From positions 62,001 to 126,000 of the forward strand of contig LVAS01000063.1 in NCBI GenBank assembly GCA_001603035.1: a DNA stretch of 64,000 bases. Direction: 5' to 3'. A program made the position numbers and the translations under genes. This document shows, in pieces, positions 1 to 64,000 of the stretch. Under the pieces are notes generated by a model that saw only the letters and a program-made list of their open reading frames with translations, was not told where the DNA came from and ran no database searches. Every line of letters begins with the position of its first letter. Position 1 is the stretch's first letter. Source of the stretch: Clostridiales bacterium Firm_13 (GTDB lineage Bacteria > Bacillota > Clostridia > Saccharofermentanales > Saccharofermentanaceae).

Positions 1-1
1 T

Positions 2-364
2 TCTGTCCTTTCACAATACCGATCCTCCATATTCGGAATTCTTCATTGTACCGGGGGCGGTCAAGTGAAGTGCCGTGATTTCGGCCGCGGCCTTATTTAT
101 CGGAAGGATCATCTCTTTCCGTTTCCTCCGATTTTTCAGGCGATCTATGAATCTGGCGAGATTCCGCTTCGCGAAATGTATCAGGTATTTAACTGCGGAC
201 ATCGGATGGAGTTCTACTGCGATGAGAGTATTGCCGATTCCATCATTAAAATCGCCGAATCTTACGGTGTAGACGCGCAGATTGTCGGGCGAGTTATGGC
301 CAATTCGGACCCGAATTCCAATCGCGTCGAGATTCTCTCCGGGGAACAGGAATTCGTATATTGA
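2..364 (+). CDS. purM: Phosphoribosylformylglycinamidine cyclo-ligase (AIR synthase), 3' part only
   Basis: This is the C-terminal part of PurM, which makes aminoimidazole ribotide from FGAM with ATP in purine synthesis. The gene runs in from the left edge, so its start is not visible; the open frame extends back to base 2. Visible signatures are HCTGGGQVK, then LFPFPPIFQ, then EMYQVFNCGHRMEFY, followed by a DAQIVGRV segment near the end. The combination of a Gln after the TGGG loop with GHRMEFY resembles the PurM subtype of Bacteroidetes and relatives, not the GIGMV subtype usual in Firmicutes; that comparison is from memory of the families. Its TGA stop lies inside the -35 box of the following tRNA promoter. 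Confidence 0.85.
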   Translation, partial: SVLSQYRSSIFGILHCTGGGQVKCRDFGRGLIYRKDHLFPFPPIFQAIYESGEIPLREMYQVFNCGHRMEFYCDESIADSIIKIAESYGVDAQIVGRVMANSDPNSNRVEILSGEQEFVY

Positions 365-389
365 CAATACGGAACCCCATCGATATAAT
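361..389 (+). promoter_or_regulatory. Consensus sigma-A type promoter for tRNA-Lys
   Basis: TTGACA at 361-366 and TATAAT at 384-389 are separated by exactly 17 bases, a full match to the housekeeping promoter consensus. The -35 hexamer contains the TGA stop codon of purM. The predicted transcription start is about 50 bases before the tRNA. Confidence 0.85.
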
Positions 390-447
390 GGTCAATGTTC
401 GCTGAAAGACTCGCCTGAATTCAGGCTTTCGAATACAGCGACGAGAC

Positions 448-523
448 GCGCCTTTAGCTCAGATGGTAGAGCAACTGACTCTTAATCAGTGGGCCCCGGG
501 TTCGAGTCCCTGAAGGCGCACCA
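448..523 (+). tRNA. tRNA-Lys (anticodon CTT)
   Basis: A cloverleaf can be drawn: acceptor GCGCCTT (448-454) pairs with AAGGCGC (513-519), and the anticodon stem ACTGA/TCAGT encloses the loop CTCTTAA with anticodon CTT. The T-arm carries GGTTCGAGTCC. CCA is encoded (521-523). A second lysine tRNA with anticodon TTT lies at 57483-57558. Confidence 0.96.
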
Positions 524-528
524 TCGAT

Positions 529-572
529 AAAATCCGGATCATCTTCGCCAGAAGAAGGTCCGGATTTTTTAT
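529..572 (+). terminator. Intrinsic terminator after tRNA-Lys
   Basis: Inverted repeat with arms AAATCCGGA and TCCGGATTT around an inner GAAGATGA/CTTC-like stem, ending in a run of six T and ATTG. It closes the single-tRNA transcription unit. Confidence 0.75.
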
Positions 573-673
573 TGCGTTCTCACACCGAAACGGAGAAGAG
601 TATATGGATTCTCGAAGGAACGTGCGGTAAAATAACATTACGCCTGAAAGAATCTTGAATCGAGGTGAACCGT

Positions 674-811
674 ATGGCCAATCGAAACATTAATAACAAG
701 GAACCGAAGAAGAAGAAGCAAAATGCCGCCACATCGTCTCCCGCCAAAGCATCCGTCGTTTTCACTCCGCAGCCCGAAGTGATTAAGAAGCACAGGAAAG
801 GTGACGACTGA
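674..811 (+). CDS. Small lysine-rich basic protein, 45 residues
   Basis: A short frame starts at ATG 674 behind GAGGTG (663-668) and encodes 45 residues. The N-terminal part has NNKEPKKKKQ, the middle is Ser/Ala/Pro-rich and the tail is VIKKHRKGDD. No signal peptide or membrane segment is visible. It is followed within 30 bases by a good terminator, so it forms its own unit between the tRNA and the sulfhydrylase gene. Similar tiny basic proteins occur in clostridial genomes, but I cannot assign a function. Ribosome binding site, terminator and balanced codon use support it as real. Confidence 0.55.
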   Translation: MANRNINNKEPKKKKQNAATSSPAKASVVFTPQPEVIKKHRKGDD

Positions 812-840
812 TTTTTCGGAAGGACCCGGTTTCATGTCCG

Positions 841-866
841 CGCGGCATAACAGCCGCGTTTTTTTT
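841..866 (+). terminator. Intrinsic terminator
   Basis: CGCGGC (841-846) pairs with GCCGCG (853-858) around the loop ATAACA and is followed by eight T residues. It ends the small basic protein unit before the sulfhydrylase gene. Confidence 0.85.
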
Positions 867-910
867 AAAAACGATATTGCCATTTTATCGCTAAAAATAC
901 AGGAGGACTT

Positions 911-2191
911 ATGAGTTCATACAGCATCGAAACCAAATGTGTTCAGTCCGGTTATACGCCGAAGAACGGAGAGCCGCGGGTTCTTCCAATTGTCCAGAGT
1001 ACGACGTTTAAGTACGCTTCGACGGAGCAGATGGGCCGACTTTTCGATTTGGCCGAGTCCGGTTACTTTTATACTCGTTTGGCAAATCCGACAAACGACA
1101 GTGTAGCGGCCAAGATCTGTGACCTTGAGGGCGGCGTCGCCGCGATGCTCACCTCGTCCGGCCAATCGGCGTCGTTCTACGCAATCTTTAACCTATGTTC
1201 ATCCGGAGATCATGTCGTTTCTTCCTCTTCCGTTTACGGAGGCACCTATAATCTCTTTGCGGTTACAATGAAGAGAATGGGGATCGATTTCACATTTGTC
1301 TCGCCGCATGCGTCGGCGGAAGAACTGAATGCCGCGTTTCGTCCCGAGACGAAGGCCGTTTTCGGCGAGACGATCGCCAATCCGGCGCTGTCTGTCCTCG
1401 ACATCGAGAAGTTTGCTCACGCCGCGCACGAGCACGGCGTTCCTCTGATTATTGACAATACGTTTGCGACGCCGATTAACTGTCGGCCGTTTGAATGGGG
1501 AGCCGATGTAGTGATCCACTCTACGACAAAATACATGGACGGTCATGCGACAAATGTCGGCGGGTGTATTGTCGACGGCGGTCGCTTTGATTGGGATTCG
1601 CATGCCGAGAAATTCCCCGGCCTTACATCTCCGGACGATTCCTATCACGGAGTCACTTACACCAAACAATTCGGATCCGCCGCCTTCATTATGAAGGCGA
1701 TGGCCCAATTGATGCGAGATCTCGGCTCGATTCAGGCACCGATGAACTCGTTTCTGCTGAACATGGGACTGGAGACTCTGCACCTTCGCGTTCCTCGCCA
1801 TTGCGAAAATGCGCTAAAGGTTGCCAAGTTTCTTGCTGATGATTCTCGGATCAGCTGGGTTCGATATCCGGGACTTACAGAAGATTCGGAATATGCGCTC
1901 GCGCAGAAGTATTTGCCGAACGGATCGTGCGGGGTGCTCTCTTTCGGCGTAAAGGGAGGAAGAGATGCCGCTGTCCGTTTCATGGACTCCTTGAAGCTTG
2001 CGGCGATTGTCACGCATGTAGCTGATTGCAGAACTTGTGTCCTTCATCCCGCCAGTCACACACATCGCCAGATGAATGATGAAGAACTCCAAAATGCCGG
2101 CGTGACTCCGGATCTGATTCGCTTTTCGGTCGGTATCGAAGGCAGTGCGGATATTATCGCGGATATTGATCAGGCACTCTCGGCCATCTAA
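911..2191 (+). CDS. metY: O-acetylhomoserine sulfhydrylase (PLP-dependent)
   Basis: Predicted cytoplasmic Cys/Met-metabolism PLP enzyme of 426 residues that makes homocysteine from O-acetylhomoserine and sulfide. The PLP lysine is K207 in STTKYMDGH, the form typical of MetY. Other family marks are YTRLANPTND near the N-terminus, LTSSGQSA, ETIANPALSVLDIE, VPLIIDNTFATP and a C-terminal SVGIE segment. The length is normal for the sulfhydrylase branch, whose members are longer than cystathionine gamma-synthases. The start follows AGGAGG at 901-906. It stands alone between two terminators. It could use O-acetylserine or O-phosphohomoserine; family membership is clear, the exact acyl substrate is inferred. 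Confidence 0.9.
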   Translation: MSSYSIETKCVQSGYTPKNGEPRVLPIVQSTTFKYASTEQMGRLFDLAESGYFYTRLANPTNDSVAAKICDLEGGVAAMLTSSGQSASFYAIFNLCSSGDHVVSSSSVYGGTYNLFAVTMKRMGIDFTFVSPHASAEELNAAFRPETKAVFGETIANPALSVLDIEKFAHAAHEHGVPLIIDNTFATPINCRPFEWGADVVIHSTTKYMDGHATNVGGCIVDGGRFDWDSHAEKFPGLTSPDDSYHGVTYTKQFGSAAFIMKAMAQLMRDLGSIQAPMNSFLLNMGLETLHLRVPRHCENALKVAKFLADDSRISWVRYPGLTEDSEYALAQKYLPNGSCGVLSFGVKGGRDAAVRFMDSLKLAAIVTHVADCRTCVLHPASHTHRQMNDEELQNAGVTPDLIRFSVGIEGSADIIADIDQALSAI

Positions 2192-2194
2192 AGC

Positions 2195-2229
2195 AAAAAC
2201 CCCGGAGCCCTTAAGAGTCCGGGGTTTTT
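2195..2229. terminator. Bidirectional terminator between metY and trxA
   Basis: AAAAACCCCGGA and TCCGGGGTTTTT form an almost perfect inverted repeat around GCCCTTAAGAG. The T-run on each strand lets it serve both metY (plus) and the converging thioredoxin operon (minus). Confidence 0.85.
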
Positions 2230-2245
2230 CGTATCCGTCGAAAAG

Positions 2246-2569
2246 TTACGCGAGATTCTCATCAAGAAGCTTCTGGTATACGGGCTTCGGTGACATCCCG
2301 ACCTTCTTGTCGATCAGTTTCCCGTCCTTGAAAAGAATGACAGTCGGGATGCTCATGACGCCGTATTGTGCGGCGATATCCTGCGCCTGATCGATGTTCA
2401 ATTTACCGACGGTTACCTTGCCGGCATATTCGTCCGCAATCGATGCGATTGTGGGAGCGAGCATACGGCAGGGCATGCACCAGTCCGCATAGAAGTCGAC
2501 CAAAGAAACCCCGGAGCGGATGCTTTCCGCGAAGTTCTGGCTGGTTAAGATTTTTTCGTTTGCGCTCAT
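2246..2569 (-). CDS. trxA: Thioredoxin with WCMPC active site
   Basis: A 107-residue single-domain cytoplasmic thioredoxin, a protein disulfide reductant. The active site is DFYADWCMPC (Cys31 and Cys34), followed by the cis-proline segment MSIPT and the GVMSIPTVILFKDG strand. Met replaces the usual Gly inside the CGPC motif, which is expected to shift redox potential. The start at 2569 was chosen because AAGGAG precedes it; a longer in-frame version to 2647 would add 26 unrelated residues. It is last in a four-gene minus-strand set behind a CoA-disulfide reductase, CcdA-like and TlpA-like genes. No thioredoxin reductase gene is in the window; the neighbouring flavoprotein might supply electrons, but that is inference. 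Confidence 0.92.
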   Translation of the reverse strand: MSANEKILTSQNFAESIRSGVSLVDFYADWCMPCRMLAPTIASIADEYAGKVTVGKLNIDQAQDIAAQYGVMSIPTVILFKDGKLIDKKVGMSPKPVYQKLLDENLA

Positions 2570-2616
2570 AGTTGTAATCTCCTTTTTATTTTTAGTATAC
2601 CAATCATTCCGACTTT

Positions 2617-4335
2617 TTATCGGATCGATTCCTTTTCCATTCCGCAAGGTGCGGTTGCTACCTTTCCTTTTTCACGGTGTTCTCGATCATCCGACCTCGC
2701 TTTGAAGTGGCGATACCCGCCTTGCAAATTGAACGTACGGAATCCGTTGTTTTTCAGAATTCTTTCGGCAAGATAACCGCGAAGACCGACCTGGCAGGTA
2801 ATGTAGATATCTTTGTCTTTTGGAAGTTCATCAAGGTGTTCTCGAAGGGTGTCGAGCGGGATATTGACGGCTCCCGGTATCGTTCCCCGAGCAAATTCGC
2901 CCGGAGTCCTTGTATCCAGCAGAAACGAATTCTTATCGAGCGAATCAAGATCGCTCAAATAGAATGGATTTGTCTTTCCGCTCAGAATATTCTCCGCGAC
3001 ATAAGAGACCATGTTGACGGGGTCTTTTGCGGAGGAGAAAGGCGGCGCGTAAGAGAGTTCAATCTCTTCCAAATCATAGACAGTCATCCCTGCCCGAATT
3101 GCTGTCGCCAAAACATCAATACGCTTGTCGACAAGAGAGAAACCGGTTATTTGTGCGCCGAGGACCTTGCCGTCGCCCGGAGAAAACAGCAATTTAACGA
3201 ACATCGGTTCCGCTCCCGGGTAGTATCCGGCATGGGAATTGGGGTAAGCATATGCGCGAAGGTATTCTTTACCGATTCTCGTCAACGATTTCTCGGATTC
3301 ACCGGTGACGGCAACCGACATATCAAAAACTTTCGCGATGGCAGTGCCTTGACTTCCGTCATATTTTCGATTGATTCCGGAGATGACATCGGCTACGATT
3401 CTTGCCTGCTTATTCGCCGGAGAGGCAAGGGGAATAATCGCATCTTCGCGCCCTGTGAATGTTTTCACGGAGATTGCATCTCCTAAAGCGTACACATCCG
3501 CAAGATTGGTGCGTAAGCTCTCATCGACGATGATTTGGCCGCGCGGCCCCAGTGCAAGGCCGGAATCGCGAAGAAAGGCAGTCTCCGGAACAACCCCGAT
3601 CGAAAGAATTACGAGATCTGCCGGAATTTCGCCGCCCGATTTGAGGATAACGGCATTCCTCTTGATCTCCGCTGCGGACTCCTGAATGTAAAGAGCGACG
3701 CCCTGACTGCGAACATAATTATGCAAATCATAACTCATATCCGTATCAATAGCGCCGATCAGATGATCGGCCGCTTCAATCACGGAGACGGAAACACCTT
3801 GATGCACGAGATTTTCCGCCATCTCAACGCCGATAAATCCGCCTCCGATGATAGCGGCGGTCTTGGGTTTTTCGACGTCCAGAAATTCGCGGATCCGGAG
3901 CGTATCCGGTACGGTTCGCAGCGTGAAAACATGCGGCAAATCCGAGCCGGGAAACTGCGGCCGAATCGGGGACGCTCCCGGAGAGAGAATGAGAGAATCA
4001 TAGGATTCGTCGTATTCCTTTCCGGTTTTCTGATCAAGAATCCGGCAATATTTCTCCTTTGGATTGACAGAGAGTACTGTCGACTCGGTTCTTACATCCA
4101 CGTCAAATCTTTGCGAGAAGCCTTCTTTACTCTGAACAAGCAGATCGTCGGGATCGGTAATGACATTTCCGATATAGTAGGGCAACCCGCAATTGGCATA
4201 AGAAATGTAAGGGCCTTTCTCAAGCATAATAATCTCGGCAGATTCGTCATTTCTTCGGAGTCTGGCCGCCGCGCCCGCGCCGCCGGCAACTCCGCCGACG
4301 ATCAGAATTTTTCGAGTCCTTTTTCTATCGTTCAT
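2617..4335 (-). CDS. CoA-disulfide/persulfide reductase with C-terminal rhodanese domain
   Basis: A 572-residue FAD- and NAD(P)H-dependent pyridine nucleotide-disulfide oxidoreductase. The N-terminal FAD fold is IVGGVAGGAGAAARLRR; the single redox cysteine is Cys49 in SYANCGLPYYIG, the signature of CoA-disulfide reductases and related NADH oxidases. A second Rossmann motif is IIGGGFIGVEMAE. Residues from about 455 form a rhodanese domain with active loop CQVGLRG (Cys514). This fusion is known from CoADR-RHD and NAD(P)H-dependent polysulfide/persulfide reductases, so sulfane sulfur metabolism is likely. The start has AGGAGGTG directly upstream. It sits between the CcdA-like gene and thioredoxin in the redox island. 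Confidence 0.88.
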   Translation of the reverse strand: MNDRKRTRKILIVGGVAGGAGAAARLRRNDESAEIIMLEKGPYISYANCGLPYYIGNVITDPDDLLVQSKEGFSQRFDVDVRTESTVLSVNPKEKYCRILDQKTGKEYDESYDSLILSPGASPIRPQFPGSDLPHVFTLRTVPDTLRIREFLDVEKPKTAAIIGGGFIGVEMAENLVHQGVSVSVIEAADHLIGAIDTDMSYDLHNYVRSQGVALYIQESAAEIKRNAVILKSGGEIPADLVILSIGVVPETAFLRDSGLALGPRGQIIVDESLRTNLADVYALGDAISVKTFTGREDAIIPLASPANKQARIVADVISGINRKYDGSQGTAIAKVFDMSVAVTGESEKSLTRIGKEYLRAYAYPNSHAGYYPGAEPMFVKLLFSPGDGKVLGAQITGFSLVDKRIDVLATAIRAGMTVYDLEEIELSYAPPFSSAKDPVNMVSYVAENILSGKTNPFYLSDLDSLDKNSFLLDTRTPGEFARGTIPGAVNIPLDTLREHLDELPKDKDIYITCQVGLRGYLAERILKNNGFRTFNLQGGYRHFKARSDDREHREKGKVATAPCGMEKESIR

Positions 4336-4362
4336 AGAAACACCTCCTTGGCATACAGCCGA

Positions 4363-5070
4363 TTATGAGAATAGATTAGCGTAATATCCGAACCACCCCA
4401 ACAGCATAAGGAAACCCATGACAATTAGGAGGACACCGCTCAGGATACGAATCGCGCGCAAGTGCTTTTTGAACCAAGTAAACAAACCGGTTAACTCTTC
4501 GAAAAGAAGACTGGTAAGTAGGAACGGGATCGCGATTCCGAGCGAAAATACCAAAAGAAGAAGAACGCCTTCCCAAAGGGTATTCGCCTGACCGGAGAGG
4601 AGAAGTGCCGAGCCTAGAAAGGGGCCGAGGCAGGGCGTCCATCCGAGCGAGAAGGCAATGCCCAACAAAAGGGAGCGAATCTCCCGACTCCCCTTTGTAA
4701 GAACAGGAATACGGTGCTCTTGATTCAGCCAAGGGATTTGAATTATCCCTGTCAGATGGATGCCAAAGAGTAGAATGATCGCTCCGGATACCTTTTCGAG
4801 AATGACTCGATGCCCGGAGAGCAACTGACCGATCGAGGTAGATGTCATACCGAGAAGGATAAAGACGAGGGTAAACCCGATTACGAAAAACAACGCGTTC
4901 AAAAAAAGTCTGCGGCGCCCCCCCTTTTTGGACTCCGATTTGGTCGCCATAACTTCGCTTCCGGTTCCGGATAGGTAAAGAAGATAGACCGGAAGCATCG
5001 GAAGAATACAAGGCGATATGAAAGCGAGAAGTCCTTCGATAAAAACAAGGAGGGTTTTCGTCAGCGTCAT
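4363..5070 (-). CDS. ccdA: CcdA/DsbD-type transmembrane thiol transporter
   Basis: A 235-residue polytopic membrane protein of the CcdA family, which carries reducing equivalents from cytoplasmic thioredoxin across the membrane to extracytoplasmic thiol proteins. Two conserved cysteine-proline motifs are visible, FISPCILP in the first helix and GWTPCLGP in the fourth, matching the CcdA/DsbD-beta pattern. About six hydrophobic helices can be drawn, with a charged KSESKKGGRRR loop after the first pair. Its ATG overlaps the stop of the upstream TlpA-like gene by four bases (ATGA), implying translational coupling. The pair looks like a transporter with its exported client. Confidence 0.9.
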   Translation of the reverse strand: MTLTKTLLVFIEGLLAFISPCILPMLPVYLLYLSGTGSEVMATKSESKKGGRRRLFLNALFFVIGFTLVFILLGMTSTSIGQLLSGHRVILEKVSGAIILLFGIHLTGIIQIPWLNQEHRIPVLTKGSREIRSLLLGIAFSLGWTPCLGPFLGSALLLSGQANTLWEGVLLLLVFSLGIAIPFLLTSLLFEELTGLFTWFKKHLRAIRILSGVLLIVMGFLMLLGWFGYYANLFS

Positions 5071-5669
5071 TTTCTCGCCTCCGATACCGCGCTTTCCAGA
5101 TCCGATTCACTGGTAACTCCCAGATTGTAGTAGCGTATTACTCCTTTTTCGTCGATCACAAATGTGCTCGGAATGGAGTAGACCCGATAATTTGTCGCGA
5201 CTTCTCCCGAATCAAAGAGCACGGGGAAAGTATATCCCTGTGTCGTAACAAAATCGTGTACGGAATCTTTTGTGTCCCGCACCCCGTCAGTCAAATTGAC
5301 CATAAGGACAACGATATCATCGGAGTCTTTAATCGAATTATAGTAAGAATCGAATTCCGGCAATTCAAATTGGCACGGACCGCACCATGAAGCCCAGAAG
5401 TTGAGAACGACTGTCTTTCCTTTCAACTCTGACAATTGATAGGTATTTCCGTCATAGTCGGATAAGGAGAAGTCATTGGCCAGATCTCCCAATTCGCTTC
5501 CGTACTTTAAAGTGACGGTGGATTCGGCAGCGGTGTCTTTGGCAGTTGTACTGTCAGCTGAAGAAATCACTTCGTCATTTTTCGCTTGAAAATACTTGTA
5601 AGCAAACGTCCCTCCGACAAAAAGAAGCAAGATGAGAGCGATAAGGGCGATAATTCGAAATATTTTCAT
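5067..5669 (-). CDS. Membrane-anchored TlpA/ResA-like thioredoxin-fold protein
   Basis: A 200-residue extracytoplasmic thiol-disulfide oxidoreductase of the AhpC-TSA/TlpA type. It has an N-terminal signal anchor (residues 4-20), a Ser/Thr/Ala linker, the entry motif DFSLSDYDGNTYQLSELKGK, the active site FWASWCGPC (Cys96 and Cys99) and a cis-proline YSIPST. The start at 5669 was chosen because a GGGGGTCTGAC ribosome binding site precedes it and the hydrophobic anchor follows at once; an upstream extension of 15 residues is unlikely. It is first in the minus-strand operon and probably receives electrons through the CcdA-like protein encoded next. Confidence 0.9.
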   Translation of the reverse strand: MKIFRIIALIALILLLFVGGTFAYKYFQAKNDEVISSADSTTAKDTAAESTVTLKYGSELGDLANDFSLSDYDGNTYQLSELKGKTVVLNFWASWCGPCQFELPEFDSYYNSIKDSDDIVVLMVNLTDGVRDTKDSVHDFVTTQGYTFPVLFDSGEVATNYRVYSIPSTFVIDEKGVIRYYNLGVTSESDLESAVSEARK

Positions 5670-5778
5670 GTCAGACCCCCTCAATACGTATTTCCAGAAT
5701 TCCTGACAAGTCATATAATTGAACGATCATAATATGATAATAATCGCATGTCTCTTGACGGAACAGAAATCCTATGAG

Positions 5779-5809
5779 ATGATTATATCATGATATTTGA
5801 ATGTGTCAA
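5779..5809 (-). promoter_or_regulatory. Consensus promoter with overlapping palindromic operator for the redox operon
   Basis: Read on the minus strand, TTGACA (5809-5804) and TATAAT (5787-5782) are 16 bases apart. The -10 box lies within ATGAT-TAT-ATCAT (5779-5791), an inverted repeat with perfect 5-base arms. This is a natural repressor site for the ArsR-type protein encoded divergently at 5843. The leader before the TlpA-like gene would be about 100 bases. Confidence 0.75.
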
Positions 5810-5842
5810 CGGTTATGGCCGTTATAATTGGGAGGACACCAA

Positions 5843-6121
5843 ATGAACATGGAAGAATTGACACGCCGGACAGAGATTCTCAAGGTTATGTCTCACCCGC
5901 AAAGACTCTGTATTCTTCGCGGTCTTAACACATACCATTGCAACGTCAGTAAAATTCAAGAGACACTCGGCTTATCGCAGAGTGGTTTGTCACAACACAT
6001 CGGCAAAATGAAGGCAGTCGGAATCATAAAAGGAGTGCGTAACGGCAAAGAGATCTGCTATCAGGTCGTCGATCCTCTTGCGCTTGAGATTGTTGACCTA
6101 CTCTTTCAAGGTGTAGAGTAA
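5843..6121 (+). CDS. ArsR-family transcriptional regulator
   Basis: A 92-residue winged-helix regulator. It begins with EILKVMSHPQRLCILRGL, the typical ArsR first helix, then the HTH segment VSKIQETLGLSQSGLSQHIGKMKAVGI and a wing VRNGKEICYQVVD. The metal motif ELCVCDL of arsenic and cadmium sensors is absent. Cysteines at 23, 33 and 72 could sense thiols or persulfides, but they do not fall at the positions I recall for BigR/SqrR. The ATG at 5843 is preceded by GGGAGGAC; a TTG five codons earlier is less likely. It faces the thiol/sulfur redox operon across a 173-base intergenic region, so control of that operon is the natural inference. Confidence 0.88.
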   Translation: MNMEELTRRTEILKVMSHPQRLCILRGLNTYHCNVSKIQETLGLSQSGLSQHIGKMKAVGIIKGVRNGKEICYQVVDPLALEIVDLLFQGVE

Positions 6122-6162
6122 TATGAATTTATTGACAATTTGCCTATAGACAAAAAGTACAG

Positions 6163-6191
6163 TTGAAAGAATAATGAAACTCTGGTAAATT
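6163..6191 (+). promoter_or_regulatory. Probable promoter upstream of the surface lipoprotein
   Basis: TTGAAA at 6163-6168 and TAAATT at 6186-6191 with 17-base spacing and a TGG just before the -10 box (extended -10). Transcription would start near 6198 and run through the hairpin at 6211-6236 before the lipoprotein gene. Confidence 0.5.
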
Positions 6192-6210
6192 TATCCTATT
6201 GAATTATGTT

Positions 6211-6236
6211 AAGGCATCCGGTCAATCGGGTGCCTT
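6211..6236 (+). terminator. Hairpin: weak terminator of the regulator gene or leader element
   Basis: AAGGCATCCG and CGGGTGCCTT can pair around GTCAAT, followed by TGATTTTG, a poor T-tract. It may end the ArsR transcript, or, if the promoter at 6163-6191 is used, lie in the lipoprotein leader. Confidence 0.45.
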
Positions 6237-6307
6237 TGATTTTGCGGGTTCATTTATATCCGCCGTTTGAAAGTTGAGGTAGTTATAGCGAGCGATAAGG
6301 AGGGCTT

Positions 6308-6988
6308 ATGAAGAACGGAAGATGTGTGTCTGCTTGGATTATGATCGGAGTCCTGACACTGTTTGTGTCGGGGTGCGCTGGGGGAGAGAGGGCGCTCGAA
6401 GACGAAACGACAAGTGGAATCGATACGACACAAGCGAAGATCGTCACGACAAGCGCCCCGGCAACCCCATTTCCCACTTCATCTCCTTCGCCGCAATTCA
6501 CAACAGCGACAATGGAATTCTCCCCCTCACAAAGTATAGAGACATCCTCCGTTGCAACTCCTTCTCCGTCGATCTCCCCGGGAGAAGATAAAGCTCCCGA
6601 TCCGCCTTCTCCTGCTTCTTCAACAAAGGGCACGTCGGCAGAGACGAATGCCGCTCCGGATCCTGTGGCGGTCACAGAAACGGATCCTCCGTCCGTATCC
6701 ATAACCGATCCTCCGATTGAAACGTTGCCGCAATATACCGAGAATCCGGAGAATATTCGAGCGATCATCATCCAACTGCTGACAGAGAAGAATTTGTGGT
6801 ATCCTGACCGAGAAGAAATCGGCGGCGGGTGGGCAGGACTAAGTTTGGGCTATAAATCCAGCGATCAAAAATATGCCGCGGACTTTGTCGCGGGGAAATT
6901 CGGTTCGATGATGAAAGGGGCGGTAACGATCTCCTGTTGGATTGAAGACGGATTTATCTATATCTCAGCTACCTATTGCGATTTGTGA
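6308..6988 (+). CDS. Hypothetical Thr/Ser/Pro-rich lipoprotein
   Basis: A 226-residue predicted lipoprotein. The signal peptide ends in the lipobox FVSGC (Cys23). Residues 25-150 are a low-complexity stretch rich in Thr, Ser, Pro and Asp with repeats such as TDPPS, which looks like an extended wall-spanning linker. The last 70 residues are a compact domain beginning NIRAIIIQLL with a GGGWAGLSLGY segment and ending SATYCDL; I do not recognise it. The ATG follows AGGAGGG. It sits immediately before the large adhesin gene and is separated from it by a terminator, so it is a neighbour in the surface module, not necessarily an operon partner. Confidence 0.75.
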   Translation: MKNGRCVSAWIMIGVLTLFVSGCAGGERALEDETTSGIDTTQAKIVTTSAPATPFPTSSPSPQFTTATMEFSPSQSIETSSVATPSPSISPGEDKAPDPPSPASSTKGTSAETNAAPDPVAVTETDPPSVSITDPPIETLPQYTENPENIRAIIIQLLTEKNLWYPDREEIGGGWAGLSLGYKSSDQKYAADFVAGKFGSMMKGAVTISCWIEDGFIYISATYCDL

Positions 6989-7009
6989 GAATCAGAATAT
7001 AAATCGACG

Positions 7010-7037
7010 AAAGCGGGCGTATGTCCGCTTTTTTTAT
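7010..7037 (+). terminator. Intrinsic terminator
   Basis: AAAGCGG and CCGCTTT flank GCGTATGT and are followed by further T residues. It separates the lipoprotein gene from the adhesin gene. Confidence 0.8.
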
Positions 7038-7054
7038 GCCCTGAAAGGAGAATT

Positions 7055-10000
7055 ATGAATAATAAAAGAATGTTACGCGATCGCGTTCTTGCAATCGTGT
7101 TGATTGCCATTACCCTTCTCACTGTTTTGCCGATCTCGGGGATATCCGCATGGACGGCTCCGAATCGAGTCATAATCAATAAGTCGTCTAACGCCTCATA
7201 CTTTGTCAATCAATTCGGGACACCATTGACTACAGGGTTCTACTATCTTGCCGGCACAGAAGAACTGGCGTATTGCGCCGATCAAGATGCAAAAGGACCC
7301 GGCGGCAACAGCTATTCACTGCATGACGACGCGCTGACGAATCCGGAATACATGAGCGGTGTGGAGGCGATTATTCAGAACGGATATCCGTTCCGATCCG
7401 ACGGTCTCTCGGACGCCGACGCCCGATACGCTACCCAAGTCGCAATTCATTGGATCGAGAATTACTACTTGGGAGAAGGAGAAGGATATGATTGCTCTAT
7501 TCGCTTTACGACAAAAGCGGAAGGGCACGAGAGCGCCCTTGCCTTTGCGCTTGCACTTTTTGATATTGGAGTTGCAAGACCTTCGTGTGACCCTTCGCTT
7601 TCGATGAGTAGAGACGGGTTATGGGAGATGGAATCGGGTGTTTTAATCAGCAGAATCCGAGTCGACGAAACGAACACCGATTCTTGGGAAATCACGAAGA
7701 TTCCCGCCGGAGTTGAGATTGTCGGCGGGACCGTGTTTACCGGCGATGTCCTACTGATCCTTCGGATGACCGATCCCCTCGCGTATGCCGCCTCTGAGCA
7801 CGCACTACAGATTCAGGGGTATTCGAATCGAAGGAGTTCGAATATTCATGTCTTCACTACGACAGGCGGATATCAGACGATGCTCGCGGTCAGCACCGAA
7901 AGTCAGGCAATGGATCCGGATTGGATCGACTTGCCTTCGGCGACGGTAGGGATTCACATCTATAAGCAAACAGAAAGGGGACCGGGCAATACACTTTCCG
8001 AAGCGGGCGCTTCCTTTCAGATCTACCGATCGGAATATGCGGATTATGAAAGCACGCCGGAAACCCTTCGCGAAACCGTTACGACGGGTGCAGACGGCAT
8101 TGCGGAAACGACGATAGCATTCCCTCTAGGAAACTATACCATACATCAAATTTCCGCACCGTTTGGTGTCAATCTTGCGGAAGACCGACTGATTCGGGCG
8201 GACGAAATGAACGCTTTTGAGAACGTGTCCATTACGGACACTACGGCAAACGGTTATGTGGAGCTGTTTAAGAGAACAGATCGAAAGGGGACATTCCTTC
8301 CGGAACCCGGAGCCGTCTTTCAGATTTATCTTGCGGCTGCCGGTTCTTATGAGAATGCCAATTCTGCCGAACGGGATGAAATTACGACGAACGCCGACGG
8401 ATATGCGAGATCACAACTTCTTCCGATCGGCGAATATTGCATTCGGCAGATTAGCGCGCCCGTCGGCACGCGTATTCTCGAAGAGACGAGAACGGTAAAT
8501 CTTGGAACAGATGACAAGGGAACTCCGATTCAAAATGACGCCGAACGCGTCGAAGTAATCAATTCTGTCACGGAAGGGCAAATCGCAATCACAAAGACTG
8601 CCGACAATCTTTATGCAGAGCCCGGAGCGACCTTTGCCGTCTATTTGTCTTCCGCCGGCAGTTATGAGGCGGCTGATTTTCGAGAGAAAGATACAATTAC
8701 GACCGATTATCGCGGAATCGCGACAAGTAAACCGTTGCCGTACGGGATTTATACCGTTCACCAGACGGATGCCCCTCCCGGAACGATCGCGATTGCGGAT
8801 TATGAAATCACCGTCGGCGCCGTCGACGGTGCGGTACAGAATCGCACCGTGAACAATCTCGCCCAGAACTGTCGGCTTGTCATCGAGAAAGTGGGGGAGG
8901 TTCTTACTTCGGCAGAAGTGACGGAAACGCAGTACAAAGACGGAGAAGGGAATGCTCTGTCCGGTTATTCATTCCAATACTCCTCGGAAGGGATAGCCGG
9001 CGCAAGTTTCGCTCTATTTGTCGGCGAACAAGATATTCTTGATTATGCGGGAGAGCCCAAACGGATCGATTGCGACGGCGACGGAATTCGAGAGACAGAA
9101 TTATCTGCGGGTACGAAGATCGGCGTTATCGAAGCACTGCCTGTAAAAGATACGGACGGAAGTCTTCATTATCGAGCCGAGTATTCCGGATTGCCGCTCG
9201 ATGCCGCGGGCGGAGCGCAATATATCGCACGCGAAATTGCAGCTCCGTACGGACAAATTCTTTCGGACGAACCGCTCGTATTTGATTTTACCTATGCCGA
9301 TCAATCCATCGAAGTTATTTCACAGGAAAAGACACTGCAAAACAAGAGACAAATTCCGGAGATTTATTTGGATAAGCAAAGAGAGACCTCCGAGTGGAAC
9401 CCGGCCACAGACGAATTTGATGTGAACATTATTCCGGCCGAAGGTGTGCTTTTCGGAATTTATACAGCATGGGAGATAAAAGATTCAAAAGGAAATGTTC
9501 TTGTTCCGGCAGGAGCACCGGTTGACTATCTGATTACCGATGCTCTCGGACATGCAAAGGGCGGCAGGGAACTTCCTCCGGGAGTTTACTATGTGCGCGA
9601 ATTGCGCGCCGCGGAAGGTTCGGTATTCGACGACAAGAAGACGTACACCATTACTTTTTCGCCCCAAGAAGAGAACGACGGCCATCTCGTATCGATACCC
9701 GTAAACGAAGGCGTACCGATTCTTAATCGCGAAATCAGAGGGGTGCTTTCCATCGAGAAGATTGCGGAAGACACGGGGCTTCCGTTAGCGGGTGTTCATT
9801 TTGCGGTGTATGACACGAGTGGGAATGAGGTCGACGCATTTATTACGAATGAAGCCGGGGAAGCAATGACACGCCCGCTTCCGTATGGCGAGTATACTTT
9901 GGCGGAAACAGAGACAAAGGAAGGGTATGCCCTTATGGAGAACAAAGAATTCAACATCTACGTTTCTCCGGGGCCGGAAGAAGATTATTCCGTGATTCCG

Positions 10001-10756
10001 ATGCAACTTGCGAATCAGAAACTAGCCGCGATCGAAGTATTCAAAATTACCGAAGACGGACAGGTCCCGATGAGTCAGGTCGTTTTTGAAATTTGCGACA
10101 AGAATAGCGGCGAAGAGATACAAAGGGTAACGACGGATCAGAACGGGTATGCCCGCGCTTTTGTGCAACCGGGGTCCTATCTGCTTCGTGAATTATCGAC
10201 TTGGGAGGGGTACTGTATTTCCGAAGAACCCATTGTGATTGAAAATGCAGAATACCAAGGGATTTACACATACAGACTCGCAAACAGGAGAAGTCAACTT
10301 GTCGTCTTCAAAGAGTCGACGGACGGCTTGAAATTAGCCGATATGGAATTCAAAGTCGTAGATAAAGACTCCAATGAAGTCGTTCGGCTTGCGTATTCTC
10401 AAGATTCAAAAGAATACATAGCGATTCCGGCGGGCGTTGATGCAAGGGATGCTTTGATGACTGGGTTAACAGATTCCGAAGGACGAGCGATTATTCGCGG
10501 TCTTCCGAGTGGAAGTTACGATGTGATCGAAGTGAAAGCTCCGAATGGATATATTTTGGACGAGGATCCGATACAAATCAAGATGAACACCAATGAGACG
10601 GAAATAACACCCGAGGTAACGCTAATTGACAAACACATAACCGTCAAAACTGGGGAGCAAACGAGAAATTCTATGATGATCGGTGGTTCGGTTTTGTGTG
10701 CTTTGGGTCTTGTTCTTCTGCTATGGATCAAAAAAAGAATCGGGAAGCAGGCATAA
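7055..10756 (+). CDS. Thioester-domain (TQXA) surface adhesin with eight Cna-B/SpaA-type repeats
   Basis: A 1233-residue predicted wall-anchored protein. After a signal peptide (about 1-32) comes a thioester domain: Cys74 in LAYCADQ and Gln128 in YATQVAIHW, the TQXA motif whose Cys-Gln bond lets such adhesins attach covalently to host amines. From about residue 298 there are eight Cna-B-like beta-sandwich repeats, each with a Lys-bearing first strand (for example VELFKRTD, LSIEKIAED) and a final YxIxE-type strand (YTLAETE, YDVIEVK) expected to form isopeptide bonds. The C-terminus is VKTGEQ, a hydrophobic helix and KKRIGKQA: a sorting signal without the Leu-Pro of LPXTG. No sortase gene is in the window. 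The ATG follows AAAGGAG. The next gene starts three bases after its stop. Confidence 0.88.
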   Translation: MNNKRMLRDRVLAIVLIAITLLTVLPISGISAWTAPNRVIINKSSNASYFVNQFGTPLTTGFYYLAGTEELAYCADQDAKGPGGNSYSLHDDALTNPEYMSGVEAIIQNGYPFRSDGLSDADARYATQVAIHWIENYYLGEGEGYDCSIRFTTKAEGHESALAFALALFDIGVARPSCDPSLSMSRDGLWEMESGVLISRIRVDETNTDSWEITKIPAGVEIVGGTVFTGDVLLILRMTDPLAYAASEHALQIQGYSNRRSSNIHVFTTTGGYQTMLAVSTESQAMDPDWIDLPSATVGIHIYKQTERGPGNTLSEAGASFQIYRSEYADYESTPETLRETVTTGADGIAETTIAFPLGNYTIHQISAPFGVNLAEDRLIRADEMNAFENVSITDTTANGYVELFKRTDRKGTFLPEPGAVFQIYLAAAGSYENANSAERDEITTNADGYARSQLLPIGEYCIRQISAPVGTRILEETRTVNLGTDDKGTPIQNDAERVEVINSVTEGQIAITKTADNLYAEPGATFAVYLSSAGSYEAADFREKDTITTDYRGIATSKPLPYGIYTVHQTDAPPGTIAIADYEITVGAVDGAVQNRTVNNLAQNCRLVIEKVGEVLTSAEVTETQYKDGEGNALSGYSFQYSSEGIAGASFALFVGEQDILDYAGEPKRIDCDGDGIRETELSAGTKIGVIEALPVKDTDGSLHYRAEYSGLPLDAAGGAQYIAREIAAPYGQILSDEPLVFDFTYADQSIEVISQEKTLQNKRQIPEIYLDKQRETSEWNPATDEFDVNIIPAEGVLFGIYTAWEIKDSKGNVLVPAGAPVDYLITDALGHAKGGRELPPGVYYVRELRAAEGSVFDDKKTYTITFSPQEENDGHLVSIPVNEGVPILNREIRGVLSIEKIAEDTGLPLAGVHFAVYDTSGNEVDAFITNEAGEAMTRPLPYGEYTLAETETKEGYALMENKEFNIYVSPGPEEDYSVIPMQLANQKLAAIEVFKITEDGQVPMSQVVFEICDKNSGEEIQRVTTDQNGYARAFVQPGSYLLRELSTWEGYCISEEPIVIENAEYQGIYTYRLANRRSQLVVFKESTDGLKLADMEFKVVDKDSNEVVRLAYSQDSKEYIAIPAGVDARDALMTGLTDSEGRAIIRGLPSGSYDVIEVKAPNGYILDEDPIQIKMNTNETEITPEVTLIDKHITVKTGEQTRNSMMIGGSVLCALGLVLLLWIKKRIGKQA
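7948..10626 (+). repeat. Tandem array of eight Cna-B-like domain repeats within the adhesin
   Basis: Units begin at segments resembling IHIYKQT, VELFKRT, IAITKTA, LVIEKVG, IYLDKQR, LSIEKIA, IEVFKIT and LVVFKES. Each continues with a GA/AxF.IY-type strand, a TT.ADG turn and a YxIxE-type closing strand. The repeats have diverged at DNA level and are not perfect tandem copies; the fourth, fifth and eighth carry insertions. Confidence 0.75.
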
Positions 10757-10759
10757 GTC

Positions 10760-11707
10760 ATGCGCAAATTGACCACTGCAATTCTCCTTTCAATATTCGT
10801 CGTTTGGGGGAGCGGACTCTCTGTATTCGGCGCCAAGGACTATTCCTTTGAGGTGAAACGAGATACGGAGTACGCTGTTTTTTCTGTTCGGTTCTCGGGG
10901 GATGTTTGTCCGATTACACTCGTTTCACCGGATGGAGGTACCGCGGACTCGATCACGGGAGGAACCGCATACCAAATCACCGAGAAAACCGTTACGATCG
11001 GCGTGAAAATTGCGAAATCCGGAATATGGCATCTTCGATTCGATGAGGAGCCGTCTTCCGGGTTTCGAATTGTACTGACAAGTGATTCTGAATACGGATC
11101 CTATTTCGAATTTCCGCCCGGCGAAGCAGCTAGGATAAGCGAGCCTGCAAAAGATACCGCTGAGCCGACACGGGATGTCGCAAAAGACAACGATGACGTC
11201 GCTCGTCAACAAAGTCCGAATGAGACAATGAGTGAGCAGCCGACAGAGACAATCCAATCTGCCCCCGAGGTACTTGCGACAGAGCAAAATGTATCGCCGA
11301 CGCATTCGGTTCCCGCTATAGCAGAGAGCGAGCAAGCCATGATAACGCCGGCAATTTCGGAAGAAATTCGAGAATCCTTCATCGAGGAAGTTTCGCAGAC
11401 TCTGTCTCAACCAACGATCCAAGGAAGGATAGCCGATCAATCGCAGAAGGAATCCGTTCCGGATTATACAGGGGAGACAGTATGGGCAGAGGAAATCGGA
11501 GCTTCAGAAGAGAAGACGACAGTCGATATTTCGAAATGGAAAGAATCCTTGCGACAATTTCTTGTGCCGGGCGGATTTCTTTTCATTTCGACGGCGACCT
11601 TTCTTCTTAAGGCTCTTCGCGAGAAGAGGCACAATTGTGTTTCAAACGACCCACCTACTGGAGAGGGAAGAATCCGGACATCTCCTCAGACCCGACATCG
11701 GAAGTGA
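10760..11707 (+). CDS. Unknown exported protein with C-terminal membrane anchor, partner of the adhesin
   Basis: A 315-residue protein that I do not recognise. It has a signal peptide (about 1-25), a compact beta-rich domain (about 27-115; segments YAVFSVRFSGDVCPITLVSPDG and SGIWHLRFDEEP), a long acidic Thr/Glu/Pro/Ser linker (about 120-255) and a hydrophobic segment around 267-286 followed by a basic tail. The architecture suggests a membrane-anchored extracellular domain. It starts three bases after the adhesin stop and is surely co-transcribed with it, so a role in adhesin display is plausible. Its last 53 bases overlap the converging oxidoreductase gene on the other strand. Confidence 0.7.
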   Translation: MRKLTTAILLSIFVVWGSGLSVFGAKDYSFEVKRDTEYAVFSVRFSGDVCPITLVSPDGGTADSITGGTAYQITEKTVTIGVKIAKSGIWHLRFDEEPSSGFRIVLTSDSEYGSYFEFPPGEAARISEPAKDTAEPTRDVAKDNDDVARQQSPNETMSEQPTETIQSAPEVLATEQNVSPTHSVPAIAESEQAMITPAISEEIRESFIEEVSQTLSQPTIQGRIADQSQKESVPDYTGETVWAEEIGASEEKTTVDISKWKESLRQFLVPGGFLFISTATFLLKALREKRHNCVSNDPPTGEGRIRTSPQTRHRK

Positions 11708-12800
11708 GCGGAAGTTCTGTTCTTACTCCGGTTTTTGCGGAGGAATAAAGGGCGAGTACATTTTCGACAGAGGTCCAGCCGGATTTCGCATCCGCTATCG
11801 GCTGGCGATTCTCTTTTATCGCCTCTCGAAGGTCTTCATAAATTCCGGCGTGCGGATTCGTTAGGCGAAGCAACGCACGGATCCCTTTCTCTTTCAGCTC
11901 TTTCATAAAGTACTCTCGGTTCTTCTTCTTGCCTCGGATCCGAATGTCAAAGAACGGTCGACCTTTACGCAACCCGATTCGAAAGGACCCTTCGGATCCT
12001 AAAAGATAGAAGGACGCCTCGTGATCATCGGAAGGCGAATTCGTAGTGCCTTCCACCTGGCAGAGCGCGCCGTTATCAAGCGTGAGTGATCCGCAAGCAA
12101 TATCCTCCGCCTCCATTTCATGAAAACGCCGAGCCAACATGGCCGTTGCCGAAATCGCATCGCCATTCATAAGCCAACATAAGAGATCAATCGCATGGAC
12201 CGACTGATTCATCAGCGCTCCGCCGTCACTTTTCCAAGTGCCTCTCCACGAGGCGGAATCGTAATAAGCCTGATCATGTCCCCAACGCACAATGACGGAC
12301 CCGTGGCTGATTTTTCCGAAGCGACCATTTGCCACATCTCTTTGCAAGTTTCCGACGATCGGGAAATAGCGATATATATGCCCCATGGCGATCTTCTTGC
12401 CTGTCTTCTTTGATAACTCATAAAGAGACTTGGCTTCGGACGCGCGCATACTCATCGGCTTTTCAAGCAACACATGCGAACCGGCATTCACTGCCGCGGT
12501 GCAGATCGGATAGTGAAGACCGGAAGGTACGGTAACGGCAGTAATGTCCGGCTTTTCCTGCTCCAGCATCTCGGCGTAATCGCGATAAAAGGGGGTGTTT
12601 TGAAGTAGCCTTTGTGCGCGCTTGCCTTTGATTCCGGCTCCGTCGAGAAGCTTATTAAAAGCGTCCGAATTCGTATCGACAACCGCGCAAAGAGAGAGGC
12701 CGCTCTTCTTTCTCAAGATTGCTTTTACATGTTTGACGGCAATTCTTCCGCAACCGATTAATGCAACGCGATAAGTGGAGGACTGTGCGACGTTTGACAT
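11655..12800 (-). CDS. Gfo/Idh/MocA-family NAD(P)-dependent oxidoreductase
   Basis: A 381-residue sugar or inositol dehydrogenase-type protein. The N-terminal Rossmann fold has VALIGCGRIAVKH, followed by TVPSGLHYPI and the family motif LLEKPM (EKP at 113-115). The catalytic-helix motif is NQSVHAIDLL. The C-terminal alpha/beta domain (GSLTLDNGALCQVEGTTNSP) is standard. Substrate cannot be read from sequence; relatives act on sugars, inositols or UDP-sugars. The start at 12800 follows CGGAGATTAAAT; a longer frame to 12833 lacks a ribosome site. Its 3' end overlaps the adhesin-partner gene by 53 bases. The gap to the DUF815 gene upstream is 29 bases, so co-transcription is likely. Confidence 0.85.
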   Translation of the reverse strand: MSNVAQSSTYRVALIGCGRIAVKHVKAILRKKSGLSLCAVVDTNSDAFNKLLDGAGIKGKRAQRLLQNTPFYRDYAEMLEQEKPDITAVTVPSGLHYPICTAAVNAGSHVLLEKPMSMRASEAKSLYELSKKTGKKIAMGHIYRYFPIVGNLQRDVANGRFGKISHGSVIVRWGHDQAYYDSASWRGTWKSDGGALMNQSVHAIDLLCWLMNGDAISATAMLARRFHEMEAEDIACGSLTLDNGALCQVEGTTNSPSDDHEASFYLLGSEGSFRIGLRKGRPFFDIRIRGKKKNREYFMKELKEKGIRALLRLTNPHAGIYEDLREAIKENRQPIADAKSGWTSVENVLALYSSAKTGVRTELPLTSDVGSEEMSGFFPLQ

Positions 12801-12829
12801 ATTTAATCTCCGTTCTCTTTGGTATCGGA

Positions 12830-14113
12830 TCAAAAGGTCGATTCATAATAATCGGCAAATTGTCTTGCCGTTCGGGGGGAACGCCCATTCTCGCGCATCG
12901 CCCAGGCAAGTGCCTCGGCATCGAGTTGATCGGGATTAAATTGCATTCCGCGTGACGAAAGGATGCCGCGGACAATGGATAAGTAGGTCCCCTGCGTCGG
13001 AGAGGAGAAGCGTATCGATATGCCAAACCGATCGGAAAGAGACAATTTTTCTTCCTTCGCGTCGCTTTCATACCGGTCATTTCCATCCTTTTCGGCTACG
13101 ATATGCCGACGATTCGATGTCGCATAGATGGCTACATTTTCCGGCCTTGATTTGGCGGTGCCCTCGAGGAGGGTTTTCAGTACCGTGCAGCGAGGATCGT
13201 CCTCCGGAAAGGATAGATCGTCCAGGAAAAGAATAAAAGAGAGATTCGAAGACGCATGACCGGCGAGTAGAGACAGTAATCCGTGAATCGTAAGAAGATC
13301 GTCCTTATCAATCTCGATAAGCCGAAGACCGCGACGCCTGTATTCATTGGCGACCGCCTTTACGGCGGACGATTTTCCGGTGCCTCGAGCGCCGAAGAGA
13401 AGAAGATTATCCGCACGCCTTCTGTCAAGAAGTCGAATCGTATTGCTTCGCACTTGATCGATCTCAAAGTCATAGCAGAACAACTGCTCCGGAAGAATCG
13501 GATCCGGATCGTAAACCGGGATCAACGCATTCCCTTTCCACAAAAACGTGTCGCATACAGCAAAGGGTCCGAATCCCTGTCTTCGGTGAAAATCCCACAG
13601 ATTTGTCATGAGAACAGAAGGGTTATCCGCGTTGACACGATGGCTCCATTCCGGCAGCGAGCCCGAAGTCAACGGGGAGAAAAGCGCGGTAATCATACGG
13701 GCCGGCAACGATGAAAGTACCTTGAGTCTGTCCAAATCTCCGAGAACGATTCCGAAAAATGAAGGGTCGTCGGACATGGCGATCGGACCTTTCGCAGACG
13801 CCGCTCTTCTTGAAAATGCGTTATCGGATCCCTTCATTCTGGCGATCAAATATTCGGAGAGATCCGGAACGGCAGTACCTGTTTCTTCGAAAAGAATTCT
13901 CCATAAGTCGCAATAGGCGTCCATGTTGTCGAGAAGGGAAACCGTAGGATAATCCGCGTCACTTTCGTCGGCGCGCAGAAGTGAGACGAGAAGATCACGA
14001 AGCCCTCGAACAAATCGATCTTCGGATATTCCGTCGTAGATTGTCAGTCCATTTATTACGGCCAGTACATCACGGATATACCGGTTCTGTTCCTGAAGAA
14101 GAATACCCATCAT
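12830..14113 (-). CDS. DUF815-family AAA-type ATPase
   Basis: A 427-residue predicted cytoplasmic ATPase of the DUF815 family. The N-terminal half is helical and poorly conserved; the C-terminal half holds Walker A GARGTGKSS (241-249), Walker B FILFLDDLSF, the sensor-like IYATSNRRHIV and a lid with RSPRTARQF. The family is widespread in bacteria with no settled role; older annotation links it to AAA proteins near stress genes. Two ATG codons stand in tandem after CGGAGG; the second (14110) has the better spacing, so the protein may be one residue shorter. It lies upstream of the Gfo/Idh gene and diverges from the nucleoside phosphorylase gene. Confidence 0.85.
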   Translation of the reverse strand: MMGILLQEQNRYIRDVLAVINGLTIYDGISEDRFVRGLRDLLVSLLRADESDADYPTVSLLDNMDAYCDLWRILFEETGTAVPDLSEYLIARMKGSDNAFSRRAASAKGPIAMSDDPSFFGIVLGDLDRLKVLSSLPARMITALFSPLTSGSLPEWSHRVNADNPSVLMTNLWDFHRRQGFGPFAVCDTFLWKGNALIPVYDPDPILPEQLFCYDFEIDQVRSNTIRLLDRRRADNLLLFGARGTGKSSAVKAVANEYRRRGLRLIEIDKDDLLTIHGLLSLLAGHASSNLSFILFLDDLSFPEDDPRCTVLKTLLEGTAKSRPENVAIYATSNRRHIVAEKDGNDRYESDAKEEKLSLSDRFGISIRFSSPTQGTYLSIVRGILSSRGMQFNPDQLDAEALAWAMRENGRSPRTARQFADYYESTF

Positions 14114-14238
14114 TCCTCCGAAATCGACATGTTGATTTATGCCTCATTCTATCATAGCGGCGTAAGAATGGGACGCCTTTGGTGTACAATAGTGACAGAT
14201 CAAGTCTTTCGTCAGACGACTTTTGGAGGATCACAATT

Positions 14239-15585
14239 ATGAATATGCAAGAAATTATTCAGGATAAGCGCGACGGCGGCGAATTGAGTGACGAGGCGAT
14301 TCGTTTCTTTGTGTCCGGTGTCACGGATCGAAGTATTCCCGACTACCAGACGGCAGCTTTCCTGATGGCGATTGTTTTTCGCGGTATGACAGAGCGTGAA
14401 ATGACGACGCTTACGCTTGAAATGGCCTATTCCGGAGATGTATGCGATCTGTCCGGAATTCCGGGAACCAAGGTCGACAAGCACAGTTCCGGCGGTGTCG
14501 GAGACAAATGCACGATGATTGTGCTCCCGATCGTCGCATCTCTCGGGGTGCCGATTGCCAAGTTGAGCGGTCGCGGCCTCGGATTTACGGGCGGAACAAT
14601 TGATAAATTGGAATCGATCCGCGGATTTAAAACATCGATACCGATATCTTCCTTTGTCGAACAGATAAAGAAGTGCGGGATGGTATTATCCGGACAGACG
14701 CCGGAACTTGCGCCTGCCGACAAGTATCTTTACGCACTTCGCGACGTAACCGGAACCGTGCAATCTATCCCGCTTATCGCATCAAGCATTATGAGTAAGA
14801 AAATCGCGGGGGGCGCCGATGCAATCGTATTGGATGTCACCTGCGGCGCCGGCGCTTTCATGAAAGAGGAATCCTCCGCCAAGGAGCTCTCGCGAGCGAT
14901 GATCCGAATCGGCGCCATTGCGGGACGGCCGGTCACTTGCGTAATTTCCTCGATGGAACAACCTCTCGGATTTGCCGTCGGCAATGCTCTTGAAGTGCAA
15001 GAAGCGCTGGAAGTCTTGTCGGGAAAGGGACCTTCCGATGTTGAAGAAGTATGTTGTACGCTCGCGGCGGCGATGTTGCGCAGGTCTGATGTTGGGCGAA
15101 CATATACTTTTGACGAAGCCTACTCGGCCGCGAGGGAAACACTGCGCGACGGTAGGGCCGCGAGTCGCTTCCTTGCGTTTATTCAGGCGCAAGGCGGATC
15201 ACTTGAATCGGACGGCACCCCTTCATTTACTGAGCAGTCCGTGTTGAGAAGTGAACTGACCGCGGAAAAGGACGGCTATATTAAGACGATTGATGCTCTT
15301 CGAATTGGCGAAGCCAGTATGCGACTTGGCGCGGGCAGAAAGACGAAGGAAGACGCGATTGATATGGGAGCCGGAATTACTCTTCGCCATAAGGTCGGCG
15401 ATTATGTCCGCGCGGGCGATATTCTATTGTCGGCATATACGGGCACTTCTTCGGAACTGGGAGAAGAGGAGATTCTCGACGCCTTAGCGATTGCAAAAGA
15501 AGGCATTTCTTTCTCGGATGCAGCGATCGAAGCGCCGAAAGAGATCCTTGCGATACTCGATGAGAATACGGTTAATCCCTTCTGA
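14239..15585 (+). CDS. pdp: Pyrimidine-nucleoside (thymidine) phosphorylase
   Basis: A 448-residue cytoplasmic enzyme that phosphorolyses uridine and thymidine for salvage. The phosphate and ribose site is intact: KHSSGGVGDK with His82, then Arg168 in ALRDVTG, Ser183 and Lys187 in SSIMSKK, the same numbering as the Geobacillus enzyme as I recall it. The SGRGLGFTGGT loop has Phe where His is usual. A C-terminal domain with RLGAGRKTKED and HKVGDYVRAGD completes the family layout. The start at 14239 follows GGAGGA; the frame is open upstream but has no ribosome site. It is the first plus-strand gene after a divergent region and precedes the ruv operon, which has its own promoter. Confidence 0.92.
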   Translation: MNMQEIIQDKRDGGELSDEAIRFFVSGVTDRSIPDYQTAAFLMAIVFRGMTEREMTTLTLEMAYSGDVCDLSGIPGTKVDKHSSGGVGDKCTMIVLPIVASLGVPIAKLSGRGLGFTGGTIDKLESIRGFKTSIPISSFVEQIKKCGMVLSGQTPELAPADKYLYALRDVTGTVQSIPLIASSIMSKKIAGGADAIVLDVTCGAGAFMKEESSAKELSRAMIRIGAIAGRPVTCVISSMEQPLGFAVGNALEVQEALEVLSGKGPSDVEEVCCTLAAAMLRRSDVGRTYTFDEAYSAARETLRDGRAASRFLAFIQAQGGSLESDGTPSFTEQSVLRSELTAEKDGYIKTIDALRIGEASMRLGAGRKTKEDAIDMGAGITLRHKVGDYVRAGDILLSAYTGTSSELGEEEILDALAIAKEGISFSDAAIEAPKEILAILDENTVNPF

Positions 15586-15592
15586 CATTCGG

Positions 15593-15621
15593 TTGCGGTT
15601 GTTATCTCGGATTGTTATAAT
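15593..15621 (+). promoter_or_regulatory. Promoter of the ruvCAB-queH operon
   Basis: TTGCGG (15593-15598) and TATAAT (15616-15621) with 17-base spacing, immediately after the phosphorylase stop codon and 54 bases before the ruvC start. No SOS box was recognised near it. Confidence 0.7.
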
Positions 15622-15674
15622 GGCAAAGAAGAACGAATGTTTGATCTTGGCGCGTTTCGCGTCTTTGGAGGATT

Positions 15675-16211
15675 ATGATCATTATTGGGATCGACCCGGG
15701 ATATGCGATTACGGGATACGGAGTGATTGACTATCAGTCCAACCGATTCCGTGTTCTGGATTACGGCGTCGTATCGACAAAGGCCGGAACGCCTTTTGAA
15801 CTTCGCCTACTTGCGATTTCGCAGAAGATCGATGCTCTTTTGGCCTTATACAGTCCGGACGTTATGGCCGTTGAAGAGTTATTCTTTTCCCGTAACACCA
15901 CAACGGCGATCGGGACGGCGCAGGCTCGCGGTGTTATTATTCTTTCGGGCGCACGAGCGGGGATTCCGATCTATGAGTACACACCGATGCAAGTTAAGCT
16001 TGCCGTCACGGGATACGGCCGCGCCGACAAGAATCAAGTCCTGCAGATGACGCGGATTCTCCTTAACCTGGAGAAGAATACAAGAATCATCGACGATGCC
16101 TCCGATGCGCTTGCTATCGCGATTTGCCAGGCGCATACAGGCCAATCCGCTTCTAACAAAGCGGTCGGCGGATATCAATACGGACCGGGAACCCATTCGG
16201 CATATTCCTAA
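15675..16211 (+). CDS. ruvC: Crossover junction endodeoxyribonuclease RuvC
   Basis: A 178-residue Holliday junction resolvase that cuts the junction held by RuvAB. The RNase H-like active site is present: Asp7 in GIDPGYAITGYG, Glu67 in MAVEELFF, and Asp141 and Asp144 in IIDDASDALAIA. The length is a little above the usual 160-175 because of a Gly/Tyr-rich tail. The start follows GGAGG. It is the first gene of ruvC-ruvA-ruvB-queH. Confidence 0.96.
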   Translation: MIIIGIDPGYAITGYGVIDYQSNRFRVLDYGVVSTKAGTPFELRLLAISQKIDALLALYSPDVMAVEELFFSRNTTTAIGTAQARGVIILSGARAGIPIYEYTPMQVKLAVTGYGRADKNQVLQMTRILLNLEKNTRIIDDASDALAIAICQAHTGQSASNKAVGGYQYGPGTHSAYS

Positions 16212-16238
16212 TCTGACTAGGACGGAGAGGACCAATCG

Positions 16239-16850
16239 ATGTACGCATATATCAAAGGTACATTTGTACAGAGACGTGATGATTCGATCATCGTTGAGAA
16301 CGGGGGGGTTGGGTACAGAATTTATACCCTGTCCCCGATGTCTGAGCGATTCGGGAAGACAGGAGATTTGATTACAGTCCATACGTATCTCTACGTTCGT
16401 GAAGATACGTTTGCGCTGTACGGTTTTCCGTCCGCAGAAGAACATGATTTATTCATTATGCTTCTTCAGGTATCCGGAATCGGACCTAAAGTCGCGCTGG
16501 CGATTGTTGCGCAGGTATCGCCGAGTCAATTTGCTTTAGCCGTGATTACGGGTGACATCAAGAAATTGACCCAGGTGAAGGGCGTTGGCAAGAAGGGTGC
16601 GGAGAGATTGGTTCTTGAACTGAAGGACAAGTTAAAGGGGTTCTCTGCCGAAGACGGAACAGACTTCCTATCGAACGATGTTTCCACCGATTCGGTGAGC
16701 GGCGAGGAAAGCGTCATTTTTGAGGCGACGGGAGCTCTGATCGTCCTTGGATATTCTTCTGCCGATGCCCGTAAGGCGGTTCGCTCTGTTTACAAAGAGG
16801 GTATTCCCGTCGAAGATCTCATTCGACAAGCTTTACGCGCGTTTCTTTAA
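16239..16850 (+). CDS. ruvA: Holliday junction branch migration protein RuvA
   Basis: A 203-residue junction-binding subunit of the RuvAB motor. The N-terminal OB fold starts MYAYIKGTFVQRR and includes EDTFALYGF; two helix-hairpin-helix motifs follow (LQVSGIGPKVAL and LTQVKGVGKKGAERLVLELKDK), then an acidic linker and domain III (ALIVLGYSSADARKAV) that contacts RuvB. The length is typical. The ATG follows GGAGAGG, 27 bases after ruvC. Domain order and neighbours make the call firm. Confidence 0.97.
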   Translation: MYAYIKGTFVQRRDDSIIVENGGVGYRIYTLSPMSERFGKTGDLITVHTYLYVREDTFALYGFPSAEEHDLFIMLLQVSGIGPKVALAIVAQVSPSQFALAVITGDIKKLTQVKGVGKKGAERLVLELKDKLKGFSAEDGTDFLSNDVSTDSVSGEESVIFEATGALIVLGYSSADARKAVRSVYKEGIPVEDLIRQALRAFL

Positions 16851-16859
16851 GGAGTGACT

Positions 16860-17972
16860 ATGGATTTTTCTGATTTTGACGAAGACGAGCGACTGATCGG
16901 TCGAGAACGACAGGCCGAGGATCGAGACGAGAAGGGGCTTCGCCCGGTTCGTTGGGAAGATTATTCCGGACAGACGAAGGCCAAAGACAATCTGCGTGTT
17001 TTCATTCAAGCCGCCGCCGCCAGAAAGGAAGCGTTGGATCATGTGCTTCTATACGGTCCGCCCGGCTTGGGGAAGACGACACTTGCCGGAATTATTGCGG
17101 CCGAAATGGGTGTTAACCTCCGCATCACTACGGGCCCGGCGATCGAGAAACCGGGTGAACTCGCGGCGATATTGACGAACTTAAACGAACGGGATGTTCT
17201 CTTTATCGATGAGATTCACCGTTTGAACCGTAGTGTCGAAGAGATTCTTTATCCGGCAATGGAGGACTATTGCCTCGATATTATGATCGGTAAAGGTCCT
17301 TCGGCGAGGTCGATTCGCCTGGACTTGCCCAAGTTTACGTTAATCGGTGCGACGACCAGAGCCGGGCTTCTCTCTGCGCCTTTGCGCGATCGATTCGGCA
17401 TGATCAACCGTCTGGAATTGTACTCGACGGAGGAGTTGATGGAGATACTCAGTCGCGACGCGCAGATTCTGTCGATCGCAATTGATGAGGAAGGGCTAAG
17501 AACTTTGGCGGCCCGTTCCCGCGGAACGCCTCGTATAGCCATTCGTCTTTTGAAACGAATGCGTGATTTTGCGCAGGTTCGAGGCGAAGGAATTATCGAC
17601 GGCGCTTTGGCTGACTTCGGACTGAACGCGCTTGAAATTGATGAGAAGGGACTTGATTCCACCGATCGACGCATTCTTTCGAATATTGTCGAGATGTTTT
17701 GCGGCGGCCCGGTCGGACTGGAAACATTGGCGGCTTGTACCGGAGAAGACCCCGTTACGATCGAAGATGTTTATGAACCGTTCCTTATGCAAATCGGTTA
17801 TTTGGCAAAGACTCCGCGCGGACGTGTACTTACACGTCTCGGATGGCAACATCTCGGACTTCCTTGCCCGGAAGACTATGAGAAGAAAGTTCGAGGCCTT
17901 GGGGCCGCGCTTTCCGGCGAAGTCGACTCCGCCTATCCGGTGCAGTTGGATATTGAGTCCTTAGATAATTGA
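16860..17972 (+). CDS. ruvB: Holliday junction DNA helicase RuvB
   Basis: A 370-residue AAA+ motor that drives branch migration. Visible motifs are [18 protein letters not shown] at the N-terminus, Walker [12 protein letters not shown], Walker [12 protein letters not shown], sensor 1 [12 protein letters not shown] and the Arg finger region LRDRFG. A winged-helix C-terminal domain ends with PRGRVLT and GWQHLG, then an extra 30-residue tail. The start at ATG 16860 was chosen because AAGGAG lies five bases upstream; a GTG six bases earlier overlaps that site. It is nine bases after ruvA. Confidence 0.97.
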
Positions 17973-17988
17973 CGGAGGAATGTTTTTC

Positions 17989-18597
17989 ATGTCGGCGGAG
18001 AATAATCGAAGCGGGGATCTTCTTCTTCATGTTTGTTGCGGACCTTGTGCCGAATACCCGTTAACCGTTTTGCTCGAACAAGAGTACAGAATTACCGCAT
18101 ATTTTTATAACCCGAATATTCATCCGCAATTTGAAGAGGAAAGAAGACGAAAGTATGCCGCGGCTGTTATGAAGGCGAGAAATATTCCGCTTCTTGTCGA
18201 TCGTGAGGATCTTATTTCGCAGTGGGAAAACAAAACCTGGTGCGGGAAATATCCGAGTCGGTGTGAGATGTGCTATTCGATTCGGTTGAACCGTGCCGCG
18301 ATGAAGGCGGCAGAGCGATCATTATCCTCTTTTACGACAACCCTTCTTGTCAGCCCGTATCAGAACCGAGAGGCGATTTGTCGAATCGGCGATGAGTCCG
18401 GGCAAAGATATGGCGTTCGATTTCTCGATTTTGATTTTCGCCCGGGATTTCGAAAAGGCCAAGAAATGGCGAAGGAAGACGGTCTCTACAGACAAAAGTA
18501 CTGCGGATGCATCGACTCTCTTTCCGAGTCCAAGTTCAGAGACAAGATTTACGCTTCTTTTGAAGGCTCGGAAGGGGAGACCCAAACAGTCTTGTAA
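17989..18597 (+). CDS. queH: Epoxyqueuosine reductase QueH
   Basis: A 202-residue enzyme that reduces epoxyqueuosine to queuosine in tRNA wobble positions, the cobalamin-independent replacement for QueG. The diagnostic cysteines are visible: LHVCCGPCAEY near the N-terminus, SRCEMCYSIRL in the middle and QKYCGCIDSL near the end, with the WCGKYPSRCEMC segment. Two start codons exist; ATG 17989 has proper spacing to GGAGGA, whereas ATG 17980 is too close. It follows ruvB by 16 bases, a common clostridial arrangement. The last 49 bases overlap the converging rqcH gene. Confidence 0.93.
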   Translation: MSAENNRSGDLLLHVCCGPCAEYPLTVLLEQEYRITAYFYNPNIHPQFEEERRRKYAAAVMKARNIPLLVDREDLISQWENKTWCGKYPSRCEMCYSIRLNRAAMKAAERSLSSFTTTLLVSPYQNREAICRIGDESGQRYGVRFLDFDFRPGFRKGQEMAKEDGLYRQKYCGCIDSLSESKFRDKIYASFEGSEGETQTVL

Positions 18598-20480
18598 TGA
18601 TCATATACTACCATTCCGGGCTTAGCGCCGGACGGCTTTTTGACATTTTTAACGGGGCAATAATCGACAGCAATTTTAAGCCCGGAATAATCGGATGAGG
18701 TACCCGGTTTCCCTTGCGCGGATCGTGTAACCGTCCTCGAAAAAAAGGCGGCAGTTTGGGCGGCTTCGAGAATCGCATTTTCTGATGCATCTTTGCCCTG
18801 CGTCCGTAAAATAACATGCGTACCCGGCATTTTTTGCACATGAAACCAAAGATCTGTCTGCGCCGCTGTCTTCAGCGTCAATTGATCATTCTGAACGTTA
18901 TTTCTTCCGCAAAGTATTTCATATCCGTCGGAACTCATGTAATTTCGAAATGTCTGCTTTAGGGAGTCGGCGGCCTTTTTGGCTTTTTGATTCCCGACGG
19001 AGTTTTTGCGCTGTGAGGCTTTACCGGCGGCACGCAGTGCCCGACTCCCCTGATTTCCGCTCTTCGCTTTCCCGGGGAAATATTTGCCGACATCTTTGTC
19101 TCGCGCCGCGCCTTTTTGTCCCGAGGTGGAGGATAGCGTGAAAGAAGACTCCATCTCTTCGCGAATCGCCTGAAGATCCAAAGGTTCCGTGGCGTTTTCA
19201 ACGGCGAGACATAATGAAGATAGATATTCGATCGCGCGTTCATCTTCTTCAAGAAATCCGACGGCCGCTCCATATTTGCCTTTCATCTTTGCGTAACGCT
19301 TGAAAAGGACTTGCGCATTCTCGGCGGGTGTCAAAGTCGGGTCAAGCGGGATTTGCCATTCACTCGGCGGCTCTTCTTCGTAATTTGTCGCGACAAAAGA
19401 AGAGGCTGCGTCGGGAATTCTGTATGACTCGGCAAGAATTAGGCGCCCCCATTCTTTCAACGTCTCCCGGTCGGCACAAGCGTCGATATCCCCCTGATGG
19501 ACGGTCTTTCGTCTTGTCGCGTGATCGAGAGAAGAGCGAAGTCGTAAGAGCAAGTCTCGTCGCTTCTGTTCAAAATCAAAAGACTTGTCGCGTTCCCGAT
19601 ATACGGCATCCATCGCCGAAGAAATGCTTGTATATGGGATCGGACAACCGGCTTCGTGAAGAAGGAACGCATGATAATCCGTCGCCACTCCGCCCGGTTC
19701 TTCGGAATACGCGGTTGGGCAAGGTTCTTCACGCAGTATGCGTTGTATGATTTGTTCTGCGGATCTTTCTACCGCGGCAGACTCATCCGGTTTTAGCTGA
19801 CGCACGCCTGTTCGAGGGTCAACTCCGGAAAGATAACAGATTTCGCGGGCCAGAACCGGTGAAAATCCAAGAAGGGATTCTTGCAGCGCTTTTTCGAGAG
19901 GACGCCCCATCGCTTCCGGTAAGATCGGAAGCTCTCCCCGGTGTATATAGTCAAGCGCCGCAAGGGGCGGAAATTTCGACTGAACAGGCGGATAGGAGTA
20001 AGGGCGCGCGGGTTGAATTTCTCGGACGCGACTCATTCGCGCGTCGACGTGAAGGAGGCTGTCCAGAATTCGATTTTGTGCGTTGAGTAGAATGACATTA
20101 CTGTAGCGCCCCATCATTTCGATGATCAATCGCTTTTCGTTTATATCGTTCAGTTCGTCGACGGTTCCGACGGTTATCTCAATGATTCGTTCATAACCCG
20201 GAGATGAGACCGAAAGAACACGACCGCCTACGAGGTGCTTGCGCAGCAGCATACAAAAAGCGGAAGGGAGCGCGGGATTCTCTCTCGAAATCTCTGTGAA
20301 ATGCAAGCGGGGCGCGGCAGGATTGGCGGAGAGCAGAAGGCGAAGATTCTTGGAATCCTGTCGCACATGGATAAGTAGCTCATAGGAATCCGGTTGGTAT
20401 ATTTTGTCGATGCGAGCTCCTTGCAGTGCGCTATGGAGTTCACGGGAAAGAAAATGCGTGGTAATTCCGTCAAGAGGCAT
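18549..20480 (-). CDS. rqcH: NFACT-family Rqc2/FbpA homologue (ribosome quality control)
   Basis: A 643-residue cytoplasmic protein of the NFACT family. In Bacillus the homologue RqcH binds stalled 50S subunits and directs addition of alanine tails; older names are FbpA and fibronectin-binding protein. The N-terminal NFACT-N domain begins MPLDGITTHFLSREL and includes IYQPDSYELLIHVR; a long helical middle with GAAVGFLEEDERAIEYL follows, then a basic Ser/Lys linker and the NFACT-R domain (YEILCGRNNVQNDQLTLK, DLWFHVQKMPGTHVIL). The conserved GRNNxQND and DxWFH motifs are intact. It converges on queH with a 49-base overlap. The next gene upstream is six bases away. Confidence 0.93.
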   Translation of the reverse strand: MPLDGITTHFLSRELHSALQGARIDKIYQPDSYELLIHVRQDSKNLRLLLSANPAAPRLHFTEISRENPALPSAFCMLLRKHLVGGRVLSVSSPGYERIIEITVGTVDELNDINEKRLIIEMMGRYSNVILLNAQNRILDSLLHVDARMSRVREIQPARPYSYPPVQSKFPPLAALDYIHRGELPILPEAMGRPLEKALQESLLGFSPVLAREICYLSGVDPRTGVRQLKPDESAAVERSAEQIIQRILREEPCPTAYSEEPGGVATDYHAFLLHEAGCPIPYTSISSAMDAVYRERDKSFDFEQKRRDLLLRLRSSLDHATRRKTVHQGDIDACADRETLKEWGRLILAESYRIPDAASSFVATNYEEEPPSEWQIPLDPTLTPAENAQVLFKRYAKMKGKYGAAVGFLEEDERAIEYLSSLCLAVENATEPLDLQAIREEMESSFTLSSTSGQKGAARDKDVGKYFPGKAKSGNQGSRALRAAGKASQRKNSVGNQKAKKAADSLKQTFRNYMSSDGYEILCGRNNVQNDQLTLKTAAQTDLWFHVQKMPGTHVILRTQGKDASENAILEAAQTAAFFSRTVTRSAQGKPGTSSDYSGLKIAVDYCPVKNVKKPSGAKPGMVVYDHYKTVWVSPSEPSKEA

Positions 20481-20486
20481 GCGCTG

Positions 20487-20804
20487 TTACTCCTTTGGTT
20501 CGATTCGACCTTTGACGACGAAGCGAATCCAACCGATCAGGACTAGGATCAAGAGTTCTATCCCTAGGAACAAGAAAAACCGATCGAACCGATTCAACGA
20601 AATCAAAAAATCAAAGCCGATCAAAAGACCGGCAACGAGAATGGCAAGGAGAACACGCCCGATGCGGTGTGCACGAAGATAGCGGAAGAAACCGGCGGTT
20701 CCGGCGGAAGTTGAAGGTGCTTTCGTACGTCGCGAAGCGGCTTTACCGGAAGATGCTTTACCGGCGGCGGAACGTTTGGCCTGTGGCTTTGTACTCGTAG
20801 GCAT
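20487..20804 (-). CDS. Small membrane protein with basic N-terminus, function unknown
   Basis: A 105-residue protein. The first 45 residues are rich in Ala, Lys, Ser and Thr and strongly basic (SGKAASRRTKAPS), a likely cytoplasmic or nucleic acid-facing tail. Two hydrophobic helices follow (about 49-67 and 76-95) with a short loop SLNRFDRFF between them, and a charged end RIEPKE. AAGGAG lies upstream of the ATG. I recognise no family. It is six bases upstream of rqcH on the same strand, so they are probably co-expressed. Confidence 0.6.
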   Translation of the reverse strand: MPTSTKPQAKRSAAGKASSGKAASRRTKAPSTSAGTAGFFRYLRAHRIGRVLLAILVAGLLIGFDFLISLNRFDRFFLFLGIELLILVLIGWIRFVVKGRIEPKE

Positions 20805-20841
20805 TCTTATGCGTTCTCCTTTTCATTCTTAAATCAGTATA

Positions 20842-20873
20842 CCAAAAAAAGAGGGCCTTACATGAAGGCCCTC
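20842..20873 (-). terminator. Intrinsic terminator of the decarboxylase subunit operon
   Basis: On the minus strand GAGGGCCTTCA pairs with the following GGCCCTC around ATGTAA, followed by seven T. It lies directly after the gamma-like subunit gene. Confidence 0.85.
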
Positions 20874-20896
20874 GCGGAAAGATTTGGGAATAGAAC

Positions 20897-21085
20897 TCAT
20901 TCGGATTTCTTCTTTCGACTTCCGAGACGCTCCATCAGACGAATCGTGAAAAAAAACAAGAGAAGAACCAGAAAGACTCCGATAAGACCGCCGATAACGA
21001 CGAACAGGCCCTGTTCCCAGAGTGCCATTGAACGGAGAGATTCGGCGGAGAATCCGGCGTCGGCTAATACATGAAGAAATTTCAT
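20897..21085 (-). CDS. OadG-like small membrane subunit of a Na+-translocating decarboxylase
   Basis: A 62-residue protein with one strong transmembrane segment (FVVIGGLIGVFLVLLLFFFTI) followed by RLMERLGSRKKKSE. This is the layout of the gamma (OadG) subunit that tethers biotin-dependent decarboxylase complexes to the membrane. The chosen start (21085) has GGAGGT at seven bases; an ATG two codons earlier lies too close. It follows the beta subunit gene by about 15 bases. The short sequence gives little homology signal, so the call rests on architecture and neighbour. Confidence 0.65.
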   Translation of the reverse strand: MKFLHVLADAGFSAESLRSMALWEQGLFVVIGGLIGVFLVLLLFFFTIRLMERLGSRKKKSE

Positions 21086-21100
21086 TCGCATTACCTCCTC

Positions 21101-22273
21101 TTAAGATACAAGCATGTTGACCAGAGCGATAACAAAGCCTCCGGCAACGATGGAACCGAGTTGCCCTGCTACGTTGGCACTGATGGATTGCATCAGGACA
21201 AAATTCGTCGGGTCTTCTTCCTTTGCCATCTTCTGAATGACACGCGCTGACATCGGGAACGCCGAAATTCCGGCGGCGCCGATCATCGGGTTGATTTTTC
21301 TTTTCAGGAAGAGGTTCAAGAATTTGGCGAAAAGAACTCCGCCGGCGGTATCGAAAATGAATGCAAACAGTCCGAAAAGAAGAATCAATCCCGTCACCGG
21401 ATTGATAAACTGGCTTGCCTGCATCGTGGCTCCGATTGTAATGCCAAGTAGTAACGTAACAAGATTTGCGAGCGCATTCTGCGCCGTTTCGGAGAGACGC
21501 TCAAGAACGCCGCATTCGCGAATCAGATTACCGAACATAAGAGAACCGACCAGAGGAACACTCATCGGAACAATGATGCCGGCAATTACCGTGACAAGAA
21601 TGGGGAAGAGGATTTTGATAACTTTCGGAACGGGCTCTTCGCGATATTCCATTCGAATTCTGCGTTCCTTTTTGGTAGTAAGAAGCTTGATCACGGGAGG
21701 CTGAATAATCGGAACGAGCGACATATAGGAATATGCGGCGACGGAAATCGGCCCGATATACTGGGTCAATTGAAAGTGATTCGCGACATAAAGTGTCGTA
21801 GGTCCGTCTGCGGCGCCGATTATTCCGACGGCAGAGGCGAGCTTCAGTGCATCGGTACCGGTAATTCCAACCATCGGAAGCACAATCAGCGTGACAAAGA
21901 ATGTGACAAATATACCGAACTGAGCGGCGGCGCCAAAGAATATCATGTAGGGATTCTTGAAAAGTGGAGAGAAATCGATCATCGCGCCGATCGCAATAAA
22001 TATCAGAATCGGAAAAAGTTCGTTCGCGATGCCCGCATCGTAGAGCACCTTTAAGAATCCGCTGGTATTCTCCGACTCCCATACGATCGCCCAAGGTAAA
22101 TTGACGAGAATCGCACCAAAACCGATCGGGAGGAGAAGGGATGGTTCATACTCTTTCTTAATGGCGAGATAGATCAGAATTCCGCCGATTACATACATAA
22201 TCAACGCCTTCCAATTGTCCCCCTGCCCGAAGAAGGTGAACCCGTTGAAAATTTCTTTCAGGACCTCAATCAT
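21101..22273 (-). CDS. Na+-translocating decarboxylase beta subunit (OadB/GcdB/MmdB family)
   Basis: A 390-residue integral membrane protein with about ten hydrophobic helices. It couples decarboxylation of a carboxybiotin carrier to Na+ export. Family marks are FGAILVNLPWA near the N-terminus, FLIFIAIGAMIDFSPLF-like segments, the ion-binding region ASAVGIIGAADGPTTLYVANH and the C-terminal GAAGISAFPMSARV with QSISANVAGQLGS. The gamma-like subunit follows; no alpha carboxyltransferase or biotin carrier gene is nearby, so the substrate (oxaloacetate, methylmalonyl-CoA or glutaconyl-CoA) is open. AGGAGGT precedes the start. Confidence 0.9.
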   Translation of the reverse strand: MIEVLKEIFNGFTFFGQGDNWKALIMYVIGGILIYLAIKKEYEPSLLLPIGFGAILVNLPWAIVWESENTSGFLKVLYDAGIANELFPILIFIAIGAMIDFSPLFKNPYMIFFGAAAQFGIFVTFFVTLIVLPMVGITGTDALKLASAVGIIGAADGPTTLYVANHFQLTQYIGPISVAAYSYMSLVPIIQPPVIKLLTTKKERRIRMEYREEPVPKVIKILFPILVTVIAGIIVPMSVPLVGSLMFGNLIRECGVLERLSETAQNALANLVTLLLGITIGATMQASQFINPVTGLILLFGLFAFIFDTAGGVLFAKFLNLFLKRKINPMIGAAGISAFPMSARVIQKMAKEEDPTNFVLMQSISANVAGQLGSIVAGGFVIALVNMLVS

Positions 22274-22306
22274 CGCACATACCTCCTTGTGTGTCGCGAA
22301 TACCGG

Positions 22307-23512
22307 TTACTCCATCGTGGCCAGAAGGCTCTTGATCTTCTCTGTCGGGTTAATCAGATTGGATAAAGAGGCGTCGTGGTTGATGGCGTCGATCAGGAGC
22401 GCGACAAATTTCGCCATATTTACATCACAGAACCAGGGTGCTTCGAGAAGCTCCGGCCTTCTGTAAACCAAATTGGTGGCAAACACCTTATGGATGATGC
22501 CTTCTTCATAGGCTTTGCTGAAATGATCGATTCCCTCCGTAAAGAGACCAAACGTCACGGCACAATAAATATTTCGCGCACCGCGTTCTTTCATTTCACG
22601 GCCGATATCAAGCATAGAGTCGCCGGACGAGATCATATCGTCGACAATCAGAATATCCATTCCTTCAACGGAATCGCCCAAGAATTCATGCGCTACAATC
22701 GGATTTCTTCCGTTTACAACCTGTGTATAATCTCTTCTTTTATAGAAAGTACCGAGAGGCACCCCGAGAATCGACGCAAAATACATCGCGCGGGTAATCC
22801 CTCCCTCATCCGGGCTGACAATCATAAATTTCCCGTCAGAAAAATTCAGACCGGGAATCGTCCGAAACATCGCTTTGATGATCTGATATGTTGCCGACAG
22901 GCTCTCGAATCCCGATGTCGGAATCGCATTGGCGACGCGCTCGTCATGCGCGTCGAACGTGATAATATTCTCGACACCAAGTCCGTAAATCTCCTCTAAA
23001 GCAAAGGCGCAATCCAGAGACTCACGCGCATTTCTTTTGTGTTGGCGACTCTCATAAAGGAAAGGCATTATGACATTGATTCGTCTGGCTTTGCCGGAAC
23101 AAGCAAGGATGACGCGCTTTAAGTCCTGGTAATGGTCGTCCGGACTCATATGATTGTCTTTGCCGAACATCTTGTATGTACAGGAGAAATTCATCACGTC
23201 GCTGATCAGAAATAAGTCATGCCCGCGAACCGATTGCGAAATGACGGCCTTTCCTTCGCCGGACGAGAAACGTGCATTGTCTACGGCAATTCGGTAGTCT
23301 GATCGGAAAAATCCGGGATAACGGCTGACCAGAAGTTGTTCCTGATACTCTGAACGTCTTTTGTTGAGGTAGTAGTTGACTCTCTCAGAAAAATCCAAAC
23401 TCCCTTTTAGGGGGACAATACCGACCGGACCGATCGGCGCCATAGGATTGTCGCCGTACTGGTTATATCGGGTATAGGATTTTTCGTCGGAAGAAGATGG
23501 TGTGGAAATCAT
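22307..23512 (-). CDS. prs: Ribose-phosphate pyrophosphokinase (PRPP synthetase), long clostridial form
   Basis: A 401-residue enzyme predicted to make PRPP from ribose 5-phosphate and ATP for nucleotide, His and Trp synthesis. The catalytic flexible loop FYKRRDY keeps the Lys-Arg-Arg of active enzymes; FLYESRQHKR matches the ATP-site region, FDAHDERVANAI the catalytic-His region and ILIVDDMISSGDS the PRPP loop. It is about 80 residues longer than the usual 315 because of an N-terminal extension and insertions. The start follows GGGGGA. It is 23 bases downstream of a paralogue of nearly equal length, which lacks the Lys-Arg-Arg loop. Confidence 0.88.
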   Translation of the reverse strand: MISTPSSSDEKSYTRYNQYGDNPMAPIGPVGIVPLKGSLDFSERVNYYLNKRRSEYQEQLLVSRYPGFFRSDYRIAVDNARFSSGEGKAVISQSVRGHDLFLISDVMNFSCTYKMFGKDNHMSPDDHYQDLKRVILACSGKARRINVIMPFLYESRQHKRNARESLDCAFALEEIYGLGVENIITFDAHDERVANAIPTSGFESLSATYQIIKAMFRTIPGLNFSDGKFMIVSPDEGGITRAMYFASILGVPLGTFYKRRDYTQVVNGRNPIVAHEFLGDSVEGMDILIVDDMISSGDSMLDIGREMKERGARNIYCAVTFGLFTEGIDHFSKAYEEGIIHKVFATNLVYRRPELLEAPWFCDVNMAKFVALLIDAINHDASLSNLINPTEKIKSLLATME

Positions 23513-23535
23513 ATTTTGTCCCCCTTAATAATTGC

Positions 23536-24756
23536 TTATTCCAAAAATTCCCCGATTCGCATTTGGCCGAGAAGGTCCTGAATACGATAGCTGGGGTTGA
23601 CGAGTTGACCGAGTGATTCGTCGACATTGATCGCATCGATTAGGCGGGCGACAAAGGGTGTCATGTTTACGTCGACATACCAAGGAGATTTAAGGAGTTC
23701 GGGTCTTCGATAAATTAAGTTGGTGCAGAGGACTTGCTTGATAATTTTGCGGTCTACCGCATCCTGAATTGTCTCAATACCGTCCGTAAATAACCCGAAT
23801 GGGGCGGCGCAATAGATATCACGAGCCCCGTTTTCGCGCATGTGCTGCGCCGTCTCAATCATGGTTCGCCCCGAATTGATCATATCGTCGACGATAAGGA
23901 TATCCTTGCCGGTGACGGAATCGCCCAAAAAGCGAAATTCTTTGATGGGATGAACCCCGTTATGGTTCGTCGCGTAATCAAGTCTGCGATAAAAAATCCC
24001 CAAAGGAAGACTCAACACGGAGGAGTAAAATATGGCTCGAGCAACGCCGGTTTCGTCGGGGCTTACGACCATCATATTTTCCTTGTTGATACGAAGACTG
24101 GGATTCGATGAGATCAATGTACTGATAATTTTGTAGGCGGATTTGGGAGTCTCAAGGCCCATCAGCGGAACGGCATTCGCTACCCGCGCATCATGCGGAT
24201 CGAATGTAATAATGTTAGCGACACCGAGTTTGTATAATTGTTGCAGCATTGACGCACAGTCAAGCGATTCACGTGAATTGCGAAGATCCTGTCGACCTTC
24301 GTAAAGAAAAGGCATAATGACGTTAATCCGCCTTGCCTTACCGCTGACAGACATAATAATGCGAAGCAGATCGCGGAAATGATCATCCGGACTGAAGAAG
24401 TGTTCGGTTCCGCAAATCGGGAATGTCGCCTGATGAGATAAGACATCGGAAATGATAAAAATGTCATGGCCGCGAACGGTCTGATCCAACGTGACTTTGC
24501 CTTCTCCCGTAGAAAAGCGAATCATCTTTGCCTGAATTAGATAATCCTCACGCAAATATCCGACACTTCGCACATACGGATTGCTGTTCTCTCGCTGCCT
24601 TCGAAGTCTTTTCTCATAGAGAATTCGATTTACCTGCGTCACGAAGTCTTGATTGGAAGTATGACAAATAATTCCGATGGGACCAAACGGTTCCAGAAGG
24701 TATCCTCTGTAATTTGCGGATTGCTGGGTATTCCCCGAATTCGTATAAGAAGACAT
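23536..24756 (-). CDS. PRPP synthetase paralogue with altered catalytic loop
   Basis: A 406-residue homologue of the next gene, aligning over its whole length (RGHDIFIISDVL, INVIMPFLYEGRQDLR, NIITFDPHDARVANAV, ILIVDDMINSGRTM). The flexible loop reads FYRRLDY where the neighbour has FYKRRDY, so the catalytic Lys and second Arg are replaced by Arg and Leu. It may be poorly active or a regulatory partner, like mammalian PRPP synthetase-associated proteins; that is inference. The start at 24756 (MSSYTNSGN) follows GGGGGA; the longer frame to 24849 has no ribosome site. First gene of a likely prs-prs-oadB-like run on the minus strand. Confidence 0.85.
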   Translation of the reverse strand: MSSYTNSGNTQQSANYRGYLLEPFGPIGIICHTSNQDFVTQVNRILYEKRLRRQRENSNPYVRSVGYLREDYLIQAKMIRFSTGEGKVTLDQTVRGHDIFIISDVLSHQATFPICGTEHFFSPDDHFRDLLRIIMSVSGKARRINVIMPFLYEGRQDLRNSRESLDCASMLQQLYKLGVANIITFDPHDARVANAVPLMGLETPKSAYKIISTLISSNPSLRINKENMMVVSPDETGVARAIFYSSVLSLPLGIFYRRLDYATNHNGVHPIKEFRFLGDSVTGKDILIVDDMINSGRTMIETAQHMRENGARDIYCAAPFGLFTDGIETIQDAVDRKIIKQVLCTNLIYRRPELLKSPWYVDVNMTPFVARLIDAINVDESLGQLVNPSYRIQDLLGQMRIGEFLE

Positions 24757-25005
24757 GCATTCCCCCGGCCTTGGGTTCCTAGTAGGCGTTCGTAAAATCC
24801 TCACGCGATACCAGTATAACGCTTTGTGAAAAGATTTAGTATCCGGCACTTCGACGGATATTCAACAACTTTCAACGGAGTATTCGTTATAACGAGATCA
24901 AATTCCCGTAATATCGGACAAAACGCAGAAGAAAGGTGTCAGAAACGGTATCCGCATGTTAAAGTACTCATGAATACTCTATCAATTCTTAACGGAGCGG
25001 TAAAG

Positions 25006-25599
25006 ATGCAGATTCATTTTCGACGAACACAATTTATTCGGGTCGCCGCCGAGATTGACCAATGCCCGCCGAGCGATCGGCCCGAGGTGGTTCTTGCCGG
25101 TAAGTCCAATGTCGGGAAATCATCGCTGATCAACGCGATCGCCGATAATAAGAAACTCGCAAGAGTCAGCCAGACGCCCGGTAAAACGCGTACCGTTAAC
25201 TATTTTGATGTAGATAATACGATCTATTTTGCCGATCTTCCCGGATACGGATACGCGAAAGCACCCAAGGATACGCAGCAGAAATTCGCGGCTCTTGTCG
25301 ACCGCTATTTTACATGCGGAAGACCGATCGCCCTTGTCCTTCTTCTCATCGATATTCGTCATACTCCGTCGTCGGAAGATGTATCGATGATCTCGTATCT
25401 AAATGCACAGAAGATTCCGTATTTTATTGTTTTCGCGAAATGTGATAAGTTTTCTCGGGCGCAACTTGCCGTGCGACTGTCAGAGATGGCTGTCGATCTG
25501 GATATTCGCGATATGGGAATCTGCTTTGCGGTATCCGCTGAAAAGAAACTCGGGTTAGAAGATCTCCGCGATGCGATATCCGCGTTCTTATTTCCGTAA
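25006..25599 (+). CDS. engB: Ribosome biogenesis GTP-binding protein EngB/YsxC
   Basis: A 197-residue GTPase needed for 50S subunit assembly. Motifs are G1 LAGKSNVGKSSLIN, a switch I region SQTPGKTRTVNYF, G3 FADLPGYGYAKAP, G4 FAKCDK and G5 FAVSAEKKLGLEDL. The start at ATG 25006 gives the usual N-terminus before the G1 loop (RRTQFIRVAAEIDQCP) and follows GGAGCGG; open frame upstream to 24826 is not conserved in type. It diverges from the PRPP synthetase pair and is followed by comEC. Confidence 0.95.
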   Translation: MQIHFRRTQFIRVAAEIDQCPPSDRPEVVLAGKSNVGKSSLINAIADNKKLARVSQTPGKTRTVNYFDVDNTIYFADLPGYGYAKAPKDTQQKFAALVDRYFTCGRPIALVLLLIDIRHTPSSEDVSMISYLNAQKIPYFIVFAKCDKFSRAQLAVRLSEMAVDLDIRDMGICFAVSAEKKLGLEDLRDAISAFLFP

Positions 25600-25700
25600 A
25601 AGAGAACCTTTTTGACCGCAATTGTCGAATATCTCGCGCCGCTGCTTTCACTATTTTCTATACAATGACCCTGCTTTACAAAAGAGGGGGGGTGTATGGA

Positions 25701-28187
25701 ATGAGACAAGCGATTTTTTCGATGAACAGGATAGAGAGGGCTGTCACGCGTAACGCAATCCGTCTGACAACTCGATTTCGCGACTTACTCCGTTTGCTTG
25801 ACGAAGAATGCGGAATCCTTCATCGAGCCTTCTACGCAAGGCCGTTTGTCGGAATTGCATTGAATGCTTTTTCCGGAATTGCAATCGCGTATCGAACAGA
25901 CACAATATCGCTGATTTTACTCCTCCTTCTGTCCTTTTCCGTTCAATGTCTCGGCGTCTGCTATTACTTCCGCGCGTCATCTTCCTTGCGCTCCTCCTTA
26001 TTGGTGCTGATTCTCGCCTTGCTTTTTACGGTATATTGTGCGGCGACGTTCCTTGTGAACGAACAAGCCGCTCGACATTTTTTGGCGGAAAGAGTGCGAG
26101 AGGGACGGGTATATGACGAGTATGCCGTACGGGTACTCACTTCTCGTAATCCGGATAAGAGCGGTCAGAGTTATATCGTCGACTTAGGCGGAGGAGTAAG
26201 AGCTGTCTGGTTTTCTTCAAGTGATACGTTTGACATTGGTTCCAATCTTTATGTGACCGGACGAATGCAAGAAATGGAGTCACCCGGAAATCCGGGAGAA
26301 TTTGATCGGAGGGATTATTACCGCCGAAAGGGGATTCTTCTCGAGCTTGTGTCGTATGATGGGAATTTCTCCGTAGATACATCCTCACCTGTACGACTGT
26401 CTGCTTTTGAACGAGCGGGCGTAGAATGTGAGCGATTGCGCCAATTTCTTTTCGATCGTTGGACCGGCGTCATAGGCGAGGATGCCGGATTACTTTGCGG
26501 AATGTTGTGGGGGGATACATCCGGTATGAGTAAAGACCTTCGCTATATTTTCCGGCGAAGCAATCTCTCTCACCTTACGGCGGTTTCTGGTGCAAACGTG
26601 TCTTTCTTTCTTGTTCCCGTCACGTATTTCGTCAAGAAAATGACATCCGCGCGAAGTACGAGAGTCGTCCTGTCGCTTCTGTTTCTTTGCTTCTTCGGAT
26701 TTCTTACCGGCTGGAGTTATTCGGTCTCGCGAGCGCTCTTTCCGATCGGGTGCGTTCTTGTCGGAAAGCTGTTTTCGCAGAAGATTTGTCCGTTTTCGCT
26801 TCTTATGTGTTCTTTTTGCATTTTGATGTGTATCGACCCGCATGCGGCAATGGATTATGGATTTCGGCTGTCATTTTCGGCGGTTCTCGCCATTTTGATA
26901 CTTTCGCCGCGTATGACCGCCTTCTTGGAACGGCATTTCCCGATTCCTCCTTTTCTCAGCGGTCTACTTGCGGGGACCGCCGCGGCAGAGATCGGAATGA
27001 TACCGTGGCTTCTGACTTTGAACGGAAGACTTTCGCCGACTCTTCTCGCCATATCGATCGGCGGCGGACTCTTAGCGGAGGGGATTACTTTATTCTCCGT
27101 TCCCGCAACGATAATTATTTCCACATTTGGGGCATTCCCTGCGACGATTCCGTTTCTTCGCATCGTCAGTCTTCCGGTGCAAGGTCTTCTTTTTTTACTC
27201 CGAACTCTCGGCGAAATAGGTTCGAAAGAGATGAGCGGAGTCCTTCGCCTCGCCTCGGTCGACTTGGCTCTTCTTTTCGGCACGATCCTTATCGTGATAC
27301 TACTCTTGATGCCGCGTTCCGCGTTTCGAAAAGTGGGGATGGGGATTGCGTTTACTCTTGTCGTAATTGGCGCTTCCAATACCATCTCGAATTATCTTAG
27401 ATTGCCGGAAGTACTTTGCGTCTATGCGGATGTCGGTCAAGGTGATTGCGCCCTCGTTATGACAAAAGGCGGAAGGAGCATTCTGATTGACGGCGGGGTA
27501 GAAAAAATGGGGGAGGACGTTGTTCTTCCGCTCCTGGACTCTTTCGGGATCGACTCTCCAGATGTTACCGTACTTACGCACGCGCATGCAGATCACGGCG
27601 GCGGGTTCATTGCACTCGCGAACGTCGGGCGACTTGACACACTTGTTGTCTCCGGTCTCCCTGAAAAAAGTGAACTCGACGCACTATTTTCTGTGTGTAA
27701 GAATCAATCGACGCAAATCCAAATCTGGAAAAAAGGTGATAGAATACAAATATCCGACCGAATATCAATGGAAGTGATTTCGCCGGAACCCGGCTCAGAC
27801 GGGGCCGGAAATGAAGACTCTCTGGTCTTTCTTCTGCATGCGGAACAGACAGACTTTCTCTTTACTGGGGACATAGGCGAAGAGACGGAAGAGAAATTAC
27901 TCCTTCAGCCGGAACTTCCGACGCAATTGGAGGCGACCGACATACTCAAAGTGGCACATCACGGAAGTCGCTACTCTTCAACCGAAGATTTTTTGTCGGC
28001 AGTCACCCCGAAAGCGGCGATCATCAGCGTCGGCCGCAATCAATACGGGCACCCGTCCGATGAGACGATCGGGCGACTGAATGACATCTCTTCCGACATC
28101 TATCGCACGGATCGGGGCGGTGCGGTGATGGTTCGCGTTTACAGCGATTACTACAGTATCAATTCTTACCGGGACGAATATAAATAA
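25701..28187 (+). CDS. comEC: ComEC/Rec2-family DNA internalisation protein
   Basis: An 828-residue membrane protein that forms the channel for single-stranded DNA uptake. Order: N-terminal helices, an OB-like extracellular domain (AVRVLTSRNPDKSGQSYIVDL to GEFDRRDYYRRKGI), the competence domain of many helices (HLTAVSGANVSFFLVPV), and a C-terminal metallo-beta-lactamase domain (DVGQGDCALVMT, LTHAHADHGGG, FTGDIGEE, VAHHGSRYSS). The metal ligands HAHADH are intact. ATG 25701 was chosen behind a G-rich ribosome site; the frame is open 12 codons earlier. comEC then holA is a frequent clostridial order. No other competence genes are in the window. Confidence 0.93.
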   Translation: MRQAIFSMNRIERAVTRNAIRLTTRFRDLLRLLDEECGILHRAFYARPFVGIALNAFSGIAIAYRTDTISLILLLLLSFSVQCLGVCYYFRASSSLRSSLLVLILALLFTVYCAATFLVNEQAARHFLAERVREGRVYDEYAVRVLTSRNPDKSGQSYIVDLGGGVRAVWFSSSDTFDIGSNLYVTGRMQEMESPGNPGEFDRRDYYRRKGILLELVSYDGNFSVDTSSPVRLSAFERAGVECERLRQFLFDRWTGVIGEDAGLLCGMLWGDTSGMSKDLRYIFRRSNLSHLTAVSGANVSFFLVPVTYFVKKMTSARSTRVVLSLLFLCFFGFLTGWSYSVSRALFPIGCVLVGKLFSQKICPFSLLMCSFCILMCIDPHAAMDYGFRLSFSAVLAILILSPRMTAFLERHFPIPPFLSGLLAGTAAAEIGMIPWLLTLNGRLSPTLLAISIGGGLLAEGITLFSVPATIIISTFGAFPATIPFLRIVSLPVQGLLFLLRTLGEIGSKEMSGVLRLASVDLALLFGTILIVILLLMPRSAFRKVGMGIAFTLVVIGASNTISNYLRLPEVLCVYADVGQGDCALVMTKGGRSILIDGGVEKMGEDVVLPLLDSFGIDSPDVTVLTHAHADHGGGFIALANVGRLDTLVVSGLPEKSELDALFSVCKNQSTQIQIWKKGDRIQISDRISMEVISPEPGSDGAGNEDSLVFLLHAEQTDFLFTGDIGEETEEKLLLQPELPTQLEATDILKVAHHGSRYSSTEDFLSAVTPKAAIISVGRNQYGHPSDETIGRLNDISSDIYRTDRGGAVMVRVYSDYYSINSYRDEYK

Positions 28188-28199
28188 AGGAGACGACAA

Positions 28200-29270
28200 A
28201 TGGGTAAACCGGCAAAAAAGACGGGCGCAAAATCAGATTCATCCTCCTCTCCGTTGACAAGCTACGAAGCAATTGCGGCCGCGCTAAAATCCGGAAATAC
28301 TTCGAATTTTTACTTGTTATTCGGAGACGAGGATTATCTGATTGAAAGAGTCATCAAAATGTTGGAAAGACTTTTGATTGCTCCCGGTTGTCAGGATACC
28401 GATCTCTATTCTCTTGACTGTGCGGGGAACGCTCCCGATTCTGAGAAATTGTACGAATGGATCGCGACGCCTCCGTTTCTTTCCTCCCGACGCCTCGTCG
28501 TCTTGAAGAACACGGCGCTCTTTTCGACCAAATCTCCGGATACTCCGACTCGACTGGAAGAATATACAAATATCTTTCGCAAAATCCCGGAATTCTCTTG
28601 CTTGGTTCTTTGGGAAGACAAAGTGGATCGCCGCAAAAAGGTGATGTATGAGGCGGCGATTTCCGCCGGCGTTGTCTCTGAGATCGACAGAAGAAGTGCG
28701 GATGAGTTAAGCCGATGGGCGGCGCAAACTCTTTCTCGAAACGGAGTGAAGATTCGTGTAGACGCGATCGGAAGTCTTGTTGACAGGACAGACGGAAGTA
28801 TGCGAGTCATGGAAAACGAAGTTCAGAAAATCATACTTTCAGCCCAGAACAGAGGCATAACAGAATTGTCATTGGAAGACATTGACGAGATGTGTATTCC
28901 CGACATTCGGGGATCCGTGTTTCAGATGACGGATGCGATCGGCGCCAAGAACACGGAGCGCGCATTGCGCGTTCTTGATACGCTAATTTCCATGAAAGAA
29001 CCGATTCCGAGAATTCGGTTTATGTTGTCTCGGCACATCAGACAACTAATTTGCGCCAAAGAACTGGGCAGCCCGGATCGTGTGATCGCCACACTCAAAG
29101 TTGTCCCTTTTGTAGCACGAAATCTTGTGAATCAATCTCGAAGTTTTTCGATGTCTGAACTGCTCAAACTCTATGAAGCTTGCGCGGCTTCGGATCTTTC
29201 GGTCAAAACTGGAAAAATGGAGGACCGTCTATCCCTAGAGATGCTGCTTCTTTCTGCCGGAAAGGGCTGA
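28200..29270 (+). CDS. holA: DNA polymerase III subunit delta
   Basis: A 356-residue clamp-loader subunit that opens the sliding clamp. It begins with a Lys/Ser-rich stretch, then SNFYLLFGDEDYLIERVIKMLE, the HolA N-terminal motif, followed by PPFLSSRRLVVLKNT and LVLWEDKVDRRKKV. The middle domain has LVDRTDGSMRVMENEVQKI and the C-terminal collar domain begins VFQMTDAIGAKN and includes IRFMLSRHIRQLI. AAGGAGACGAC precedes the ATG, twelve bases after comEC, so the two genes are coupled. Confidence 0.93.
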   Translation: MGKPAKKTGAKSDSSSSPLTSYEAIAAALKSGNTSNFYLLFGDEDYLIERVIKMLERLLIAPGCQDTDLYSLDCAGNAPDSEKLYEWIATPPFLSSRRLVVLKNTALFSTKSPDTPTRLEEYTNIFRKIPEFSCLVLWEDKVDRRKKVMYEAAISAGVVSEIDRRSADELSRWAAQTLSRNGVKIRVDAIGSLVDRTDGSMRVMENEVQKIILSAQNRGITELSLEDIDEMCIPDIRGSVFQMTDAIGAKNTERALRVLDTLISMKEPIPRIRFMLSRHIRQLICAKELGSPDRVIATLKVVPFVARNLVNQSRSFSMSELLKLYEACAASDLSVKTGKMEDRLSLEMLLLSAGKG

Positions 29271-29297
29271 GGCCAACTCACTTTCTTATGGTTTTCA

Positions 29298-29326
29298 TTG
29301 ACGGAGAACGCGGATTAGGATAAAAT
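29298..29326 (+). promoter_or_regulatory. Promoter of the isocitrate dehydrogenase gene
   Basis: TTGACG (29298-29303) and TAAAAT (29321-29326) with 17-base spacing, 37 bases before the icd start. Confidence 0.7.
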
Positions 29327-29362
29327 CAACGCGATTTTGTACGGATATTGGAGGATGACTAC

Positions 29363-30568
29363 ATGGCGAAAATTCAGATGAAGACTCCGCTTGTCGAGAT
29401 GGACGGCGATGAAATGACAAGGGTCATTTGGCAACAGATTAAAGATATTGTTCTTTCCCCGTTTGTCGATCTTAAGACGGAGTACTTCGATCTTTCGCTG
29501 GTAAACCGAGATGCGACGGATGACAGGGTTACCGTCGAATCGGCGCTCCGTACGAAAGAGCTCGGCGTCGCGGTTAAATGTGCGACGATAACTCCTAACG
29601 CACAACGCATGGAGGAATACACCCTCAAGAAAATGTGGAAGAGCCCCAACGGCACAATCCGAGCGATTCTCGACGGCACGGTGTTTCGCGCTCCGATACT
29701 CGTCGACGGAATCACGCCGTATGTATCCTGCTGGAAGAAGCCGATTACAATTGCTCGTCACGCGTACGGCGATGTCTATCGCGATTCTGAAATGTATGTT
29801 CCGGGAGAGGCACTTGCGGAGCTTGTCGTTACTTTCCCCGACGGTACGACCAAAAGGCAGGAGATTCACCGTTTTGACGGCCCCGGCATCCTCCTTGGTA
29901 TGCACAATACGGACCGTTCGATCGAAGCATTTGCCCGCTCCTGCTTTACCTATGCTTTGGATATTAAGCAGGACCTCTGGTTTGCGACGAAGGACACCAT
30001 TTCCAAAACTTACGATCATCGATTCAAAGACATCTTTCAGGAAGTGTTTGACAGCGACTTTGCGAGCCGCTTTGCTGAAGCAGGCATCTCGTACTTCTAT
30101 ACACTGATCGATGATGTTGTCGCCAGAATTATGCGCTCGGAGGGTGGAATACTCTGGGCATGTAAGAATTACGACGGCGATGTAATGTCGGATATGGTTG
30201 CGTCTGCTTGCGGAAGTCTTGCCATGATGACGTCCGTGCTTGTATCTCCTGACGGCAAATACGAATATGAAGCGGCGCACGGAACGGTAACGCGTCATTA
30301 TTACAAGTATCTGAAGGGCGAGAAGACTTCGACCAATCCGATGGCGACGCTGTTTGCGTGGTCCGGTGCCCTCAAAAAGAGAGGACAACTCGATCAGTTG
30401 CCGGAACTTGTCGCTTTTGCCGAGCGCCTTGAGATTGCTTCTATCCAAGTGATCGAAGATGGTATCGTTACCGGAGACTTGGCTGTTCTTCTTGAGGACC
30501 GTGAGAAGACAGTTGTAAATACGGAAGGTTTTCTACAAGCCATTGCCGACAAATTAAACGAGCTCTGA
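29363..30568 (+). CDS. icd: NADP-dependent isocitrate dehydrogenase, eukaryote-like (type II) form
   Basis: A 401-residue cytoplasmic enzyme converting isocitrate to 2-oxoglutarate with NADP+. The type II signatures are EMDGDEMTRVIW at the N-terminus, KCATITPNAQRMEEY, FRAPILVDGITPYV, the metal site LIDDVVARIM with NYDGDVMSDMVA, and AAHGTVTRHYYKY, whose Arg-His pair favours NADP. STNPMATLFAWSGAL is also characteristic. ATG 29363 follows GGAGGA at seven bases. It has its own promoter. Presence of Icd suggests at least an oxidative half-cycle for glutamate synthesis; citrate synthase and aconitase are not in the window. Confidence 0.94.
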   Translation: MAKIQMKTPLVEMDGDEMTRVIWQQIKDIVLSPFVDLKTEYFDLSLVNRDATDDRVTVESALRTKELGVAVKCATITPNAQRMEEYTLKKMWKSPNGTIRAILDGTVFRAPILVDGITPYVSCWKKPITIARHAYGDVYRDSEMYVPGEALAELVVTFPDGTTKRQEIHRFDGPGILLGMHNTDRSIEAFARSCFTYALDIKQDLWFATKDTISKTYDHRFKDIFQEVFDSDFASRFAEAGISYFYTLIDDVVARIMRSEGGILWACKNYDGDVMSDMVASACGSLAMMTSVLVSPDGKYEYEAAHGTVTRHYYKYLKGEKTSTNPMATLFAWSGALKKRGQLDQLPELVAFAERLEIASIQVIEDGIVTGDLAVLLEDREKTVVNTEGFLQAIADKLNEL

Positions 30569-30601
30569 TCCTGTTGATGCGATTTCTAAGGAGGAGAAGA
30601 T

Positions 30602-31120
30602 ATGAGTTATTTTGATACATGGAACAAAAAGATCGAGGATTCATCCGATCAAACCAAGTACACGCAGTATGTTCAACGCTATTATGAATTGGAGCGCCAG
30701 GCGTATGATCGTATTCTGAGCGCGTATCCGGATAATTCGCAACTGATTTCTGCGACCGCTTCGGAAATGGCGAGTGTTCTGGGATTTCCGCCCGACGAAA
30801 TGGATGTTTTTCTGGGTTTCTTGGACGGCATCTCGAGCAGTGTGGAGGACCCCATTCAGCTGGAAGAAGTTTCGGATGAAACGGCAATTGATCTCAAAAT
30901 CGACTATGAGAAGCTTTATTGGAATATGCGCGACGCAAAGGCGGATTGGCTTTACAATCTTGCCTCTTGGGACACCGTTCTTCCCAAAGAGCGCCGCGCC
31001 GAGATTACAAAGGACTTCCGACGTGCGAATATCGCTCACGTAGAAAAGATCGGACGCAACGATCCCTGTCCCTGCGGAAGTGGGAAAAAGTTCAAGAATT
31101 GTTGCATGGGCAAAAACTGA
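30602..31120 (+). CDS. SEC-C motif protein of unknown function
   Basis: A 172-residue soluble protein. The first 140 residues are acidic and helical ([40 protein letters not shown]), and the C-terminus is a complete SEC-C zinc motif, [18 protein letters not shown], as at the end of SecA (compare the secA gene at 44329). The Zn-binding Cys-x-Cys and Cys-Cys are present. SEC-C motifs bind zinc and mediate contacts with SecB or ribosomes; the partner here is unknown. AGGAGG stands before the ATG. It lies between icd and radC. Confidence 0.8.
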
Positions 31121-31191
31121 TTTTTAACGTAACCGTTTTATTTCTTTCCGTTTGTTTTGTTTTCTCCGCGGTTAAGAAAAGGAGAAGCAAA

Positions 31192-31884
31192 ATGTCAATT
31201 TCAATGCAAAGCCTCCCCGAATCAAGTCGGCCGTATGAACGGCTCGAGCATTTTGGGGAGGCTTCTCTTTCGGATGCCGAATTACTGGCTATTCTCTTTC
31301 GAAGCGGATCCAGCGGACGTTCCTCTTTGGAATTGGCGCAGGAAGTACTTCGATCGGATGTGTCAAATAAAGGTATCTCATTTTTGAGAGATATCAGTCT
31401 TGAAGAACTGATGGGGTATAAAGGTGTCGGAAAGGTCAAAGCAATAACCATTAAAGCCGCTCTGGAGATCGGCAAACGGTCGATGCGAGCGGATCCGTTT
31501 TGGAAGAATCAATCGATCTCCGGTCCGAAGGACGCGATTGCAATCTTTGAAAACGAGTTGTTGCATTTAAAAAGAGAAGAGGTCCACGTTCTACTCCTTG
31601 ACACTCGCCATCGGGTTATTCGTCGCGTACTTGTCTCTGCCGGCGGCCTTTCGTCTGCCGGACTTTATCCCCGAGAGTTATTTCGCGAAGCGATCAAGGC
31701 AAACGCATCGGCGATTGTACTCGCACACAATCATCCAAGCGGAGACCCGAAACCGAGTCCGGATGATATTTCAACGACAAACAGCCTCCAAAAGGCCGCA
31801 TTCATGATCGGTATTGAACTTGTCGACCATATTATTGTCGGTCACGGTTCTTCGACGAGTCTCAAGGAAATGGGGATCCTCTGA
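31192..31884 (+). CDS. radC: RadC/YeeS-family JAMM-domain protein
   Basis: A 230-residue member of the RadC family. The N-terminus has a helix-hairpin-helix-like segment (SDAELLAILFRSGSSG, LMGYKGVGKVKAITIKAALEIG) and the C-terminal half a JAB1/MPN metalloprotease-like fold with the metal motif VLAHNHPSGDPKPSPDD. A DNA repair role was long assumed but is not established. The start at 31192 follows AAGGAG; the open frame upstream overlaps the SEC-C gene in another phase. The gene precedes mreC, as in many clostridia. Confidence 0.92.
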   Translation: MSISMQSLPESSRPYERLEHFGEASLSDAELLAILFRSGSSGRSSLELAQEVLRSDVSNKGISFLRDISLEELMGYKGVGKVKAITIKAALEIGKRSMRADPFWKNQSISGPKDAIAIFENELLHLKREEVHVLLLDTRHRVIRRVLVSAGGLSSAGLYPRELFREAIKANASAIVLAHNHPSGDPKPSPDDISTTNSLQKAAFMIGIELVDHIIVGHGSSTSLKEMGIL

Positions 31885-31906
31885 GAGGGAAGTTCGAGAG
31901 AACTTG

Positions 31907-31915
31907 TGGTATACT
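31907..31915 (+). promoter_or_regulatory. Possible extended -10 promoter before mreC
   Basis: TGGTATACT (31907-31915) is an extended -10 element with no clear -35 partner, about 100 bases before mreC. It would let the mre genes be transcribed separately from radC. Confidence 0.4.
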
Positions 31916-32012
31916 TCACTTGATTCGGCGTGTGTGACTGCACTTTCGACCCTTTCGGCGTGCGTTTCATACAAAGGATAACAGATTGTTTTTACGCTTT
32001 TTGAGGTGAATC

Positions 32013-32912
32013 GTGTTTCGAAGATTGCTCGCCAACCGTGTATTTATACTTGTACTCGTAACGCTTCTTATTGTTGCGGTCATTTTCTTTGATTCGGTCA
32101 CGGGAAATCCCGTTCACGTTATTTCTACGCCTGTATCCTTGATCGTCGATCCCGTTCAGAAGGTCATCCGCGGAACCGGAAATAAAGTCGGCGACTTTTT
32201 CTCGGCCATTTCCGACGGAATGAAGATCCGAGAAGAGAACCAAAAACTACAGGAGCAGGTTGCCGAACTTCAATATCAAGTACAACAGGGTGAAGTTGCG
32301 ACACGGCGGTGGGAAGAACTGAAGGATGCTTTTCATATCCAGGATTCATTCGAGAATTACGATATCTACGGCGCATCTGTTCTTTCGCGTGAAGCGGACG
32401 AGTGGTTCAGTGTTTTCCGTGTTGATGCGGGTACGCACAGCGGAATTTCGATAACGGAAAAGAATCCTTCCTATGCGGTTGTCGACGCACAGATGAACCT
32501 TGTCGGTCGCGTGCTTTCTACGGATCTAACCTCATCTAAGGTCATGCCGATTCTCCACGAAGGGTTTTCCGTCAGCGCGAAGGTTAACTCGGTAAACGGT
32601 GCGGTCGTCAATGTTCACGGCGAGATCGAATTAAAGGAAAAGGGTCTCTGCATGGTGGATAGCATCCCGGAGCGTGCCGAGTTGAAGGTAGGAGACGAGC
32701 TTGTAACAAGTGGGAAGGGCGGTCTTTTCCCCGCAGGAATCCCCATCGGTGTGATTGTATCGATCGATGACAGTTCCGCGCTGAATCGAACGGCGACTGT
32801 GAAGCCATATAGTGATATTTCGGCATTAAACGATTGTTTCATCATGGTACCGGGGAAAGATGTACAGACAGATTCGGGAGATTTGACCGGCACACCGACA
32901 CCGGCGGCGTGA
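32013..32912 (+). CDS. mreC: Rod shape-determining protein MreC
   Basis: A 299-residue bitopic membrane protein that links the cytoskeletal MreB to the cell wall elongation enzymes. One N-terminal transmembrane helix (VFILVLVTLLIVAVIFF), a coiled coil (KIREENQKLQEQVAELQYQVQQ), then a double beta-barrel domain (GIAVV-like segments SYAVVDAQMNLVGRVLS, GDELVTSGKGGLFPAGIPIGVI). It ends with a Thr/Pro tail TPTPAA. The start is GTG 32013 behind GAGGTGA. mreB is not adjacent. It precedes mreD by 17 bases. Confidence 0.94.
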   Translation: MFRRLLANRVFILVLVTLLIVAVIFFDSVTGNPVHVISTPVSLIVDPVQKVIRGTGNKVGDFFSAISDGMKIREENQKLQEQVAELQYQVQQGEVATRRWEELKDAFHIQDSFENYDIYGASVLSREADEWFSVFRVDAGTHSGISITEKNPSYAVVDAQMNLVGRVLSTDLTSSKVMPILHEGFSVSAKVNSVNGAVVNVHGEIELKEKGLCMVDSIPERAELKVGDELVTSGKGGLFPAGIPIGVIVSIDDSSALNRTATVKPYSDISALNDCFIMVPGKDVQTDSGDLTGTPTPAA

Positions 32913-32929
32913 CGCAAAGGGGTATCAAG

Positions 32930-33514
32930 TTGAGCAGAAATGACCGAATTCGCCAGTTAGCTCTCTATGCGGTATATATCCTGATTCTCTCGACGGTTCA
33001 GGTGTCATTTCCGCAGTACCTGTCGTTTCGCGGACAAACTGCGGATCTGATGCTTGTCTTTGTCATTCTCGTCGGGTATTTTTTCGGACCGCTTGACGGC
33101 GCTGTTGTCGGACTTATTACCGGTTTCCTTCGCGACGTGCTTTCTGGTACGACACTTGGTATCGGCGCTTTGCTACTCATGTATGCGGGGCTTTTCGGAT
33201 CTTTGATCCTCTCGGGTAAATTTCATCGGAGAGCCGTTCTGGGTGCTCTTCAGGTTTTCCTTATTACTTTAGGCTATAAAGTAATCGGACATATGATTCG
33301 GTATTTTTTCCCGCTTATTATGGAACATGACAGTGTCTACTTGTCTTTTCGTCAAGTGATTTTGGACAGTATATTGCCGCAGCTTGCGGTGAATCTGGTC
33401 GCGTCGGTTCCCCTGATTCTACTACTTACTTATTTGGGACCTTATCGGCGCGGGTATATCCGTCAAGATGAGGACCAACGCTCCGGAATGGAGGAACTAT
33501 GGCGAACAAAATAA
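32930..33514 (+). CDS. mreD: Rod shape-determining protein MreD
   Basis: A 194-residue polytopic membrane protein of the elongasome. About six helices, including LILSTVQVSFPQYLSF, LMLVFVILVGYFFGPLDGAVVGLITGFLRDVLSG (the family signature) and LGIGALLLMYAGLFG. I chose TTG 32930 as start because AAAGGGG lies just upstream and it matches the usual N-terminus; the frame is open into mreC. The last 16 bases overlap mrdA. Confidence 0.9.
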   Translation: MSRNDRIRQLALYAVYILILSTVQVSFPQYLSFRGQTADLMLVFVILVGYFFGPLDGAVVGLITGFLRDVLSGTTLGIGALLLMYAGLFGSLILSGKFHRRAVLGALQVFLITLGYKVIGHMIRYFFPLIMEHDSVYLSFRQVILDSILPQLAVNLVASVPLILLLTYLGPYRRGYIRQDEDQRSGMEELWRTK

Positions 33515-35859
33515 ACGACGACGGCGTATTTGTCTTTGATAAGGAACATTCGACGGAAGAGGTTCCGAACGCGAACTCACCCGCAAAATCAATCCTCGCC
33601 TTTTTGACGAGTCGGTATACGATTGTCGGAATCATTTTCTGGTCCTTTGCAGTCATAATCATCATAATGACTGGCTCTCTTCAGTTCTCGGGCGATGTTA
33701 CGCAAGCTTTGGCGGCGGACTCCGGCGTCTCGCATCAGTACACCGTGACGGCGCCGCGAGGCGATATTGTCGATACGAACGGCGTTTCATTGGCTTCGAG
33801 CGAACAGGTCAACACGCTCCTTCTGGCGAATGCGGGTTTGACAGATGACGATTTGAATGCGATGCTCCTCAAATTATCTTACCTCTTTGATCAATATAAT
33901 GTTGAAACCGTCGATGATTTGTCGAACTATCTGACAATTAATCCCTATGCATTTCAGAAGGATGAAGACGACATTGTATCTTGGCAAGTCAGCACAAATC
34001 TTTTCGGCCTCAAGGAAACTTCGACTAACCCTATTGTCACTTCCTCGGATACTTTTGTGAAGTTGGATCCGCAGATCTTTTTCCTTTATCTTCGATCAAA
34101 TGCAATTTTCCATATTGCTTCAACATATTCGGATGATGAGGCATATCGGATCGCTGTCTTACGTTATCAGATCTATGAAGATCGATGGGCGTTCCAAACG
34201 GGATCCCCCGTCAAGATTGCGACAAACGTTCCGCAGGCCTTGATCGATCAATTGTTGGAACAGAATTACGAGTATCAGGGGATTATTGCCGGAAAGGAGT
34301 ACAGACGCATCTATACTCCGCTTGCCGAAACGTCGTCGTCTGTAGTCGGATATATCGGTAAAATCTCGCAGGAGACACTTGCCAAACTCCAATCATTTGG
34401 CTATTCCGCGGATGATGTTGTCGGACAGCAGGGAATTGAAGCCCAAATGGAACGTTATCTGCACGGTCAGTCCGGAACAAAATCCTATAATATATGGACG
34501 AAAGATGCCGAGGCGGGAACATTCTTCTCTGAGTCGATCGGAGTTGAACCGCAAGCGGGCGCGACCGTTCGCCTGACTCTTGATACCCGTTTTCAGAAAG
34601 TCGCGATGGATGCTCTTAAGAAATATATCGACGATGCGGCGCAGGACCCTGCGGCGAAGGAAAAGGGCTACAAAACCGCTTCTGCCGGCGCGGTTGTCAT
34701 GATGAATGTCAAGACCGGCGCTATACTTTCTATGGTATCGTATCCCGATTTTGACCCGATGGATTTTGTCCTTACGATGGAAGGGGACGCACAGGCGAAG
34801 GAACAGGTGAATTATTACCTGGGTCTCGGCGATTATGCGGCGATCACCAAAGAAGATAAACCGCTTTTCAATCGGGCGATTCAGGCGCAATATGCTCCCG
34901 GTTCTACCTTTAAAATGGTTACCGCGATCGCCGGACTCGAATCGGGGGTCATTACGCCGTATTCCAACACTATTACTTGCGAAAGCCCCTATGACGTCGA
35001 CGGAATGAAGTTCCGTTGCCTTGAATACCCGGATGGCGGACACGGACCGCTGACACTTACGCAAGGCTTGGCGACTTCTTGTAATATTTATTTTCAGAAA
35101 CTTGGGATTATGACGGGTATCGATGAAATTGATAAATGGGGTTCGATTTTGGGCCTCGGTGAATTGACGGGCGTCGATCTGCCCGGCGAAATTACTGGAA
35201 TGCGCGCAAGCCGAGCGACGAAGCGACTTTTACATGAACAAGAATACGATAAGACTTGGTTCAAGGCGGATACCGCGCAAACTTCGATCGGTCAGTTTGA
35301 CAACTGTTTCACGATTCTGCAATTGGCTCGATATACGGCGGCATTAGCGACAAATACGCTTGTAACACCGCACGTGATTCAGGACGTCACGGCGCAAGAC
35401 GGAACGATCCTCTATTCCGGTAATACCACTGTCCAACAACTTAATATTTCCGATTCGACACTTGCGGCAATTAAAGCCGGGATGATTGCGGTCGTGAACG
35501 AAGACGATCCGACGAAGCAGGGAACCGCCAATAAGTACTTCAAGGATTTCCCGATACAAATCGCATGCAAGACGGGGACGGCGGAGACGGGCTTTGAAGA
35601 CTCCAAAAAGGAGTATTCGAACGGTCTCTTTGTTTGCTATGCGCCGGCGGATGATCCCGAGATCGCAATCGCACTTGTTGTTGAACAAGGGGAGTGGGGA
35701 TCCTCGACGACAATCATCGCCAAAAAACTCCTTATGGCGTACTTTAACATCGCTGATTCTAACACGACGACGGTGACAGATAGCGATGCCTCAATCGGGG
35801 ACGTCGCTGCCGCGACGCCGACTCCGGTCCCGACGAATACGGTTACGCCGACCCCCTGA
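33499..35859 (+). CDS. mrdA: Penicillin-binding protein 2, elongation transpeptidase
   Basis: A 786-residue class B PBP that cross-links lateral wall peptidoglycan with MreCD. A short cytoplasmic N-terminus and one transmembrane helix (YTIVGIIFWSFAVIIIIMTG) precede the dimerisation domain (APRGDIVDTNGVSLASS). Transpeptidase motifs are SxxK in YAPGSTFKMV, SxN in TSCNIYF and KTG in ACKTGTAETG. The protein ends in a Thr/Pro-rich tail TPTPVPTNTVTPTP. The start overlaps mreD by 16 bases and has GGAGG in front. The following rodA, minC, minD and minE genes common in clostridia are missing. Confidence 0.94.
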   Translation: MANKINDDGVFVFDKEHSTEEVPNANSPAKSILAFLTSRYTIVGIIFWSFAVIIIIMTGSLQFSGDVTQALAADSGVSHQYTVTAPRGDIVDTNGVSLASSEQVNTLLLANAGLTDDDLNAMLLKLSYLFDQYNVETVDDLSNYLTINPYAFQKDEDDIVSWQVSTNLFGLKETSTNPIVTSSDTFVKLDPQIFFLYLRSNAIFHIASTYSDDEAYRIAVLRYQIYEDRWAFQTGSPVKIATNVPQALIDQLLEQNYEYQGIIAGKEYRRIYTPLAETSSSVVGYIGKISQETLAKLQSFGYSADDVVGQQGIEAQMERYLHGQSGTKSYNIWTKDAEAGTFFSESIGVEPQAGATVRLTLDTRFQKVAMDALKKYIDDAAQDPAAKEKGYKTASAGAVVMMNVKTGAILSMVSYPDFDPMDFVLTMEGDAQAKEQVNYYLGLGDYAAITKEDKPLFNRAIQAQYAPGSTFKMVTAIAGLESGVITPYSNTITCESPYDVDGMKFRCLEYPDGGHGPLTLTQGLATSCNIYFQKLGIMTGIDEIDKWGSILGLGELTGVDLPGEITGMRASRATKRLLHEQEYDKTWFKADTAQTSIGQFDNCFTILQLARYTAALATNTLVTPHVIQDVTAQDGTILYSGNTTVQQLNISDSTLAAIKAGMIAVVNEDDPTKQGTANKYFKDFPIQIACKTGTAETGFEDSKKEYSNGLFVCYAPADDPEIAIALVVEQGEWGSSTTIIAKKLLMAYFNIADSNTTTVTDSDASIGDVAAATPTPVPTNTVTPTP

Positions 35860-35880
35860 CATACCAATTTCAAATAAAAC

Positions 35881-35915
35881 GTACGAAACGTTCCGCTGTT
35901 ATGCGGATTTCGTAC
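35881..35915 (+). terminator. Stem-loop after mrdA
   Basis: GTACGAAA (35881-35888) pairs with TTTCGTAC (35908-35915), with an inner CCGC/GCGG stem. No T-run follows, so it may be a transcript-stabilising hairpin and not a true terminator. Confidence 0.4.
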
Positions 35916-35932
35916 AGTTTGAACGGTTTCTC

Positions 35933-35961
35933 TTGCGGTTTGAGGGAAGTATTTGTACAAT
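35933..35961 (+). promoter_or_regulatory. Promoter of the methylglyoxal synthase-like gene
   Basis: TTGCGG (35933-35938) and TACAAT (35956-35961) are 17 bases apart, 38 bases before the ATG at 36000. Confidence 0.65.
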
Positions 35962-35999
35962 AAGCGTTAGGATTTGGTTTCTTGGCAGGAGGGGTCTAC

Positions 36000-36392
36000 A
36001 TGAAAATTATACTTTTGGCTGACAGCAGAAAAAACGAGTTACTCGTCAATTTCTGCATCGCCTACCGACAACTCCTCATGAAACACGATCTTTTTTCCAT
36101 GCACAATACGGCGAAGCTTTTGCAGACCTCGGCGGATCTCGATGTGTTCGGGCTGTCCATGGACTATGCAGGCGGGTTTGATCAATTGGCATCCCGCGCA
36201 ATGTTTAATGAGATTGATTCTGTAATCTATTTGCGTGATACGCAGATTCCGTTTTACGACGAGCCGAATTCCCTTTTGAAGGCGTGTGACTATAATAATA
36301 TACCGTATGCGACGAACCTTGCATCGGCGGAGATCTTGATTCTCGGTATCGATCGAGGGGACCTCGATTGGCGCGAATTAATTCGAACCTGA
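36000..36392 (+). CDS. Divergent methylglyoxal synthase-like protein
   Basis: A 130-residue MGS-like fold protein. It aligns with methylglyoxal synthase along its length: MKIILLADSRKNELL, LFSMHNTAKLL, AGGFDQLASRAM, IDSVIYLRD, DEPNSLLKACD and NIPYATNLASAEIL. The catalytic Asp is kept (Asp61), but the His of the IAHD motif is Asp8, the TGTTG phosphate loop is degenerate and the PHEPD His is missing (YDEPN). Activity on dihydroxyacetone phosphate is therefore doubtful; it may bind another phosphorylated ligand. AGGAGGG precedes the ATG. True mgsA follows rodA in many clostridia, which matches its place after mrdA. Confidence 0.75.
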   Translation: MKIILLADSRKNELLVNFCIAYRQLLMKHDLFSMHNTAKLLQTSADLDVFGLSMDYAGGFDQLASRAMFNEIDSVIYLRDTQIPFYDEPNSLLKACDYNNIPYATNLASAEILILGIDRGDLDWRELIRT

Positions 36393-36399
36393 TTCGAGG

Positions 36400-36421
36400 C
36401 GCCGGGTTATCCGGCGTTTTC
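36400..36421 (+). terminator. Intrinsic terminator after the methylglyoxal synthase-like gene
   Basis: CGCCGG (36400-36405) pairs with CCGGCG (36411-36416) around GTTAT, followed by TTTTC. Confidence 0.6.
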
Positions 36422-36456
36422 AATTGAGAAAGATCCATTTGTCAGGGAGGCTTCAC

Positions 36457-37128
36457 TTGAAGATTCATGTCTTTCCGTACGGTCCGCTTCAGGCGAATTC
36501 CTATTTGATTTCATTTGCGAATTGTGCGGTTCTCGTCGATCCTTGTGTCTCTTTGGATGAGAGTGATTGGGGAGGTCTCCGGATTGCCGGTATTTTCTGT
36601 ACGCACGGTCACTTCGATCACATTTCGGAGGGCGAGCGGCTCAGAAGAATCACGTCGGCTCCCATTTATGCGCATCGCTTGGATTGCCCGATGATTGAGG
36701 GGATCGATGAAAGACCGTTTATTATGAAGATGCCCCGCGCTGTGATTTCGCCTCCGATTTTGCGACTTGAGGATAAAGACATCCTATCTCCCAAGACGTT
36801 GGGCGTGGCGGAGAAAGCCGATTTTCAAATCGAAGTTCTGCATACACCCGGTCATTCTGACGGATCCGTCTGTTTTCTGATTCGCGACACGGATCCTGAC
36901 ACTTCGGAGCATGCTGCTCTTTTTTCGGGCGACACACTCTTTGCCGGTACGGTCGGAAGAACGGATCTCGGTGGGTCGATGACACAGATGATTGCGTCAC
37001 TCGGAAAAATTGCACTCCTTCCCGATGATCTCCCCGTATATCCCGGACACGGCCCTTCGACGATCCTCGGGCAGGAGAAAAGAACGAACCCATACTTTAC
37101 AGCGCTATCCGGCAATGATATCATTTAA
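36457..37128 (+). CDS. Metallo-beta-lactamase fold hydrolase (glyoxalase II-like)
   Basis: A 223-residue MBL-fold enzyme. The zinc motif is FCTHGHFDHISEG (HxHxDH), with the later ligands in LHTPGHSDGS, LFSGDTLFAGTVGRTDL and VYPGHGPST. This set fits the hydroxyacylglutathione hydrolase-like group of thioester hydrolases; the true substrate is unknown. The start is taken as TTG 36457 because AGGGAGG lies six bases before it and it gives the standard LKIHVFPYGPLQANSYLI N-terminus. Its neighbour resembles methylglyoxal synthase, an interesting pairing if both act on 2-oxoaldehyde products, but that is speculation. Confidence 0.85.
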   Translation: MKIHVFPYGPLQANSYLISFANCAVLVDPCVSLDESDWGGLRIAGIFCTHGHFDHISEGERLRRITSAPIYAHRLDCPMIEGIDERPFIMKMPRAVISPPILRLEDKDILSPKTLGVAEKADFQIEVLHTPGHSDGSVCFLIRDTDPDTSEHAALFSGDTLFAGTVGRTDLGGSMTQMIASLGKIALLPDDLPVYPGHGPSTILGQEKRTNPYFTALSGNDII

Positions 37129-37205
37129 AAAATGCCGGGTTCGGCATGAATATTCCGATTTTGGACGGGTACTTTTCTTGCTGTACACGTTTCATCTCGG
37201 ACTTT

Positions 37206-37240
37206 TCCGCCCGGACACAGGGCGGATTTTTTTGTTTTTT
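37206..37240 (+). terminator. Intrinsic terminator before pheS
   Basis: TCCGCCC (37206-37212) pairs with GGGCGGA (37220-37226) and is followed by a T-rich run TTTTTTTGTTTTTT. It ends the MBL gene transcript, or acts as an attenuator in a pheS leader; no T-box sequence was found. Confidence 0.85.
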
Positions 37241-37291
37241 CGGCGCTGCTTTTTCGGGCGGATCCGCAAAGTATAGATCAGGAGGCCACAA

Positions 37292-38323
37292 ATGAGTGAC
37301 TTAAAAGCTTTACTCACCCAGATTCGAGATACATTTCGGACCGAAGTACAGTCGGTGACGACGTCGGCGGACGCCGAGAATCTCCGCGTACGTTTTCTCG
37401 GGAAGAAGGGGGAGCTGACCGGTGTTCTACGGGGTATGGGCGCCTTGTCGCCGGAAGAACGGCCGATCGTAGGACAACTTGCCAACGAAGTTCGAGCCGA
37501 GATGGAATCGGCGATTGACGCGACTTTGCAACAGATTTTGACTTCTGAGAAAGAGGCAAAACTCAAAAACCAGCAAATCGATGTCACATTGCCCGGGAAA
37601 AGCTTTCCGACTGGTTCAAGACATCCACTTTATAAAGCAATTGACGAAATTTGCGAAGTCTTTCTCGGACTGGGCTACTCGATTGCGGAGGGTCCCGAAG
37701 TCGAATACGATTATTATAATTTTGAAAAACTCCGTATCCCCAAAGGACATCCGGCGAGGGATACACAGGATACGTTCTATATTTCGGAGAACATCCTTTT
37801 GCGTACGCAGACATCGCCTGTTCAAGTTCGTGTCATGGAGAATACGAAACCTCCGATCAAGGTTGTTTGCCCCGGTAAGGTATATCGCTCTGACGCACTT
37901 GACAGTACACACTCGCCGATATTCCATCAGATTGAGGGCCTCGTTGTCGATAAGGGCGTTACGATGGGAGATCTTGTCGGATCGCTTCAATTGTTTGCGC
38001 GTAAACTTTTCGGAGAGAATACGAAGATTCGTCTCCGCCCGCACCACTTCCAGTTTACGGAGCCCTCGTGCGAGGTTGATCTGACATGCTGGGCATGCGG
38101 CGGAAAAGGATGTCGTGTCTGTAAAGGAGAGGGATGGATCGAGGTTTTAGGTGCCGGAATGGTTCACCCCGGTGTTCTTTCGGGCTGCGGAATCGATCCG
38201 GATATATATAGCGGATTTGCTTTCGGAATCGGTGTCGAGCGTTCGGCGATGGGTCGCTATGGAATTGATGATATCCGGAATCTCTATGAGAACGACGTCC
38301 GATTTCTGCGTCAGTTTAAGTGA
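37292..38323 (+). CDS. pheS: Phenylalanyl-tRNA synthetase alpha subunit
   Basis: A 343-residue catalytic subunit of the heterotetrameric enzyme. An N-terminal coiled coil ([32 protein letters not shown]) is followed by the class II core: motif 1 region [19 protein letters not shown], motif 2 region [22 protein letters not shown] and motif 3 [15 protein letters not shown]. The insert with [15 protein letters not shown] has four Cys and may bind zinc. AGGAGG precedes the ATG. pheT follows after 69 bases. Confidence 0.96.
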
Positions 38324-38392
38324 GTTGGCTTTTCTTTTCTCCCTTTTTCCGACTGTTCAATTTGCGGCCAATTCCGCAGGAGGTATATTACG

Positions 38393-40819
38393 ATGAAAGC
38401 ACCGCTCGAATGGCTTAAGGATTTCACCGAAATTGATATTCCCACGCACGACTTCTGCGAGAGAATGACTATTTCAGGGTCTAAGGTTGAAGCGATTATT
38501 ACAAATGGCGAAGAGATTTCCAATGTATTTACGGGAAGAGTCCTTACGCGTGTCCCGCATCCCGACTCAGACCATCTTCAGATTCTGACCGTTGATATGG
38601 GGAGTGAGGAGTTGGGAGGAACCCTTCAGATCGTATGCGGGGCTCCGAACGTGACAGAAGGAATGATCTGTCCGGTTGCGATTCCGGGAGCAACCCTCCC
38701 GGGCGGACATACAATAAAAAGAGGCGTGCTTCGCAGCGTAGAAAGCGCCGGGATGTGTTGCTCAATTCAGGAACTTGGCTTTGCCGCCGCAGATTTTGAG
38801 GGGGCATCCGACAACGGGCTCTGGCATTTGCCGGACACGGCCGAAATCGGCGTCGACATTAAGAAGTATCTTGGTATCGGCGGACAAACGATTGATTTCG
38901 AGATTACTTCTAACCGGCCTGATTGCTTCTCTATCGAAGGACTCGGACGCGAAGCGGCGATTACACTCGAAAAGCCTTTTCACGCAATCTGCCCCAAAGT
39001 CGAGGGCAGTAAGATGACCCCTTCGCCGGAAATTGTGAAGGTGGATATCTCTTCGCCGGAATTGTGTTTCCGTTATTGTGCCAGAATCGTATCCAATTTG
39101 AAGATTGAACCGTCTCCCGACTGGATGCAGCGGCGTTTGCGCGATGCGGGAATGCGCCCGATCAACACAATTGTTGATATTACCAATTATGTCTGCTTGG
39201 AGCTCGGCCAACCGATGCATGCTTTTGATTTGGATTATCTCTCCGGCAACCATATTATTGTGAGAACGGCGACGGAAGGCGAGACAATCAAGACGCTTGA
39301 CGGAGTCGACCGCATTCTCGATTCTCAGGCGCTTGTAATCGCCGACGAAGAAAAGGTGTGCGCAATTGCCGGAATTATGGGCGGTGAGAATTCGGAAGTC
39401 CTGCCGACAACGAGTGCGATTCTCTTTGAATCTGCGGTCTTCGATGCGGTCAGCGTACGCAAAACCGCCGTCCGTAACGGCCTTCGTACGGAAGCTTCTT
39501 CCCGGTATGAGAAAGGTCTTGATCCTCAAAATGCGTTGCGTGCTTTGGAGCGTGCCTGTGAGCTCGTGGAATTACTTCAGTGCGGTACGGTCCATCCGGG
39601 TGTAATTGATTCCTATCCGACCAAGAAACCCGCCGTTTCCATTTCATTTACGACGGCAAAAATTAACGCCTTCCTCGGAACCGCAATTTCGCAAGAATAT
39701 ATGGTGGATATTTTGGAACGTTTGGAATGTCGTGTTGATCCGGCGGAGGGGGAACTTGTTTGTGTTCCGCCCAGTTTCCGCCCGGATCTCGAGTGCTTTG
39801 CGGATATCGCGGAAGAGATCGCACGATTCTACGGTTACAATAATATTGAACCGACGCTGTTGTCGGGCAAAGAGACGACGCCGGGAGGACGGACGCAGAA
39901 TCAGAAGACTCTCGAGAAGATGAAGGACGTTCTTGTCGCACAAGGCTATTTTGAGGCGATTACGTACTCGTTTGAAAGCCCGAAAGATCTGGATCGGTTG
40001 GGACTTGCCGCCGATGATTCGCTTCGCCGACAAATTGTTATTTCGAATCCGCTCGGAGAAGATTATTCGGTGATGAGAACATCGATGGCGCCGACGATGC
40101 TTCGTATCGCTTCGACAAACAGCAATCGTTCGGTTGATAAAGCGTCGGTTTTTGAGATCGCGTTTGTCTATTTACCGTCTCTAGATCCGGGTCAACTTCC
40201 GAATGAAAAGAGAGTTCTTTCGGCATTTTCCTATGATTCAAATGAGAAGGAGGACGCCGCCGATTCTTTTTTTGCCGCCAAAGGTGCGATTGTCGAGCTT
40301 TGTGCACATCTGGGGATCAAGAGTTTCTCCTTTGAACCGCTCTCGACATCTCCGTATCTGCATCCCGGCCGTGCGGCTACGATCACGATAAACGGACGAT
40401 TCGCGGGAACGATAGGATATGTTCATCCCCGTGTCGCGGAGCAATTCGAGTGCCCGAATTCTGTCGTTCTTTTCGAACTTGACGCCGACCTTCTTCTGAA
40501 CGCCGCAACATCCAAAAGGACAAGTACGCCGCTTCCCCGATATCCCGGAATTGCGAGAGATTTGGCGGTAATCATGGACAAGGATATTCCCGTAGGAAAG
40601 ATCGAGAAGATACTCAAACGAAAGGGTGGAAAATATCTGGAATCCTATGAATTGTTTGACGTGTATACGGGAAAACAGATCGGAGAGAACCAGAAGTCGG
40701 TCGCGTACAGTCTTCTATTCCGCTCGCCGAACGGCACACTGAAAGACTCCGATATTCAAGGACCATTCGGCGAAATTCTGGAGACTCTCGAAAAAGAACT
40801 CGGCGCGCAACTTCGCTGA
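38393..40819 (+). CDS. pheT: Phenylalanyl-tRNA synthetase beta subunit
   Basis: An 808-residue subunit with editing and anticodon-binding domains. In order: N-terminal PLEWLKDFTEIDIP, an OB tRNA-binding domain (GRVLTRVPHPDSDHLQILTVD), the B3/B4 editing domain (FEITSNRPDCFSIEGLGREAA), B5 with GRTQNQ nearby, the catalytic-like module and a ferredoxin-fold anticodon-binding domain (PRYPGIARDLAVIMDKDIP to LFRSPNGTLKDSDI). The length is standard. The gene ends just before a hairpin that overlaps the ribosome site of the next gene. Confidence 0.96.
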   Translation: MKAPLEWLKDFTEIDIPTHDFCERMTISGSKVEAIITNGEEISNVFTGRVLTRVPHPDSDHLQILTVDMGSEELGGTLQIVCGAPNVTEGMICPVAIPGATLPGGHTIKRGVLRSVESAGMCCSIQELGFAAADFEGASDNGLWHLPDTAEIGVDIKKYLGIGGQTIDFEITSNRPDCFSIEGLGREAAITLEKPFHAICPKVEGSKMTPSPEIVKVDISSPELCFRYCARIVSNLKIEPSPDWMQRRLRDAGMRPINTIVDITNYVCLELGQPMHAFDLDYLSGNHIIVRTATEGETIKTLDGVDRILDSQALVIADEEKVCAIAGIMGGENSEVLPTTSAILFESAVFDAVSVRKTAVRNGLRTEASSRYEKGLDPQNALRALERACELVELLQCGTVHPGVIDSYPTKKPAVSISFTTAKINAFLGTAISQEYMVDILERLECRVDPAEGELVCVPPSFRPDLECFADIAEEIARFYGYNNIEPTLLSGKETTPGGRTQNQKTLEKMKDVLVAQGYFEAITYSFESPKDLDRLGLAADDSLRRQIVISNPLGEDYSVMRTSMAPTMLRIASTNSNRSVDKASVFEIAFVYLPSLDPGQLPNEKRVLSAFSYDSNEKEDAADSFFAAKGAIVELCAHLGIKSFSFEPLSTSPYLHPGRAATITINGRFAGTIGYVHPRVAEQFECPNSVVLFELDADLLLNAATSKRTSTPLPRYPGIARDLAVIMDKDIPVGKIEKILKRKGGKYLESYELFDVYTGKQIGENQKSVAYSLLFRSPNGTLKDSDIQGPFGEILETLEKELGAQLR

Positions 40820-40874
40820 TACATTTGTTGTCGCAAATTCTCCGGCCTTGTCGGAAAAAGATCACGAAATGAGG

Positions 40875-40913
40875 ATCACCTCCCGGTAGGATACTGCCAG
40901 GAGGTGATTTTTT
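40875..40913 (+). terminator. Terminator hairpin that also encloses the next gene's ribosome binding site
   Basis: ATCACCTCC (40875-40883) pairs with GGAGGTGAT (40900-40908); an inner stem CGGTA/TACTG (40884-40888, 40892-40896) adds five pairs with one wobble. The run TTTTTT ends right before the ATG at 40914. The 3' arm is a near-perfect Shine-Dalgarno (AGGAGGTGAT), so the structure can both terminate pheST transcripts and mask translation of the downstream gene in read-through RNA. Confidence 0.75.
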
Positions 40914-41198
40914 ATGTCACACACTTTAGAGACGGCGATCGGGATCCCCATCCTTCTTTTGTCACTTTCTTCGATTCTTGCCGCCGGCCCGGTTCTTTAT
41001 TCACAAGTTTCTGCCGATGCGAAATATCGCTCGGTTGTTCTTGATGCCTCTCTTCGGAATGACAAGACATTTACGAATATTCGCGTCGAATCGGAGGGCC
41101 AATCTTCGAGTGTCAATTTCGGTTCGCCCGAGCGGATCCATTTCTATCTTCGAACCGTCGAGGATTCGATCGCAATTCTGAAAGAAGGGGCAAAATAA
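40914..41198 (+). CDS. Small TadE-like pseudopilin protein
   Basis: A 94-residue protein with a short N-terminus (SHTLETAIGIP) and a hydrophobic helix (ILLLSLSSILAAGPVLY), then a small soluble domain. A Glu near the start of the helix with following hydrophobics recalls the TadE/class IV pilin-like pattern, though homology is weak. The ribosome site lies inside a terminator-like hairpin. It is one base upstream of the larger Tad-like gene and is the first gene of a three-gene secreted set with no assembly ATPase. Confidence 0.6.
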   Translation: MSHTLETAIGIPILLLSLSSILAAGPVLYSQVSADAKYRSVVLDASLRNDKTFTNIRVESEGQSSSVNFGSPERIHFYLRTVEDSIAILKEGAK

Positions 41199-41199
41199 G

Positions 41200-42606
41200 A
41201 TGATTAAGAAATATAAAGAAACACGAAGAAGTTCCTTTCGGCGACACGGAAGTATTTCTATTTTTCTCTGCCTCTTGTTGTCTGGGCTTGTGATTATTGA
41301 GAGTGTTCTTGTTGCCGGCGCGGCTGTCCGGGCAGACGAAGCGGAGCAGCTCCGTTCGGCGCGTGTTCTTCTTAGTACGACACTTGCCGCATATAATCGG
41401 GATTTTCTATCCTCTTACGGCCTCTATGTCATCGATGAAGATCGACTGACTGACGATGTTTTTCGTGCGTGTTATGCAGGATCTCTGAACCCGGAATGCC
41501 GAATCGTCGGCACAGACGCTTTGGAACCCGAACAACTGGGAGAAGCCGTCTCTGATTATCTTCTCGCGCGATCGCCCGCGATCGCCGGAGAAGAAATTCT
41601 TACGCGGGTTTCGGCAATTTCGGATTTGCTGAAGGAATCGGACTTATTTCAGCTCGGGTCGGGCACGAGTGGTCAAGCGCTGGATACCCTTCGTGATTTC
41701 CTCGGAGAAAAGGAGCGATGGAGCGGAATTATCACGCAAGCGGCCGGCGTACTCGAGGAGGTCCTGCCGGAGTCCGCGGTGAATCAGGTCACGAGCTTCC
41801 TGAATCAGGTGAAGACCTCCTCCGCGCAACGTGCTGCACTTCTTTTTGAGGGGAGTTACGAGCCGGGGGAGGCACTTGATCCGAAGATTCTATCGGATTC
41901 ATGGAAAAATATAGACGCCATTTTTTCTGCGGATATGCCGCAAATCGGCGAGAATTACTATCTGTCGATCTACGCGGCGCGATTTTTGGATTGTCAGATC
42001 AAAAATACAGAAGAAGCAGGCGATAAGAATTTGCTCGGTGCCTCGTTTGCTAAAATTCACGATGCAAACCGACTTGATCTTGAATATGTCATTACAGGGA
42101 TCGACAACGAAATCATCTCCGAATATCTTGTCCGATCCACGCTTTACAACGTCAGAAACGTAATTCATTTCGTTACCTATCTAACAGATCAAGAAAAGCG
42201 AGAAAAGGCGCTCGAGATCGCACGTGTTCTTGAAGTATGTATCGCAATTATATCCGGTGGTACGGTTGACCTTAAAGCGGAGGCACTTGAATATATTGTT
42301 CTGGCTGTATGGGCGCAGATCGCCGCGGCGACAGACGTTCTCAATTTGGCAGACGGTCAAACCATCGACCTCTTTCCGCATAGTTTACTTGACAAGCACA
42401 AAGAGCTCGGAGATTTTCTAAAGGTTGATTTGAGGGATTGCCTATTCATGTTCTTGCTCTTTATTCCTCAGTCATTTAAGGAGGATCGAATTTACAAGGT
42501 TCTTCTTCGCGATTCTTCCTCCTCACTTTATACCGGAGCAGAAGTACATATTACATCTCGTTTCACCGATTTCTATATGGAGGAGAAGTATCGTGCTTAT
42601 CGATAA
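41200..42606 (+). CDS. TadG-like secreted protein, similar to the DUF5702 group
   Basis: A 468-residue protein. A basic N-terminus with RRHGSISIFLCLLLSGLVIIESVL is a typical TadG/DUF5702 membrane entry: positive residues, then one helix, then a helical extracellular region. The soluble part includes LYVIDEDRL, a conserved DFLSSYGLYV element, long helices and an end motif TGAEVHITSRFTDFYMEEKY. The ATG is one base after the previous stop, so translation is coupled. The protein ends in a 14-base overlap with the next gene. Family calls are from memory; no tad secretion ATPase is in the window. Confidence 0.65.
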   Translation: MIKKYKETRRSSFRRHGSISIFLCLLLSGLVIIESVLVAGAAVRADEAEQLRSARVLLSTTLAAYNRDFLSSYGLYVIDEDRLTDDVFRACYAGSLNPECRIVGTDALEPEQLGEAVSDYLLARSPAIAGEEILTRVSAISDLLKESDLFQLGSGTSGQALDTLRDFLGEKERWSGIITQAAGVLEEVLPESAVNQVTSFLNQVKTSSAQRAALLFEGSYEPGEALDPKILSDSWKNIDAIFSADMPQIGENYYLSIYAARFLDCQIKNTEEAGDKNLLGASFAKIHDANRLDLEYVITGIDNEIISEYLVRSTLYNVRNVIHFVTYLTDQEKREKALEIARVLEVCIAIISGGTVDLKAEALEYIVLAVWAQIAAATDVLNLADGQTIDLFPHSLLDKHKELGDFLKVDLRDCLFMFLLFIPQSFKEDRIYKVLLRDSSSSLYTGAEVHITSRFTDFYMEEKYRAYR

Positions 42607-43645
42607 ATCGTCGAACCCGTCCGCGCGTGTCGGCTCTGTTACGCTTGAACTGGCGATCGCGACGCCTGTTTTTTTGCTTGTATTTATTATTCTTCTTGCC
42701 GGCATTTCAGAATATAGGTCAATTATTGCCATGCGCGGAGCGGTTGAACAGGCGACCGAAGAGGCATCCGTAATTGTGCCCGTTATTTCTTCAGGAATCG
42801 ATGGGATCGCATCCCTCTTGCAAATGGTGGCACCCGACGAAACGACGGATGCGACGGACGGAGATATGTCGGAGGCATGGAAGGGGGCGGCACTTTTCTC
42901 GGCGCTGCTAGAAGAATGTGGTATTGACGGGCAAGATATAATCGGAACGGCTCTTTTCGGAACTGTTTTGCGGGATCGGATCTATGCGATATACCAGAGT
43001 GACACAAAGGAGATGCCCGTTCGACTCGCCGCAATTCGCGATGTTTCCGTCGTACTTGATTATGATCCGAACCAGAATCTGCTTTGCATGTCTGTAAGTT
43101 ATCAATCCGAATCTCTGATCGGTAAACAGGAAAGAAGGGTTATCAGCTTCATTCCTGTATACGGAGATCTCCGTTTCGAGTTACCCGATGCCGACGCATC
43201 GCGGGATGCGATATGGTTACTGGATAACTTGGAAAGAGGGAATCGCTTTCGCTTACAATTCGGGGGGAATCTACCGACGGGGTATCCTGTTATTTCTTGT
43301 TGGAACCCCAATACGGCAACGTCCATTCGCAGTATGGACTTAACGGCACCCGGATATCAATCAGAGGGAACGGTTCTTGGAGAAGTGTATGATGAAATTG
43401 ACTCCCTGTCGCAATTTGACGGGACTCTTATGCCGTGGGGCGAAAGCGGGATTTATATTCGCGAAGGTGAGATTAAGAAGCGTGTCCTTCTCCTAGTCGT
43501 TCCGGAAAACAGCGGGGAGCAAGCCATGCGGCAGATTCGGGCTTCCGAAACGTACGCTCTTTCCAAAGGAGTATCGTTGCGAATAGAGACCTATGGTTCC
43601 TCGCACCGCTATTCGACGCCATCCGAGCATTCCGATGAATCGTGA
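42593..43645 (+). CDS. TadE-like secreted protein
   Basis: A 350-residue protein starting at GTG 42593 after GGAGAAG. The N-terminus GSVTLELAIATPVFLLVFIILLAGIS is a classic TadE-type pseudopilin segment with the Glu (TLELA) that is expected at position +5 of the mature helix. The soluble region has no recognisable enzyme motif; a repeated pattern around RIYAIYQSD and SVSYQSESLIG may form a beta domain. It may be processed by a prepilin peptidase, not encoded here. It ends close to two small genes and yerC. Confidence 0.75.
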   Translation: MLIDKSSNPSARVGSVTLELAIATPVFLLVFIILLAGISEYRSIIAMRGAVEQATEEASVIVPVISSGIDGIASLLQMVAPDETTDATDGDMSEAWKGAALFSALLEECGIDGQDIIGTALFGTVLRDRIYAIYQSDTKEMPVRLAAIRDVSVVLDYDPNQNLLCMSVSYQSESLIGKQERRVISFIPVYGDLRFELPDADASRDAIWLLDNLERGNRFRLQFGGNLPTGYPVISCWNPNTATSIRSMDLTAPGYQSEGTVLGEVYDEIDSLSQFDGTLMPWGESGIYIREGEIKKRVLLLVVPENSGEQAMRQIRASETYALSKGVSLRIETYGSSHRYSTPSEHSDES

Positions 43646-43737
43646 GGATTGTCATGCAGATTCCCTTGCTGTATCATAGGAATGTTAACTTGCGGTATTC
43701 GGTTTTGCCGCTAACATTTCTGCTGGAGGTACACGGT

Positions 43738-43974
43738 TTGCGGAAGACGAATCAACAGGTTCGATCGCTTAAGGGAGCTCGCCTGTTGCGTAGTGACACA
43801 AGAGCGAGGAACGCTTCGATCGGAGATTCACTGCGCCGGGCTAAGTTGAATCTCTTCATTCGACGTTTCGTTTTATTGCTTGTCTTCCTGCTTTTGGCTG
43901 TAGCGGTAATTTATCTTATACTGGGCGGCTATATAGAGAAGGCATACCTGAAAGTGCTCGATTATCTTGTTTGA
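43738..43974 (+). CDS. Small basic membrane protein
   Basis: A 78-residue protein starting at TTG 43738 behind GGAGG. It is basic at the N-terminus (RKTNQQVRSLKGARLLRSDTRARN) and has one transmembrane segment (FVLLLVFLLLAVAVIYLILGG). A longer frame to 43642 overlaps the TadE-like gene end and has no ribosome site. It overlaps nothing downstream and sits 20 bases before the yerC-like gene. Family unknown. Confidence 0.55.
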   Translation: MRKTNQQVRSLKGARLLRSDTRARNASIGDSLRRAKLNLFIRRFVLLLVFLLLAVAVIYLILGGYIEKAYLKVLDYLV

Positions 43975-43994
43975 ATGGAAGGAGAGGGGTCTTC

Positions 43995-44324
43995 ATGAGT
44001 GAAAAATGGAAAGATCAACAGACAGAAGACCTATTTGATGCTATTCTCTCGTTGAAAAATCGCGCAGAATGTTATAGTCTTTTTGAGGATCTTTGCACGA
44101 TATCCGAAATCAAGTCTCTTGCGCAACGGTTACAGATCGCTGATTTGCTTTATCAGGGGAAGACCTACGCAGAGATCTTTGAGATTACAGGCGTCAGCAC
44201 CGCAACGATCAGCCGCGTGAACCGCTGTCTTGAATATGGAGCAGACGGCTATCGCACCGTCCTTATGCGCCGATACGGCGCGGAGGAAGCCGACACGAAC
44301 AACAATACATCTGAAGGGGAATAA
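43995..44324 (+). CDS. TrpR-like YerC/YecD-family protein
   Basis: A 109-residue DNA-binding-type protein. The sequence [49 protein letters not shown] is the Trp repressor fold helix-turn-helix as in Bacillus YerC. Function of YerC is unsettled. The start at ATG 43995 follows GAGAGGGG; the frame opens eight codons earlier but overlaps the previous gene. It is four bases before the secA start region, so it is co-transcribed with secA. Confidence 0.85.
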
Positions 44325-44328
44325 ATGC

Positions 44329-47154
44329 ATGAATATCTTCACTAAGGTTTTCGGTACCCACAGCGATCACGAGATTAAGCGTATTCGGAAACTGGTCAAT
44401 TCGGTTGAGGCGCTGTCTGCCGAATATGAGGCTCTGTCGGAAGCGGAATTGCGCGGAAAGACAGAAGAGTTCCGCGAAAGATTGGCCGATGGCGCAAGTC
44501 TGGACGATCTATTGCCGGACGCCTTTGCGACAGTTCGCGAAGCGTCGTGGCGAGTTCTCGGGATGAAGCCGTATCGGGTTCAGATTATCGGCGGAATTAT
44601 TCTCCATCAGGGCCGAATCGCCGAAATGAAAACAGGTGAAGGCAAGACGCTTGTAGCTACGCTTCCCGTGTATCTGAATGCGTTAAGCGGATTGGGCGTC
44701 CATGTTGTTACCGTCAATGATTACCTTGCCAAACGTGACAGCGAATGGATGGGAAAGGTATACCGTTACCTTGGCCTTTCTGTCGGTCTCATTGTGCATG
44801 ACCTGAATAATGACCAGAGACGAATCGCCTATAATTCGGATATCACATACGGCACGAACAACGAGTATGGATTTGACTATCTTCGAGACAACATGGTCGA
44901 CAGAAAAGAGAAGATGGTTCAGCGTAAACTCAATTTCGCGATTGTCGACGAAGTGGACAGTATTCTTGTCGACGAAGCCCGTACCCCTCTTATTATTTCC
45001 GGAATGGGCGCGGATTCTTCCGAGCTTTACGTGTCTGCGGATCGCTTTGTCAAAGGCCTTAAGAAATATGTCGTCGTCGAAACAGACGATAAGATCAATA
45101 TGGACGATATCGTCGGCGAATGTGAATATGTCGTCGACGAGAAAGCGAAGACCGCAGTTCTGACCGCCAACGGTGTCGCCGCTGCCGAGCGCTATTTTAA
45201 CATTACTAACCTTTCCGATCCGGAGAACTTTGACCTTCAGCATTATATTAATAACGCTTTGAAAGCCAACGGAACGATGGAGCGAGATCAGAAGTATGTC
45301 GTCACGGATGACGGCGAGGTCATCATTGTTGATGAATTTACCGGCCGTCTTATGTACGGACGCCGCTTTAGCGACGGATTGCACCAAGCGATCGAAGCGA
45401 AAGAAAGTGTGAAGGTGGAGAAGGAGAGCAAGACTCTCGCGACGATCACATTCCAGAACTTTTTCCGTATGTACAACAAGCTCTCCGGTATGACGGGTAC
45501 CGCATATACGGAAGAAGGCGAATTCCGTTCCATCTATAATCTCGATGTTATTCAGATCCCGACCAATCGCCCGATGATTCGTTTTGACGATAATGACTCT
45601 GTCTACAAAACGCAATCAGGTAAGTACTCCGCCGTTTTGCGAACGGTAATGGAGGCGCATGCAAACGGCCAGCCGATCCTTGTCGGTACTGTAAACGTCG
45701 ATAAGTCCGAATACCTTTCCAAGCTTTTTACGAAGGCAGGAATCAAGCATAACGTTTTGAATGCGAAGAACCATCTTCGTGAGGCGGAGATTGTCGCGCA
45801 GGCAGGACGATTTAATGCGGTCACCATCGCGACGAACATGGCGGGACGCGGAACGGATATTCTTCTCGGAGGAAACTCCGAATACATGGCCAAACAAGAA
45901 ATGCGCAAACTCGGCTATATTGAGGAACTTGTCGATGCCGCGACGGCACACAACGAAACGGATGATGCCGTGATTCTTGAAGCGCGCGCAAAGTTTGCCG
46001 AATTGGAAGCCGAATTTAAAAAGACGACAAACGGAGAACGCGCCAAAGTAATCGAGGCAGGCGGCTTATTCATCGTAGGTACGGAGCGCCATGAATCCCG
46101 TCGTATCGACAACCAGTTGCGAGGCCGTGCAGGCCGTCAGGGCGACCCGGGGCGTACGAAGTTTTTCCTGGCTCTTGACGATGATCTGATGCGCTTGTTC
46201 GGCGGAGAGCGAGCCACACGCGCGTTCGAGAGATTAGGTGTCGATGAGAATACGGAGATTCAAGCCGGGTTCCTTTCGAAGCAAATTGAAAATGCACAAA
46301 AGAAAATTGAAGGAATGAACTTTAGCGCACGTAAACATGTTCTCGAATATGATGATGTTATGAACATACAGAGAAACATGACGTATGAGCAGCGTCGTAA
46401 AGTCCTTGAGGGCGAAGACATTCACGAATCTTACGTCAAGATGGTACGGAGTGTCGTTGAACGAACGGTGACGAATTTTGCGTTGGACGGGCATATCGCC
46501 GATTCGGAGAAGATGGCGCTCGTCTTGAAGCTCCAGGATTATCTTGGCGACCTGCCGTCGATCACAAAGATTAAGACGAGCGAAGAGCGCGTTCTTGACG
46601 CGGATTCCATCATTGAGGCAGTGACCGAACAGGCGCTGGAGAAGCTTGAAGAAAGAGATCGTGCGATCACACCGGAGATATTCCGAGAGGCGGAAAGACA
46701 GATCCTTCTTTGGAATGTCGATCAAAAGTGGATGGATCACATCGACGCCATGGATCAAATGCGCTATTCGATCGGAATGCGAAGTGTCGGTCAGCACGAC
46801 CCTGTTGTCGAGTATCGAATCGAAGGATCGGCGATGTTTGACGAGATGAATCTTGCCATTCAGAACGATACGATCCGACTGATTATGAAGGCGAATATTT
46901 CCACAAACAACAATTTGGAAAGAAAGTCCAATGTTCGAAATGTTCAGGAAGGACACGGCGGCACCGGATATACGGGTGCGGGCAATACAACGGCAGCCTC
47001 TTCTTCGGGAGAACGCATGACTTTGGCATCCGCGGGCTCTGAACCGACGGCGAGAGAGCCGGTAAAGCGCGATGCGCAAAAAGTCGGCCGTAATGACCCT
47101 TGCCCTTGCGGCAGCGGTAAGAAGTATAAGAATTGCCATGGCAAGGACGAATAA
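44329..47154 (+). CDS. secA: Preprotein translocase ATPase SecA
   Basis: A 941-residue motor for Sec-dependent protein export. NBD1 has [14 protein letters not shown] and [20 protein letters not shown], the preprotein cross-linking domain follows, then NBD2 with [34 protein letters not shown] and [10 protein letters not shown], a helical scaffold domain and the C-terminal SEC-C zinc motif [19 protein letters not shown]. Length and motifs are normal for SecA1. The start at ATG 44329 lies behind GAAGGGGA. It is followed by the purine nucleoside phosphorylase gene after 23 bases. Confidence 0.97.
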
Positions 47155-47177
47155 TCACGCGTCTTCGGAGGTATTCT

Positions 47178-48008
47178 ATGGATGAGCTGAATGTTTTATC
47201 GACCCGCATCTCTGAGGCGGCGGAAACGATTATGTCGCTTCACCCGGAAAGACCTTCTATCGCGATTGTCCTCGGATCCGGACTCGGCCCGATGGCGGAT
47301 CGTTGTGAGGTTCTCGCTTCGATTCCGTTCGCGGAAATACCGCATTTTCCCGTGCCGACGACGCCCGGACACGCAGGGAAGCTCCTGATTGCGAGAGTCG
47401 GAAATGTGCCGGTGTATTTCATGCAGGGGAGATATCACTTTTATGAGGGATACACCACGCAGGAGATTACTTTCCCTTACCGCGTTCTGGCACATCTTGG
47501 AATGAAGCAATTGATCCTGACTAATGCTGCGGGAGGGCTGAATCCGGATTGGAATCCGGGAGATTTGATGGTTTTAAGTGACCACCTGTCTCTTTTTTGC
47601 GATTCTCCGCTTCGAGGAGCGAATTTGGACGCTTTCGGACCGAGATTCCCGGATCAGACACACGTATACGATTCGGATTTGCGTGAACTCCTTCTTGAGA
47701 CGGCACGTGAACTTTCCGTTCCGGTTCATGCGGGTGTTTATGCCTATATGCGGGGGCCGCAGTATGAAACTCCCGCAGAGATTCGCATGCTTCGCTCTTT
47801 GGGAGCGGACGCAGTCGGGATGTCAACCGTTCCCGAAGCGATTGTCGCGTCGCATTCCGGGGTCAAGATCCTCGCATTGTCTTGCATCACTAATCTCGCG
47901 GCGGGGATATCGAAGACGCCGCTATCCCATAAAGAAGTCATGGAGATCGGCGCACAAGCCTCCGACAGCAGCATCCGACTATTGCAGTCTTTCTTGAGCA
48001 AAATTTGA
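47178..48008 (+). CDS. punA: Purine nucleoside phosphorylase (trimeric PNP)
   Basis: A 276-residue enzyme that phosphorolyses inosine and guanosine to free base and ribose 1-phosphate. Family motifs are IVLGSGLGPMAD, MQGRYHFYEGYT, TNAAGGLNPDWNPGDLMVLSDH, GVYAYMRGPQYETPAEIRM with the base-binding Glu, and the Asn of LSCITNLAAGIS that reads the 6-oxo group. This Glu/Asn pair favours 6-oxopurines, so inosine, not adenosine, is the expected substrate. The ATG follows GGAGGT. It is the first of a three-gene set with ahcY-like and a deaminase. Confidence 0.94.
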   Translation: MDELNVLSTRISEAAETIMSLHPERPSIAIVLGSGLGPMADRCEVLASIPFAEIPHFPVPTTPGHAGKLLIARVGNVPVYFMQGRYHFYEGYTTQEITFPYRVLAHLGMKQLILTNAAGGLNPDWNPGDLMVLSDHLSLFCDSPLRGANLDAFGPRFPDQTHVYDSDLRELLLETARELSVPVHAGVYAYMRGPQYETPAEIRMLRSLGADAVGMSTVPEAIVASHSGVKILALSCITNLAAGISKTPLSHKEVMEIGAQASDSSIRLLQSFLSKI

Positions 48009-48024
48009 AAGTTGAGTATCGAAT

Positions 48025-49281
48025 ATGTCAATTCCAGCCTACTTTGTTAAGGATATTTCGCTTGCACCTTCCGGAAAACGAAAAATCGACTGGGCTTACC
48101 GAAATATGCCTGTCCTTCGTGCGATTGAAGAAGAGTTCATTCGAGAAAAGCCGTTCTTGGGTCTGAATATTGCCGTGAGTGTTCATGTCGAAGCCAAAAC
48201 AGCGTGCCTCGCCAAAGTTCTTTCTGCCGGCGGCGCCAATGTTGCTCTAACCGGATGCAACCCGTTGTCGACGCAGGATGATGTCGCCGCCGCTTTAGCT
48301 GCGGAAGGCATGCATGTCTATTGTGTTCACGGCGCGTCGACGGAACAATACGTCGAGCATCTCAAAATGGCTCTCTCGATTCAACCGCATATCGTTATTG
48401 ACGACGGGGGTGATTTTGCCCTGCTCCTTCACACCGAACTGAAGAGTCTTGTCGACCGCCTGATCGGTGGCTGTGAGGAGACGACGACGGGGGTTCACCG
48501 CCTTCAAATCCTTGAAAGGGAAGGCAGACTCTTATATCCGGTCGTCGCTGTAAACGACGCAAGATGCAAACACCTATTCGACAACCGTTTTGGGACGGGT
48601 CAATCCGTCTGGACGGCGATTATGACGGCAACCAATCTTCTTGTGGCCGGCAAATCCGTTGTCGTTGCGGGATTTGGCATGTGCGGCAAAGGAGTTGCGC
48701 TTCGAGCAAAGGGCTTAGGTGCCCGAGTCATCGTAACCGAAATCGATCCGGTCAAAGCTTGCGAAGCTCTCATGGAGGGCTACGAAGTGATGACTATGGA
48801 TCAGGCTGCCTCTGTCGGCGACCTTTTTGTCACTGTGACTGGATGTAAGGACATCATTACGGAGAAACACTTCCGCCAAATGAAGGACGGAGCGATTCTT
48901 TGTAACGCCGGACACTTTGACGTCGAGATTAACATCCCGCAACTTACTGCTTTGTCGCAATCGCATTTTGAGATGCGACAGGGCGTGACAGGCTACCGAA
49001 TGTCAGATGACAGAACAATCTGCATCTTAGCCGAAGGTCGCTTAGTGAACCTTGCCGCCGGCGACGGGCACCCGGTTGAGATTATGGACATGAGTTTTGC
49101 GCTTCAGGCACAAAGTGCCCGCTATATCGCGCAGAACGGCCGTGATCTCGAAAAGAGAGTCTATAACACACCGGTCGAGATAGACGACCGAGTCGCGTCT
49201 ATTTTGCTGTCGACAAAACACCTTTCAATTGATACGCTTAGTGATGAACAGAAGCGTTATGTGGATACCTGGGATATTTGA
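48025..49281 (+). CDS. ahcY: S-adenosylhomocysteine hydrolase homologue, possible S-inosylhomocysteine hydrolase
   Basis: A 418-residue NAD-dependent hydrolase splitting SAH-type substrates to homocysteine and a nucleoside. Motifs: CNPLSTQDDVAAAL, VIDDGGDF, EETTTGVHRL, AVNDARCKHLFDNRFGTGQS, the NAD site VVAGFGMCGKGVALRAKGLGA and LAAGDGHPVEIMDMSFA. In the canonical enzyme HMTVETA contacts the adenine through Thr and Glu; here the segment is HVEAKTA (54-60), so both are replaced (Glu56, Lys58), as I recall for Thermotoga and archaeal forms linked to S-inosylhomocysteine. The neighbours, PNP and an SAH deaminase-like amidohydrolase, fit that substrate. It starts 17 bases after punA and overlaps the next frame slightly. 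Confidence 0.9.
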   Translation: MSIPAYFVKDISLAPSGKRKIDWAYRNMPVLRAIEEEFIREKPFLGLNIAVSVHVEAKTACLAKVLSAGGANVALTGCNPLSTQDDVAAALAAEGMHVYCVHGASTEQYVEHLKMALSIQPHIVIDDGGDFALLLHTELKSLVDRLIGGCEETTTGVHRLQILEREGRLLYPVVAVNDARCKHLFDNRFGTGQSVWTAIMTATNLLVAGKSVVVAGFGMCGKGVALRAKGLGARVIVTEIDPVKACEALMEGYEVMTMDQAASVGDLFVTVTGCKDIITEKHFRQMKDGAILCNAGHFDVEINIPQLTALSQSHFEMRQGVTGYRMSDDRTICILAEGRLVNLAAGDGHPVEIMDMSFALQAQSARYIAQNGRDLEKRVYNTPVEIDDRVASILLSTKHLSIDTLSDEQKRYVDTWDI

Positions 49282-49295
49282 AAGGCGGCCTAAGA

Positions 49296-50645
49296 ATGTC
49301 AAAGACAGTTCTTTTTAAGAATATTACCGTCGTAACACCCGATGAGGCCGGAAAGATTCAGGTTTATTCCGATGCATATGTTGCCGTTCGAGGCGACAGA
49401 ATTATTTACGTCGGCGAAGAACGCGCGCAAGCGGTTCGGGCATTAATGGAAGCGCAAAGGGAATCCGGCGGTTCACAGATCGGATTTGACGAATATAGCG
49501 GGAAGGATAAGATTCTTCTTCCTACTTTTGCCAATGCGCATTCGCATATTCCGATGGTTTTGATGCGGAACTCCGCGGATGATATGTCTCTGGAAGACTG
49601 GCTTTTTAAGAGAATCCTTCCGCGTGAAGAACACCTTCGTAAGGAAGATATCTACTACGCCAGTCTGCTCGGCATCGCCGAGATGATTCAGGGAGGCATC
49701 GGAGCATCCGCCGATATGTATTTTATGGCGGATGAGACAGCTTGTGCGGCACTCCAAGCAGGTTTCCGTATGAATCTCTGCCATGACGGTAAGTTTCATG
49801 ACGAATCAGGGTGGAAAGCGGACCGAGCAGGGCTTCGTTCCTTTCGGAAGACATTTCATGGCGCGGGCGGCGGACTGATCCGCACTTCATTAATGATTCA
49901 CTCGATCTATTTATATCCGGAAGAGTTATATCCGGAACTGGTCGCCGAAGCTGCCGAGGAGGACGTCTCTATTCAGGTTCACGTCGCAGAAACTCGCACA
50001 GAAGTAGCCAATTGTCTTTCTAAGTATGGCAAAACGCCTGCTCGGGCTTTGGCAGATTTCGGCGTTTTTGATCGCCCTTGCATCGCGGCGCACGGAGTTC
50101 ATCTGACAGAGGAAGATATGGAGATTCTCGCTGCTTCGGATGTAACTGTTTCTCATAACCCGGCGAGTAATATGAAGCTTGCGTCCGGATTTGCCGACGT
50201 AGCCGGCATGCAAAGGCACGGTATTCGTGTCGCCATCGGCACCGACGGCTGCGCAAGCAACAACAATGCGGATTTCTACACGGATATGCGTCTGGCTTCC
50301 TTCATTGCCAAGGGCTCGAAATTCGACCCGCTGCAATTGCCGGCGGGAGATATCCTTACGATGGCGACATATAACGGGTATAGGGGCATGGGCTTTTCCG
50401 ATTGCGGTAGGATTGCCGCCGGCATGATGGCCGATCTTCAAATCGTCAATACCGACACGCCGGCTATGTGGCCGGTCAATAATCCGGTTTCGGCACTTGT
50501 GTACAGCGGAGGAGTATCTTCCGTCGAATCTGTTATGATTGCGGGGAGATTTGTCAAGTATCATGGGGAATTGACTTCGATCGATCTCGAAAAGGTGAAG
50601 GCGGAAACAAAAAAAAGAGCCGCGTATATCACGCAATTTGCTTGA
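49296..50645 (+). CDS. Amidohydrolase, 5'-methylthioadenosine/SAH deaminase family
   Basis: A 449-residue metal-dependent deaminase of the MtaD/DadD/TM0936 type. It removes the 6-amino group from SAH, MTA or adenosine. The metal and catalytic motifs are FANAHSHIPMVLMRN, VHVAETRTE, AAHGVHLTEEDME, SHNPASNMKLASGF and IGTDGCASNNNADFY, all intact. MSLEDWLFKRILPREEHL is typical for this subfamily. The ATG at 49296 follows AAAGGCGG. It is the last gene of the PNP-AhcY operon, and a tRNA-Thr promoter starts inside its stop codon. Confidence 0.88.
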   Translation: MSKTVLFKNITVVTPDEAGKIQVYSDAYVAVRGDRIIYVGEERAQAVRALMEAQRESGGSQIGFDEYSGKDKILLPTFANAHSHIPMVLMRNSADDMSLEDWLFKRILPREEHLRKEDIYYASLLGIAEMIQGGIGASADMYFMADETACAALQAGFRMNLCHDGKFHDESGWKADRAGLRSFRKTFHGAGGGLIRTSLMIHSIYLYPEELYPELVAEAAEEDVSIQVHVAETRTEVANCLSKYGKTPARALADFGVFDRPCIAAHGVHLTEEDMEILAASDVTVSHNPASNMKLASGFADVAGMQRHGIRVAIGTDGCASNNNADFYTDMRLASFIAKGSKFDPLQLPAGDILTMATYNGYRGMGFSDCGRIAAGMMADLQIVNTDTPAMWPVNNPVSALVYSGGVSSVESVMIAGRFVKYHGELTSIDLEKVKAETKKRAAYITQFA

Positions 50646-50670
50646 CAGAATTCGGTTTAATTTGTATATT
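50642..50670 (+). promoter_or_regulatory. Strong promoter for tRNA-Thr overlapping the deaminase stop codon
   Basis: TTGACA (50642-50647) and TATATT (50665-50670), 17 bases apart, with TG just before the -10 box. The TGA stop of the deaminase gene (50643-50645) is inside the -35 hexamer. Confidence 0.8.
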
Positions 50671-50708
50671 TTTATTCGTGCCTCATCCGAGAGGATGCGA
50701 TGCGATAT

Positions 50709-50783
50709 GCCGATGTGGCTCAGGGGTAGAGCAATTCACTCGTAATGAATAGGTCGTGAGTTCGATTCTCACCATCGGCTCCA
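50709..50783 (+). tRNA. tRNA-Thr (anticodon CGT)
   Basis: Acceptor GCCGATG (50709-50715) pairs with CATCGGC (50773-50779). The anticodon stem ATTCA/TGAAT encloses CTCGTAA with anticodon CGT, reading ACG. The T-arm has GTGAGTTCGATTCTCAC. CCA is encoded. A strong terminator follows. Confidence 0.96.
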
Positions 50784-50786
50784 AAG

Positions 50787-50820
50787 AAATCCCGGCGGTT
50801 TTTACCGCCGGGATTTTTGT
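50787..50820 (+). terminator. Intrinsic terminator after tRNA-Thr
   Basis: AAATCCCGGCGG and CCGCCGGGATTT are perfect arms around TTTTTA, followed by TTGTTTT. Confidence 0.9.
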
Positions 50821-50907
50821 TTTCTTAGGGAGACCGCTTCCCTTACAGATTCGAATGCAGGAATGATATAATGACTTTATCAAAGAATCAGTCTGAGGCG
50901 GTTGTCT

Positions 50908-52425
50908 ATGCTGTTCTCCCGGAATGTCAGCTCTACTTCCACAAAGGTTTCTGTCGGCGGCGGTCATATCTTCCGTCTGCTTCTTCGACTTTCGGCTTGT
51001 CTTCTTATTCTCAGCTTTCTTGGTGGATGTACTTCCCAAGCCAATACGACATTTCCGGACATTTCCTTTTCTGCGCCACTCGATACGTCATCTTCCGATG
51101 AACCGAGTATTACTCCGTCGCCGACCGGGGAGGTAAAGACGCCACAGTTGCGCGTCGCTTCGTCGCTTTCTTCCGAAACGATCCGCTATCTCGCGGCTTT
51201 GTATACGGTAAAGACGACAGGGCGACTCGGAGAGAATGAAGACGGAGCGAATATCTCTCTTTCTTATCTGGACTCGATTGAACCTTCTTTTTCGGTTGTA
51301 GGCGTTCAGACACCTTCAACAGGCGCAACTGAGCCGATGATCTCTCAATGGAAGACGGAAGGGATTTCTCCGGATATCCTATATGTCAATTCATTGTCTG
51401 ACCTCTACGCAGACGGCGAGATCTTGCCATTAACGGATCTTCTAGCCCAAAATTCACTTCTTAATCCGTTAAACCTCTATTCATCCTTACTTCCAAGTTG
51501 TAAGGTAGGCGATGCCCTTTGCGGAATCCCATATGTGTCCACGGCGCAGATTCTTTTCGTAAAAGATGATCTTGTTGCCAGAGCGGGTGTGAATTCCGTG
51601 CCGTTTGATCTGGATATCGGAACTCTTTCGTCCATCTCGGAAGCGATAGCCGGGTTAAATGGTTCTCCGGATAAATCCGGCAAATCTTCAGTGACTCCGA
51701 ACGACGTTTTTGCCTTCTATAAACCGAGTGAACTTCTTCCTTTCCTTCCAGCCTCCTATACGTCTTCTCCTTCGTGGTTCATGTATAGCGGTGACGGATT
51801 TGACTTTCGTGCGGCCTCTTTTGAAAGCGCCTGCTCCTATCTGCGTTCGTATATGGCGGCAGGATATTCCTTTGAATCATTAACCGAAGAAGAGAAGACG
51901 GCGATATTCGCGCAACAGGACCCCCGTATGTCGGGGCAAATTGCGATGTGGGTGGGGAACACTGAGGACATTTCTTATTGGATCGGATCGCTTCCTTCCG
52001 TTTCGATTTGCAGAATCCCGTCTCAATCTGCGGAGACTTCCCCGACAGCGCTTACCGTCTACCCGATTTGCGTTGCCTCATCAACGCAGTATCCCGATCT
52101 TTCCGCTCGTTTTGCGGCATTTATGGCGCTCGATGAAGATGCACTTCTTTTGACCGCCAGACTGGAAAAGCGAGTCGGAATTCTTCCTGTTGTGAGTTCA
52201 GATAAAGTTTGGCAAGCCTATATGTCCGGCGCTGCCTTTGGCGATGAGTTGCTGCAATTTAAGCCAGAGATTAACAGCAAGTCCTATTTTAATCCGATGA
52301 CGAACGACAGCGCCGCCGCGGCTCGGATTGACGGACTGATCGCAAAATATGGGCTTCCGTTGGTACAAGAGAGTTATAACTGGACAACTTTGTTGACAGA
52401 GATTGAAAACAGCGAAGGGACATGA
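50908..52425 (+). CDS. Extracellular solute-binding lipoprotein (ABC-type), substrate unknown
   Basis: A predicted lipoprotein of about 505 residues. Signal peptide with basic N-region and lipobox LGGC; then a Ser/Thr/Pro linker and a fold reminiscent of family 1 solute-binding proteins (DILYVNSLSDLYADGEILPLTDLL, GIPYVSTAQILFVKDDLVARAGV, MSGQIAMWVGNTEDISYWI, LTVYPICVASSTQYPDLSARFAAFMA). No permease or ATPase gene is adjacent. I took ATG 50908 over the TTG two codons earlier; ribosome site TGAGGCGG is weak. The gene is followed by the GNAT-Ogt fusion, 19 bases downstream. Confidence 0.75.
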   Translation: MLFSRNVSSTSTKVSVGGGHIFRLLLRLSACLLILSFLGGCTSQANTTFPDISFSAPLDTSSSDEPSITPSPTGEVKTPQLRVASSLSSETIRYLAALYTVKTTGRLGENEDGANISLSYLDSIEPSFSVVGVQTPSTGATEPMISQWKTEGISPDILYVNSLSDLYADGEILPLTDLLAQNSLLNPLNLYSSLLPSCKVGDALCGIPYVSTAQILFVKDDLVARAGVNSVPFDLDIGTLSSISEAIAGLNGSPDKSGKSSVTPNDVFAFYKPSELLPFLPASYTSSPSWFMYSGDGFDFRAASFESACSYLRSYMAAGYSFESLTEEEKTAIFAQQDPRMSGQIAMWVGNTEDISYWIGSLPSVSICRIPSQSAETSPTALTVYPICVASSTQYPDLSARFAAFMALDEDALLLTARLEKRVGILPVVSSDKVWQAYMSGAAFGDELLQFKPEINSKSYFNPMTNDSAAAARIDGLIAKYGLPLVQESYNWTTLLTEIENSEGT

Positions 52426-52444
52426 ATTCGTAGGGGGGAGTCAT

Positions 52445-53566
52445 ATGCAGCAAGTTTTGTTGGCACCTGTTCGTATTCTCGACGCGTCGCGCTTGCGCGC
52501 AGCCGGTGTCTTTGATTGCAAAGTGGCGGAGATTGAATCGACGATCCGTGAATCGATAAACAATCCCACGCAAGCGATGTATGTCGCTTCCGATTCTAAA
52601 TCTCCGCAGGATATCCTCGCCTATGCCGGGTTTACTTCCGTCTCCCTCGAAAACAAAAATGCAAACATAACGCTGCGATTTGCTCGATCCGCTTTGCGTG
52701 AAGCTGATTTGGAGCATTCTGAAACGAGACGAAGTATTCTGGATGCCCTTCTGCGCCTCGCTTTTTTCTCTCTTCAATATCATCGCGTAAGTCTTGTGAT
52801 TCCGATTCACGATATATCTTCGGAACGTGCCGCGCTATCTTGCGGAATGACACAAGAAGCCGTTCTGGACGAAGCACTTTATGTTGACGGCTCCTTTATT
52901 GACGCGGGATTGTTCTCTCTTTTGGCGTCGGATTATCCGGATTATGCGGTTGCCTTTGTTCCATTCCCGCGAGGTGTAATTTCCATTCGGGGGAGCTCCG
53001 ACGCCGTTGAAGGCGTTCGCTTTTACTCTGTCGGAGATATTGTCGATGATCCATTTGAAAGACAGGTTGCGATTCGTGTCGGAACCGCGGATAAATCGGG
53101 GGTTATTCTCCCAATCGGCCCCGAGGCATATGCCAAAACCATGCCCGCCCTTCCGGAAGAAATACAGAAAGCGGTTCGAGAATTACGGGAGTATTTTGCC
53201 AAATGCCGGACTAACTTTAGTGTGAATATTCGATTTCCATACGGAAGTGACTTTCAAAGACATGTTTGGCAAGAGCTTCAAAGGATTCCTTACGGAAGTA
53301 CGGTTAGCTATGAAGACATTGCGCTTGCCCTTACAGGAAATGATCGCGTCGCGGCTCGCAACTTATCACGCGCCGTCGGATCTGCATGTGCGGATAATCC
53401 CATCCCCATATTCGTGCCGTGTCATCGCGTTATCGGGAAAGACGGCCGTCTGGTCGGTTTCTCGGGAGGCGTCGAAAACAAAGAGTTTTTGCTGGAACAC
53501 GAGATCTTCGGCTTTTTTCGAGAGGTTTCTACCAAGGGAGAAGTTGAGTGCCATTTTTACGGATGA
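52445..53566 (+). CDS. GNAT acetyltransferase fused to O6-methylguanine-DNA methyltransferase
   Basis: A 373-residue two-domain protein. The C-terminal part (about 205-350) is an Ogt-type DNA repair methyltransferase: FQRHVWQELQRIPYGSTVSYEDIA, RAVGSACADNPIPIFVPCHRV with the acceptor Cys326, and GFSGGVENKEFLLEHE. The N-terminal part (about 1-170) resembles a RimJ/RimL-type GNAT: RSILDALLRLAFFSLQYHRVSLVIPI and CGMTQEAVLDEALYVDGSFIDAGLFSLL, but lacks an obvious acetyl-CoA P-loop. The ATG 52445 follows GGGGGGAG; a longer frame to 52403 overlaps the lipoprotein end. Ogt fused to GNAT is not a pairing I know as common. It is followed by a flavin reductase gene. Confidence 0.82.
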   Translation: MQQVLLAPVRILDASRLRAAGVFDCKVAEIESTIRESINNPTQAMYVASDSKSPQDILAYAGFTSVSLENKNANITLRFARSALREADLEHSETRRSILDALLRLAFFSLQYHRVSLVIPIHDISSERAALSCGMTQEAVLDEALYVDGSFIDAGLFSLLASDYPDYAVAFVPFPRGVISIRGSSDAVEGVRFYSVGDIVDDPFERQVAIRVGTADKSGVILPIGPEAYAKTMPALPEEIQKAVRELREYFAKCRTNFSVNIRFPYGSDFQRHVWQELQRIPYGSTVSYEDIALALTGNDRVAARNLSRAVGSACADNPIPIFVPCHRVIGKDGRLVGFSGGVENKEFLLEHEIFGFFREVSTKGEVECHFYG

Positions 53567-53578
53567 AAGGAATAAATT

Positions 53579-54454
53579 ATGCAAGAAAGAACTGTACTGA
53601 ACCCGTCCGCTCTTTTGAGCCCTGTCCCGGTTGTCTTGGTCTCCTGCGCCGGACGATCCCCGGAGAAAGTTGAGGATCGCCCGAATCTTATTACGATTGC
53701 ATGGGCGGGAACAATTAATTCCGAGCCGCCGATGCTGTCGATTTCTGTGCGTCCCGAGCGCCATTCGCACCGACTTATTTCTGAGACGGAAGAATTTGTC
53801 GTGAATCTTGTATCCCAAGAGATGATTCGCGCGTGTGATATGTGCGGCGTAATTTCCGGGGCCAAGGTAGACAAATTTGCCGCGTCCGGTTTAACGCAAA
53901 TCCCCGCGGAAGGCATGAAATACGCTCCTGCGATTGAAGAGGCGCCTGTTTCGATATCCTGTAAGGTAACATCTGTACAGCATCTTGGAACGCATGACAT
54001 CTTCTTTGCCAAAGTCATAGCGGTAACCGCCGCCACAAGACTACTTGACGGGAAGAATCGTTTGCGGATGGAAGACGCGAACTTAGTGGCCTATTCGCAC
54101 GGCGAGTATTTCCAACTTGGGAAATATCTGGGATTTTACGGCTTTTCGGTAGCGTCGAAGGAAGCTCTCGCACGTAGAGAAAAGGGAAGAGGCGCTAAGG
54201 TGTCGGGAGAAAAGGCGAGCGGAAAACCCGAGACGGAAGAGAAAAAATCGCCGCGAACCTCCGAGTTTTCGAAAGAGAAGACCTCCGGGAAACCGTATGA
54301 AAAGAAACCCGGTAAACCTTCTCGTTCCACATCGAAATCAGATCGATCATCCAATCCAACATCGACGAGAAAAGCGGCGCCGGAGCGAACGGAAAAGAGA
54401 TCTTACGGCAAAAACGAGCGTTCCTATAAGCGAAAGCCATCCTCCGATTCATAA
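53579..54454 (+). CDS. Flavin reductase-like (FMN-binding split barrel) protein with long basic tail
   Basis: A 291-residue protein. Residues 1-190 are a flavin reductase/flavoredoxin-like split barrel: SPVPVVLVSCAGRSPEKVEDRPNLITIAWAGTINSEPPMLSISVRPERHSHRLI, ETEEFVVNLVSQEM, and a terminal HGEYFQLGKYLGFYGFS with ACDMCG and VDKFAASGL in the middle. The remaining 95 residues are low-complexity and strongly basic, with many Lys, Ser, Pro and Arg (for example KKPGKPSRSTSKSDRSS). Such a tail is unusual for this family and suggests binding to nucleic acid or wall polymer. The ATG follows AAAGGAA, 12 bases after the fusion gene. Confidence 0.82.
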   Translation: MQERTVLNPSALLSPVPVVLVSCAGRSPEKVEDRPNLITIAWAGTINSEPPMLSISVRPERHSHRLISETEEFVVNLVSQEMIRACDMCGVISGAKVDKFAASGLTQIPAEGMKYAPAIEEAPVSISCKVTSVQHLGTHDIFFAKVIAVTAATRLLDGKNRLRMEDANLVAYSHGEYFQLGKYLGFYGFSVASKEALARREKGRGAKVSGEKASGKPETEEKKSPRTSEFSKEKTSGKPYEKKPGKPSRSTSKSDRSSNPTSTRKAAPERTEKRSYGKNERSYKRKPSSDS

Positions 54455-54465
54455 AGATCTACAAA

Positions 54466-54503
54466 AAGTGCGCCGCCAAATTGCAAAGTTTGGCGGCGCA
54501 CTT
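54466..54503 (-). terminator. Terminator of the phosphofructokinase gene
   Basis: A 15-base perfect arm pair (AAGTGCGCCGCCAAA with TTTGGCGGCGCACTT) around TTGCAAAG. On the minus strand it is followed by a T-run (TTTTTGT), so it mainly serves the minus-strand gene; on the plus strand the tail is weak. Confidence 0.75.
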
Positions 54504-54529
54504 GGAATTTAAGAAGTTGTTTCCGATGA

Positions 54530-55783
54530 TTATTTCTTGTTCACAAGAACCTTCTTGAGGTGGGCAAAACGGGGAAGACCATCCTCTTTCGGCTGCTCGG
54601 TCTCGCCGATGATAAGAGGAAGGGCATACTTTACATATTCCTCGTTTACGAAGTTGCCTTCTTTGTTGATCCACTCGAGAGGCACTTTCTTTTCGGTATT
54701 CGCGACATCATTCAGAGGGATCAGCTTGATTTGGCAAGCATACTCAGACGAATCGGCACGCTCGAAACCGACCATGTAATCGGTCAGACCCTCGATCGCC
54801 TTCAGAACAGCCGTCTGGCCGGCGAGGAAGGACTCTTCATAATCAGACTTCGAAGCGCAATGAGACGCGCAGCGCTGCATCAGAGAAAGCTCGATTCCGC
54901 GAACCTTTGAGCCGGTCTCCTTTTTGAGATAATCGGCCAGAACAGTAGCGGTGCCTCCAAGCTGCTTGTGGCCGAAAGAATCGACCGCCACATCGTCCGT
55001 CGCGACAAGTTCGGGAATAAACTTGCCGTCTTTGGTCTGAACCCCTTCCGAGACCGCAATAATGACCTTGCCAGTCTTGGCATAAATTGCCTTGACATCC
55101 GCCAGCATTTGGTCCAAATCGAAGGGTACTTCAGGAAGATAAATGAGATCGGGTCCGGCACCCTTTTCCGAAGCGAGCCGCGTTGCTGCCGTGAGCCATC
55201 CGGCGTGACGTCCCATGACTTCGATAACGCAGATCATCCCTGTGTCATAAACGCGGGCGTCCTGGTAGACCTCCATGGTTGTGGTCGCGATATATTTCGC
55301 GGCAGACGAGAATCCGGGGCAGTGATCCGTTCCGAAAAGATCATTGTCAATTGTCTTCGGAACACCCATCACGCGACAATCATAACCGGATTTCTGCATG
55401 AATTTGGAGATCTTATTGCAGGTATCCATCGAGTCGTTTCCGCCGTTATAGAAGAAGTAGCGGATGTTGTACTTCTTGAAAACTTCTAAGATCCGCTTAT
55501 AGTCCGTGTCGTCAACATCGGCGTTGGCCAGCTTATAGCGGCAAGATCCGAGACTGGACGAAGGCGTATACTTAAGAAGTTCGAGTTCGGCAGGGTCTTC
55601 CTCACCGATATCGTAAAATTTCTCGTTCAGAATGCCTACGATTCCGTTCGCCGCGCCGTAAACCTTCTCGATCACGTCCGCATGCTTCAACGCCTCGATA
55701 AACACGCCCGCGGCGGAAGCGTTAATGACGGAAGTCGGTCCGCCGGACTGTCCGAACATCAGATTGCCTTTTAACATTGTCAT
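54530..55783 (-). CDS. pfp: 6-phosphofructokinase, probably PPi-dependent
   Basis: A 417-residue glycolytic enzyme of the PFK A family. Motifs: QSGGPTSVINASAAGV, YFFYNGGNDSMDTC, the fructose 6-phosphate site VPKTIDNDLFGTDHCPGF, VIEVMGRHAGWLTAA and the late segment GIELSLMQRCASHC. A Lys before TIDND and Asp after the GGN position match PPi-type enzymes (ATP-type has PGTIDND and GGDGS); the first Asp of the GGD triad is Asn here. The start at 55783 follows CAGGAGGATG; an upstream frame to 55933 is unlikely. The gene has its own promoter-like region upstream and a strong terminator. Confidence 0.88.
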   Translation of the reverse strand: MTMLKGNLMFGQSGGPTSVINASAAGVFIEALKHADVIEKVYGAANGIVGILNEKFYDIGEEDPAELELLKYTPSSSLGSCRYKLANADVDDTDYKRILEVFKKYNIRYFFYNGGNDSMDTCNKISKFMQKSGYDCRVMGVPKTIDNDLFGTDHCPGFSSAAKYIATTTMEVYQDARVYDTGMICVIEVMGRHAGWLTAATRLASEKGAGPDLIYLPEVPFDLDQMLADVKAIYAKTGKVIIAVSEGVQTKDGKFIPELVATDDVAVDSFGHKQLGGTATVLADYLKKETGSKVRGIELSLMQRCASHCASKSDYEESFLAGQTAVLKAIEGLTDYMVGFERADSSEYACQIKLIPLNDVANTEKKVPLEWINKEGNFVNEEYVKYALPLIIGETEQPKEDGLPRFAHLKKVLVNKK

Positions 55784-55871
55784 GTAATCATCCTCCTGAT
55801 TCTTTCCTGTCGGAATATCGTGCCGAAATATGGACTTTGCCCTAATTCCCGATTTCCCCAAACTACATGAA

Positions 55872-55899
55872 ATGATACCACTTTTTCGACTGCTGTGAA
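55872..55899 (-). promoter_or_regulatory. Possible promoter of the phosphofructokinase gene
   Basis: On the minus strand TTCACA (55899-55894) and TATCAT (55877-55872) are 16 bases apart, with TGG before the -10 box (extended -10). The leader would be about 80 bases. Confidence 0.5.
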
Positions 55900-56042
55900 T
55901 AGTGCTTTCTGAGAAGGCGCTTACATCAAGCAAATGTTAATAATCTTGCAACTTCCGTCCGATTCCTTTTGCGAAGAAACGTGATACAATCGAAAATATA
56001 CTTAAGGTAACCTCGAACGTAACGGAGGATAGAGGTTTACAG

Positions 56043-57170
56043 ATGAATAAACGTCGATCCATGATCGGAAATTGGGAACATCTCTGGCAAGCAAGCATAT
56101 TTCTATTTTTATGCTCGCTTCTTTTCGCTTTTCCGGTAGCGATTGCCGCATATATCTTTGGATGTTTATATGCCGGATTTCCGGTTTTTTTACCGCCGAG
56201 TGCGATGAGCCGAGAACAGAGTGTGATACTTGTCTCCATTCTTTTTTGTACGGCTCTTTTAATACTTTACATGACTCTTATGTTAACCGTTCTCTATAAT
56301 TTGATTATCTATCGTCCTGCCACCGAGATTTTGCATGTGCTGAATAAGAAAGGCGAGGCTTCGTCACCCGCGCAGTCGGCCGAATCGTATCTTCGCGGCG
56401 GTTCAAAGTCCCCGTTTGATCTCTATCACCCTCGGAGTTCTTGGGCAGACAGAGTGAATGATTATATTCGAAGTGCGACGCAAGAGCAGTATATCGATAA
56501 GACGACCGGATGCCTGAATCACAAGTATTATGCGGAGAGTGTAGAAGAGATCCTCAAAACCCAGCTGCTCTGCGCCTTGTCCTACTCGAACCAGCCGGGT
56601 GTGCGCACCAACAATTACATCTACGGAATTTTTCTTGTCGACATCGATCACTTCAAAAGAATTAATGATGAATTCGGACATGTCTACGGCGATCAGGTTC
56701 TGATGCAGGTCGGACGTACTCTCCGCCTGGCGGTCGAAGATGTCGGCGGCATCGTGATTCGTAACGGCGGCGAGGAGTTTCTTGTCATCGTCTGCATGGA
56801 TTATCCGGGCCGGTTTTCTCAAATCGCGGAAAAAATACGCAGAGACTTCTCCGAGACCGTCCTTGTTACCGATGCCCGAACCCATGAGGTCCGGCAGGTT
56901 ACTTGTAGCATCGGGTACCTTCCGTTCCCGCTATTTCGTGATTCCGCGACCGCATTTTCGGTTCAACAGCACTTGAATCTAAGTGATCAGGCTATGTATA
57001 TCGCGAAAACGGAAGGCAGGAATACATGGCGGGGCATTATCCCCGAGAAGATCCCAAGAACACAATTTGAGTTGGAACAGAGCGCTGTTTCCTTGGAATA
57101 TGGAATTCAACGCGGGTATTTTCAAATCGCGCGCCCGATGCTAAGCGGAGACAGCGAAGGTCTTGTGTAA
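56043..57170 (+). CDS. Membrane-bound diguanylate cyclase (GGDEF domain)
   Basis: A 375-residue membrane protein predicted to make c-di-GMP. Two transmembrane helices in the N-terminal 90 residues enclose a short extracellular loop. The GGDEF domain (about 155-330) has VDIDHFKRINDEFGHVYGDQVL and the signature RNGGEEFLVIV (GGEEF at 242-246, an accepted active variant), then SIGYLPF and SDQAMYIAKTEGRN. There is no EAL domain or obvious product-inhibition RxxD in front of it. The ATG 56043 has AGAGG with loose spacing. It diverges from the phosphofructokinase gene. Confidence 0.88.
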   Translation: MNKRRSMIGNWEHLWQASIFLFLCSLLFAFPVAIAAYIFGCLYAGFPVFLPPSAMSREQSVILVSILFCTALLILYMTLMLTVLYNLIIYRPATEILHVLNKKGEASSPAQSAESYLRGGSKSPFDLYHPRSSWADRVNDYIRSATQEQYIDKTTGCLNHKYYAESVEEILKTQLLCALSYSNQPGVRTNNYIYGIFLVDIDHFKRINDEFGHVYGDQVLMQVGRTLRLAVEDVGGIVIRNGGEEFLVIVCMDYPGRFSQIAEKIRRDFSETVLVTDARTHEVRQVTCSIGYLPFPLFRDSATAFSVQQHLNLSDQAMYIAKTEGRNTWRGIIPEKIPRTQFELEQSAVSLEYGIQRGYFQIARPMLSGDSEGLV

Positions 57171-57211
57171 CGACACGGTTAGTAAGGTGACTTCTTGCTC
57201 CGGGTTTTGTA

Positions 57212-57240
57212 TTGACATTTCTATCGGTGACACATATAAT
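57212..57240 (+). promoter_or_regulatory. Consensus promoter for the His-Gln-Lys tRNA cluster
   Basis: TTGACA (57212-57217) and TATAAT (57235-57240) with exactly 17-base spacing, about 33 bases before tRNA-His. Confidence 0.88.
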
Positions 57241-57272
57241 CTTCAACGTGCCTTTGCGACAGAGGCGGTATG

Positions 57273-57349
57273 GTGGAATTAGCTCAGTTGGTTAGAGCGC
57301 TAGTTTGTGGCACTAGAGGTCATGGGTTCGATTCCCATATTCCACCCCA
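57273..57349 (+). tRNA. tRNA-His (anticodon GTG)
   Basis: Acceptor GTGGAAT pairs with ATTCCAC; the discriminator is C with a G at 57272 available as the extra G-1 base. The anticodon stem CTAGT/ACTAG holds TTGTGGC with anticodon GTG. CCA is encoded (57347-57349). Confidence 0.96.
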
Positions 57350-57402
57350 CTTTTTTCTCGGACGGCTTAATCCCTTCAACGTCATTGAACACCCGGATGC
57401 GA

Positions 57403-57477
57403 TGGGGTGTAGCCAAGTGGTAAGGCACGGGACTTTGACTCCCGCACTCGTAGGTTCAAATCCTGCCACCCCAGCCA
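57403..57477 (+). tRNA. tRNA-Gln (anticodon TTG)
   Basis: Acceptor TGGGGTG pairs with CACCCCA; the anticodon stem CGGGA/TCCCG encloses CTTTGAC with anticodon TTG. CCA is encoded (57475-57477). Confidence 0.96.
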
Positions 57478-57482
57478 TATAT

Positions 57483-57558
57483 GGTTCACTAGCTCAGTTG
57501 GTAGAGCACCTGACTTTTAATCAGGGGGTCCGGAGTTCGAACCTCCGGTGAGCCACCA
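57483..57558 (+). tRNA. tRNA-Lys (anticodon TTT)
   Basis: Acceptor GGTTCAC pairs with GTGAGCC with one G-T wobble; the anticodon stem CCTGA/TCAGG encloses CTTTTAA with anticodon TTT. CCA is encoded (57556-57558). Confidence 0.96.
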
Positions 57559-57566
57559 GGAAATAT

Positions 57567-57597
57567 GCCCGAAACCTTTGCGGCTTCGGGCTTTTTT
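57567..57597 (+). terminator. Intrinsic terminator of the tRNA cluster
   Basis: GCCCGAA (57567-57573) pairs with TTCGGGC (57585-57591) and is followed by six T. Confidence 0.88.
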
Positions 57598-57705
57598 GTG
57601 CTTTTTATCCGCTTGATTACAAGATGAAAAATGCCTGTAACCGACCTGTCAGATCGCTTTGATAGAATGAATCTGTATAAATCTGACAATATGCGGAGAA
57701 AGAGT

Positions 57706-59832
57706 ATGCAACGAGGAATCGAAAGGCGAGCAGGTGACAGAATGACGACGCAGAAGCGTCGCGGATGTTCCCTTGCCGGAATTTCGATACGCCGCCTGTT
57801 GTCGCGCAAACTTCTATCCCTTTTGTCGGCCGTTGTTCTGCTATTTACGTGCGTTTCTCCGTTCAGTCTTGCGGCTGCATTTACCGCGAATGCCACCGTA
57901 ACCGCGACTACCGCAAACGTTCGTTCCTCGCCCGGAACAACCGCTACCGTGATCGGACAAGTCGTAAAAGGGGATCGCGTTCTTGTTCTCGAAGAAGCTG
58001 TAATTACGGGAGATCCGAGTGGTTACAATTCCTGGCTCAAAATAACGGCGAATAGCAACGGCACAGATGTGATCGGATATGTCGTCAAGAGTTTTGTCCT
58101 CGTGGATGCGACCGCTCCCGATGCTTCTTTTGAATCCGCAATCGCCGCTTTCCCGGATTCCTACAAAGCATCTCTTCGATCTTTACATGCTGCGCATCCC
58201 AGCTGGCAGTTTGTCCCCGCTGCGATTCCTACCGATTGGGGTACAGTCGTCGCCGAGGAATCCAAAATCGGACGAAGTCTGATCACATCGACCGTAAATG
58301 ACGCGTGGAAATCGACGGATCCCGCCGCGTATAATTTGTTGACAGACACATTTATCGCATATGACGGAACGAGTTGGGTCAATACCACGCCGGGAGTGGT
58401 TGCTTATTATCTGGATCCAAGGAATTTTCTGAATGAAACGAATATATTCCAGTTTCTGTCTCTTTCTTACGACTCGAATACCCAAACATCGGCAGGCGTC
58501 GCCAAAATGCTCGCCGGGTCTTTTATGGCAAGCGGAACGATTAAAGATATGAACGGAACCGATGTATCCTATGCGGATACCTTCATCGCGGCTGCTTCGC
58601 TTTCCGGTTCGAGTCCGTATCAACTTGTTTCCAGGGTGCTTCAGGAAGTGTCCGCTTCCGGCAGTCGATCGACAAGCGGAACGGTACTTGGTTTTGAAGG
58701 CCTTTACAATTATTTCAATATCGGCGCGTCTTCTTCCAGTGATCCGGTCCTCCTTGGTCTTACTTTTGCGTCCTGCGGGTCTTCCGTGCCGTCTAAACCG
58801 ATGTCGGCCGCGGGGCAAGCGAAATATCTGATTCCGTGGAACTCCCCCTATAAAGCGATTCTTGGCGGTGCCAATTATATCTCCTCTAACTACATCCAAG
58901 CGGGACAGAATACGCAATATTTTCAGAAGTTTGACGTGAAAGACGACGGAAACGGGCTCTACTATCACCAATACATGACCAATATTCAAGCTATGGTCGG
59001 GGAGTCTTCGACTCTTTATAAAGCATATTCCAAGAACGGTCTCCTTGATTCGTCGCTGACTTTTCTCATTCCTGTTTACCAGAATATGCCGGATGCCACG
59101 GCGTTACCGGCGCAGACGGGCAATTCAAACAATTACCTCGCGACACTTGCCGTGGACGGATACGGAATTACTCCTTCCTTTGATCCAACGGTTTCGAGTG
59201 GATATTCTTTGATTGTTCCTTATCCTGTTTCGAGCGTCAATGTCACCGGAAGCGCGGTCTCGACGAAGGCATCGGTCAGCGGATTGGGCAATATCGGTCT
59301 GAATATCGGCGAAAATGACTTGGCAATTCAAGTCACCGCCCAAAACGGTTCCGTTCAGACCTATACACTAACGATTGTTCGCCAGGAGTCGACCGGCGAG
59401 AATCTCTATGCTACGAATTATCGCGTCAATTCGGATAATACCATTGCCGGTATTACTCCCGGAACATCGTATGCGGACTTTATGAATCAGTTCTCGCTTA
59501 TAAACGGCGGAACTCTTGCAATAACCAAAGCGACAGGGGAGACGATTTCCGATCTCACGAAGCCTGTTTCGACGGGAGATATCATAACTGTGTATAATGC
59601 CGCGGGTACGCCGGTCTATCAATATACTGTCTTAATCTACGGCGATTCGAATGGAGACGGGGACATCTCTGTATCTGATTTGACGCTAATATGCCGCCAT
59701 ATTCTTAAAAAATCCAACCTTACAACGAGTTACTTATCAGCTTCAGATGTGAATAAGGATGGAAGCGTATCCGTTTCCGACCTTACGCTCATTTGTCGGC
59801 ATATTCTTAAAAAATACACGATAACGCAATAA
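57706..59832 (+). CDS. Secreted N-acetylglucosaminidase with SH3b, cadherin-like and C-terminal dockerin domains
   Basis: A 708-residue secreted cell wall hydrolase (start at ATG 57706 behind GGAGAAAG; ATG 57742 is an alternative). Domains: signal peptide with Arg-rich n-region (to about 60), SH3b (about 62-132; TATTANVRSSPGTTATVIGQ), an endo-beta-N-acetylglucosaminidase domain (about 145-440; YYLDPRNFLNETNIFQF, VSRVLQEVSASGSR with the likely catalytic Glu, GLYNYFNIGASS), a cadherin-like beta-sandwich (about 478-560) and a type I dockerin formed by two Ca-binding segments DSNGDGDISVSD and DVNKDGSVSVSD. Unlike cellulosomal dockerins this one is on a peptidoglycan-type enzyme. The next gene, 12 bases on, encodes a cohesin membrane protein, its likely receptor. 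Confidence 0.9.
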   Translation: MQRGIERRAGDRMTTQKRRGCSLAGISIRRLLSRKLLSLLSAVVLLFTCVSPFSLAAAFTANATVTATTANVRSSPGTTATVIGQVVKGDRVLVLEEAVITGDPSGYNSWLKITANSNGTDVIGYVVKSFVLVDATAPDASFESAIAAFPDSYKASLRSLHAAHPSWQFVPAAIPTDWGTVVAEESKIGRSLITSTVNDAWKSTDPAAYNLLTDTFIAYDGTSWVNTTPGVVAYYLDPRNFLNETNIFQFLSLSYDSNTQTSAGVAKMLAGSFMASGTIKDMNGTDVSYADTFIAAASLSGSSPYQLVSRVLQEVSASGSRSTSGTVLGFEGLYNYFNIGASSSSDPVLLGLTFASCGSSVPSKPMSAAGQAKYLIPWNSPYKAILGGANYISSNYIQAGQNTQYFQKFDVKDDGNGLYYHQYMTNIQAMVGESSTLYKAYSKNGLLDSSLTFLIPVYQNMPDATALPAQTGNSNNYLATLAVDGYGITPSFDPTVSSGYSLIVPYPVSSVNVTGSAVSTKASVSGLGNIGLNIGENDLAIQVTAQNGSVQTYTLTIVRQESTGENLYATNYRVNSDNTIAGITPGTSYADFMNQFSLINGGTLAITKATGETISDLTKPVSTGDIITVYNAAGTPVYQYTVLIYGDSNGDGDISVSDLTLICRHILKKSNLTTSYLSASDVNKDGSVSVSDLTLICRHILKKYTITQ
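59641..59814 (+). repeat. Duplicated dockerin calcium-binding segment
   Basis: Two 24-residue segments, 59641-59712 and 59743-59814, share SVSDLTLICRHILKK. Each has an EF-hand-like loop with Asp at positions 1 and 5 and a final Asp. The Ser-Asp-Leu-Thr recognition residues are identical in both halves. Confidence 0.88.
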
Positions 59833-59843
59833 GGAGAACTGCA

Positions 59844-61880
59844 GTGAATAGAAAAAATAGGTTTATCGCATTCATAACAGCAATTTCAATATTTGTATTG
59901 ATTTCAATGCCTGTTTTTGCTTCTGCGTCCCTTACTCTGTCTGTTTCAGGAAAAACGGAAGTTGGTTCAACAATTGTAATTTCTGTTGTTCTAAACTCTT
60001 CCGATGTAGATTCCTATACAGGTTTTCAGGGATCCTTCGCATATGATTCGAATGCTCTTACCCTTGTTAAAGTCGAAGCCGGAAATTACGCTAAGAATAA
60101 TTTTACTCAGGATGGAAATAGTTTTTTGGATTATCAGGCAACTGTCCCAAACGGAGCGAAAATTATTAATTTGACTTTCTCGTGCAATGCAGCAGCAACC
60201 GCGAATGTCAGTTGTACAATTGATAAACTCGATAATAATGGAGTTTCTGCCGGATCCGCGTCCGGATCTACATCCGTCACAATTACAACTCCGGTTCCCA
60301 AATCTTCCAACTCGAATCTATCGAGCCTTCTCATATCACCCGGTACGCTTTCTCCCGCATTTTCGAAGTCCGTCACTTCCTATACGGCAAGTGTACCTGC
60401 AACGCAGAGCAAAATAACAGTCAGTGCGACACCGGAAGACGGTAAGTCGAGCGTAACGCTAAACGGTGTTCAGAATAAGCTTTCTTCGGGTGCCAACACG
60501 GTTAAAATTACCGTGAAAGCCGAAGACGGCTCCACGAAAGTCTATTCCATTGTCGTGACGCGAGAATCCGGTCCGACATCCACGCCGACGCCGACACCGC
60601 AGCCTTTACCCTTGATGACGTACGGCGGTTCCGACTATACGATTCTTCAACCGAGTGCGGGGGATTCGATTCCCGACGGATTTACGGCAACGACTGTCAC
60701 GTATAAGGGGGTCGCCATTCCTGCGGTCACAAAAAGTTTGGGAACATCTGTTGATCCGGTTGTGACGTATCTTGTTTTGCTTTCAGGCGATGCCGGAAAT
60801 GCCTTCTATGTATACCGCCCCGAGACCGAAAGCTGTTACCCCTATACCGTTCTTACTCTGCCGATCTCGAGTTACCAAGCGTTAAATGCTGAATCGACAG
60901 GGGGGATTCCCTCCGGTTACGAACTCTTTTCCTATACGTTAAACGGAGTTCCTGTCGATGCGTATCGATTGATCAGCCAACCGGATAATCCCCAGATTCT
61001 TCTTTTCTTGATGGATGTGAACGGAATCTCCGGATTCTATTCCTATGATTCGCAGACCGGACTACTTATGCCGTATCGCGGCGCGGTTACACTTGTCACA
61101 CCGACTCCCACACCTTCTCCGAGCCCTTCTGCGGCAATCTCCGATTCCGAGAAACCCACCGTGACGGATCAACCGATCCCTGGCGACAACCCCAAAGGCA
61201 ATCATCTGACCATTGCCTCTCTCACTGATTTTACGGATCCAATTGTATCGGCCGCATATTTGTTTTTTATTCTTTTCGTTCTCTTTCTGGTTCTAACGAT
61301 TATCTATCGCGTTAAATACAGAAAAATTGTCGAGGAGCGGGAAGAGTATGAAGAAGAGGAGGAAAGGCAGGTTACCGATCTAAATCGAGCGACAGAAGAG
61401 CCGATTCGAAGAACGGAATCTTCATATACCTCCTTTGTCGATCCTGATCTTTACCACGAGGAACCGCTTTCGCAGTCGGAAATAATCCCGGATGTACCGG
61501 ATTTACATCCGGATAAATCTCGAAGCAATCCTGCCGCGACGTCTCCGTTCGTGGCAAAAATGGAAACGATACGCCCGCAATTCGATTTTCCTGACGTCAC
61601 AAGACACGGGGATTCCAATGACGTTTTGGCGTCGGAATCGGCAAAACAAATCGTGCCTCAATCAAACATGACTGTCGCTGAACACGATAAGCTGAACCGC
61701 GATGAGAATCAGCAGAGAATTCCGGTGCGCCTGCAGATGGAATTGGATGAAGAACGTAAAAGAAATCGAGTTTCCGATCAAGAAAACTCGATTGACAGCA
61801 GGGACACCATGAAAAAGGAAGAGACATCGGCCCGCCCGAAGCCGATTGACCCGGACCAAGACCCGGACGACGGCGATTAA
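59844..61880 (+). CDS. Membrane-anchored cohesin-domain scaffold protein
   Basis: A 678-residue protein starting at GTG 59844 after AAGGAG. Order: signal peptide (1-27), cohesin-like domain (28-147; LTLSVSGKTEVGSTIVISVVL, YTGFQGSFAYDSNALTLVKVE, GAKIINLTFSC), cadherin-like beta-sandwich (158-241; SNLSSLLISPGTLSPAFS, VYSIVVTRE), Thr/Pro linker, an unrecognised domain (about 255-415), a second Pro/Ser linker, one transmembrane helix (468-490; AYLFFILFVLFLVLTIIYRV) and a 185-residue cytoplasmic tail rich in Glu, Asp and Arg. One cohesin on a membrane anchor, next to one dockerin enzyme, makes a minimal scaffold-client pair. The acidic tail suggests an intracellular partner. It ends with a four-base overlap with the converging nadE gene. 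Confidence 0.85.
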   Translation: MNRKNRFIAFITAISIFVLISMPVFASASLTLSVSGKTEVGSTIVISVVLNSSDVDSYTGFQGSFAYDSNALTLVKVEAGNYAKNNFTQDGNSFLDYQATVPNGAKIINLTFSCNAAATANVSCTIDKLDNNGVSAGSASGSTSVTITTPVPKSSNSNLSSLLISPGTLSPAFSKSVTSYTASVPATQSKITVSATPEDGKSSVTLNGVQNKLSSGANTVKITVKAEDGSTKVYSIVVTRESGPTSTPTPTPQPLPLMTYGGSDYTILQPSAGDSIPDGFTATTVTYKGVAIPAVTKSLGTSVDPVVTYLVLLSGDAGNAFYVYRPETESCYPYTVLTLPISSYQALNAESTGGIPSGYELFSYTLNGVPVDAYRLISQPDNPQILLFLMDVNGISGFYSYDSQTGLLMPYRGAVTLVTPTPTPSPSPSAAISDSEKPTVTDQPIPGDNPKGNHLTIASLTDFTDPIVSAAYLFFILFVLFLVLTIIYRVKYRKIVEEREEYEEEEERQVTDLNRATEEPIRRTESSYTSFVDPDLYHEEPLSQSEIIPDVPDLHPDKSRSNPAATSPFVAKMETIRPQFDFPDVTRHGDSNDVLASESAKQIVPQSNMTVAEHDKLNRDENQQRIPVRLQMELDEERKRNRVSDQENSIDSRDTMKKEETSARPKPIDPDQDPDDGD

Positions 61881-63793
61881 TTTGCTTTATGGCGATCAAG
61901 CCATATCTTTACCGAAGCGTCGCTCGGCATACGCCAATCTGCCCTGGGTGAAAGCGTGACAGATCCTACTTTCGGTCCATCCGGAAGACAAGACCTCTTA
62001 AATTGCTGCGCAAAAAACCGCTTCAGAAATACGGTCAACCATTTCTCAATCGTTTCGTCGTCATACGTGCCGGTAAAGGCGATCCGTGCGAGAAGAAAAA
62101 TCTTCTCCGGCGGGAATCCGAGGCGCATAAAATAGTACAAGAAAAAATCATGAAGAACGTAAGGCCCGACAAGATCTTCCGTAACCTGCGTGATCTGATC
62201 GTTCTTGTGCGGAAGCAGTTCCGGGCTTACCGGGGTTTCGAGAATATCCTTCAGAATACCAGAAATTGTATCGGAAGTGCTCGAAGCGGCGTAGGAAATT
62301 AGATATCGTACCAGAGTCTTCGGAATCGAACTGTTTACGGCATACATCGACATATGGTCTCCGTTATACGTAGCCCAACCGAGCGCCAATTCCGAGAGGT
62401 CGCCGGTGCCGATTACAAGCGCGTTGCATTGATTTGCCAAATCCATAAGTATTTGCGTTCGTTCTCGCGCCTGACTGTTCTCGTAGACAACATCGAGAAC
62501 GTGGGGATCTTGTCGTATATCACGAAAATGCTGATGCACAGCAGCTTCAATCGAAATCTCCAGAAAGGACGTACCGTAGGCGGCCGCCAACTGGCAAGCA
62601 TTGTCGTATGTCCGACTTGTCGTTCCAAATCCCGGCATCGTAACGGCGTGTATTCCTGTCAAGGGAAGATCAAGAAGAGCAAACGCACGTATACAGACAA
62701 GATAGGCGAGTGTGGAATCAAGCCCGCCGGACATACCGATTACGACGTTTCGTATACCGGTATGACTAAGACGCGTGGCAAGTCCCGTCGCTTGTATCGA
62801 CAGAATCTCTTCGCAGCGTCTTTCTCGCTCCGTCAAGTCGGACGGAACAAACGGATAGGGGTCTACCGAGCGTAAAAGGGTCGACGGTCGTGTACTTAAC
62901 GAAAAGACATGCCGAACATAATGCGCATCTTCGGAGGAGGACAGAGGATATGTCGTCTGTCGGATTCGCTCTTGCGTAAGGATATCGCCGTCCAGGTCCT
63001 GCAGAATCATTTCGGAAGAGAAAAGGCGAGACTCGGAAAGAACTTTCCCGTTCTCGGCAATTAAATTGTGCCCTGCAAATACCATGTCCGTCGTGGATTC
63101 GCCGAAACCGGCATCCGCGTATATATATCCGCAAATGCAACGGGCGGATAAAGAGGAGACGAGCGTTCTTCGGTAAGATGCTTTGGCGATCGTCTCGTCA
63201 CTTGCGGATAAATTTGCAATGACCGTCGCGCCGGCAACGGTATGGCGTACTGAAGGCGGTGAAGGGACCCAGAGATCCTCACAAATCTCGACGGCTAAGC
63301 GCAATCCGGGTATTTCGGAACAAATGAAAAGTTGATCGGTTCCCAGCTCATATTCGATTCCGCGAAGAATGACTTTGCGCGATCGGGAACCTGGCGCAAA
63401 ATGCCGCCTCTCATAGAATTCTCCGTAATTGGGTAAGTGCGATTTCGGGACAAATCCCAAGACTTGTCCGCCGGTGAAGACGGCAGCACAATTATAAAGC
63501 TTGTTATCCGCTTCGATCGGAAGACCGACAATCGAAAGAATCGGGAGATTGCGCGTGGAATCGACAAGCGAGAAGAGAGCGTCCAACGCACTTTCACGAA
63601 GCGCTCTTTGAAAAAACAGATCGCCGCATGTATATCCCGTCAGAGACAACTCCGGAAAGACGAGAAGACTGACCCCTCGCTCAGACGCTTCAACAATGCA
63701 TTTTTCGATCTCTTTGGCATTCATTACCGGATCGGCAACGGCAAGTTTGGGCGTTGAAGCAGCGACTCGAAAATATCCTTGGATCATATACAC
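61877..63793 (-). CDS. nadE: Glutamine-dependent NAD+ synthetase
   Basis: A 638-residue two-domain enzyme making NAD from nicotinate adenine dinucleotide, ATP and glutamine. The N-terminal amidase domain (about 1-275) has LLVFPELSLTGYTCGDLFF, PNYGEFYERRHFAPG and VEICEDLWVPSPP, covering the nitrilase-type Glu-Lys-Cys triad. The C-terminal synthetase domain has the P-loop GMSGGLDSTLAYLV, TMPGFGTTSRTYDNA, IGTGDLSELALGWATYNGDHMSMYAVN. I kept the GTG at 63793, which has GGCGGA five bases upstream; ATG 63787 is the alternative. The gene converges on the cohesin gene with a four-base overlap. Confidence 0.95.
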   Translation of the reverse strand: MYMIQGYFRVAASTPKLAVADPVMNAKEIEKCIVEASERGVSLLVFPELSLTGYTCGDLFFQRALRESALDALFSLVDSTRNLPILSIVGLPIEADNKLYNCAAVFTGGQVLGFVPKSHLPNYGEFYERRHFAPGSRSRKVILRGIEYELGTDQLFICSEIPGLRLAVEICEDLWVPSPPSVRHTVAGATVIANLSASDETIAKASYRRTLVSSLSARCICGYIYADAGFGESTTDMVFAGHNLIAENGKVLSESRLFSSEMILQDLDGDILTQERIRQTTYPLSSSEDAHYVRHVFSLSTRPSTLLRSVDPYPFVPSDLTERERRCEEILSIQATGLATRLSHTGIRNVVIGMSGGLDSTLAYLVCIRAFALLDLPLTGIHAVTMPGFGTTSRTYDNACQLAAAYGTSFLEISIEAAVHQHFRDIRQDPHVLDVVYENSQARERTQILMDLANQCNALVIGTGDLSELALGWATYNGDHMSMYAVNSSIPKTLVRYLISYAASSTSDTISGILKDILETPVSPELLPHKNDQITQVTEDLVGPYVLHDFFLYYFMRLGFPPEKIFLLARIAFTGTYDDETIEKWLTVFLKRFFAQQFKRSCLPDGPKVGSVTLSPRADWRMPSDASVKIWLDRHKAN

Positions 63794-63890
63794 TCAATTC
63801 CGCCAGAGACTGGCTTTCGATTTCCTAATAGAATTATACATCATTTCAATTTTACAAGAACATCGTAATGAGAGTCTCGATAACGGCTTA

Positions 63891-63899
63891 TGCTATAAT
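63891..63899 (+). promoter_or_regulatory. Extended -10 promoter for the last gene
   Basis: TGCTATAAT (63891-63899) is a full extended -10 element; the -35 region is not recognisable. It lies about 60 bases before the final partial gene and diverges from nadE. Confidence 0.5.
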
Positions 63900-63961
63900 T
63901 TCTTTGAAGGGTGGTGGTCCGACTGGAGAAGCTATTTTGCTTGACAAGAAAGGGACCCGTT

Positions 63962-64000
63962 ATGCGGCTCGAGACGGAACGTCTGCATTTGTCTGTACTA
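63962..64000 (+). CDS. Start of a GNAT-family acetyltransferase, cut by the window edge
   Basis: Only the first 13 codons are visible, reading MRLETERLHLSVL after GAAAGGGACC. LETERLxLR is the usual N-terminus of RimJ/RimL-type N-acetyltransferases. The rest lies outside the window, so this is a prediction from a short motif, ribosome binding site and an upstream -10 element. Confidence 0.6.
   Translation, partial: MRLETERLHLSVL

Follow-up and report, generated by a model that had tools for sequence, protein, structure and literature searches.

Two adjacent genes of the window, the 64,000-nucleotide stretch of clostridial DNA analysed here, form a genuine and conserved unit, with parts recognizable from sequence and predicted fold: a secreted SH3b/glucosaminidase that ends in a type I dockerin, and a single-pass membrane protein that carries a divergent cohesin. 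We favour, at a probability of about 0.72, the reading that the two products form a dedicated 1:1 cohesin-dockerin complex that would hold a peptidoglycan glucosaminidase at the membrane, in the manner of the staphylococcal SagB-SpdC pair. An earlier note on the same DNA had proposed a membrane scaffold that keeps a wall hydrolase near its substrate. The tether in that proposal is supported, but ‘scaffold’ is too strong a word, because one cohesin and normally one dockerin make a 1:1 tether.

Gene organization

The open frame of gene 1 extends from 57631 to 59832 on the plus strand, with plausible ATG starts at 57706 and 57742. Gene 2 begins with a GTG at 59844; because only 11 bases separate it from the gene 1 stop, and its AAGGAG ribosome site overlaps that stop, the glucosaminidase and the cohesin protein are likely encoded in a two-gene operon. 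Three tRNA genes lie upstream of the pair, and a stem with a T run at 57567-57597, judged by eye, resembles their terminator. The downstream neighbour (61877-63793) is encoded on the minus strand, opposite to the pair, so the unit comprises two genes only. The source genome is a MAG with a completeness of 80.8%.

Table 1. Features of the two-gene unit, in window coordinates.
Feature	Position	Strand	Basis
Gene 1: secreted glucosaminidase with C-terminal dockerin	57706..59832	+	domain searches
Predicted Sec signal peptide, ...LLSLLSAVVLLFTCVSPFSLAAA	57742..57879	+	sequence; N-termini of relatives
Bacterial SH3 (SH3_3) domain	57910..58098	+	E=3.1e-9
SagB/Atl-type (LYZ2) glucosaminidase domain	58132..59124	+	profile and alignment
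Glu339, catalytic-Glu column of glucosaminidases	58645..58647	+	alignment
Cadherin-like beta-sandwich (PF12733), gene 1	59167..59385	+	E=7e-9
Type I dockerin, two complete Ca-binding repeats	59638..59808	+	Pfam and repeat alignment
Junction: stop codon / AAGGAG ribosome site / GTG start	59829..59846	+	sequence
Gene 2: membrane-anchored cohesin protein	59844..61880	+	domain searches
Cohesin domain, residues 36-146	59949..60281	+	Pfam, family profile, predicted fold
Cadherin-like beta-sandwich (PF12733), gene 2	60336..60566	+	E=1.4e-13
Conserved two-repeat beta domain, residues about 250-430	60591..61133	+	family conservation
Predicted single transmembrane helix, residues about 470-488, then RVKYRK	61251..61307	+	hydropathy
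Predicted charged cytoplasmic tail, 190 residues	61308..61877	+	hydropathy; motif comparison

A distant SagB relative that ends in a dockerin

The gene 1 product consists, in order, of a signal peptide, an SH3_3 domain, the glucosaminidase, a Cadherin-like domain and the type I dockerin; signal peptide and topology calls throughout this analysis derive from a hydropathy window. Its description in the earlier note, as a secreted SH3b/glucosaminidase ending in a complete type I dockerin, was borne out by profile searches (SH3_3, E=3e-9; Dockerin_1, E=7e-13), and the Cadherin-like beta-sandwich that had been ascribed to both proteins was recovered in each (Table 1).

The catalytic-domain profile matches SagB (6u0o), Atl and AtlE of Staphylococcus with E=2e-26 to 2e-30, the best matches being 6u0o and 6fxp (E=2e-30). 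Entry 6u0o is the SagB-SpdC structure. Glu339 falls in the conserved catalytic-Glu column of SagB/Atl/AtlE and is invariant across 30 aligned sequences. Against the model of SagB proper (NCBIfam NF052642) the protein scores 41 bits, with the cut-off at 425, and by sequence it is a distant SagB relative rather than SagB itself. Since homology to SagB/Atl/AtlE comes with retention of the catalytic Glu, peptidoglycan is its likely substrate. Membrane attachment as a lipoprotein was considered for the hydrolase and rejected: the gene 1 product has no good lipobox, and the N-termini of its relatives lack a cysteine at a consistent lipobox position.

The C-terminus scores 49 bits against the dockerin I profile (PF00404, cut-off 22.9) and 53.6 bits in a genome scan. 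Both repeats, DSNGDGDISVSD and DVNKDGSVSVSD, retain the Ca-loop residues D1, N3, D5 and D12, and the shared sequence noticed previously amounts to 15 residues, SVSDLTLICRHILKK, identical between them. Nine of the 15 codons differ synonymously; protein-level selection is therefore the simplest cause of the identity, and recent duplication of the repeat was rejected on the same count. Among 37 dockerins of the family, positions 10/11 are occupied by different residues in different lineages, and within a single dockerin the repeats match there in 78% of cases versus 21% after shuffling (0/5000), with shuffles that do not preserve phylogeny. This agreement fits a symmetric dockerin face adapted to one partner; in some lineages, gene conversion may lie behind it.

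A divergent cohesin on a membrane anchor

The gene 2 product is arranged as a signal peptide, cohesin, Cadherin-like domain, an unnamed domain, a Thr/Pro/Ser-rich linker, a transmembrane (TM) helix and a charged tail. Taken alone, the window protein stays below the Pfam cohesin cut-off (PF00963, 24.1 bits), at 17.4 bits in the protein scan and 21.8 bits in the genome scan; as a single sequence it gives weak matches only against the PDB, and cohesin scores are low in several family members. Orthologues in the matching gene position range from below the cut-off to, for the best-scoring, above it. A profile built from 38 family members matches cohesins in the PDB (best E=1.2e-13), and the AlphaFold2 model adopts a cohesin jelly-roll at pLDDT 89, with the C. 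perfringens cohesins 2jh2 (E=2.5e-7) and 2vo8 (E=1.1e-6) as top Foldseek matches. On the strength of the orthologues, the family profile and the predicted fold, we accept the N-terminal domain as a divergent cohesin. The earlier assignment of a cohesin to a single-pass anchor is doubtful from the single sequence against Pfam and is secured by the family profile, the predicted fold and the orthologues over the cut-off, which place the anchor inside the cohesin family; a profile search placing it outside, named beforehand as the result that would overturn the reading, was not the outcome.

All 56 anchors with a full reading frame, a set in which one locus (L038, identical to L115) is counted twice, show one TM segment near the C-terminus by hydropathy, and positive charge is higher after that segment than before it. 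The predicted orientation is N-out, C-in. Sortase anchoring was rejected: no LPXTG-like motif was seen by eye in the gene 2 protein, and a motif search gave one weak match among the 56 relatives.

Two features lay beyond the earlier note, the unnamed two-repeat domain (residues about 250-430) and the 190-residue tail. The former has neither a Pfam match nor a solved-structure match, and follows the pattern IPxGF...YLxxxxGxxGFYxYD. Tail lengths range across the anchors from 4 to 254 residues and reach at least 40 residues in 37 of the 56. The window anchor carries IPVRLxxE, common to relatives L116 and L119, and other lineages keep motifs of their own, such as PLPDFPEFPEKKPEP and PPKIRRVD. So long a cytoplasmic tail suggests a role beyond passive anchoring, and the charged tail with its lineage-specific short motifs may be a docking site for a cytosolic partner.

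Conservation of the pair

Loci were drawn from relatives, from a class-wide sample and from named MAG records of an 84,980-species collection. In the raw tally of dockerin-bearing glucosaminidases, 57 were followed by a membrane protein, four by something else and four by no readable frame. One locus had been entered twice (L038 and L115), and another, L199, had been scored unreadable; its second gene overlaps the first, and the cohesin protein does come next. With these corrections, a TM protein is encoded next to 57 of the 62 distinct readable genes, on their downstream side, and in 51 of these cases it has a cohesin profile match; two loci cut by a contig end (L120 and L135) lie outside the count. 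The neighbourhood survey suggested in the earlier note thus finds the pairing strongly conserved, and its guess that related two-gene sets occur elsewhere proved right: pairs are present in 13 families of the class (f1-f4, f12, f18, f29, f38, f41, f54, f59, f67 and f73). Among the named records, those with the pair carry the titles Clostridiales, Eubacterium, Lachnospiraceae, Erysipelotrichaceae and Bacilli.

Five dockerin-bearing glucosaminidase genes have no adjoining partner: L185, where no frame follows within 1.15 kb downstream; L192, in genome G268; and L200 together with two tandem genes in L214, in genome G132. Genomes G268 and G132 are both dockerin-rich, and each has a proper pair elsewhere (L191 and L215, respectively).

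A dockerin is present in 36 of 58 relatives, and 31 of these 36 have exactly one. In all 31 the single dockerin belongs to the glucosaminidase/cohesin-protein unit, counting four in which a contig end cuts the next gene (G011, G040) or the catalytic part (G035, G044). The genome scan of the window organism found one dockerin and two cohesin places; the cellulosome hallmark of a multi-cohesin scaffoldin with several dockerin enzymes was absent from it.

A sister locus in the same genome

A sister locus of the window’s own genome (L007:4610-7882, contig C10) encodes a second glucosaminidase of the family, from which the dockerin is absent and which has an apparent N-terminal TM segment. The next gene encodes a protein whose cohesin scores 26.3 bits, over the Pfam cut-off, and which runs off the contig. 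A fragment at the end of contig C24 (L151:7829-8455, minus strand), with the unnamed two-repeat domain, a TM segment and a short tail, is probably its other half. The genes around it are shared with the surroundings of the dockerin pair in other families of the order, which suggests that the sister locus occupies the equivalent position. That one locus has a dockerin and the other a membrane segment is consistent with the dockerin doing the tethering job. Since the sister partner keeps its cohesin with no adjoining dockerin, the cohesin-like domain may have some job besides dockerin binding.

Co-divergence of dockerin and cohesin

In the 29 pairs having all domains, dockerin distances track cohesin distances with a partial r of 0.41 once the catalytic and both Cadherin-like domains are removed, the permutation shuffles being ones that do not preserve phylogeny. 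The corresponding controls gave 0.11 for the dockerin versus the partner’s Cadherin-like domain and 0.06 for the hydrolase’s Cadherin-like domain versus the cohesin. The excess over both controls favours a specific dockerin-cohesin pairing.

Proposed mechanism and alternatives

In the complex that we favour, the glucosaminidase would be exported by Sec, and its dockerin would fold with Ca2+ and bind the cohesin head of the single-pass membrane protein encoded by the adjacent gene. The docked enzyme would be kept close to the membrane’s outer face and would trim glycan strands, either nascent or in the inner wall, of the cell that makes it, by comparison with membrane-bound SagB and SpdC in Staphylococcus; the cytoplasmic tail would probably allow an intracellular partner to position or control the complex. 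The parts of this model that we infer are binding and its Ca dependence, the substrate, where the enzyme acts and what the tail does. Positions 10/11 of the dockerin, mostly alike within a protein and different between lineages, are as expected for a cognate dockerin face.

The membrane protein could instead be mainly a sensor, in which case the docked hydrolase would report the state of the wall through the TM helix to the tail, with tethering secondary. The prevalence of long tails whose short motifs are kept within lineages points in this direction, as does the contact of SpdC, the partner of SagB, with the kinase WalK (PMC12272431). However, the tails of about one third of the family, at just 4-35 residues, are too short for a signalling domain; signalling cannot then be the shared core function, and we consider a primary sensor unlikely. 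More improbable still is a weapon or scavenging device on the cell surface that lyses other bacteria, a cellulosome-like ‘lyticome’ directed at foreign walls. It has a model in ruminococcal cellulosomes, where dockerin-bearing wall hydrolases and lysozyme activity occur, and a lyticome has been proposed (PMC6403190), but the present anchor is predicted to lie in the cell membrane with no sortase motif, which would put the enzyme under the cell’s own wall; moreover, there is a single enzyme with a single cohesin and no array, and small genomes that have just one dockerin carry the unit repeatedly across relatives. We give equally little credence to a dockerin and cohesin that are both real and yet not mutual partners, the cohesin-like domain binding wall glycan or another protein. 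Its retention in the sister locus, where the hydrolase is without a dockerin, and the low cohesin scores of several members would suit that arrangement; near-universal adjacency, the single dockerin per genome and the specific dockerin-cohesin co-divergence argue against it.

Relation to known systems

SagB and its membrane partner SpdC are reported to cut nascent peptidoglycan from its lipid anchor (PMC12272431). As in S. aureus, the clostridial unit combines a LYZ2-family glucosaminidase with an integral membrane partner (PMC12272431); the partner there belongs to the CAAX-protease family, whereas here it is a single-pass cohesin protein with a predicted cohesin-dockerin link. If the proposed complex is real, Clostridia possess an equivalent of SagB-SpdC, likewise made of two proteins, whose joint is detachable and presumably depends on Ca.

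With the cellulosome, the amylosome and the mucinolysome, the unit shares a type I dockerin on the enzyme and a cohesin on a surface protein. It differs from them in having one cohesin and one dockerin, no array and no foraging enzyme, and in its predicted TM anchor, where those systems use sortase or SLH anchoring. The closest solved folds to the window’s cohesin, the C. perfringens non-cellulosomal cohesins 2jh2 and 2vo8, are modules within secreted glycoside hydrolases and not parts of a membrane anchor.

The idea of a cellulosome principle used on the cell’s own wall, put forward in the earlier note, is supported, but it is not wholly without precedent, since dockerin-bearing wall hydrolases have been reported from cellulosomes (PMC6403190). 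A review mentions lysozyme activity in the R. champanellensis cellulosome, wall hydrolases that bear dockerins, and a proposed lyticome (PMC6403190), and a dockerin-bearing NlpC/P60 protein is known from R. flavefaciens (PMC6403190, PMC3573020). These too are peptidoglycan-type hydrolases bearing a dockerin; they are part of a large cellulosome, whereas here the pair stands alone in genomes mostly without another dockerin. Among the papers examined in a search of mostly open-access literature, none describes a stand-alone membrane cohesin-dockerin wall pair.

The general inference from cohesin-dockerin pairs is foraging of the cellulosome type, and a recent gut survey read the joint presence of the two modules as signifying cellulosome-like complexes (PMC12997984); if many genomes instead carry this single wall-enzyme pair, that conclusion is wrong for them. 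Recurrence across many families of Clostridia points to a plug-and-socket use in own-wall upkeep. It is possible, though doubtful, that such docking is an old and widespread housekeeping device of clostridial wall biogenesis, independent of foraging, and that cellulosomes are perhaps its elaboration.

Variant architectures

Two further loci bring dockerin and cohesin together. In one (L143:7711-14994), dockerin and cohesin occur in one chain of 2427 residues. In the other (L147:4523-7382), the gene for a subtilase-domain protein with a dockerin at its C-terminus is separated by 58 bases from a downstream cohesin gene, so that the two-gene arrangement is the same and the enzyme is different.
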